Source: Candidatus Hydrogenedentes bacterium CG07_land_8_20_14_0_80_42_17 (GTDB taxonomy: Bacteria > UBA8481). From it: a DNA stretch of 37,696 nt. The DNA lies in assembly GCA_002780065.1 (NCBI GenBank), contig PEWQ01000024.1, positions 1 to 37,696 on the forward strand. The letters run 5' to 3'. A program made the position numbers and the translations under genes. Shown here piece by piece: positions 1 to 37,696 of this stretch. Every line of letters begins with the position of its first letter. Position 1 is the stretch's first letter. The notes below the pieces were generated by a model. That model had not been told where the DNA came from, searched no databases, and was given only the letters and a program-made list of their open reading frames with translations.

Positions 1-170
1 ATATAATCGCATTGTAATCAGAGACGTCTTGGAGGCACAGGCGCCGCTACAGCTTCGTTTGGAGTGCGGAAACAGAAGAACCTATATGTTTGCCAAAATG
101 TGGTTTCATTATGGACGATATTTGTATTTATTGTTAGACTGCTTTAAAATTCATAGAGGAGGATATTTGC

Positions 171-1121
171 ATGAAAAGAATTGTTAGAGGCGGATTGGTT
201 CAGGCAAAGAATGTTGTTCCTGCAGAAGAAAGTGTCCAAAAAATCAAAAAAGGAATGTTGGAACTTCATGACAAGTTTGTTGATACTGCCGGTAAAAAAG
301 GCGTTCAGGTTTTGTGCTTCCAGGAAATTTTCTTTGGACCTTACTTTTGTCCTGAGCAGGTAATTAAATGGCTTGATTCTGCTGAGGCTCTTCCTGATGA
401 GAAGACTCCTCTAAAAAATATTTCTGCAAAAAAGTATCCGACTTTGTCAAGATACGCGGCTCAGGCGAAAAAGAAGGGAATTATTATTATCCTTCCTATT
501 TTTGAGATGACGTTTACCGGTGTCTATTACAATACTTGTGCGTTTATAGATTACGACGGCACGTTTCTCGGCAAATTTAGAAAAATCCAAATTCCTCATA
601 CGGGCCCTGGATTCTGGGAAAAATATTATTTCAAACCTGGGAATCTAGGTTATCCGGTCTTCGAAACAGGCGCAGGAAAACTTGCGGCGTATATTTGCTA
701 CGACAGACATTTTCCTGAAGGATGGAGAATTTTAGGACTTCATGGCGCGGAGATAGTTTTTAATCCGTCTGCAACAGTTGCAGGACTTTCGGAATATCTC
801 TGGAGACTTGAACAACCTGCGGCCGCAGTTGCTAACATTTATTATATTGGAGCAATCAATCGAGTTGGGTATGAAAAACCATGGAGTATTGGAGAATTTT
901 ACGGACAGTCTTATTTCTGTAATCCTCGCGGGCAATTTACCGGAGAAGCGTTTGACGTAAAAGGTAAGAAGCTGAGTGATGCTCCGGCTCCAAGAGACAA
1001 GGATGCGCTTGTAGTTGCTGACTTGGATCTAGAGACAATACTAGAAGTTCGAAAAGTTTGGCAATTCTATCGAGATCGAAGACCAGAAACTTATGGTGAT
1101 TTACCGAAGTTATTGCCGTAA
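171..1121 (+). CDS. Carbon-nitrogen hydrolase (nitrilase superfamily; beta-ureidopropionase / N-carbamoylputrescine amidase-like)
   Basis: ORF with nitrilase Glu (FQEIFF), Lys (GKFRKIQIPH) and Cys (ICYDRHFPE) triad motifs; GAGGAGG-like RBS upstream of ATG. Confidence 0.92.
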   Translation: MKRIVRGGLVQAKNVVPAEESVQKIKKGMLELHDKFVDTAGKKGVQVLCFQEIFFGPYFCPEQVIKWLDSAEALPDEKTPLKNISAKKYPTLSRYAAQAKKKGIIIILPIFEMTFTGVYYNTCAFIDYDGTFLGKFRKIQIPHTGPGFWEKYYFKPGNLGYPVFETGAGKLAAYICYDRHFPEGWRILGLHGAEIVFNPSATVAGLSEYLWRLEQPAAAVANIYYIGAINRVGYEKPWSIGEFYGQSYFCNPRGQFTGEAFDVKGKKLSDAPAPRDKDALVVADLDLETILEVRKVWQFYRDRRPETYGDLPKLLP

Positions 1122-1143
1122 TTGGGATATGAGGTGAGGTTGC

Positions 1144-1797
1144 GTGGCTGATAAGTTGCGCAACCTTTTTTTATTGAGTCCACGCAGTAAAGGATTCTTT
1201 GCGGCGTTATTGTTGCTTGCATTTGCAGTATCCGGACATTTTCTTGAACACGGTTGGCTCGGTAGAGGACTCTACAAATTCGTTATGATATTCTTTCCGC
1301 TTGCCGCCGGCATCGAATTGAAGAGACAATTTAAGATTGACCGTCGAGGTTTGATTATAGCTATTGCTTCTGGAATTTTCTTAGGCGCAATTGCTGGAAC
1401 ACTCATCTATTTTTTACTTCCGCATTTTGCAAACCTATCCGAATTAAAAAATGGTTTTGATTCTCGTTATCACTACACAACTTGCACTGTAATAATTGCT
1501 TCGCTATTGATCGCCGGAATTAATTCGTTCCTCGAAGAATTTTTTTATCGAGGCTTTCTTGATGATCGTGCTGGAATTCCTGTTTCGGCATTTATCTTCG
1601 CTTTACAGCATGTCGTTGTGTTATGGGGTTTAGCAGGCTCACTTACAGTTATACTTGCCGGGCTGATTGTCTTTCCAGCCGGAATTTTATGGAGCTTAGT
1701 TCGGCTAAGATGCGGTTTAATTTCAGCATGGATCAGCCATCTACTCACGGATATTTTTCTTCTTGGCATAGGACTTTTATTGTTAGGTTATATTTGA
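1144..1797 (+). CDS. CPBP family intramembrane glutamic endopeptidase-like membrane protein (GTG start)
   Basis: EEFFYRGFL motif and downstream H-containing TM segments (FALQHVV, ISHLLTD); hydrophobic; stop overlaps the start of the next gene (ATGA). Confidence 0.85.
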   Translation: MADKLRNLFLLSPRSKGFFAALLLLAFAVSGHFLEHGWLGRGLYKFVMIFFPLAAGIELKRQFKIDRRGLIIAIASGIFLGAIAGTLIYFLLPHFANLSELKNGFDSRYHYTTCTVIIASLLIAGINSFLEEFFYRGFLDDRAGIPVSAFIFALQHVVVLWGLAGSLTVILAGLIVFPAGILWSLVRLRCGLISAWISHLLTDIFLLGIGLLLLGYI

Positions 1798-3002
1798 TGA
1801 AAAGAAATTATTCGTTATTGCTTGTCAGTCAGTTTTTAAGCGCTTTTGGAGATAATGCAATCCTGGCGGTAATTCTAGGGCAGTTTCTGTTTCGACATCA
1901 GCAGGGAATAGTTTCGGATATGGAACTCGGAACGGTAAACGCATTTTATACTTCAATACTTTTTGTGCCTTATGTTCTGCTTGCTCCGTTTGCGGGATTT
2001 TTGGGCGACCGTTACGCAAAGACACGAGTTTTAATTTTAGGAAATGCTGTAAAATGTTTTGGGACATTCATCGCATTCTTTACAGTTGTATCTCATAATG
2101 ATTTTTTTCAGTCGATAGGCTATTTGATTGTCGGAGCAGGCGCGTGCATTTATTCCCCCGCAAAATATGGAATTTTAGTTGAGATACTTCCTAAGAAACG
2201 GCTTGTGAAGGCGAATGGAATGATTGAGATGCTGACTATTGTTGCTATTCTTGTCGGAACTGTATCAGGAGCAAAGGCGATAGATACTTTATCTTTAGCA
2301 TCTTGTTTTATTCTACTACTTGGAATTTACGGATTCGCTTTTTGTTTGAATTTTGCTATGACTCCGACAAAGCCTCAAGCAAATATAAAATTGAGTAAGA
2401 GTTTTGAAGAGTTCAAACGGCATTTCTTTAGGCTTTTAGGAGACCGCAGAATAGCTTTTGTTCTTCTTGGGACAGGGCTCTTTTGGATTTGCGGCGCGGT
2501 CATGAAGATGAACTTTCAGCCGTGGGGAATACGAGTGCTTGGATACGAAACGAATACTGAGATATCAATGCTTGGAATTTGGTTGAGCCTCGGTATTATG
2601 TCGGGAAGCATGCTTAGCGGACAGATACATAGGGTGAGTGATTTGAGCGGAGTCAGACGTTACGGAATTATGATGTCTATATTAATTGCGTGTCTTGCAA
2701 TGACGGCATCGAATTCTGCAGTGATAGCCTTATTGATATTGAACGGAACTTTTGCCGGATTATTTCTAATTCCGTTGAATTCTGCTCTGCAAGCTGAGTC
2801 TGACAGCGACAAGATTGGAAAATCAATTGCGCTTCAGAATTTTATTGAAAACCTTGCAATGCTCTGTGGCGGAATATTTATTTTTTCAGTAGTGAAAGTC
2901 GGCGCCGGCCCTCAAGTTGTTTTCATATTGCTGGCAGTATTAGTTGCTGTTGTATCGAGCTTTTTGTTTTTTCCAGCTTTGAAGGGTAAAGAAGAATGTT
3001 GA
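1797..3002 (+). CDS. lplT: MFS transporter, LplT-like lysophospholipid transporter
   Basis: The track ORF begins at 1623, but the natural start is MKRNYSLLLVSQFLSAFGDNAILAVILGQ at 1797, overlapping the preceding TGA. It sits directly upstream of an Aas-like acyltransferase/synthetase. Confidence 0.85.
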   Translation: MKRNYSLLLVSQFLSAFGDNAILAVILGQFLFRHQQGIVSDMELGTVNAFYTSILFVPYVLLAPFAGFLGDRYAKTRVLILGNAVKCFGTFIAFFTVVSHNDFFQSIGYLIVGAGACIYSPAKYGILVEILPKKRLVKANGMIEMLTIVAILVGTVSGAKAIDTLSLASCFILLLGIYGFAFCLNFAMTPTKPQANIKLSKSFEEFKRHFFRLLGDRRIAFVLLGTGLFWICGAVMKMNFQPWGIRVLGYETNTEISMLGIWLSLGIMSGSMLSGQIHRVSDLSGVRRYGIMMSILIACLAMTASNSAVIALLILNGTFAGLFLIPLNSALQAESDSDKIGKSIALQNFIENLAMLCGGIFIFSVVKVGAGPQVVFILLAVLVAVVSSFLFFPALKGKEEC

Positions 3003-5125
3003 GATTAACTGTAAGATTTTTGCTTAGAATTTTATTTCGATATCGCGCTTACAATACCGATTCGCTGAATACGCAAGGGCCGGTCATTATGATACCTAAT
3101 CATGTTTCGTGGATAGATTGGCTGTTGCTTGGCGCTGTGCTAAATGATGATTGGAAATTTGTTACATCGAGTGTTGTTGCTAATCAGAATTTTTTGTTCA
3201 GACTGGTCATGACAGGTAAACGATGTTTTCCTGTAGATGTCGCTTCTCCCTATGCTGTTAGAAGAATGGCTGAATATCTTAAATCCGGTGGCAGACTTGT
3301 TCTTTTTGCTGAAGGAAGGATTACCTCAAGCGGAACTCTTGGAAAACTTTATGACGGGACAGGATTTTTGGTTTCAAATACTCGCGCAAAGATAGTGCTG
3401 GCATATCTCAGAGGCGCAGAGCGAAGCATATTTGCAACTCAAACTGGATGGAAAAAGTTTTTTTCTGAAATAACTGTTCATTTTTCGTCAGTGCTTATTC
3501 CGCCGGAATTCGGAAAAATTTCATCGCAGATTGCTCGCCGTAAATACACAGATTGGGTTTATAGGAAGATGACGGAATATCGTTTTAACGTCGAGATGGC
3601 ATTTGGACCGAAGACAATAATTGAAGCAGTGGAAGAAAAATCAAAAATGATTTCGAAGAAAATTATTCTCGAAGATGCTTTGAGAATGAGTATGACTCAT
3701 TCCAGATTGATGATTGCATCTGAACTGATGGCACATGTGCTCATGAAAAAAATTATTGTCGAAGAGAAGAGAATTGGAGTGTTATTGCCGAATGTGAATG
3801 CTATGCCTGCGACTTTACTTTCACTTTGGAGACTCGGAAAAACTCCCGCAATTCTTAATTACACGACAGGACCTGCAATAATGAATTCATGCATTCAACT
3901 TGCAAATCTAAAAACTGTAATTACGTCCGTTAAATTTGTAGAAAATGCAAAGATTGATATAAGGGGTTTGGAAAAAACAAAATTTATATTTATCGAGGAT
4001 GTGAAGAAAGAGATAGGAGTTGTTTTGAAATTTATTACATTTATTCGAAGAAACTTTTTTTTCAGAATGATTCCGAAAATAAAAGCTGACGATTCCGCTG
4101 TTGTTCTGTTTACCAGCGGCTCGGAAAGTCTTCCGAAAGGCGTCGTGCTGACTCACCGTAATATTCTATCTAATATTCGTCAGGTCATTTCGGTGACAGA
4201 CATGGAGGATGGAGACAGGATGTTCAATGCCCTTCCGCTATTCCACAGTTTTGGATTGACTGTAGGACTGCTTCTGCCGCTAGTTAGAGGCTGTTACACT
4301 TTTCTGTATATTTCGCCTCTTCATTACCGCTTGGTTCCTGCGATTATTTATGATCGTGACTGCACTATTGTGCTTGGAACAAATACCTTTCTTACAGGTT
4401 ACGCTCAGCGTGCTCATCCTTATGATTTCAGAAAAGTAAGATGTCTTTTTGCAGGTGCGGAAAAATTGCAGGAGAGCACTGTCAATACATGGGCAAAAAA
4501 ATTTGGAGTGAGAGTTCTTGAGGGGTATGGTGCTACTGAATGCAGTCCTTGTATCAGCGTCAATACTACTCTTGCTCCGAAGGTGGGTTCGGCTGGACGA
4601 ATCTTGCCGGGAATGGATTACAAGCTTGAAAAGATCGAAGGGATCGAAGATGGCGGTCGCCTTTTTGTTAGAGGACCAAACATCATGAGCGGTTATTTGA
4701 ATCCAGATGCTGATGCCGCATTCAAAGCGCTTGGAGGTTGGTACGATACCGGCGACATTGTCACTGCTGATGACGAAGGATTCATTTTTATTTCAGGAAG
4801 AGTGAAACGTTTTGCGAAAGTTAGCGGAGAAATGGTCAGCCTTACAGCTGTGGAGGATGCGCTCAACAAAGCTTTTTCGAAATATGCTCCGAGATGTAGA
4901 ATTGCGGTAATGGCAGTGAAAGACGAGAGGAAAGGCGAGGCGTTATTGCTTGTAACGAACGAGCTGAGGATGACTCTTGACGAGGTTAGAGAAAAACTGC
5001 GTGAAAATGGTTTTCCAAATCTTGCAATTCCGCGAGAGATTCGTATTGTAAAAGAGATTCCGAGACTTGGTTCAGGAAAATTGGATTATAGAAAATTGCA
5101 AACATTGATTAACGAAACGAAATAG
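2996..5125 (+). CDS. aas: Bifunctional 1-acylglycerol-phosphate acyltransferase / acyl-ACP synthetase (Aas-like)
   Basis: N-terminal acyltransferase NHVSWID motif; C-terminal AMP-binding motif LFTSGSESLPKGVVLTHRN, YGATECSP, GWYDTGDI; overlaps the lplT-like gene. Confidence 0.9.
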   Translation: MLRLTVRFLLRILFRYRAYNTDSLNTQGPVIMIPNHVSWIDWLLLGAVLNDDWKFVTSSVVANQNFLFRLVMTGKRCFPVDVASPYAVRRMAEYLKSGGRLVLFAEGRITSSGTLGKLYDGTGFLVSNTRAKIVLAYLRGAERSIFATQTGWKKFFSEITVHFSSVLIPPEFGKISSQIARRKYTDWVYRKMTEYRFNVEMAFGPKTIIEAVEEKSKMISKKIILEDALRMSMTHSRLMIASELMAHVLMKKIIVEEKRIGVLLPNVNAMPATLLSLWRLGKTPAILNYTTGPAIMNSCIQLANLKTVITSVKFVENAKIDIRGLEKTKFIFIEDVKKEIGVVLKFITFIRRNFFFRMIPKIKADDSAVVLFTSGSESLPKGVVLTHRNILSNIRQVISVTDMEDGDRMFNALPLFHSFGLTVGLLLPLVRGCYTFLYISPLHYRLVPAIIYDRDCTIVLGTNTFLTGYAQRAHPYDFRKVRCLFAGAEKLQESTVNTWAKKFGVRVLEGYGATECSPCISVNTTLAPKVGSAGRILPGMDYKLEKIEGIEDGGRLFVRGPNIMSGYLNPDADAAFKALGGWYDTGDIVTADDEGFIFISGRVKRFAKVSGEMVSLTAVEDALNKAFSKYAPRCRIAVMAVKDERKGEALLLVTNELRMTLDEVREKLRENGFPNLAIPREIRIVKEIPRLGSGKLDYRKLQTLINETK

Positions 5126-5175
5126 TTCTCCAAATAATCAGAGTATGTTAAATTATTTTTTTATTACAACTGCTG

Positions 5176-6102
5176 TTATTTTTTATCTCCAGGAGTATGT
5201 CGAATAACATTCATTGCAAGAGCGATCATCGAACCAACGTCAGTTAGGTTTGCGGGAAGAACAAGTGTATTGCCCGCTTTAGCTAGGGAACCGAATCGAT
5301 CAACGTATTGCTCTGCAACGCGCAGTTGGACAGCCTCATAGCCACCCGGTTCATTAATTGCCAAAGCAACAGCTTGTATTCCGGCGGCAGTGGCGAGTGC
5401 TACAGCCTTGATTGCTGATGCTTGCCCTTCAGCCTCATTAATTTGCTGTTGTTTATTAGCTTCTGAAGCTTTAATGACTTGCTGTTTTTGACCTTCGGCC
5501 GCATTGATCGCTGCATCACGCTCACCTTCTGACTGGAGAACTACAGCTCTTTTTTCTCGTTCGGCACGCATCTGTTTTTCCATCGCGGCGAGCACGTCAG
5601 ATGGAGGATTGATATTTTTTATTTCGTATCGAAGAACCTTTACTCCCCATGCCTCCGAGGCCTTGTCAACTTCAGCAACGACTTGAATATTAATTAATGC
5701 CCGCTCCTCAAAGGTTTTGTCGAGATCAATCTTTCCGATTTCACTTCTGAGCGTAGTTTGTGCGAGCTGGGTAATTGCAAAATTATAATTGTTGATTCCG
5801 TATGACGCACGCTCGGGATCCAGAACCTTAAGATACAGGATTCCGTCAACAGCGACTTGAACATTATCTCTCGTGATGCAAATCTGCTCGGGTATATCCA
5901 TCGCCTGTTCTTTGAGAATATGCCGATATTGAATTACATCCATGAATGGTACGAGAATATGCATGCCGGCATTCAGCGTGCCGCTGTATCTGCCTAAACG
6001 CTCTACAACATAAGCGTGCTGTTGCGGGACAATGATAACAATTTTGAAAAACATCCATAGCAAAAAAATCGCACCGATAATTACTACAAATAAAATACCC
6101 AT
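5176..6102 (-). CDS. SPFH/band-7 (slipin/paraslipin, QmcA-like) membrane protein
   Basis: N-terminal TM, IIVPQQHAYVVERLGRYSGTLNAGMHILVPFMD, Ala/Glu-rich coiled coil (EGERDAAINAAEGQKQQVIKASEA). Confidence 0.93.
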   Translation of the reverse strand: MGILFVVIIGAIFLLWMFFKIVIIVPQQHAYVVERLGRYSGTLNAGMHILVPFMDVIQYRHILKEQAMDIPEQICITRDNVQVAVDGILYLKVLDPERASYGINNYNFAITQLAQTTLRSEIGKIDLDKTFEERALINIQVVAEVDKASEAWGVKVLRYEIKNINPPSDVLAAMEKQMRAEREKRAVVLQSEGERDAAINAAEGQKQQVIKASEANKQQQINEAEGQASAIKAVALATAAGIQAVALAINEPGGYEAVQLRVAEQYVDRFGSLAKAGNTLVLPANLTDVGSMIALAMNVIRHTPGDKK

Positions 6103-6120
6103 CTAATATTCCTCCCTAAT

Positions 6121-6549
6121 TTATTCTTTTGAAATCCAGAGCGTCAGTCCGTCAACACGATCAACTTTGCATCTTGTTCCTTTTGAAAAAAAGTTTTCAT
6201 CTGATCGAGCTGTCCAACCTGCGCCTCGGATTTCGACCCGGCCAACGCCACCGGCGGTGACATCTTCGACAACAATTCCTTTTTCACCAACTAGTGAATC
6301 AATTGCTTTTTCATCGCCATTAATATTGAATTTTCCTTTCAAAGGACCTTTTAGAGCAATTAAAGCGATAATTGCAAAAATAGAAAACAATATCCACTGC
6401 ATCCAGCTACCCGGAAGAATTCCAAATGCTGATATTATGCCAACTAGTAATGCTGATATTCCGAAGAATAAAGCGAAAAGTCCGGTTGGAATGGCAGCTT
6501 CGAAAGCAAGAAGTCCTATTCCTATGAGTATCCAAAACCACCAGATCAT
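6121..6549 (-). CDS. NfeD-like protein (short form)
   Basis: TM helices followed by an OB-fold-like domain (GEKGIVVEDVTAGGVGRVEIRGAGWTARSDENFFSKGTRCKVDRVDGLTLWI); adjacent to the slipin gene. Confidence 0.88.
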   Translation of the reverse strand: MIWWFWILIGIGLLAFEAAIPTGLFALFFGISALLVGIISAFGILPGSWMQWILFSIFAIIALIALKGPLKGKFNINGDEKAIDSLVGEKGIVVEDVTAGGVGRVEIRGAGWTARSDENFFSKGTRCKVDRVDGLTLWISKE

Positions 6550-6580
6550 TTTTTTACCTTATTCCTTAAAACTATAGGTA

Positions 6581-7387
6581 TCAATCTATCTTAATTCTAT
6601 TCATTTCGTAATCGTCTAAAATTACATTTTTTGTTTCCAACTTTGATAGTAATTTCTCTGTGTATTTGTTTGCGTTGGATATTTCGATCTTTTTCGGGCA
6701 GGCAATTTCAACCAAATTTTTTTGATGTATTTCTTTAATCAGTTCAGGTATTGATAGATCATTAATTTTTGAGCCTATTGTATTGAATAGAATTTGCATT
6801 CGTTCGAAATCTTCTTTTGTATCGATTGAGAATCGATAATGAGATAGCGAAGGGACAACATTGAGGTGTAATATTTTGAATGAGTTAGGATGTTCCAGCA
6901 CATATTGATCAACGCTGTCAGCCATTTTGTTTCCGTCACCTTTTTCTGAAGAAAGAGTTATAGCCTTTCTTGAAAAAATATCCGCACCAGTGCCTACAGG
7001 AAGTCCGGTTATGCAGGTATAATCTTTTTTGCTTTCAATATGATTTCTAAGCAGGCTCGAGATAATATCAGAATCATGAAGAGGATTGTCGCCCGTCAAC
7101 CTCACTATATAATCTGCTGATTTTGAATTAGCTATTGCACAAAATCTGCCCACTACATCTTCTTCCGCACCGCGAAACACGTCTATATCTGTCACTCGAG
7201 CAATTTTTTCTAACTCGTTGTTTTCTTCATTGGAAGAAGTTGCAAGAATTACTTCGTCTATACCTTGAATTTTTTTTCCGCTCGCTATGACGTGAAGTAT
7301 CAATTGAAGCCCGTCGAGCTTCATCAATGCTTTTCCCGGAAGTCTCTTTGAAGCCATTCTTGCTTGAATTACAGCAATACTTTTCAT
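6581..7387 (-). CDS. SpsF-like cytidylyltransferase/glycosyltransferase-family protein
   Basis: IAVIQARMASKRLPGKAL...GIDEVILATSS...VFRGAEEDVVGRF...VRLTGDNPL, typical of the SpsF family. Confidence 0.88.
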   Translation of the reverse strand: MKSIAVIQARMASKRLPGKALMKLDGLQLILHVIASGKKIQGIDEVILATSSNEENNELEKIARVTDIDVFRGAEEDVVGRFCAIANSKSADYIVRLTGDNPLHDSDIISSLLRNHIESKKDYTCITGLPVGTGADIFSRKAITLSSEKGDGNKMADSVDQYVLEHPNSFKILHLNVVPSLSHYRFSIDTKEDFERMQILFNTIGSKINDLSIPELIKEIHQKNLVEIACPKKIEISNANKYTEKLLSKLETKNVILDDYEMNRIKID

Positions 7388-8280
7388 TTTTTTCTCGCGT
7401 AAATATTTAAATAATTTCCGTAAAATGCCGGCGAAGCAATGTCCCTGAAATTAATCGAATTTTCAATTTTTTTGAAACGAGCGTAAATGTATTTAGAATA
7501 TAAAATAGGGAATTGCAATATATCTCGAATGGAGTTGTATCCTGTTCCGAAATACGGATATTCGCAACAGATTATCTCGAAACCTGTTTTTTCGAGAAAC
7601 CATCGGAGAGTTTTAGAATTGAAGAGATAATTTACTGTTTGATCGTAACTTTTTACATGTCCTCTAAATAGTTTACCCATTACACCATCAGAGTTACTGC
7701 ACATCGTTAAAGCTAATATTCCATTTGCATTCAAAAGTTCATGCGCGCGCTTTATACATTTTGAAGGAGAGTATGTATGGTGGAGTGAAGCTCTCATGTA
7801 TATAACGTCGAATTTTTGAATATCAAAATTCAGTTCTTCGAACTCTCCAAGATATGTTTTTATTCCGAATTGCGCGGCTGTTTGAAGTCCGAATTCAGAT
7901 ACATCACAGCCAAATTTATTCCAATCTCCTTTCATTCCGCAAAGAAAAGTTCCCATGCCGCAACCTACATCGAGAATTTTTCCGCCTTTAACAATTTCAA
8001 ATAGAGATGAATATTCTTTCTGATAGGTTTTGATTCTTGCGTCTTTTTCTTCCTTGGTAAATCTGTTCTTTTGGAGAAAGTATGCAGAGTCGTAAAGCTT
8101 TTTGTATTTGTAGTCTTTATCTTTAATTCTCGGATTCGTCCGTATCAATCCGCAGTCACTGCATCTGGTCAACCTATTACTTCTTGATTGCGCCCAGACC
8201 TCATATTTTTTTGAAGAGCAGAAATCACAATCGATCCCTTCAAATTCTACATTAGGTTCTATTTCCTGAGTAAGTCTCAT
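7384..8280 (-). CDS. Class I SAM-dependent methyltransferase with N-terminal CXXC...CXXC (zinc-ribbon-like) segment
   Basis: CDFCSSKKYEVW...TRCSDCGLIRTNPR followed by ILDVGCGMGTFLCGM and DVIYMRASLHHTYSP; 4-nt overlap with the next gene. Confidence 0.87.
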   Translation of the reverse strand: MRLTQEIEPNVEFEGIDCDFCSSKKYEVWAQSRSNRLTRCSDCGLIRTNPRIKDKDYKYKKLYDSAYFLQKNRFTKEEKDARIKTYQKEYSSLFEIVKGGKILDVGCGMGTFLCGMKGDWNKFGCDVSEFGLQTAAQFGIKTYLGEFEELNFDIQKFDVIYMRASLHHTYSPSKCIKRAHELLNANGILALTMCSNSDGVMGKLFRGHVKSYDQTVNYLFNSKTLRWFLEKTGFEIICCEYPYFGTGYNSIRDILQFPILYSKYIYARFKKIENSINFRDIASPAFYGNYLNIYARKK

Positions 8281-9017
8281 TATATTTTTTTCGACAAAAG
8301 AAATTCTGCGATTTCAAAATCGATCTCAGTATCTATATCGAAAGATCTTTCTTGTGGAGAGACGACGTATCTGACGTCTGTGTTTGAATACTCAACTTGA
8401 TCAATGTTATAGGTCGTAAAGTTTTCGATATTTTCTGTCCATGTAACAAAAGCATTTCCGTTTATGCGATAAACCGGAGGCAACTCCTGCCTGTTCCCCC
8501 AGATTTGATAGCTCGGAACGTTCTCACAAAAATTTATCATTCTGTCATTTTCAGTAGGAATAAAAAATCGATACGGATGATGTTCGCATTCGGTGACGGT
8601 AAAGACCCAGTCGCAATTTGTTTGTATTAACTTTTCTATTGCAGAATCAACATCGTCAATATTTTTCGAGTAACTCGTAGAAAAGAGCATGACCATAATG
8701 TCCGGTCTATAATTTTCCGATTCCTTGAGCTTTTCAAGATAGAATCTATACACGTCGTAGGCGCGGCTTAATGTTTTTGAAAGTTCTTCGGGCCGCTGAA
8801 TAGGAACTTCTGCTCCAAAATCTATCGCGATCTTGGCGATCTCTGGTTTGTCTGTTGCAACAATTGTGCGAGTAATATATTTAGAAGCTTTTGCGATTTC
8901 AATCGTTCTGCCTACCAATGGCTTTCCCCCGGCAATTCTGATATTTTTGTTTTTAACTCCGGTCGAGCCGCCTCTAGCCAAAATCAACGCCATAATATCA
9001 AGCTTATTTTTTTTCAT
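8280..9017 (-). CDS. Acylneuraminate cytidylyltransferase family protein (NeuA-like)
   Basis: ALILARGGSTGVKNKNIRIAGGKPLVGRTIEIA...ATDKPEIAKIA...RPEELSK motifs. Confidence 0.9.
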   Translation of the reverse strand: MKKNKLDIMALILARGGSTGVKNKNIRIAGGKPLVGRTIEIAKASKYITRTIVATDKPEIAKIAIDFGAEVPIQRPEELSKTLSRAYDVYRFYLEKLKESENYRPDIMVMLFSTSYSKNIDDVDSAIEKLIQTNCDWVFTVTECEHHPYRFFIPTENDRMINFCENVPSYQIWGNRQELPPVYRINGNAFVTWTENIENFTTYNIDQVEYSNTDVRYVVSPQERSFDIDTEIDFEIAEFLLSKKI

Positions 9018-10035
9018 TGTTAACCTTCTTATTATTCAATACGAATGTAAATAAATCTGAAAGAAAATTTTTTTTACCATGACCTTCTCTAAACAGCGCG
9101 CAATTTCTGCAACATTCTATACTGTCTCTTTTTCCGGCTCTGTGACCTTTTCTCGATTCTTCAAATTTTAATCCATTCCATATTTCTTTGATAGTTTGAG
9201 AACTTATATCGCCCAACACATTAGTTTCATATTCATCGTTGATGCACATAGGTATTGTTCCGTCCCAGTGAATCATCATTCTTTGATAAAGAAATGGACA
9301 CGGCAGAGAAGAATCCTGAATATTCGGAGCGTCATGGTCGTAATCTTTAAAGAACTGAAACATTATGTCGTCGGAGACTGGCGCCCATTGCTTTATGAAT
9401 TCATCTTCAGCTCCTTTCATGTATTTATCAACGCTAGTGATTCTGATTAGCGGTTTTGTCGCTCCAAGCTTTTTTTTCATTTCATGAAGAGCTGAAACTG
9501 TCGAGAAAATTCTTTCATAAGTCATTGGAGCTCGAATACGGTCATAATCGCTCTTCAATCCATCAACAGAGAAGCTTACGAAATCGAGTCCATTTTCAAT
9601 TATGCTCAACATTATTGTTTCATTCATAAACTGACCGTTTGTTATCATTCCTATTTCGCCGAATTTTTTTCCGCGAAGATATCGCATGAAATCAGGAAAC
9701 TTGGCGTTCAAAAGCGGCTCGCCTCGACCGGTGAATTTTATCGAGTAAACATTGCCTTCGATTTCGTCGATGATCTTTCGAAATGTATCGAAACTCATGT
9801 TTCCTTCTTTAGGTATTTTTTTGTGAGCTCGAAAACACATCGGACAATTCATCTGGCAATGACTGGTTGTTTCGATGTCGATATGAAGAGGATAATCTTT
9901 TCTCATAAAAAGTCTTGGATAGAAATGCCATTGAAAGCGATTAATAGCAAATCCAATTACATTTCGTTGGAGCATCCAGCGACGTAATTCTTTAAGAAAT
10001 TTATTCTGTCTCTTGATATCGTGATTTATCTTCAT
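9004..10035 (-). CDS. Radical SAM / SPASM domain protein
   Basis: CX3CX2C motif (CQMNCPMC), GRGEPLLN, C-terminal SPASM-like cysteines (PCPFLYQRM...PMCIND...CCRNCALF). Confidence 0.9.
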   Translation of the reverse strand: MKINHDIKRQNKFLKELRRWMLQRNVIGFAINRFQWHFYPRLFMRKDYPLHIDIETTSHCQMNCPMCFRAHKKIPKEGNMSFDTFRKIIDEIEGNVYSIKFTGRGEPLLNAKFPDFMRYLRGKKFGEIGMITNGQFMNETIMLSIIENGLDFVSFSVDGLKSDYDRIRAPMTYERIFSTVSALHEMKKKLGATKPLIRITSVDKYMKGAEDEFIKQWAPVSDDIMFQFFKDYDHDAPNIQDSSLPCPFLYQRMMIHWDGTIPMCINDEYETNVLGDISSQTIKEIWNGLKFEESRKGHRAGKRDSIECCRNCALFREGHGKKNFLSDLFTFVLNNKKVNNEKK

Positions 10036-10730
10036 AAGTTATTTTTCTGTGATTCTTCGATGATTTTTAAACTTTCAGCTCCGCAATTGAAAAGAATATC
10101 GACAGAAGACATGCATGGCAAAAAACCTTCATGAATTTGTTTGTAAATCGGATGCTGAAAATTTTGAAAACGAACGGCAATATTATTTTTTTCAAATGCC
10201 GACAGATCGAGATAATTCCGACCGTCTCTTCCGGAAAGATAATTATCAGTTTCCATTTTTTTGCAAATCTCCAGAATCAATTCTGAACCTTTCGATGAGG
10301 TATTGAGTTCGGAAGCCATTATGCATGATCTTTTCAATTCGAAACAATCCATAATAAATTTAATAATACTCATATTAAAATCTACAAGTTTTTCATATTC
10401 TTTGTCTATGACGGAAAGCAGTTTCTGCCCGTAATCCTTCCAGAAGGGCGCTTTACAATAGTTACGTTCAATGCTCAATGCAAATTTATGTTTCCATCGC
10501 GGTTCAGGAGCGATTAGAACTTCATTAATCTTTTGTTCGAATTTACCTTTTGTGACAACAGGAACTACTAGCCAGAGCCAACCTTCTTTAGTTTTGATTT
10601 TGTTTCGATTCTCGAAATATCGCTTTTTGAACTGAACATTATCCAAAAAGACAATCGAGTCAGCCTGCCGAATTTTGTCGATAAGCCCGAGCCACGGCAT
10701 ACATTCAGGCTGAAAAATTGATAAAAGCAT
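10032..10730 (-). CDS. WbqC-like family protein
   Basis: IFQPECMPWLGLIDKIRQADSIVFLDNVQFKKRYFENRNKIKT is the characteristic N-terminus of WbqC-like proteins; 4-nt overlap with the rSAM gene. Confidence 0.88.
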   Translation of the reverse strand: MLLSIFQPECMPWLGLIDKIRQADSIVFLDNVQFKKRYFENRNKIKTKEGWLWLVVPVVTKGKFEQKINEVLIAPEPRWKHKFALSIERNYCKAPFWKDYGQKLLSVIDKEYEKLVDFNMSIIKFIMDCFELKRSCIMASELNTSSKGSELILEICKKMETDNYLSGRDGRNYLDLSAFEKNNIAVRFQNFQHPIYKQIHEGFLPCMSSVDILFNCGAESLKIIEESQKNNL

Positions 10731-10788
10731 GAGAGAATTCTACTATAAAATAAGATTTGCTTGTATCTTTTATGAAGCGGAGGTTTGT

Positions 10789-11820
10789 ATGAGGAATTTT
10801 CAATTTCAAAATGTCATTATTGGCGATGGATTTCCTGTTTGGATTATTGCTGAGATTGGCGGAAATTTTTCTGATTTTCAAACCGGTCGAAAACTTATTG
10901 ATCTTGCTGTTTCTGCCGGAGCTGATGCAGTTAAATTGCAGACGTATCAAGCTGAGACTATAGCGACAAAGAAAGCTGTTTATGATATGCCGAATGTTGG
11001 CAAGGCAAATCAGTATGAACTATTCAAGAAGGGCGAACTCTCTTTTGAACTGCACAAACAAATTTGGGATTACTGCCGAGAAAAAGGCATAACGGTTTTT
11101 TCAACTCCAAGCCACATGAAGGATGTTGAGCTTCTTGAACGGCTTGGCTGCGGAATTTACAAGATAGGTTCGGACGATGCCGTGAACATTCCGTTTCTTA
11201 CAGAGGTAGCGGCTTTGGGAAAACCGATGATTCTTTCAACTGGAATGTGCACGATGAGTGAAGTTAGAGAAAGTGTGGAGGCGATTTTAGGCAAAGGAAA
11301 CTCAAACCTTGCGCTTTTGCATTGCGTGACTAATTATCCCTCATTGCCGGAACATGCTAACTTGAGATGTATAGAAAATATGAAATGCGAGTTTGGTTTA
11401 CCTGTTGGATATTCAGATCATACTGTTGGAATAGAAGTTTCAGCAGCCTCTGCCGCGCTTGGAGCGAACATAATAGAAAAACATTTTACCTACGATAAAA
11501 ATGCGGAAGGCCCCGACCATCAGCTCTCGGCTGATTTTGATGAGCTGAAAGAATTAATTCGTTCTGTGCGAATAATTGAAAAGGCGCTTGGTGATGGAGT
11601 TAAGGCTCCGTCAGCCGGAGAGACGATAACCCGAAGAAACAATCGAAAGAGCGTAGTGAGCAATGTAAATATTCCTAAAGGAACTTTGATTACAAAAGAT
11701 ATGATTGCGATAAAACGGCCGGGTTATGGAATCGAGCCCAAACATTTTTTTGATGTTGTTGGCCGAACTGCGAAGAAAGATATTTCCGCAGAAGAGCCGA
11801 TTTTATGGGAGCAAATTTGA
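10789..11820 (+). CDS. N-acetylneuraminate synthase family protein (NeuB/SpsE/PseI-like) with C-terminal SAF domain
   Basis: WIIAEIGGNF, GADAVKLQTYQ, STGMCTMSEV, GYSDHTVGIEVSAASAALGANIIEKHFT, GPDHQLSAD, SAF-like IPKGTLITKDM. RBS GGAGG supports ATG at 10789 rather than the track start at 10729. Confidence 0.92.
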   Translation: MRNFQFQNVIIGDGFPVWIIAEIGGNFSDFQTGRKLIDLAVSAGADAVKLQTYQAETIATKKAVYDMPNVGKANQYELFKKGELSFELHKQIWDYCREKGITVFSTPSHMKDVELLERLGCGIYKIGSDDAVNIPFLTEVAALGKPMILSTGMCTMSEVRESVEAILGKGNSNLALLHCVTNYPSLPEHANLRCIENMKCEFGLPVGYSDHTVGIEVSAASAALGANIIEKHFTYDKNAEGPDHQLSADFDELKELIRSVRIIEKALGDGVKAPSAGETITRRNNRKSVVSNVNIPKGTLITKDMIAIKRPGYGIEPKHFFDVVGRTAKKDISAEEPILWEQI

Positions 11821-12842
11821 AGATTTTCGATAATAAATCTAGTGTGGTTTTTTGGCCTGACGTCTCGCTGAAAATTGGGATGGGTCACTTGATGGAATCT
11901 ATTGCTCTGGCAAAATGTTTAATTGAAAACGGTAGAGAGGTTATTTTTTTCATTCTGCATTACGAGCCTGCGATAAGTATTTTGAAAGATAGAGGAATTA
12001 GTTATGAAACATTTGATGAAGAAGTTAAATTAATAAATAAGCTAGGCAAATTTCGAAAACAATTTTCATTTCTTGTTACGCATCATTGGATTAACAGATT
12101 CGAAGCGATTGCAAGTTTACGGCAAAGTGGATTTAAAATTATTCTTTTTGATCAGCTCGGAAACAAAAAAGTTTCTTGCGATATTCTAGTCAATAGCTCG
12201 ATAGTTCCTGAATGGCGAATGTATAATTTTCGGAAGCCTCTTCCTATTCAGGCATTCGGACCTAATTATGCAATCTTGAGAGATGAAATTGTTTTAGCCG
12301 GAAAAGCTCGAATTATGAGAGAGCCAAATCGAATTATGGTTTCTCTTGGCGGAGGCGATCCGACCGGTGCGACACTGAGAGTTTATAAAGCACTCGAACC
12401 GATTCTTGATGATATAAAACTTGATTTGATTTTGGGCCCGTCATTTCCCCATGCTGAAAAACTTATGAAACTCGTTGGCTGCAATAAGCATTCTAATATT
12501 ACAATATTGCAGAGTGTAAAAGATATGGGCAGACGATTGAAAAAGTCCTCGATTTTAATTTCATCAGGTGGAAACACTTTATATGAGGCCGCACATCTTG
12601 GATGTCCTGTGATTGTTTTGTGGGAGTATCCTCACGAAAAGATTCAAGGAAAGGCATTTGAAAGAGCGGGTATTGCTAAATGTATAGGAAACGGCAAAAG
12701 AACGCCGTTTACGAGAATAAGAGATGAAGTAATAAGATTGATCGAAGATAAAGATATGAAGATGATAATGTCTTTTTGCGGAGAAAAGTTTGTTGATGGA
12801 AAAGGTAGCGAGCGGCTAGTTCAATTGATTAGTAGTAATTGA
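11805..12842 (+). CDS. PseG/SpsG-like protein (UDP-sugar hydrolase / GT-B fold)
   Basis: IGMGHLMESIALAKCLIENGREVIFF and C-terminal SSGGNTLYEAAHLGCPVIVLWEYPHEKIQGKAFERAG; overlaps the NeuB gene. Confidence 0.85.
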   Translation: MGANLKIFDNKSSVVFWPDVSLKIGMGHLMESIALAKCLIENGREVIFFILHYEPAISILKDRGISYETFDEEVKLINKLGKFRKQFSFLVTHHWINRFEAIASLRQSGFKIILFDQLGNKKVSCDILVNSSIVPEWRMYNFRKPLPIQAFGPNYAILRDEIVLAGKARIMREPNRIMVSLGGGDPTGATLRVYKALEPILDDIKLDLILGPSFPHAEKLMKLVGCNKHSNITILQSVKDMGRRLKKSSILISSGGNTLYEAAHLGCPVIVLWEYPHEKIQGKAFERAGIAKCIGNGKRTPFTRIRDEVIRLIEDKDMKMIMSFCGEKFVDGKGSERLVQLISSN

Positions 12843-12934
12843 CCAATTTCTTTTCATGTTGATAAAAATATGAGGATAGAGTAATTTGAATTTATGAATC
12901 GTGCATTCAAATCGAAGACGAAAGGAAACCATAT

Positions 12935-14605
12935 ATGAAGCCTCCGGTAGTGGTGGTGCTTTCTAATGCTTATGTTAATGGAAAACTCTCATTTCGTAAT
13001 TTGGATTTGGAGCCCGAAGTAGAATTAGGGAAATGTCTTGTTGAGCGGTTGAGAGGACTTGGATATGACAATTTTATTTTTCTTTTATTAAGGTATCCTG
13101 CTTTTTGGCAGAATGAAACGGATGAAAAAGAAAAGATAGAGCGGTTTGAATCGCTCGTAAATGAAAATGGTGGAATCGGAGTTATTGCTGAAAGAAAAGA
13201 TTCGGACAGCTCTTACTCTGAAATGGTTCGCCGCGCATTTCTTGAAATCGGTTCGAAATTGAATTGCGGTATGGACGAGCCTGTGCTGAAAGTTCTTACT
13301 GAATGTATCTTCATGACTGAATCTTCGCTCATGGATTTGGTAGAGCCTCTTGGGCCGGACATTATGCTTACTTATTGGAATTCAAAGAATTTACTTGAAC
13401 GGCCTAATGGAATGACGAAAAGAACATTTATTCAATTTGCTGAGTCAGGGCGTATGCCTTCAGGAAAAAATATGAAAACTATTGGGCATGATATTAATCC
13501 TCTTCCTCAAGTTAGATATTTTGCTCCTACTGCCGAGTTTAAAGATGTATTCAAATCATTACTTACTATCCCTCTGAAAGATTGGTCGTATTCAACGTTG
13601 GCAGAATTATACAAAAAGTCGCCGGAACTGTTTCACAAAGCATTGAGACATGTTGGAGTTGAATTAACTAATGACGACAATCTGCCTGATAGGTTACGTT
13701 CTCCAAGAAGGCTTTCAAAAAGGTCTGTAACTTATTTTGAACGCAAAGATTGGGAATGTCTCCTGCCTTCATTGGTCAGAGAACTTGAAATTGCTCCGGT
13801 CGCAATTGACTTTTGGGATTATGGCGAGCCTTTGATGCATCCTGAAGTTATAACTTTTATTGAAGAAGCTGTTTCGAAAGGCATAAGAACAGATATTTAT
13901 ACAAATGGAATTTTGCTCGACTCAGAAATGGCGGGTCGAATTATTGGTAGTGGTTTGGATTCGATATTTTTTAGATTGGATGCGGCTTCACCTGAGACTT
14001 ATGGAATTGTCAGCGGCAATGCTGGGCTGTACCAAAAAGCATTGGATAATTTGAAAGCTTTTCTGGATGCTAAGAGAAGGAGAGGGTTGAAGTCTATCGC
14101 TGAAACGTTTCTGATGCCGTTGGTTGCAGTTCAAATTACAGAGATGGCAGAAACAGAAAAAGATGTAGATAAATTTTTTGATGAATATGATTACGTCGAA
14201 CGCGCTAAAGATAAACTGTTGAAAGAAAAGGGAGTAATGCCTACTCCGACTGAGATTTATCAGGAGCTGTATAAATCCTTTCCGCCTGTAGAATATGTTA
14301 TGCTGAGACACGACCATATTTATTGCGGAAAAGTTGAACGTAAAGGCGGAATGGATGTCACACCTCTATACCGTTTTGCGTGCCGACAGTTGAGGGAAGG
14401 ACTGCATATTCTTTCCGATGGCAGAATTGTTCCATGCAGAGAAGACATCGATGGCGAAATTATTTTTGGCAATGTTAAAGATGGAATAGACAAGATTTGG
14501 AGATCTGAAGAAGTATCTGAATTTAGAAAGAAACATTTTGATTCCCGTTGGGAAGATATGAAATTATGCTCTTCTTGCCGCGATTGGTATTGTACTTTTG
14601 TGTAG
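12935..14605 (+). CDS. SPASM-domain protein with degenerate radical-SAM-like core (no CX3CX2C)
   Basis: DFWDYGEPLMHPEVITFIEEAVSKGIRTDIYTNGILL (rSAM-core-like GEP motif) and SPASM-like C-terminus ACRQLREGLHILSDGRIVPCREDIDGEIIFGNVKDGIDKIWRSEEV...LCSSCRDWYC; no CX3CX2C anywhere in the ORF. Confidence 0.82.
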   Translation: MKPPVVVVLSNAYVNGKLSFRNLDLEPEVELGKCLVERLRGLGYDNFIFLLLRYPAFWQNETDEKEKIERFESLVNENGGIGVIAERKDSDSSYSEMVRRAFLEIGSKLNCGMDEPVLKVLTECIFMTESSLMDLVEPLGPDIMLTYWNSKNLLERPNGMTKRTFIQFAESGRMPSGKNMKTIGHDINPLPQVRYFAPTAEFKDVFKSLLTIPLKDWSYSTLAELYKKSPELFHKALRHVGVELTNDDNLPDRLRSPRRLSKRSVTYFERKDWECLLPSLVRELEIAPVAIDFWDYGEPLMHPEVITFIEEAVSKGIRTDIYTNGILLDSEMAGRIIGSGLDSIFFRLDAASPETYGIVSGNAGLYQKALDNLKAFLDAKRRRGLKSIAETFLMPLVAVQITEMAETEKDVDKFFDEYDYVERAKDKLLKEKGVMPTPTEIYQELYKSFPPVEYVMLRHDHIYCGKVERKGGMDVTPLYRFACRQLREGLHILSDGRIVPCREDIDGEIIFGNVKDGIDKIWRSEEVSEFRKKHFDSRWEDMKLCSSCRDWYCTFV

Positions 14606-14630
14606 TTGGTAAATCAGGAGAATTTGTTCA

Positions 14631-15771
14631 ATGGAGTGCAGACATAAAGTTAAAGAGTTTGGCAGTTCAAAAGGTAATAACGAATATCATTTTGCGGTTT
14701 ATCCTGATTCTAGAAAAGATTTCAAAGAACAACTGAAAAGTGTAGAAAAAACTTATCGTATGCTTCTCAAAAAGAAAAAAATTTCTTCATCGACTTCTGT
14801 TATTCGAAAAATATTTTTGAGTGACATATTAAATCAGACAAAAATGCTTAAGAATTCTTGTTTGGTGAAAGGATTATCCTCTCTAGACTCAGCAGGTGTG
14901 TCGATTGTTGAACAAGCTCCGGCTGATGGTTCCAAGTTAGCTCTATATGCTTATCATGTCGAAGGGATTAGACCTATTTCTAATTCTAAAAATATTATTG
15001 AGTTCGAAAAAAATGGATTAAGGCATATTTTTGTACTGGGACTCGAACCGAAAACAGAATTATCGTCTGTTGCTCTTCAGACACGAGATATATTTGAAAA
15101 GCTTAGTAAAATTTTGAAAACAAAAAAAGCGTCTTTTCTCAACGATCTCGTAAGGACATGGGTATATCTCAGAGATATTGATAAGGATTATGAAGCAATG
15201 GTTAAGGAGAGACGTAAGATATTTAGCCATAAGGGACTAACGAGTCGAACTCATTTTATTGCGAGTACTGGAATCAACGGAATCAATTCTTGTAAAAAAA
15301 CGCTTGTTGGTATGGATGCCTATATTATTCGAGGCACTTCTCCTGGACAAATAGAGTATCTTAGAGAAACTCCTTTGATGTGCAACCCATCCCGTTACGG
15401 TGTTACGTTCGAGCGAGGAGTGAAAGTAAACTACGGGGATAGAGTTCACATTTTTATTTCTGGAACTGCAAGTATGGACCAAAAAGGAGCAGTCAAACAT
15501 TTGGATGATCTTCTAGCAAACTAAATGCGCCTTAGAAAATTTTGGTTCTGTTCTTTCATCTGCTGGAGCCGAATGGAATGATCTTATGCAGATGATTGTT
15601 TACTTGCGCGACCAATCTGACGCGTTGAGAGTGAAAGATTATTTGGAAGAACGATTTGGAACTCTACCGATTTTTATTGTTTCTTCTAAGGTATGCAGAA
15701 CTGAATGGCTAGTGGAGATAGAAGGAATAGCGGCTATTAAGACTGAAAACAAGAACTTTTCCGATTATTAA
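14631..15771 (+). pseudogene. Triple RidA/YjgF-like protein interrupted by a frame change (reading frames 14631-15524 and about 15517-15771)
   Basis: Domain C starts IFISGTASMDQKGAVKHLDDLLA (frame of 14631) and continues in the +1 frame as QTKCALENFGSVLSSAGAEWNDLMQMIVYLRDQSDALRVKDYLEERFGTLPIFIVSSKVCRTEWLVEIEGIAAI. The joined product is RidA-like and neither part is complete alone. Confidence 0.72.
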
Positions 15772-15784
15772 GCGAGGTAATGTT

Positions 15785-17653
15785 ATGAATGAAAAAGGTT
15801 TGATTTCAGCAGATGAAGTGAAGTGTGAATTTGAATTGTTCGAAGTAAATTCATATTCAATACTTATCGATAAAACAAGCGTTGCTGCTGATATTCCTAT
15901 TCTCACTGATTTTAAATTGGAAGATGTTTTTACTTTTAGTCTTGATTTAATAGGAATGGAGTTTTGCCATAGAAAAGTAAAATTGCTGACAGTTGACACA
16001 ATACCTGATTCTTCGGCATGGCTTCTTGCATCAGATACCAGAGTAGTGTATGCACTGACTGATTTGCTATTCTCAGAAAAGAGGGAAGAACAGCTGATTG
16101 TGAGGCTTTACCAAAAGAGCACGGCTACGATGTTCTCGTATGTAGATTGGTTCAAAGGCGAGACGGATTCGAATCTGTATCTTACACATATATTTGAGCG
16201 CACTCACGGCATCACGTATCCAATAGATATTAGATACATATTGAGAGACCTAAAAGGAAGAGCGATTTTAAAAGGACAGAGAATCATTGCGCCGAATCAG
16301 ACTATTCATTTTAGTTCGAGAGATATGAAGATAGACAATGGCTTTGCAGGCTACATCGAAATATATGCAAATGTTCGTCCTCTCAATTCTCCGATACTGC
16401 CTTTTTATCACATGTATGTAGATTACATCAGCGCAAATTCAGTTGCCTCGATGCATCAGTCGGGTCTATCTCCGTGGAAAGCAAACAATCCATTCTTTAG
16501 AGGATACTTTCCTGACAATAATAATCAGCATTTAGTTGTTTCTTTATTGAATAAGTTTAATTCCGAGGCAGTTCAACCCATTGCTAGGCTGGAATATGGA
16601 CCAGAGGAAAAAAGAAGAAGAATAGAAAAGAAGATGAAAACGATAGCACAGGGAGAAATGGTCTTTGAGGACATGAACGAATTATTTGAAGACGATGTGC
16701 ATAAAGAAGAACCGTTATTGACAATAGTTACTGATAAGGATATTCACAGACCAAATTATTACATTGGTCCGAAAAATAAAGACGCTTCATGGTTTGATAT
16801 AGAGCACGGATGTGTTTTTCAGAGACGCGCGGCTGAAAATGCAATTCCGGAATCAAAACTCAAATTACTAAAACAATGTCGAAGTTATCCGTGGCAGAAT
16901 AATATACCTCTGTTGCCTTTGAGATTTGATATTGAGACTGTCTTAATGTATTTTGGCGAGAGTTCAATTTCTTACCGAAATTTTCTTTTTGTTCTTCACG
17001 ATTCTAACGGCCGAAAAATATTTGAGAAAGAGGAATACATAAAAATTGGCTCGATAATTGGAATGGATGATTATTGTGAGAAGAATGGAATTGAGATAGA
17101 TAGAGGTTTGTTGATAATAGCTCCTTCACCTTCAATTAAAGAAGTGCCGGTTTATGCTCATTTCAAGGTAGGATTCAGACATCGGAAGAACTCTTATATC
17201 ACTTCTACTGTTGCCGGTGGCAATACAATCAACGTCAATTATGATTTTGACGGAGGCAGACTGTGGAAGAATGAACATCTGCCAATAATGAATTCGGAGC
17301 AATTTGCGAGAGGCGTATTTTCGAAAGAGTTTGATACGATAGTAACAGTTATTCATTCATCTTCGCTTTTTGACTACAAAGATATTGCAAAGGTAGATAT
17401 TGATCTTTACTCTGCAAATGGCTCTATGAATCATTTTGTGAAAGAAATTGCTCCATGTACCTCATCGACTTTTTCTCTTGGAGAGCTATTGGACTTATCA
17501 AAAAAATCTGAAGATTATTATTCGATCTGGATAAAGTGCAGAAACCGTTATGTGAATGCATATCATTTTCTTCATAGAAAGAAAGATAATGCGATTGGAG
17601 TAGAGCATTTTTATTACGGAAGGTTTAACACTCCTCGCCTTGCGAAGCAGTGA
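15785..17653 (+). CDS. Protein of unknown family (622 aa), apparently built from about four divergent beta-rich repeats
   Basis: Long intact ORF, same strand and tight spacing with upstream genes; internal similarity seen by eye (see findings). Confidence 0.75.
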   Translation: MNEKGLISADEVKCEFELFEVNSYSILIDKTSVAADIPILTDFKLEDVFTFSLDLIGMEFCHRKVKLLTVDTIPDSSAWLLASDTRVVYALTDLLFSEKREEQLIVRLYQKSTATMFSYVDWFKGETDSNLYLTHIFERTHGITYPIDIRYILRDLKGRAILKGQRIIAPNQTIHFSSRDMKIDNGFAGYIEIYANVRPLNSPILPFYHMYVDYISANSVASMHQSGLSPWKANNPFFRGYFPDNNNQHLVVSLLNKFNSEAVQPIARLEYGPEEKRRRIEKKMKTIAQGEMVFEDMNELFEDDVHKEEPLLTIVTDKDIHRPNYYIGPKNKDASWFDIEHGCVFQRRAAENAIPESKLKLLKQCRSYPWQNNIPLLPLRFDIETVLMYFGESSISYRNFLFVLHDSNGRKIFEKEEYIKIGSIIGMDDYCEKNGIEIDRGLLIIAPSPSIKEVPVYAHFKVGFRHRKNSYITSTVAGGNTINVNYDFDGGRLWKNEHLPIMNSEQFARGVFSKEFDTIVTVIHSSSLFDYKDIAKVDIDLYSANGSMNHFVKEIAPCTSSTFSLGELLDLSKKSEDYYSIWIKCRNRYVNAYHFLHRKKDNAIGVEHFYYGRFNTPRLAKQ

Positions 17654-17699
17654 AGTAATTTTGTTTGACCGGTCGCCACAGGCTTCAGCCTGCGTTTGA

Positions 17700-18500
17700 C
17701 TACACAAATGCCATTAGATAGATACAGCTCTTCATGAATTCAGAGCTTCCCATTGAAGGATGATATTTAAGTTCTACAATTTTTTCGAAACCTGCATTAT
17801 GAAATAAACTGAATATTTCATCTCGACTCGGCATTTTGCAATGACCGGTGTAGCTTTTGTATGGATGCTTTTTATCTTCGACGGTTAATCCTCCGGCTTC
17901 GATTTGAAAAGATGAGAAGAAGACAAGAACTCGTTTTGTAAGCTTGCGGAGATTTTCTATGTGCGCTTTATGGTCGACCAGATGATAAAGAATTCCTAGA
18001 GACGCGACAATGTCTGCGGGTTCAACGGCACTGCAAAAGTCGCTTGAATCTGCGCTGACAGGAATGTGCTCAAAATCAACTTTCAGTCCCGAGATACTTC
18101 TTACAAATTTAGCGCGTTCAATACAGTCTTTTCGTATTTCAACGCCTTTTGCTTTCAGCACGCCCAACTTTTTGAAATAAAGAGTTTTCATGCCGTCATT
18201 GCATCCGATATCGAGAAGCGAAGAACGATAAAATTCTTGCCCTAAAATTGTTTTTATAAAATCCATAGGCATGAAGAGTCTATTGTTTCCAAGAACTTCA
18301 TTATTATATGTTTCTCGAAAATCAGAGATTTTTTTTAGCGTATCTTTTTCTGAACAGAAAGTAGCGTTATACTTCTCATAGAGTTTTGGATAGAAGCCGG
18401 TAAAAGTATTTTCGTCAAACTTGAAGTAATGAGACCATGGTTTTAGTCTTTCAAGTTTCTTTACAATATCTTTCGGTATTCCTTCTTCTCCAATAAACAT
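17700..18500 (-). CDS. Class I SAM-dependent methyltransferase
   Basis: LLDIGCNDGMKTLYFKKLG, GVEIRKDCIERAKFV, ADIVASLGILYHLVDHKAHIENLRKLTK. Confidence 0.85.
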   Translation of the reverse strand: MFIGEEGIPKDIVKKLERLKPWSHYFKFDENTFTGFYPKLYEKYNATFCSEKDTLKKISDFRETYNNEVLGNNRLFMPMDFIKTILGQEFYRSSLLDIGCNDGMKTLYFKKLGVLKAKGVEIRKDCIERAKFVRSISGLKVDFEHIPVSADSSDFCSAVEPADIVASLGILYHLVDHKAHIENLRKLTKRVLVFFSSFQIEAGGLTVEDKKHPYKSYTGHCKMPSRDEIFSLFHNAGFEKIVELKYHPSMGSSEFMKSCIYLMAFV

Positions 18501-18518
18501 AAAATGATTTTGTTAGAA

Positions 18519-18614
18519 CTATGAATTTGTGTAAATGATTTTTTTGATTGCCTTTACGATTCTTTCTGTTGCATGCCCATCGTTTTGACCTCTGAAGTAT
18601 CGGATGAACTTCTC
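18519..18614 (-). pseudogene. C-terminal relic of a glycan-biosynthesis gene
   Basis: Minus strand reads EKFIRYFRGQNDGHATERIVKAIKKIIYTNS-stop, immediately preceded by an in-frame stop; DG-x-A-x-RI resembles the C-terminus of the WecB-type protein in this window (LWDGRTAKRIIKLL). Confidence 0.45.
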
Positions 18615-18654
18615 TCATTTTGATTTGCTTGGTTTGAATTTATGAATTTTATTT

Positions 18655-20202
18655 TCACTTCATTACGAACCTGAACGCTTCAGTATAGCCTTTGATTACA
18701 GTATGAATATTGATTTGTTCGCGAATTATTCTCTCTGATTCTCTTCCCATTTCATGACTGAGTTTAGGCTCTGACAAGATTTTGCTGATCTTAGCGCAGA
18801 GATCATCTAGATTTCCTTCTTCAAAATAAAATCCATTTTGCCCGTTGAATACAAGATGCTTTTCCGTTCCATCGCAAACTGAAAGAATAATTGGAAGCCC
18901 AAAACACATTGCTTCATTAATGGATATTCCGCCCATTCCTGCTAGAACATACACAGAGCTTGAGAGATAAAGTTTACCGAGTTCGTAAGGGTTGTATATT
19001 CCTCCTAAAAAAGAGATTCGTTCATTGACTTTTTCTTCTTCGGCAAGTTTTTTTAATCTTTCTTCTTCGGGGCCGTATCCGATTACCAGAAGTTCAATTT
19101 GATTAAATTTATCTTTTAATTTTGCAACTGCCTTTATCAGCAGATCGACTCGTTTCCACTCTACAAGTCGTCCTGTATGGACTATTCGCTGAATTTTTTT
19201 TTGAGGAGGCTGAGTTTCATTAAGCAGTTTATCTTTTACCTTAAATAACATTTCGGTATCAGGAGAGTTGTAGGTCAGAAAAATTCGTTCTTGTGGCACT
19301 CCATAAGTCTTTAAAATATTTCTGCCGGTTTCAACATAATGGACATGAGCATCTGGCATATTGAATAGCTTTTGAAAGCGTTTTAAAGTTTTAGCTCTAT
19401 AATATTTTTTTGCGAGTTTTGCAAGACATTCAAAGAAAGGATAGATATTCGGTTTCAGAGTTTTGAATGCTTTTGAATTTGACGGATCACGCGAAAAACA
19501 TTTTTTCAGCATGGTCTTTTTGACTTCACCTTCAGCTAACTGCGATAGATGATAATAAGCTCCAGCACTCAATTTTCGATTATGTGTTTGATCTTTCTCG
19601 ATTACTTTATTGAACAATGCTGTAGCTTCCGAATTCATTCCTTTAGATTCAAGTTCCGAAGCTGAGCGATAAATCGCAAGTAAATCCGAGGGCAATAATT
19701 CCTTTCTGAATAATTTTTTTTTGAATAAGGGATACAACAGCCATTCAATACCAGTTAGTACCGGTTTTGAGGCATCTTCTTTTTCCATTGATAAAAGAAG
19801 TTCTTCAGCAGTAGGTAGTCGAAATGGATGATCCTTGAGAATAAGTTTTATTCCAAGAAGTCTAATAAATACGTAGAACCATCTTTTATCTTTAATTCCT
19901 TCAAGATGATTTCTTACAGTGACAATTATGTCCGGCCGCTCTTTAATTATTACTTTAAATAGACCTTGAAAAAATTGTCCGTGCGTTGTTTCAATCTCGT
20001 CGAGTTTAATTATTTTGAAATTTGAATCCTCTTTTGTTTGATATACACCGGCTCCAACATGTTTAGTTTCTTTTGGTATAACATCAATAATTTCGAAATA
20101 AGGCAAATCGTTCAAACGGCTCAGCACATGGTTATAGTAATGAGGTATAGCTTGAAAGAGATAAATTATTTTCAACTTTCTATTTTTATTTTCCACTTGC
20201 AA
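18655..20202 (-). CDS. GT-B glycosyltransferase (GT4-like) with TPR-like internal insertion
   Basis: C-terminal IVHTGRLVEWKRVDLLIKAVAKLK, ISFLGGIYNPYELGKLYLSSSVYVLAGMGGISINEAMCFGLPIILS; TPR-like block between the two halves. Confidence 0.87.
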   Translation of the reverse strand: MQVENKNRKLKIIYLFQAIPHYYNHVLSRLNDLPYFEIIDVIPKETKHVGAGVYQTKEDSNFKIIKLDEIETTHGQFFQGLFKVIIKERPDIIVTVRNHLEGIKDKRWFYVFIRLLGIKLILKDHPFRLPTAEELLLSMEKEDASKPVLTGIEWLLYPLFKKKLFRKELLPSDLLAIYRSASELESKGMNSEATALFNKVIEKDQTHNRKLSAGAYYHLSQLAEGEVKKTMLKKCFSRDPSNSKAFKTLKPNIYPFFECLAKLAKKYYRAKTLKRFQKLFNMPDAHVHYVETGRNILKTYGVPQERIFLTYNSPDTEMLFKVKDKLLNETQPPQKKIQRIVHTGRLVEWKRVDLLIKAVAKLKDKFNQIELLVIGYGPEEERLKKLAEEEKVNERISFLGGIYNPYELGKLYLSSSVYVLAGMGGISINEAMCFGLPIILSVCDGTEKHLVFNGQNGFYFEEGNLDDLCAKISKILSEPKLSHEMGRESERIIREQINIHTVIKGYTEAFRFVMK

Positions 20203-21304
20203 ATTTTTTCTTCAATAAAATTGCGTGAGCAAAAAAATTAGTCGCCCAGTTCAAAATCATATTGGAACCGTAAACACCCCAGACAGGGTGTGAACCAGCA
20301 ATGCCTCCATGAATATTAGGATCGACTGAAGTTAAATCTTGAGTTTGCTTAACTCTTTCAATTAATCTTTTAGCCGCCTCAAGATAAGTTTCATCACCTG
20401 TCTTCTCAAATAATTTTAACCATACGATTGAAATTTGCATATCTCCTGTAAGACATGAGGAATGCTCATTTGATTCCCAATTTTCGTCAAAAGTGACCGG
20501 CAAAAATCCGTATGGAGGCACATCCGGCGATTTAGAAGACTCAATAAATTTATTTTTCAAGAGAGAAGATATATTTAAAACATTTTTATAGAGTCCATCA
20601 TCTTCAAGAAGCATAGAGGTTTCAAGAAGCCCTTCAAGTGTATATGCAATAAAATGCATATTAGGTCTTATAGGATTTATTGCGCACATCTTCTCGAACC
20701 ACCCATTATTTTTTTGCTGAGTTAATGCCCAGCGCACAAATTTACTTGCTGATTCTCGATATTTTCCATCGTGAGTGAGCGAATATAAATTCATAAGAGG
20801 CCATGCTACTCGCGAGTGATATACCTTTGGCCCGTCATAACTGCAGTTTGCCCATTTACCATCTTCGTCTTGCATCTTGACGATCCAATCGCCGGCGCGA
20901 ATAGCGGCATTTAGATATTTTTGAATTCCAGTTTCTTTGTAAAGTTCGCACCAACCTTCGATTATCTGTCCCGTATTGAAGACACGTGGATACTTATAAG
21001 TGATGTCGCCTGCAAGACAGCCGCCATTGTCGAGCTGAATCTCAATTTCCCAATCCCCCATTCGTACTGCGCGATCAAGATACGTTTTATCGTTTGTGCT
21101 TTTTGAATAAAGTAGAAATGTTGAGATTATGTATCCGGTTGTTTCAGGGTAAGCTAATCCCCATTTTTGTTCTTTAATGTTATAATGAGCTAAAACTCCG
21201 CCACAGCCTGAAATATTCTGCGCTCTCGCCAGCCAATCCATAGCTGCTTGAAGATGAATATCATCTGCTTGAGTTGAAAATAGTTCCGGAAACTTTTGAT
21301 TCAT
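20186..21304 (-). CDS. Predicted (alpha/alpha) toroid protein (glycoside hydrolase/epimerase-like fold), function unknown
   Basis: Repeating YPETTGYIISTFLLY...YLDRAVRMGDWEIEIQLDNGG...FNTGQIIEGWCELYKETGIQKYLNAAIRAGDWIVKMQDEDGKW...YHSRVAWPLMNLY units. Confidence 0.7.
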   Translation of the reverse strand: MNQKFPELFSTQADDIHLQAAMDWLARAQNISGCGGVLAHYNIKEQKWGLAYPETTGYIISTFLLYSKSTNDKTYLDRAVRMGDWEIEIQLDNGGCLAGDITYKYPRVFNTGQIIEGWCELYKETGIQKYLNAAIRAGDWIVKMQDEDGKWANCSYDGPKVYHSRVAWPLMNLYSLTHDGKYRESASKFVRWALTQQKNNGWFEKMCAINPIRPNMHFIAYTLEGLLETSMLLEDDGLYKNVLNISSLLKNKFIESSKSPDVPPYGFLPVTFDENWESNEHSSCLTGDMQISIVWLKLFEKTGDETYLEAAKRLIERVKQTQDLTSVDPNIHGGIAGSHPVWGVYGSNMILNWATNFFAHAILLKKKFASGK

Positions 21305-21876
21305 TTAATTGCCTCAAGAAAAAACATCTGTTCAGGTCTATTGTCGATCTCATTTATCTCTTTAATTCTGCTGTCACTAAATTTGCGCTCTTCGATAATC
21401 TTGAATCCCGCAGTTTTAAAAATATCTTTCAAAGTTTCAAAATCATACATGTATTTTCCACTCTTACCGCCGTAAGTTTCATAGCCGTAAAACCATGAGT
21501 TTATTTTGTCGCACATAGTTTTACCATGAAATCTTTCCTTGCCGTTTTCTAACTTTTGAAAGAAGAAGTTCCGGTCATTGCCGAGATAGTATTTTGCAAT
21601 TATTCTCATGTCTTGAGTTCCAAACCTTGCTATGCCGCCTGAAACCAAGATTCTGTGAACATCTTTTATTATCTCTTCCGCTCTTAGCCTAGTGAAGTAA
21701 TTAATTGCTGAGATACATACAACAATCTCCATAGAATTATCTGAAAACGGGAGCAATTCTTTTTCAAGGTCTATAACTACATCTGAAGATGGAAGGATGT
21801 CTACACTCCAATAACCGTCGATAGAAATTCCACCGCTCATCAGATTGACTTTTCGTTTCGAACTTAAATCTTTCAT
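21301..21876 (-). CDS. SAM-dependent methyltransferase-like protein
   Basis: VNLMSGGISIDGYWSVDILPSSDVVIDLEKELLPFSDNSMEIVVCISAINYFTRLRAEEIIKDVHRILVSGGI. Confidence 0.75.
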   Translation of the reverse strand: MKDLSSKRKVNLMSGGISIDGYWSVDILPSSDVVIDLEKELLPFSDNSMEIVVCISAINYFTRLRAEEIIKDVHRILVSGGIARFGTQDMRIIAKYYLGNDRNFFFQKLENGKERFHGKTMCDKINSWFYGYETYGGKSGKYMYDFETLKDIFKTAGFKIIEERKFSDSRIKEINEIDNRPEQMFFLEAIK

Positions 21877-21878
21877 AA

Positions 21879-22982
21879 CTATCTTTGCTCGTTCAAAAGT
21901 TTAATAATTCGTTTAGCTGTTCTGCCATCCCAAAGTTCAGGTCTGAACGGTACGGATTCTGAGTTCAAAGACTTTTTAATTATTTCAGGAATCTCTTCAA
22001 TTGTTTTAGCAAGTCTGTTTGTGCCTCCATTTTCAACGAGCGTTATAGGACGCTCTGTATTGCTTCTCACTGTCACACATGGTATTCCGGTTACGCAGGT
22101 TTCCTCCTGCAGACCGCCGCTGTCCGTGATTACGAGTCTTGACCTTAATAGAAGAGAAAGAGATTCGAGGTAGTCGAGAGGCTTTGAGATAATCCATTCT
22201 TTTTGACTTTCAATTGCTTTTATTCCGTCAATTCCTAAATTTTCTTTTGTTCTAGGATGCATCGGGAATAGCATTTTTAATCCATATTGCTTTGCAGTAT
22301 TTGTCAGAGCATTGAGAAGAGAGCGGAGGCGTGATGGATTATCTACATTTGACGGCCGATGCAAAGTGACAAGAGCATAAGTTTTTTCTGATAAATTGTA
22401 ATCAGCTAGAGTATTAATTTTCATAGCTTCTTCTTTCATCATATCAAGTGTATCAATCATAATATTTCCGACGAATTTTATTTTAGATTCATCAATGCCT
22501 TCAGTCTTAAGATTCTTTACTGCAAACTTATCCGGGGCAAAAAGAAGATATGATAGTCGATCGGTAATAATTCTGTTTATTTCTTCCGGCATTGTCTCGT
22601 CAAATGAGCGCAAACCCGCTTCAAGATGTGCAAGTCGTAAATTCAGGTTTCTTGCCAAAATCGAAGTTGCAACGGTTGAGTTAACATCTCCAACAGCGAC
22701 GACCCAATCGGGTTTTTCATCCAGGAAAATCTTCTCTGCTTTCGTGATTATTCTTCCAATTTGATTTGAAGGCGTGCCGCCGCTGATTTCTAGTTCGTAA
22801 TTAGCTTTTGGAATGTTAAAGAGTTTAAAGAAGACATCATTCATATTCGATTCGAAATGCTGTCCGGTATGAATTAATATGTGCTCAATATTTGAATGCA
22901 GAGAAATTTCACGCAATAGCGGCGAGATCTTCACGAAGTTTGGTCTTGCGGAAACAACTGTTAATATCTTCATACAGCTCAA
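21879..22982 (-). CDS. UDP-N-acetylglucosamine 2-epimerase (WecB/non-hydrolysing type)
   Basis: HTGQHFESNMNDVFF, VVAVGDVNSTVATSILA, HLEAGLRSFDETMPEEINRIITDRLS, DSGGLQEETCVTGIPCVTVRSNTERP. Confidence 0.94.
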   Translation of the reverse strand: MSCMKILTVVSARPNFVKISPLLREISLHSNIEHILIHTGQHFESNMNDVFFKLFNIPKANYELEISGGTPSNQIGRIITKAEKIFLDEKPDWVVAVGDVNSTVATSILARNLNLRLAHLEAGLRSFDETMPEEINRIITDRLSYLLFAPDKFAVKNLKTEGIDESKIKFVGNIMIDTLDMMKEEAMKINTLADYNLSEKTYALVTLHRPSNVDNPSRLRSLLNALTNTAKQYGLKMLFPMHPRTKENLGIDGIKAIESQKEWIISKPLDYLESLSLLLRSRLVITDSGGLQEETCVTGIPCVTVRSNTERPITLVENGGTNRLAKTIEEIPEIIKKSLNSESVPFRPELWDGRTAKRIIKLLNEQR

Positions 22983-23770
22983 ATCAATCCTTTGTATTCA
23001 CCGCCGTCAATTTGTATCACGGTTCCATTGACGTATCTTGATTCTGGAGAAGCAAGGAAAAGAACTGCGTTGGCAAAGTCATCAGGAGTTGCAATAAAAC
23101 CCGATGGAATACCGCTTTCGATTCTGTTTCGCATTTTTTCAGGAGATATTTTCTCTTCCTTTGCATCAAGTTTAATTAAATTTTCGAGTCTAGAAGTTGC
23201 AATTGCTCCGGGACATAATGAATTGACTGTTATTCCATCCTTTGCAACCTCGCGTGAAAGAGTTTTAGAAAAGCCAAGAATCGCGGCTCGAATTGCGTTT
23301 GAAAGCCCCATTCCTTCCGAAGGCGATTTTGCAAGAATAGACGTAATGTTAATTATTCTACCAAATTTATTTTGACGCATAATTGGAACTGATAGTCTAG
23401 TCATTCTTACAACACTTAGAAAGAGCGATTCAAATGCCGACTTCCAATCTTCATCGGATAATGTATCGAGTCTTCCCGGTTTTGGTCCACCTGTGTTATT
23501 GACAAGTATCTCAACCGAACCGAAAGTGTTGATAGCTTCATCAAAGGCATTTTTTATATCTTCGAATCGCGATAGGTCGCATTGAACAGTAAGTATTTTT
23601 GAAGCGCATTCTCGTATGAGCTCTTGTTCTGCGCGTTTGAGTTCATCATTGTTTCGCGCCAGAATTGTTACGTTGGCCCCTGAAACAGCTAACGCTTTTG
23701 CTGAAGCAAACCCCATTCCTTTCGATGCCCCGCATACAATTGCAGTTTTTCCGGTTAGATCTACTTTCAT
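22979..23770 (-). CDS. SDR-family oxidoreductase (atypical active site)
   Basis: GKTAIVCGASKGMGFASAKALA cofactor motif, ILVNNTGGP, C-terminal YVNGTVIQIDGGEYKG; YxxxK replaced by SNAIR. Confidence 0.92.
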   Translation of the reverse strand: MKVDLTGKTAIVCGASKGMGFASAKALAVSGANVTILARNNDELKRAEQELIRECASKILTVQCDLSRFEDIKNAFDEAINTFGSVEILVNNTGGPKPGRLDTLSDEDWKSAFESLFLSVVRMTRLSVPIMRQNKFGRIINITSILAKSPSEGMGLSNAIRAAILGFSKTLSREVAKDGITVNSLCPGAIATSRLENLIKLDAKEEKISPEKMRNRIESGIPSGFIATPDDFANAVLFLASPESRYVNGTVIQIDGGEYKGLI

Positions 23771-23794
23771 CTTCTTTATCCCTTTATCAATTTA

Positions 23795-23947
23795 TTGAAC
23801 CACTAATAAACATTATAAAACAAACCACTAATAAACACTAATATACACTAAAATTTTTATTTATTTATTTTAATAAATTTTTATAAATAATTTGTGTTGA
23901 TTAGTGTCCATTCGTGGTTCTTTTTTATTCTTGTCCATTCGCGATTA
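23795..23947. repeat. Nested long inverted repeat / palindromic element
   Basis: Left arm ACCACTAATAAACACTAATATACAC (about 23824-23848) pairs with right arm GTGTTGATTAGTGTCCATTCGTGGT (about 23894-23918) with a few mismatches. Outer partial copies at 23797-23816 and 23930-23947; AT-rich centre. Confidence 0.7.
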
Positions 23948-23953
23948 TTTTTA

Positions 23954-24970
23954 TTACTCTTCGAACATGTCAGGCTTGATAATAACATCTTCAGGTATTT
24001 CTTTTGACGTTTTTTTTCCTATTAGTTTTTTGTAATCAGTCGGAGCAATTCCGGTTCCCGGCAATTTATAAGTCAACAATTCTTCAGTAATTATAGTTCC
24101 TTTTGGAATTGCCTTTTTTGAAACTATGCTTTTTCTTTTAAATGTGCGGGTTGGATCTTCATCAGAAGTTTTTTTTGCGATTAAAGGTTTGAGCGCAGAT
24201 TCGGATTCCCGAATGTGTCTCACCATCGTCGAGAATTCATCGGGTTCCAGCGAAACCATCCAGTCGTCTCCGCGCAAAGCTCTGTTCAGTGTTATATGTT
24301 TTTCAATGACCTTTGCTCCTCGAGCAACAGCCGCAACTGACGGAATAATATCGGCAGTATGATCGCAATAACCCATTACCCCGCCGAATTTTTCGTTAAT
24401 AGCATTCATACGAGTAAGGTCGGCTTCTTCTATTGGAGTAGGATACCGTGTGTTCGTGTGATAGATACACCACTCTTCGAGCCCGTTGGCGCGCATTGAT
24501 TCGAATGCCGTTTGTATTTCATCGAAGGTGGCGGAACCTGTTGAAAAGAATATGGGTTTTTTTGAAGCCGCGCATCGCTCAAGCATTGGAAGATTAGTAA
24601 TATCTCCGGAACACAGTTTTACAAAGTCTATTCCTATTTGAAGAGCTAGTTCAAGACGGTCAAAATCCTCTACATTCAAAGAAAAAGCTAATCTAAATTT
24701 ATTCGCTTCGGCTTTTAAAAGCATTAATTGTTCTGTCGTTAATTCGCAATCTTTTAAATAAGCTACTCTTGCATCATTGTAAAATGATTTGATGACATAA
24801 GAATCTATCGGAGTGTGTTGGAAGGTAACGGCATTAGCGCCGCATTCAGCCGCGATTTTAATTATCTTCAAAGCATTTTCAAAACTATCTGCATGATTGT
24901 TTCCATTTTCAGCAATGATAAAACACGGTTCGTCTTCACCGACAAGTTTCGATCCGACTTTAAATTTCAT
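23954..24970 (-). CDS. Divergent N-acetylneuraminate synthase family protein (second NeuB paralog) with SAF domain
   Basis: CFIIAENGNNHADSFENALKIIKIAAECGANAVTFQ, FSTGSATFDEI, GYCDHTADIIPSVAAVARGAKVIEKHITL, SAF IPKGTIITEELLTYKLPGTGI. Confidence 0.9.
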   Translation of the reverse strand: MKFKVGSKLVGEDEPCFIIAENGNNHADSFENALKIIKIAAECGANAVTFQHTPIDSYVIKSFYNDARVAYLKDCELTTEQLMLLKAEANKFRLAFSLNVEDFDRLELALQIGIDFVKLCSGDITNLPMLERCAASKKPIFFSTGSATFDEIQTAFESMRANGLEEWCIYHTNTRYPTPIEEADLTRMNAINEKFGGVMGYCDHTADIIPSVAAVARGAKVIEKHITLNRALRGDDWMVSLEPDEFSTMVRHIRESESALKPLIAKKTSDEDPTRTFKRKSIVSKKAIPKGTIITEELLTYKLPGTGIAPTDYKKLIGKKTSKEIPEDVIIKPDMFEE

Positions 24971-25618
24971 TTATGCAAGGTATCTCACAAGCTGGAAAGC
25001 CTCAGCGTGAGCTACTCCGACCCTTTGGCCATTGTTTTTTGTTTCATTGAACCAGAACTGAAGCCAATCTTCTCCAAATTTTTTTATCTCTGCTTCGTGT
25101 GCTCGAATGGCTTTCATTTTTATTTCGATGAATTTGGAAATATCGACAAAGTAATTTGCATTGAACAGTTTTGTGTTCATGTAAAGATTGCTTTGATACA
25201 TAAAAATTCTTTGGATTTTTCTACCGGCATTCATTGTCGCTCTGCCGATTGCCTGATGGTCTTGATGAACGTCGCTATCCCAATGTGTATAGATAAGATC
25301 AATTTTATTGGAATCGATTATGCGGTTAATCTCTTCTATTAAATCGAATTCAAATTTAACCTGTTTCGTTTCTCTATTGAGACATAGCATTTCATAACCG
25401 ATAATTCGAGCAGCTTTTTTTCCTTCTCTGAGAGCAGTTTCCCGGGCTCGCATCAATTTTCCGTTGTAGTCCGTATATTTGGAATGTGTGACGATAAGAC
25501 CGATTACTTTGTCACCGTTTTTTATATGCTTTGCAAGAGTGCCTCCGCATCCGAGTTCAATGTCGTCGAAATGAGCTCCAATTGCCAGTACGTTGAGATC
25601 ATTTTTTTTCACGGTCAA
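24971..25618 (-). CDS. PIG-L / LmbE-like deacetylase
   Basis: NVLAIGAHFDDIELGCGGTLAKHIKNGDKV and YTHWDSDVHQDHQAIGRATMNA zinc-binding motifs; stop directly abuts the NeuB2 start (TAA-ATG). Confidence 0.93.
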   Translation of the reverse strand: MTVKKNDLNVLAIGAHFDDIELGCGGTLAKHIKNGDKVIGLIVTHSKYTDYNGKLMRARETALREGKKAARIIGYEMLCLNRETKQVKFEFDLIEEINRIIDSNKIDLIYTHWDSDVHQDHQAIGRATMNAGRKIQRIFMYQSNLYMNTKLFNANYFVDISKFIEIKMKAIRAHEAEIKKFGEDWLQFWFNETKNNGQRVGVAHAEAFQLVRYLA

Positions 25619-25668
25619 ACCTCCGTCTCTAGGTGTTACAGAGTGTAGTAATACAATAATTTAAAATC

Positions 25669-26817
25669 TTATTCCTGCGGTCGGAAAATAGAACTTCCAA
25701 TATGCGCTAAGTTTATTATTTTAACATTGATACTGCCATATTTTTTATTGAATGATTCTTTGACATTATTTGAAACTAATATATTTCTACCATGCGGATA
25801 TTTTTTTCGGAACACTATTAAATTTTTCGGATCAAAGTTATTATAATCCCATTTGCATTCAATTGCAGTTAACGATTTATTTTTTTCTAATTTTATAAAA
25901 TCAATTTCATGACCTATTTTGTCACGCCAGTAATATAGCTTGAGTGATTGAGAATATGCAATAAGTTCGCTGATTACCAAATGTTCAAAGAGTATTACTT
26001 TATCTTCATTATGAAGCTCATTCCATCCTTTGTAATATGCTACGAAACCTGTATCAAAAGCATACACTTTAGGCGCTGATATTATCTCTGATGATTTTTT
26101 TGTAGAATACGGACGGACAATATGAACAATCAATGTATTTTCTAGTATAGCGAGATAGTTAGCAATAGTAGTACGACTTACCTCACATGGTGTAGAAAAC
26201 TTATTAGCTTCAAAAATTCCGCCGCTCTTCGTAAATAATAGTTCAATGAAACGCTGAAACGAATTCTTCTGCTGAAGCCGAAAGAGTTCTTGTATATCTT
26301 TTGCCCAGAAAGAATCCAACCATTCCTGATAATCTGAATCAGTAATTCCTTTACTGAGGAAAAACGGAGGCAGACCTCCTTTAAGTAATCGATATTCTAA
26401 ATTATTATTTTTAAAATCAACCAAATCGTTTGAAATCATAGGTGTCAACCAGAGATTCTTTTTTCTACCGGTTAAAGTATCCTTAAATTTTTTAGAAGCA
26501 CCAAGCGTTGATGAACCTGTAGCAATAATTTTTGTTTGAGGATAATAATCTGCCGCTATTTTTAATATTTCAGAGGGATTAGATAAGCGATGAATTTCGT
26601 CAATAACCACTTTTTTACCTTTTATATGATCTAAGAATAGTTCGGGGTCTTGCATCCTTATTCGTATTCTAGGAAGTTCACAATCAAAATATTCGACGCC
26701 GGAAATGCTTTTGCAGAGATAAGTCTTTCCTACTCTTCTAACCCCCGCAAGCCATATAATGTTTTTTTCTTTCCAATATTTATTTACTAATTTCAACCAA
26801 AATGTTCTTTTTACCAT
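25669..26817 (-). CDS. AAA family ATPase with C-terminal DUF4143 (PD-(D/E)XK-like) domain
   Basis: Walker A AGVRRVGKT, Walker B KKVVIDEIHR, LTGRKKNLWLTPM, C-terminal GHEIDFI...TAIECKW. The track start (26865) lies inside a palindrome; MVKRTFWLKL at 26817 is the more natural start. Confidence 0.9.
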   Translation of the reverse strand: MVKRTFWLKLVNKYWKEKNIIWLAGVRRVGKTYLCKSISGVEYFDCELPRIRIRMQDPELFLDHIKGKKVVIDEIHRLSNPSEILKIAADYYPQTKIIATGSSTLGASKKFKDTLTGRKKNLWLTPMISNDLVDFKNNNLEYRLLKGGLPPFFLSKGITDSDYQEWLDSFWAKDIQELFRLQQKNSFQRFIELLFTKSGGIFEANKFSTPCEVSRTTIANYLAILENTLIVHIVRPYSTKKSSEIISAPKVYAFDTGFVAYYKGWNELHNEDKVILFEHLVISELIAYSQSLKLYYWRDKIGHEIDFIKLEKNKSLTAIECKWDYNNFDPKNLIVFRKKYPHGRNILVSNNVKESFNKKYGSINVKIINLAHIGSSIFRPQE

Positions 26818-26839
26818 ATTATATCTTATAGCATAAAGT

Positions 26840-26873
26840 TTTACTAAATGCAACTCTGTTTGCATTTAGTAAA
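26840..26873. promoter_or_regulatory. 14-bp perfect inverted repeat upstream of the AAA/DUF4143 gene
   Basis: TTTACTAAATGCAA (26840-26853) - CTCTGT - TTGCATTTAGTAAA (26860-26873). Confidence 0.7.
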
Positions 26874-26926
26874 TATAATACTAGAGCTTTTGAAAGACGC
26901 ATTTCTTAGTAATGAGATTGGCTCTA

Positions 26927-28954
26927 TCAAACCCTTTCTACTTTTTCCCGCCAAATTCTTGTCATATCTGTCTTCATGAGTATCCGGCCTATTCCTGTCG
27001 GAGTCGCGCCGAAGCGTTCGATATACTCGTCTGCGATTCGCATTTGTTCTTCGGTAAACGAAAATTTGAATCTTTGCGGAAAATTAAATTTGAAAGCTTT
27101 AATCTTATTTTCATTGCCTCTTTGATACCAAGCGGCTATATCGTAATTCAATTCAATCTCGGGATTATCTAAATTTCTCTTCTCACCCCAGATGTTGTAA
27201 ACCCTTGCGGCGCAGAAACGATGCAGTTGATCAATAACTTCGTGAGGAATGCTTAGAATTTTTTTTGCAGTAGCGAATACAAAATTACACCATTCAGTCA
27301 TTATGAGATTTGACATAGCTACATGTGTCTGGATTAAATTCGCACCTAATTCTCCTGAAAGCAATTTATTGTAGTTCTCTTCTTTTTTTATGTAATCGAG
27401 AAGTTCTTCTTTCGAAGCCCATAATTCCTCTTTAGTTTTCTGATTAAACGAAGCGACAATCTTTTTAATTTCGTCTGAAGCCGAATCAATTTCTTCAACT
27501 AAAGCCATAAAAAGTGGGAAGGTGGATAAATTTTGTTCACGGAGAAATTTAAACAAAGGTCCGAACGGTTTTCCGTTATTTACTGCGTTTACAATCAGGT
27601 GGAAGAGTCTCAACTTAAGATAGTCTTCAAATGAAAGAGAGTTTGTTGATGTGACAACCTCTTCAATTTCTACTGAAATAATTCCATCAGAAAGCTTTCC
27701 AAAGTCGCGAGGCAGAATTCTAAAGTGTGAGTGAATACCATATTTATTTCTCATTCGTTCGGTTGAAAGCTCAGTTCCTTCCAGCAACATGCAGGTATAG
27801 GTAGTCACTTGATCAACTCCAAGATCGATTATTTTTGAGATCGACTCGATATGACTGCTGAAATCTTCTTCAGGGAGTCCGAGAATTAATTCGGAGATAG
27901 TTGTTATTCCTTCCCGTTCGCATTCGTCTTTAATATTCATCATAATAGAAAAGTCTATGTTGTCGCGCTTTATTGCCTTTAAAACTTTCGAATCCATGGA
28001 TTGAACAGAAAGCCAGAGTTTCATCGAGCCTTCAAGCATCTTCACAGCTTCTGCGACCTGTTCTTTTTTATTTTTTCCGGCGGATGCAAAAATAAATTTC
28101 GGATATCCGGATCTTTTTTTTATATCGGCAATATGCCTGCAGATATCGAGGTCGCGGTCGTACATACCAAAATTCGGATCTGCAATAAGAAGATTCGATA
28201 CACGGTTTCCGACGTGTGCGGCAATGTAATCCAACTCTTCAAGAACTCTATCGAGCTCGAAGAAACGAACGTGAGAAATATCCGGATGCCCTTCATGACA
28301 ATATGCGCACGTGAAAGGACATCCTCTATTGGTTTCAATCATGGGACTGAGACGATTGTCGAAGAAAGGATCGAGAAGTCCTGCAAGATAAGGAGAAGGA
28401 ATTTCATTCAGATTTTTTCGAAGAAGTATTGCAGAGCCTTCAATGATTTCATTCTCTTCATTTCGAAATATTGTTCCAGGCAAAGATGTTTCAAATACTT
28501 GTCTTCTTTCCAGTCCGTTTGAAAGAACTCTTTCGAGTATAAGCGAAAATGACTCTTCACCTTCGAGAATAACATGCGCATCGATCTCGGGATTTTCTTT
28601 CATAAACTGAATTCTCTTTTTTTGCTCATGTGAAATGTTAGGTCCGCCCATAATTTTTAATGTGCGTTGAGAAATATTTGAGACAAGTTTGAAAAATTCT
28701 ATTCCAATGTTTCTATTCCACGGATAATTGCTCATTCCTAAAATATCAGGAGGGTTTTTTCTGATTGCATCTTCAAGTTCTTCGATATATTTGAAGAGTT
28801 TCATTTCGATATTTTTTCCGAAACGCTTATTTGCGTAAGAAGCTACGAGCCCAATATTGAGCGGATAAGCTTCAGTAGCGAGTGATAGAGTTGTGTAAGT
28901 AAGATCAGCGAGAAAAATTCGCAAAGGTTTCGAGCGCATAAAAAAAAGTGTCAT
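26927..28954 (-). CDS. Cobalamin-binding-type radical SAM protein
   Basis: N-terminal B12-binding-like region (PLNIGLVASYANKRFG...PDILGMSNYPWN), CX3CX2C motif NRGCPFTCAYCHEG, ISELILGLPEED. Confidence 0.9.
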   Translation of the reverse strand: MTLFFMRSKPLRIFLADLTYTTLSLATEAYPLNIGLVASYANKRFGKNIEMKLFKYIEELEDAIRKNPPDILGMSNYPWNRNIGIEFFKLVSNISQRTLKIMGGPNISHEQKKRIQFMKENPEIDAHVILEGEESFSLILERVLSNGLERRQVFETSLPGTIFRNEENEIIEGSAILLRKNLNEIPSPYLAGLLDPFFDNRLSPMIETNRGCPFTCAYCHEGHPDISHVRFFELDRVLEELDYIAAHVGNRVSNLLIADPNFGMYDRDLDICRHIADIKKRSGYPKFIFASAGKNKKEQVAEAVKMLEGSMKLWLSVQSMDSKVLKAIKRDNIDFSIMMNIKDECEREGITTISELILGLPEEDFSSHIESISKIIDLGVDQVTTYTCMLLEGTELSTERMRNKYGIHSHFRILPRDFGKLSDGIISVEIEEVVTSTNSLSFEDYLKLRLFHLIVNAVNNGKPFGPLFKFLREQNLSTFPLFMALVEEIDSASDEIKKIVASFNQKTKEELWASKEELLDYIKKEENYNKLLSGELGANLIQTHVAMSNLIMTEWCNFVFATAKKILSIPHEVIDQLHRFCAARVYNIWGEKRNLDNPEIELNYDIAAWYQRGNENKIKAFKFNFPQRFKFSFTEEQMRIADEYIERFGATPTGIGRILMKTDMTRIWREKVERV

Positions 28955-28973
28955 ATTGATACATTGACACTTT
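28945..28973. promoter_or_regulatory. 9-bp dyad in the divergent rSAM/carbamoyltransferase intergenic region (candidate operator)
   Basis: AAAGTGTCA (28945-28953) - 11 nt - TGACACTTT (28965-28973). Confidence 0.35.
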
Positions 28974-29061
28974 CGATAATTTTATTTAAGGATAGTAGTT
29001 TGCGGTACGTGGTGCAATATTATTCTTGGTGAGTTATGAGTTTCAGTATAAATTTCTAGAC

Positions 29062-30831
29062 ATGTATATTCTTGGCGTTGTTGAAGGACATAATTCTAGC
29101 GCGGCATTACTTCATGACGGTGATCTTGTAGCGGTATGTTTTGAAGAGCGACTAACTCGGCTTAAAAATGAGTTTGGTTATCCGATTCGATCTATTGAAT
29201 GGTGCATGAAATATGCCGGTATAACTCCGGAAGAAATCGATTCAGTCGCTATGGTGACGGAGAATCTTCCGTTTGCTCAGATTGCCGTCAAGCGCGAAGC
29301 AACATTTGACGTTGCAGATTACATTCGTGAGCAGGAAGAATTTTGGAAGCCTTACTTAATTGAAAAGAAAAAAGTAAATTATCTCGATATCTTCAAGGAT
29401 AAAATCAGACTGCATGAATTACCGTATTGCACGAACGACATGAAATTAGATCGGACAAGTTTCGAAGAATTTCGCGAAATCAGAAAAGAAATCTTTCGGA
29501 CTCATTTAAAAAAACGCGACGACCAACTTCATATAGTGAATCATCACCTTGCTCATTCGTTTTATGCAATTTTTTCTAAACCGACTTCAGATAGGCCGCT
29601 TTTAGTTCTCGCTTCAGATGGGTATGGAGATGATTGCAGCGCTTCTGTTGGAATTTGGCGGAAGAACAAATTCGAATTCATATCAAAGTCAGTAGGAAGC
29701 GGAATCGGTCGTATCTATCGTTATGCGACGCTTTTATTAGGAATGAGGCCTGGAGTCGATGAATACAAAATGATGGGGCTGGCTCCTTACGCAAAAGAAT
29801 ACCGATGGCGCAAGGTTTGCGATGCGATGAGACCGTATCTTAAAGTAATTGGAATGAAGATTGATTATACGAACCCGGATCCGGAAATATACTTTTCATT
29901 GAAGGAGAGGTTGAAGGCATTTCGATTCGATGAAATTGCAGCAGGAGTTCAGAATTGGAGTGAGGATATTTCGGTTGAGTGGGTTCGAAATTGCATTTCA
30001 GCAACGGAAATTCGAGACATTGTATATTCGGGTGGAGTTTCTATGAATGTGAAGATAAATAAACGCATTATGGAGATGCCTGAAGTTAATTCCATTTTTA
30101 TCGGGCCGTCCGGCGGAGACGAATCGCTTTCAATAGGCGCGGCATGGGCGCTCTGGCATCAAATGAAGCCTTCTATTCCGATTAAACCTCTTTCGAATAC
30201 TTATCTTGGACCGGCATATTCGAAAGAAGAATGCGTGAGAGCTATCAGAGAAGAGTTAGACGAAAGTTATATAGTTAAAGAAAATGCTTCGGATGATGAT
30301 GTAGTTGATTTACTAGAAAATGGTTTTGTCGTAGCGCGAGCTGCCGGAAGGATGGAGTATGGAGCGCGGGCGCTTGGGAATAGATCGATACTTGCGCGTC
30401 CGGATGATCCTATGATGATTCGAAGAATTAACAATCAGGTTAAGAACAGAGATTTCTGGATGCCTTTTGCGCCTGTGATACTTCAAGAATATTCCGAACT
30501 CTATCTTGTGAATCCAAAATCTTTGCCTTCGCCTTATATGACGCTTGCGTTTGATTCAAAACCTTTAGCGAGAAAACATTTGCGCGCGGCGCTTCATCCT
30601 GCGGATGATACTATGCGCGCTCAAATTCTTACGCGTGACGACAATCCGAAGCTTCACGCGCTTGTGACTCGATTTGCCGAACGAACAAGCATTGGAGGGC
30701 TCCTGAATACTTCTTTCAATTTGCACGGAGAACCGATTTGTTGCTCTCCCCAAGATTCTTTGCGCACTTTAAAAAATTCAGGACTAGATGCTGTTTTACT
30801 TGAAAATTTTTTGATAAGGAGAAAGAAATAA
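29062..30831 (+). CDS. Carbamoyltransferase (NodU/CmcH/TobZ family)
   Basis: YILGVVEGHNSSAALLHDGDLVAVCFEERLTRLKNEFGYP, HIVNHHLAHSFYAIF, GGVSMNVKINKRI, MEYGARALGNRSILA, LNTSFNLHGEPI. The natural start MYILGV is at 29062 (track start 29026). Confidence 0.94.
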   Translation: MYILGVVEGHNSSAALLHDGDLVAVCFEERLTRLKNEFGYPIRSIEWCMKYAGITPEEIDSVAMVTENLPFAQIAVKREATFDVADYIREQEEFWKPYLIEKKKVNYLDIFKDKIRLHELPYCTNDMKLDRTSFEEFREIRKEIFRTHLKKRDDQLHIVNHHLAHSFYAIFSKPTSDRPLLVLASDGYGDDCSASVGIWRKNKFEFISKSVGSGIGRIYRYATLLLGMRPGVDEYKMMGLAPYAKEYRWRKVCDAMRPYLKVIGMKIDYTNPDPEIYFSLKERLKAFRFDEIAAGVQNWSEDISVEWVRNCISATEIRDIVYSGGVSMNVKINKRIMEMPEVNSIFIGPSGGDESLSIGAAWALWHQMKPSIPIKPLSNTYLGPAYSKEECVRAIREELDESYIVKENASDDDVVDLLENGFVVARAAGRMEYGARALGNRSILARPDDPMMIRRINNQVKNRDFWMPFAPVILQEYSELYLVNPKSLPSPYMTLAFDSKPLARKHLRAALHPADDTMRAQILTRDDNPKLHALVTRFAERTSIGGLLNTSFNLHGEPICCSPQDSLRTLKNSGLDAVLLENFLIRRKK

Positions 30832-31554
30832 ATGAGGCTGATATCTGCTAGGCTTAAATATCGTTTGTTAAACCTTTGTGCTTCGATAATTGTGCGCATC
30901 GCACGATTCATCTCTATTTCCTATACTAACTTATGGGGTTCATTTCGTTTGCCGTGGTTTGATCATAGATTCGATTGGCTTTGCGGCCCTGACTATTGGG
31001 TATGGAATGAGCGTGGTATTTATGGGGCAAAGCTTATTAGAGATGGCGACAAAGTTTTAGATATATGTTGTGGAGACGGTATTTACTCAGGACTTTATTA
31101 CAGCATGTTTGCCGGACTAGTTCATGCTATAGACAGAAATGAGGAAGGGCTTAATCTTGCAAGGAAACGTTATTCAAGGGAAAATGTGAAATTCTTTAAA
31201 GTCGACATTACTAAAGAAGATTTTCCGTTAAAAAATTATGATGTAATATTTATGTTTGCCGCTATAGAACACTTTTCCATCGAAGATGGAACAGATATTT
31301 TGGGGCGAATAGCAAGTGCGCTCTCTATTTCTTCCAACGGATGCTTCATAGGGTCAACTCCAATTTTTATCGAAGCAACAGGACATGGTCATCCTGAACA
31401 TGTCAATGAATTTACTTCAATAGAAGAACTAAAAAACTTTCTGTCACCTCATTTTGCAGAGATTGAATTCTGGAGTTCAAAGTGGGGAAAAAGCGAAAGA
31501 AAAGATACGTATTTTTTGTGCAGGAAACCGATATCACATGAAAAAAAGGATTAG
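30832..31554 (+). CDS. Class I SAM-dependent methyltransferase
   Basis: KVLDICCGDGIYSGLYYSMF, VHAIDRNEEGLNLARKRY, YDVIFMFAAIEHFS. Confidence 0.86.
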   Translation: MRLISARLKYRLLNLCASIIVRIARFISISYTNLWGSFRLPWFDHRFDWLCGPDYWVWNERGIYGAKLIRDGDKVLDICCGDGIYSGLYYSMFAGLVHAIDRNEEGLNLARKRYSRENVKFFKVDITKEDFPLKNYDVIFMFAAIEHFSIEDGTDILGRIASALSISSNGCFIGSTPIFIEATGHGHPEHVNEFTSIEELKNFLSPHFAEIEFWSSKWGKSERKDTYFLCRKPISHEKKD

Positions 31555-31567
31555 TAGGTGAGTAGTT

Positions 31568-32332
31568 ATGCAGAATTATAAGATGGATAATTCTGAACGA
31601 ACGCGGTTACTTTCTCTTCCCCGTTATCAGGCTGGAGAGACAGCTATTTTGGGCAGAAAAACTTTTTTTACTGATGCGGCATCTGCCGTCTCTACTTTTG
31701 ACTCTGTATTCGAAGAAGAGGTTTATTGCTTCGAATCGGATTCTTCTTCGCCTTTGATTATCGACGGTGGAGCTAATATTGGATTAAGTGTTTTTTATTT
31801 TAAGACACTTTTTCCGAACTCAAGAATAATCGCATTTGAGCCCGACCCAATGCTTTTCAAAACACTAAGCAAAAATGTTGAAGTGTGGAATTTACAAAAC
31901 GTTTTATTTTTTGATAAAGCATTGTGGAGTGAAGAGACTGAGATTGAATTCTGGCACGAGGGTGCGGATGGCGGCAGAGCTATTGATATTCCTGACGTGA
32001 GGAAAGCCATTAAAGTAAAGACCTCAATTCTGTCGAAATATCTTGAAACAAAAGTGGATTTTTTGAAGCTGGATATTGAAGGTTCGGAATATGAAGTTCT
32101 AGCAGAATCGGAAAAAAAGTTAAAGAATGCAGAACGGATTTATATTGAATATCATTCGTTCAAAGATAAGCCTCAGAAACTTGGAGAGATACTTTCGATA
32201 CTTCAAAAAAATTCATTCAGATATTCTATAAGAGAGCACGGTGCAACATCCAGACAGCCGTTTATTCAACGAAGAGAGTATCTTGGGATCGATTTGCTTC
32301 TTCATATTTTTGCGTACAAGGAGTCGAGGTGA
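31568..32332 (+). CDS. FkbM family methyltransferase
   Basis: LIIDGGANIGLSVFYFKTLFPNSRIIAFEPDPMLF...VDFLKLDIEGSEYEVL. Confidence 0.92.
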   Translation: MQNYKMDNSERTRLLSLPRYQAGETAILGRKTFFTDAASAVSTFDSVFEEEVYCFESDSSSPLIIDGGANIGLSVFYFKTLFPNSRIIAFEPDPMLFKTLSKNVEVWNLQNVLFFDKALWSEETEIEFWHEGADGGRAIDIPDVRKAIKVKTSILSKYLETKVDFLKLDIEGSEYEVLAESEKKLKNAERIYIEYHSFKDKPQKLGEILSILQKNSFRYSIREHGATSRQPFIQRREYLGIDLLLHIFAYKESR

Positions 32333-32335
32333 TAA

Positions 32336-33211
32336 ATGAAACTTTTTGAAGATGAGATAAAAGCTTCGGATGGAATTGGGTTTATTGATCTCGGCTCGAG
32401 CGGCGGAATTGCGGGTCGTTGGGAACCTATTGAAAATTTAATCTCTCTTATAGGTTTTGAGCCCGATTCTGATGAGTGCTCTAGACTTTCAAGTCTGCCT
32501 TCAAATCTGCATTCATCTATTTACCTTCCTTACGCAATAAGCGGCAATAAAGAAGAAGCGACGTTTTATATTACATCTTCTCCTTCATGCTCTTCATTGA
32601 TAAAGCCGCGAAAAGAATGGCTCGATAGATTTTCATTCAAAGATTTATTTGAGATTGTAGATGAAAAGAGAATTGAGACAAAAAGATTGGCCGAGATTAA
32701 AGAGTTAGAAGAAAAACGAATTGATGTAATCAAGTCTGATACGCAAGGCATGGAACTTCCGATACTTGTTTCTGCCGGCAGAATTCTTGATGAAGCGTTT
32801 GAGGTCGAGACAGAGACCGGATTTACGGAGAATTATCATGGTGAAACAACTTTTTCCATGATTGATGAGTTTATGAGGAAAAAAAACTTTTTACTTTTTG
32901 ATATGCGGGTTCACAGGGTACAGCGCGACAACCTCTTCTCTGAATCTAAAGAGACGAGGGGGCAGATTTTATGGTGCGAAGCTGTATGGCTGAAAGATTA
33001 TGTTGCAATGAATAGTGAAGAGAGGAACCGATGCAAGCTTGATCGCGCAAAAGCTATACGTGCATTGACAATTTCCGGAATTCAGAAAGCGATAGATTTC
33101 GGATTTGAACTTGCGAAACTGTTTTTTGAAATGAGGTTGCTAAATAAAAGAGAGTTCGAAGAATTGAAGAAAGAAGAGATGTGGAAAATAAATTCAAAGC
33201 ATAGATGGTAA
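32336..33211 (+). CDS. FkbM-like methyltransferase (second copy)
   Basis: IGFIDLGSSGGIAGRW...LIGFEPDSDECSRL...IDVIKSDTQGMELPIL. Confidence 0.85.
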   Translation: MKLFEDEIKASDGIGFIDLGSSGGIAGRWEPIENLISLIGFEPDSDECSRLSSLPSNLHSSIYLPYAISGNKEEATFYITSSPSCSSLIKPRKEWLDRFSFKDLFEIVDEKRIETKRLAEIKELEEKRIDVIKSDTQGMELPILVSAGRILDEAFEVETETGFTENYHGETTFSMIDEFMRKKNFLLFDMRVHRVQRDNLFSESKETRGQILWCEAVWLKDYVAMNSEERNRCKLDRAKAIRALTISGIQKAIDFGFELAKLFFEMRLLNKREFEELKKEEMWKINSKHRW

Positions 33212-33237
33212 AATGATTTACGGGAATATGAAATAAC

Positions 33238-34200
33238 ATGCTTACTGTTTCAGTCATAGTTCCATCAAAAAACCGCAGGGAATATCTTTCTAAAACTATC
33301 GACAGCATTCTTGGACAAGACTATAAACATATCGAATGCATAGTTATTGACGGTGAATCTACTGACGGTTCGATTGATATTTTAAAAGGTTATGGAGAAC
33401 GGATACGCTTGATTTCCGAGCCGGACAGAAGCGCGGCTGATGCAATAAACAAGGGCTGGCGGATGAGCCGCGGCGAGATACTTGCATGGCTGAATGCAGA
33501 CGATACATGGGAGACTCCTTCCGCTGTCAGTAAGGTGATAGAGTTATTTGAGAACGATTCAGAAGCAGATATTATTTACGGAGACTGCGGACGTATTGAC
33601 GCGGCTGGAAATAAAATCGGGATGTGCAGTTACATGCGCGGCTGGAATCTCGAACATGCAATTGAGCATTGTGAGCACGGATTGCCTCAGCCAGCGACAT
33701 TTATTCGACGGCGAGCAATTGAAAAAGTCGGTATGCTCGATCCGAATTTGATTTTCATGGACAGAGATCTTTGGTACAGAGTTGGATTAACAGGAAAGAT
33801 ACTTTACGTTCCGGAGCTTCTAGCTAATGCGCGAGATGTGCCCAGCTATTGGCTGAAGAAAGGAAATGGAGCGGCAAATGATTGCGTCCGCATAATGTGC
33901 AAAATAGTTAAAGATTCTAATTTGCCTGTAAATTTAAAATCAAAACGTAAACGAATAATCAGCAACGCTTATCTACGCGGAATCGATTACGCTTACAATA
34001 GCAATAAGTTTTGGGCTACGATATTTTCTTTTCTCGTTAAAGCTTGTATCGTAGATATATCAAATTCAAAACGCGCTTTTCAAAGAATAATGCCTTATGT
34101 AAAGGCAGAAGCAAAAGAAAGTTTTTTTTGGAAATGCTTTGATTTTTTTTTGAAGCCAATTTGGTTTTGGGCTCGGCCCGATGAAAGGAAACTGATATGA
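33238..34200 (+). CDS. Glycosyltransferase family 2
   Basis: TVSVIVPSKNRREYLSKTIDSILGQDYKHIECIVIDGESTDGSIDIL, GEILAWLNADD. Confidence 0.94.
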   Translation: MLTVSVIVPSKNRREYLSKTIDSILGQDYKHIECIVIDGESTDGSIDILKGYGERIRLISEPDRSAADAINKGWRMSRGEILAWLNADDTWETPSAVSKVIELFENDSEADIIYGDCGRIDAAGNKIGMCSYMRGWNLEHAIEHCEHGLPQPATFIRRRAIEKVGMLDPNLIFMDRDLWYRVGLTGKILYVPELLANARDVPSYWLKKGNGAANDCVRIMCKIVKDSNLPVNLKSKRKRIISNAYLRGIDYAYNSNKFWATIFSFLVKACIVDISNSKRAFQRIMPYVKAEAKESFFWKCFDFFLKPIWFWARPDERKLI

Positions 34201-34832
34201 ATATAACTAAAAAGAAGACATTGTCAGGCGATCGGGAGATTGAATATTCGTGGTGTTCTGCAAAGATGCCTGATGGAGATGGGAGAGCTCTTGATTTCGG
34301 AAACGGCGGATCGCAGATGGGGCTTATTGCCGCAATGAAGGGCTATGATGTCACCGCGTTGGACATTCAGGATATCGGCTGGAGATATTCTCATCCGCGT
34401 TTGAAATTTGTTAAAGGTGATCTGCTCTCAATTCCGTTCAATGAGTCTTCGTTCGAATTGGTAATCAATTGTTCGACTGTCGAGCATGTGGGACTAATTG
34501 GCCGCTATGGAGTTTCAATAGAAAATTCGGATGGTGATATCTCTGCAATGGCGCGTTTGAAGTTTCTTATGACTCCGTCTGCTCGAATGGTTATGACGAT
34601 TCCAGTTGGAGTAGATAAAGTTTATTCTCCGCTTCATCGCATTTACGGCAAAATTAGACTTCCTCTTCTTTTAAAAGGTTTTGAAGTTCTCGAAGAATCT
34701 TTTTGGCTGAAGGACGATAATAATCGTTGGGTAATGGTCGATAGAGAAACAGCATTATCGTTTGTGACAGACGCAAGTTCAGAAAATGCCTTGGAGAATA
34801 TTTACGGGCTAGGATGTTTTCTGCTTAATTAG
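34197..34832 (+). CDS. Class I SAM-dependent methyltransferase
   Basis: RALDFGNGGSQMGLIAAMKGYDVTALDIQ, GDLLSIPFNESSFELVINCSTVEHVG; 4-nt overlap with the GT2 gene. Confidence 0.82.
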   Translation: MNITKKKTLSGDREIEYSWCSAKMPDGDGRALDFGNGGSQMGLIAAMKGYDVTALDIQDIGWRYSHPRLKFVKGDLLSIPFNESSFELVINCSTVEHVGLIGRYGVSIENSDGDISAMARLKFLMTPSARMVMTIPVGVDKVYSPLHRIYGKIRLPLLLKGFEVLEESFWLKDDNNRWVMVDRETALSFVTDASSENALENIYGLGCFLLN

Positions 34833-34869
34833 AGGGACACAATACCTAATTCCAACTGAACCCGCTCAT

Positions 34870-34953
34870 CCTCATTCATCATTCATCACTCCTCATTCAT
34901 CATTTTTTCAGATTGCTTAGTCGCGATGACTCAGCGAGTCTGCTCCTCGCAAT
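34870..34953. repeat. CATTCAT-type tandem microrepeat followed by a REP-like structured element
   Basis: CCTCATTCATCATTCATCACTCCTCATTCATCATT (about 34870-34904), then GATTGCTTAGTCGCGATGACTCAGCGAGTCTGCTCCTCGCAAT with hairpin GACTC-AGC-GAGTC (34928-34940) flanked by ATTGC (34912-34916) / GCAAT (34949-34953). Confidence 0.6.
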
Positions 34954-35079
34954 GACACATGCAAACACTTATAATCGCTATGAGCTATCAAAATTTGAGT
35001 TATTTCGAGAAAATACTTGAATAATTTGACATTTCTGCCGATAACTATTCAAAGCTACACAAAATTAGTAAGGTATGGT

Positions 35080-36423
35080 ATGAAAGATATAGATAGAATA
35101 TCGGTTGTTGGATTGGGCAAACTCGGAGCTCCTTTTGTTGCGGCGCTTGCGCACCGGGGTTTTGAGGTAATTGGAATAGATAATGATGAAGCAAAAGTCA
35201 GAGCATTGAATCAAGGCAAGGCGCCGGTTGATGAACCGGAATTGCAAGAACTGATCTCAAAAAATATTTCGAGAATTATTGCTGTTGGGGATTATTCAAA
35301 AATCACGGATACGGATGTGACATTTTTTTTAGTTCCCACCCCAAGCGAATCAACAGGCGGATTCTCGACTAAATATGTAGTTTCATCTGCAAAAGCTTCT
35401 GCAGAGGCAATAAAGAATAAAAAAGGTTATCATCTCTTTGTGCTCACATCTACAGTGATGCCTGGCGATACGGAAAAGAAATTGATTTCCATTTTGGAGT
35501 CGTCATCCGGGAAAAAGTGCGGTAAGGATTTCGGAGTCTGCTACAATCCTGAATTTATTGCGCTCGGTAGTGTGATTCATGATCTATTGAATCCGGATTT
35601 TGTTTTGGTTGGAGAAAGTGACAGTAGAGCCGGTGAACTATTGGAACGCTTTTACTCACGCTTTTGTGAGAATAAAGCGCGCACTGTTCGAATGAATATT
35701 ATCAATGCAGAGATAACAAAACTTTCCGTGAATTCGTTTGTTACGACTAAGATAACATTTGCGAATATGCTTGCGCGCATTTGCAGTGGTTACTCCGGAG
35801 CCGATTCTGATGTTGTGACTTCAGCTATTGGTCTCGATTCAAGAATCGGCAGAAAATATCTTAAAGGCGCTGTTGCATACGGCGGACCGTGTTTTCCCCG
35901 AGACAATAAAGCAATGGCGGAAGTAGGCAGAAGAGTCGGAGAGAATGCTTTACTCGCGGTAACTACGGATGAAGAGAATAGAAGGATTACGTCATGGCTG
36001 GCGGACAAAATAGTTTCTCTATCGAAAGATAAAAAAGTTTTGATACTCGGCCTTTCATACAAACCCGACACAAACGTTGCTGAGGAATCTCAGGGCGTTT
36101 ATCTTGCAAATGAGTTATGCAGAAGAGGATTGAAAGTTATGGCTCATGATCCAAAAGCAATGAATGATGCAAGAAAACGTTTGGCGGATTCGGTGGAATT
36201 ATGCGATGACCTAGATAAAGCTTTGGAATCTTCTGAACTCATTGTCGTAACAACTCCGTGGAAAGATTATGCAGGAATAGGCAAGGAATATGAATTGTCT
36301 TCCGGAACAACAATTTTCGATTGTTGGAGAATACTTACACATCTTGAAGAAGATTCACGATTTCATTACTATGCGGTTGGAGTTAATAAGAACGGAAGGA
36401 GTTGCGAGAATGGATTGGAGTAA
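35080..36423 (+). CDS. Nucleotide sugar dehydrogenase (UDP-glucose/UDP-HexNAc dehydrogenase family)
   Basis: RISVVGLGKLGAPFVAALAHRGFEVIGIDND, TSTVMPGDTEK, YNPEF, active-site GGPCFPRDNKA, LGLSYKPDTNVAEES. Natural start MKDIDRI at 35080. Confidence 0.93.
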   Translation: MKDIDRISVVGLGKLGAPFVAALAHRGFEVIGIDNDEAKVRALNQGKAPVDEPELQELISKNISRIIAVGDYSKITDTDVTFFLVPTPSESTGGFSTKYVVSSAKASAEAIKNKKGYHLFVLTSTVMPGDTEKKLISILESSSGKKCGKDFGVCYNPEFIALGSVIHDLLNPDFVLVGESDSRAGELLERFYSRFCENKARTVRMNIINAEITKLSVNSFVTTKITFANMLARICSGYSGADSDVVTSAIGLDSRIGRKYLKGAVAYGGPCFPRDNKAMAEVGRRVGENALLAVTTDEENRRITSWLADKIVSLSKDKKVLILGLSYKPDTNVAEESQGVYLANELCRRGLKVMAHDPKAMNDARKRLADSVELCDDLDKALESSELIVVTTPWKDYAGIGKEYELSSGTTIFDCWRILTHLEEDSRFHYYAVGVNKNGRSCENGLE

Positions 36424-37426
36424 GAGAAAGGTATTAGTCACTGGAGGCGCTTCGTTTATAGGTTCGAATTTAGTTGATGAATTAATCCGACGCGGCGCTC
36501 AAGTCAGAGTGGCTGATAATCTTTCGAGCGGAGTTTTTTCCAATATCGAGTCTCATATAAAAAATGGTGAGCTTGAATTTATTCGCGGAGATCTGCTAGA
36601 TTCGGCTGTTGTCGAGAAGAGCGTAAAGGATCGCGATACTGTATTTCATCTCGCCGCAGATCATGGCGGAAGAGGATATGTAGATCTTCATCAGGTTCAG
36701 TGTTCTACTAATTTAATTTTAGACGGACTGGTTTTTAGAACTGCGCATAAAGCCGGAGTTGAAAAAATAATTTTTGCTTCGTCGGGTTGTGCTTATCCGA
36801 ATTTTCGGCAGACTGATCCTTCTGCAGAAATATATCTGACAGAAGATATGGTCTCGCCGCCGTACGATGCAGATAACATGTACGGCTGGGCAAAATTAAT
36901 GGCAGAGCTGACTCTTCAGGCGTATCACAAGCAATATGGTCTAAAGACCGCTTCTTGCCGCTATTTCACGGTTTACGGTCCAAGAGGTCACGAGAATCAT
37001 GCAGTTATTGCGATGATTGCCAGAGCTTTTTTGAAGCAGAATCCGTTCGAGGTTTGGGGCAATGGTGAGCAGATTCGAAACTGGACGTATGTGGAAGATA
37101 TAGTTAATGGAACGATAAAAGCGGCGGAACGGATAGAAAACGGCACCGCGGTAAATCTTGGAACGATGGAGCGAATACGTGTAATCGATGCTGTGCGCGA
37201 GGTTATGCGGCTTTCCGGGCACAATGCTGAAATTAAGTTCAGACCTGATATGCCTGTCGGTCCCATGAACCGCGTAGCTGATAATTCTCTGGCAAAAAAA
37301 CTTTTGGATTGGGAACCGAAAGTGAAATTCTTCGATGGATTGAAAAAAACTTTGGAATGGTATTTTGCAACTAAAAAAGTTGAAGAGGTAAAGGCGCATT
37401 TTGAGCACAGACTTACGGAACGATAA
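36410..37426 (+). CDS. NAD-dependent epimerase/dehydratase (extended SDR; GDP-mannose 3,5-epimerase-like)
   Basis: KVLVTGGASFIGSNLVDELIRRG, VFHLAADHGGRGYVDLHQ, FASSGCAYP, MYGWAKLMAEL (YxxxK). Start MDWSKRKV at 36410, overlapping the dehydrogenase stop. Confidence 0.91.
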   Translation: MDWSKRKVLVTGGASFIGSNLVDELIRRGAQVRVADNLSSGVFSNIESHIKNGELEFIRGDLLDSAVVEKSVKDRDTVFHLAADHGGRGYVDLHQVQCSTNLILDGLVFRTAHKAGVEKIIFASSGCAYPNFRQTDPSAEIYLTEDMVSPPYDADNMYGWAKLMAELTLQAYHKQYGLKTASCRYFTVYGPRGHENHAVIAMIARAFLKQNPFEVWGNGEQIRNWTYVEDIVNGTIKAAERIENGTAVNLGTMERIRVIDAVREVMRLSGHNAEIKFRPDMPVGPMNRVADNSLAKKLLDWEPKVKFFDGLKKTLEWYFATKKVEEVKAHFEHRLTER

Positions 37427-37447
37427 AGAAAGTTGCATAAATTTTGA

Positions 37448-37696
37448 ATGAAAATTCTTCACGTAAACGCTACTGATTACGGCGGCGCGGCCAAAGCTGC
37501 ATTTAATCTTATGAATGCGCTAGAAAAAATTGGGCATTCATCTGTACTCTGCGTTGGCAATCGAAAGTCTTCGGACAACAGAGTGATAGAACTAGATAGG
37601 GACACTAATCCTCTTCGTTTCAAAATGAAGAGATTATTTTTTAATTCAATCGGACTTCCTGATTGGCGTTTTCGAGAACGCACAATATCACTTACA
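37448..37696 (+). CDS. Glycosyltransferase (GT4-like), 5' portion, truncated by window end
   Basis: Open frame not in the ORF track: MKILHVNATDYGGAAKAAFNLMNALEKIGHSSVLCVGNRKSSDNRVIELDRDTNPLRFKMKRLFFNSIGLPDWRFRERTISLT...; GGAAKAAFNL is typical of GT4 N-termini. Confidence 0.75.
   Translation, partial: MKILHVNATDYGGAAKAAFNLMNALEKIGHSSVLCVGNRKSSDNRVIELDRDTNPLRFKMKRLFFNSIGLPDWRFRERTISLT

Follow-up and report, generated by a model that had tools for sequence, protein, structure and literature searches.

A NeuB paralog with a rebuilt active site is encoded at positions 23954 to 24970 (minus strand) of a 37,696-nucleotide contig of a Candidatus Hydrogenedentes bacterium (PEWQ01000024.1), the whole of which was analysed here and is called the window. 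Judged from alignments with solved NeuBs, the pocket that surrounds phosphoenolpyruvate (PEP) is remodelled in this protein, referred to as T-type NeuB, and the metal-binding and catalytic residues are retained. We think it fairly likely that the protein is an active metal-dependent ulosonate (2-keto-3-deoxy sugar acid) synthase from a rare clade with a rebuilt PEP-facing pocket.

The open reading frame is intact and codes for 338 amino acids, which form a NeuB barrel followed by a C-terminal SAF (antifreeze-like) domain. Membership in both Pfam families is clear, with 195.7 bits for NeuB (PF03102, cut-off 22.1) and 41 bits for SAF (PF08666, cut-off 21). At the level of equivalogs, the protein stays below the thresholds for N-acetylneuraminate synthase (TIGR03569, 274 bits versus 399.65) and for the pseudaminic acid synthase PseI (TIGR03586, 199 bits versus 340.25). 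The second NeuB of the window (10789 to 11820, plus strand), a lysine-bearing paralog of the IGGNF type with 31% identity to T-type NeuB, reaches 353 bits against TIGR03569 and is likewise below the cut-off for both equivalogs. For structural comparison we used an AF2 model built with a 34-row alignment (mean pLDDT 94.3) and set aside a single-sequence AF2 model (pLDDT 46). The closest solved structure was NeuB/SiaC of Neisseria meningitidis (NmNeuB, 1XUU and 1XUZ; TM 0.91/0.89 to 1XUU), which has the same two-domain NeuB plus antifreeze-like fold.

Residue numbers below refer to NmNeuB unless a protein position is given and were obtained via alignment to the PDB sequences of NmNeuB (1XUU), Bacillus subtilis SpsE (1VLI), Campylobacter jejuni PseI (8H2C) and Leptospira borgpetersenii NeuB (6NCS); pocket contacts in T-type NeuB were assigned by homology to these solved NeuBs. 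Threonine 49 (codon ACC, 24824 to 24826, minus strand) pairs unambiguously with lysine 53 of NmNeuB, which we take to be a PEP contact. In a sample of 179 NeuBs from genomes, plasmids, viral contigs and the PDB, which was drawn by similarity to T-type NeuB and is no unbiased census, this column holds lysine in 174 sequences, and the five exceptions are the window protein and its four clade mates. The lysine is a conserved feature and no formal criterion of the NeuB family; a literature search on K53 returned nothing usable.

The original prediction, made from the DNA letters with the lysine-bearing paralog as its canonical reference, had described two active-site substitutions, lysine to threonine and a metal-binding histidine to tryptophan, in an otherwise intact fold and SAF domain. 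The first substitution is confirmed by the alignment and by the invariance of lysine outside the clade, and the model and its match to 1XUU agree with an intact fold. The TGG codon at 24260 to 24262 (minus strand) was also read correctly and encodes W237. The alignment places W237 on Ile248 of NmNeuB, directly after Asp247 of the GPD motif, so that this position cannot be a metal ligand of NmNeuB. The ligands are, as we assume, H215 (the histidine of SDH or CDH) and H236 (the histidine of EKH), a pair that reportedly binds the metal in NmNeuB. Both have counterparts in T-type NeuB, namely H204 in YCDHT (24359 to 24361, minus strand) and H225 in EKHIT (24296 to 24298, minus strand), and the spacing of 21 residues equals that in NmNeuB. 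His215 is listed in the NmNeuB active site (PMC6795526). Loss of the metal site through W237 was accordingly rejected. The proposal of an altered metal requirement is not supported either, since T-type NeuB retains both ligand histidines and NmNeuB itself has isoleucine where the tryptophan stands.

Column 248 is variable in the 179 sequences (histidine in 136, glutamine in 18, various others in the remainder). The original prediction had also considered that threonine and tryptophan might be common in normal synthases. For tryptophan this is true in part, as by sequence it accompanies a retained K53 in the Leptospira NeuB 6NCS and in two further proteins (L008 and L078); for threonine it is not, with lysine in all 174 NeuBs outside the clade.

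Beyond the two positions noted originally, T-type NeuB differs from NmNeuB by T56H, T110N, F112E, C182T, S213C and R314L and by a shorter N74 loop. In all five clade members, K53 is replaced by threonine or serine, T56 by histidine, T110 by asparagine or cysteine, F112 by glutamate or isoleucine, G131 by cysteine or valine, L180 by tyrosine, C182 by threonine, S213 by cysteine and residue 248 by tryptophan, tyrosine or phenylalanine, and the stretch including N74 is deleted. E25, N29, H30, Q55, K129, S132, S154, Y186, H215, E234, H236 and D247 are kept in all five; the histidine pair, E25, Q55, K129, E234 and D247 are thus common to NmNeuB and the window protein. The S213 column (C202 in the window protein, 24365 to 24367, minus strand) is almost as strict as that of the lysine, with serine in 170 of 179 sequences and cysteine solely in the five clade members. 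The residues around PEP in 1XUZ are 110, 129, 131, 132, 182 and 184, and it is the PEP/C1 region that Neu, Leg and Pse enzymes have conserved (PMC7371886), so the clade differs where NeuBs normally do not. R314, tested as a mark of N-acetylneuraminate synthases, is a leucine in the SAF domain of the window protein (L303, 24062 to 24064, minus strand) and in its closest relative L098; the other three members keep the arginine. In NmNeuB, Arg314 helps to position the N-acetyl group of ManNAc, and R314A is inactive while R314K is active (PMC6795526). Several other NeuBs (L011, L012, L016, L074, L107, L108, L115 and others) carry serine at position 314 within a KSP motif, and a number of these read SGH for SDH, which makes them another group without the catalytically important arginine.

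SpsE of B. subtilis is a NeuB family member that keeps K53, S213 and R314 and has no equivalent of the threonine/cysteine/aromatic signature, and PseI of C. jejuni shares the fold and the catalytic core but also retains the lysine, Ser213 and Arg314. The Leptospira NeuB, like the window protein, has tryptophan at position 248 (GIDW) and a comparably short loop, but keeps K53, T110 and S213 and lies outside the clade. A sequencing error behind the substitutions was excluded because identical residues are found in L098/L040, whose NeuB is only 52% identical to the window protein.

The original prediction had suggested a search for a clade with the threonine/tryptophan signature, and such a clade was found, with threonine or serine at the lysine position and tryptophan, tyrosine or phenylalanine at position 248. 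Its five members are the window protein, L040/L098 from genome G144 (threonine), L039/L097 from genome G156 (serine), L029 from an Omnitrophota MAG and L030 from a Nanoarchaeota MAG. G144 and G156 were reached via an Omnitrophota draw; two members were added by profile searches of about 750 genomes from the phyla to which the Omnitrophota and Nanoarchaeota matches belong. The phylum of the window was represented by two genomes in the searched set. All five share the motifs [TS]FQH, G[YF]CDHT, YHTN and D[WYF]xVSLEP, and they form one clade even when the signature columns are removed (SH-aLRT 99 with 88 sequences; bootstrap/SH-aLRT 100/99 with 45 sequences, the bootstrap not being fully settled). 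As far as the trees and alignments tell, this clade is a rare gene lineage common to distant bacteria and an archaeon. It consists of group A (window and L098), with NVE, tryptophan and R314L, and group B (L029, L030 and L097), with CVID, tyrosine or phenylalanine and the arginine kept. Each of the five genomes also encodes at least one Lys-type NeuB. The sister group (L008, L078, L079 and L090; weaker support, 96/71) consists of lysine-bearing proteins in which HGxQxxPT replaces HCxxxYPT. Three of these four have an aromatic residue, tryptophan or tyrosine, at position 248, so the aromatic residue may have arisen before the lysine was lost.

The threonine form is orders of magnitude less frequent than the lysine form. 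Searched as a DNA pattern, it gave three stretches in 84,980 genomes, two of them true NeuBs, and no match in 2.9 million viral contigs; the same pattern with lysine matched 66 of 386 diverse bacterial genomes, and a reversed-pattern control of that scan had no match among the matches listed. This is a rough figure because different genome sets were scanned for the two forms and because the pattern misses part of the NeuBs: a near-identical lysine pattern recovered 14 of the 27 NeuB loci collected by then, and two clade members fall outside the threonine pattern, one having serine and one lacking the glycine at 44. A single-protein scan for close relatives in the 84,980 genomes and the viral contigs yielded none that was confirmed, and additional clade members were found neither in the 386 diverse bacterial genomes nor in 49 genomes from the same class as G144. 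L028 (1377 to 2117), which the pattern scan picked up in an Ignavibacteriae MAG, was set aside as a clade member, since it is a short, divergent NeuB-like protein of 246 amino acids without SAF, with threonine at the lysine position. Its neighbours were identified by eye as a thiamine-diphosphate-enzyme-like and a Gfo/Idh-like open reading frame.

T-type NeuB is part of a sugar-acid locus that has genes in common with L098. Directly upstream, with a gap of 0 bp, lies a PIG-L (LmbE-type) deacetylase gene (24971 to 25618; 65% identity to the L098 copy), followed by a B12-binding radical SAM protein of the KedN5-like type (26927 to 28954; 51%), and downstream an SDR oxidoreductase (22979 to 23770; 53%), all on the minus strand and assigned by domain matches. 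An AAA/DUF4143 ATPase gene of lower G+C content (0.32) is inserted between the PIG-L and radical SAM genes (25669 to 26865), and the A/T-rich intergenic segment that separates T-type NeuB from the SDR gene (23771 to 23953) contains the repeated and inverted motifs CACTAATAAACA and TTAGTGTCCATTCGTGGTT. A second cluster of the window comprises, on the minus strand, an SpsF/KdsB-like cytidylyltransferase (6581 to 7387), a methyltransferase (7384 to 8280; 45% identity to the L098 copy), a PseF-like cytidylyltransferase (8280 to 9017; 54%), a radical SAM/SPASM protein (9004 to 10035; 55%) and a WbqC-family protein (10032 to 10730; 39%), and on the plus strand the lysine-bearing NeuB, which shares 50% identity with the second NeuB encoded in L098.

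Altogether, the window and L098, which belong to different phyla, have ten genes in common at 39 to 65% identity, namely T-type NeuB, with its identical T/N/E/C/W/L signature, and nine further genes. This two-NeuB module forms one cluster in L098 (2060 to 11970) and two in the window (6581 to 11820 and 22979 to 28954). Its presence in both genomes suggests horizontal transfer, as far as gene content and similarity can indicate it. SpsF-like cytidylyltransferases are encoded in all five loci; the window copy belongs to the other NeuB cluster, at a distance of 16 kb, whereas in all four relatives the homologs adjoin T-type NeuB or lie near it. In B. subtilis, SpsE acts with the SpsF cytidylyltransferase and the SpsG hydrolase in one legionaminic acid pathway (PMC7439481), which serves as a model for reading these loci. 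The group B loci encode an aldo/keto reductase (3/3), a nitroreductase-like protein (2/3) and an SpsF-like cytidylyltransferase (3/3). The 18 kb stretch of L097 has no NeuB other than the serine-type gene, which neighbours a cytidylyltransferase gene. In the Nanoarchaeota locus (L099), T-type NeuB is immediately followed by a 255-amino-acid protein (9927 to 10694) with no Pfam or NCBIfam match.

Part of this context is not specific to T-type NeuB. A megaplasmid of Neorhizobium galegae (L187, 3132 to 8633) carries consecutive genes for radical SAM/SPASM, IGGNF-type NeuB, SpsF-like, PseG-like, WbqC and PIG-L proteins and no T-type NeuB; no description of such a nonulosonate-type locus on a rhizobial megaplasmid was found. 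Hence the IGGNF pathway has at least a share in PIG-L, the SpsF-like protein, WbqC and the radical SAM protein, and PIG-L is no specific partner of T-type NeuB. The idea of PIG-L as a dedicated partner that explains R314L is weakened accordingly, the Neorhizobium homolog being 43% identical; a literature search for NeuB/PIG-L pairs returned nothing usable.

How could such a protein work? As an active synthase, T-type NeuB would join a three-carbon enol donor to an aldehyde sugar: the metal would activate the aldehyde, the enol donor would attack, water would add and phosphate would leave, as in NmNeuB. The donor would most simply be PEP, which must then be held differently, since K53 is lost and neutral or new polar groups stand at positions 110, 182 and 213; the new His56 might possibly supply the lost positive charge. 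The sugar pocket is changed too, and the aldehyde is probably unusual as well; in group A, where R314 and the N74-carrying loop are lost, it would not be a plain N-acetylmannosamine type sugar. The product is probably an unusual acidic sugar destined for the cell surface; it would be activated with CMP and enter a surface glycan alongside what the ordinary NeuB makes. The altered substrate put forward in the original prediction gains support, as a change of either substrate or chemistry, from the robust clade, the changes at the conserved PEP site (PMC7371886) and R314L (PMC6795526). Its other suggestion, a non-synthase role, is disfavoured: every clade member retains K129, E25, Q55, E234, D247, Y186 and both histidines, and each of the five loci includes an SpsF-like cytidylyltransferase gene.

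A more conventional reading, possible but in our view rather unlikely, is lineage drift in an ordinary nonulosonate synthase that carries out the usual reaction on a known substrate (ManNAc, diacetamido-mannose or diacetamido-altrose), with another residue in place of K53. The conserved fold, metal site, K129, E234 and D247 would fit, NeuBs differ from one another at positions 184, 248 and even 314, and the locus resembles a normal nonulosonate locus. However, K53 and S213 hardly vary in the 174 other sequences at identities down to about 27%, at least six pocket changes occur together in one clade, and every genome with a clade member already has an ordinary NeuB. At the other extreme, the clade might perform a reaction unlike that of every characterised NeuB, with a three-carbon donor other than PEP or otherwise leading to a new acidic sugar, in parallel to the ordinary nonulosonate and exchanged between bacteria and archaea; we regard this as distinctly unlikely.

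A changed donor taken by itself, that is, a three-carbon compound other than PEP or an aldolase-like reaction and with it a new class of NeuB chemistry, appears more improbable still. The changes do cluster around the PEP half of the site as delineated for 1XUZ (PMC7371886), and the extra reductases of the three group B loci could be read in this sense, but K129, S132 and S154 of the PEP site are kept together with the metal and acid/base residues, and with a cytidylyltransferase as partner the usual 2-keto-3-deoxy acid would be expected as the product. Least probable of all is a catalytically dead scaffold or regulatory paralog that pairs with the ordinary NeuB: the loss of the invariant lysine, in the window also of an arginine whose alanine mutant is inactive in NmNeuB (PMC6795526), and the Lys-type NeuB of all five genomes would suit it, but distant lineages have retained all other catalytic residues, the replacements (cysteine, threonine, histidine, aromatic) are specific and conserved instead of random, and L097 has no other NeuB in its stretch.

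For the NeuB family, a natural clade that lacks K53 and has compensating-looking changes offers a test of the role of this lysine in PEP-dependent ulosonate synthases, a residue present in all other sampled NeuBs, from the solved Neu, Leg and Pse enzymes to copies on phage contigs. The signature also provides a motif and a warning for annotation, as proteins bearing it should not be called N-acetylneuraminate synthases by default. Finally, the clade points to an undescribed acidic sugar that may be part of the surface glycans of uncultured bacteria and archaea.
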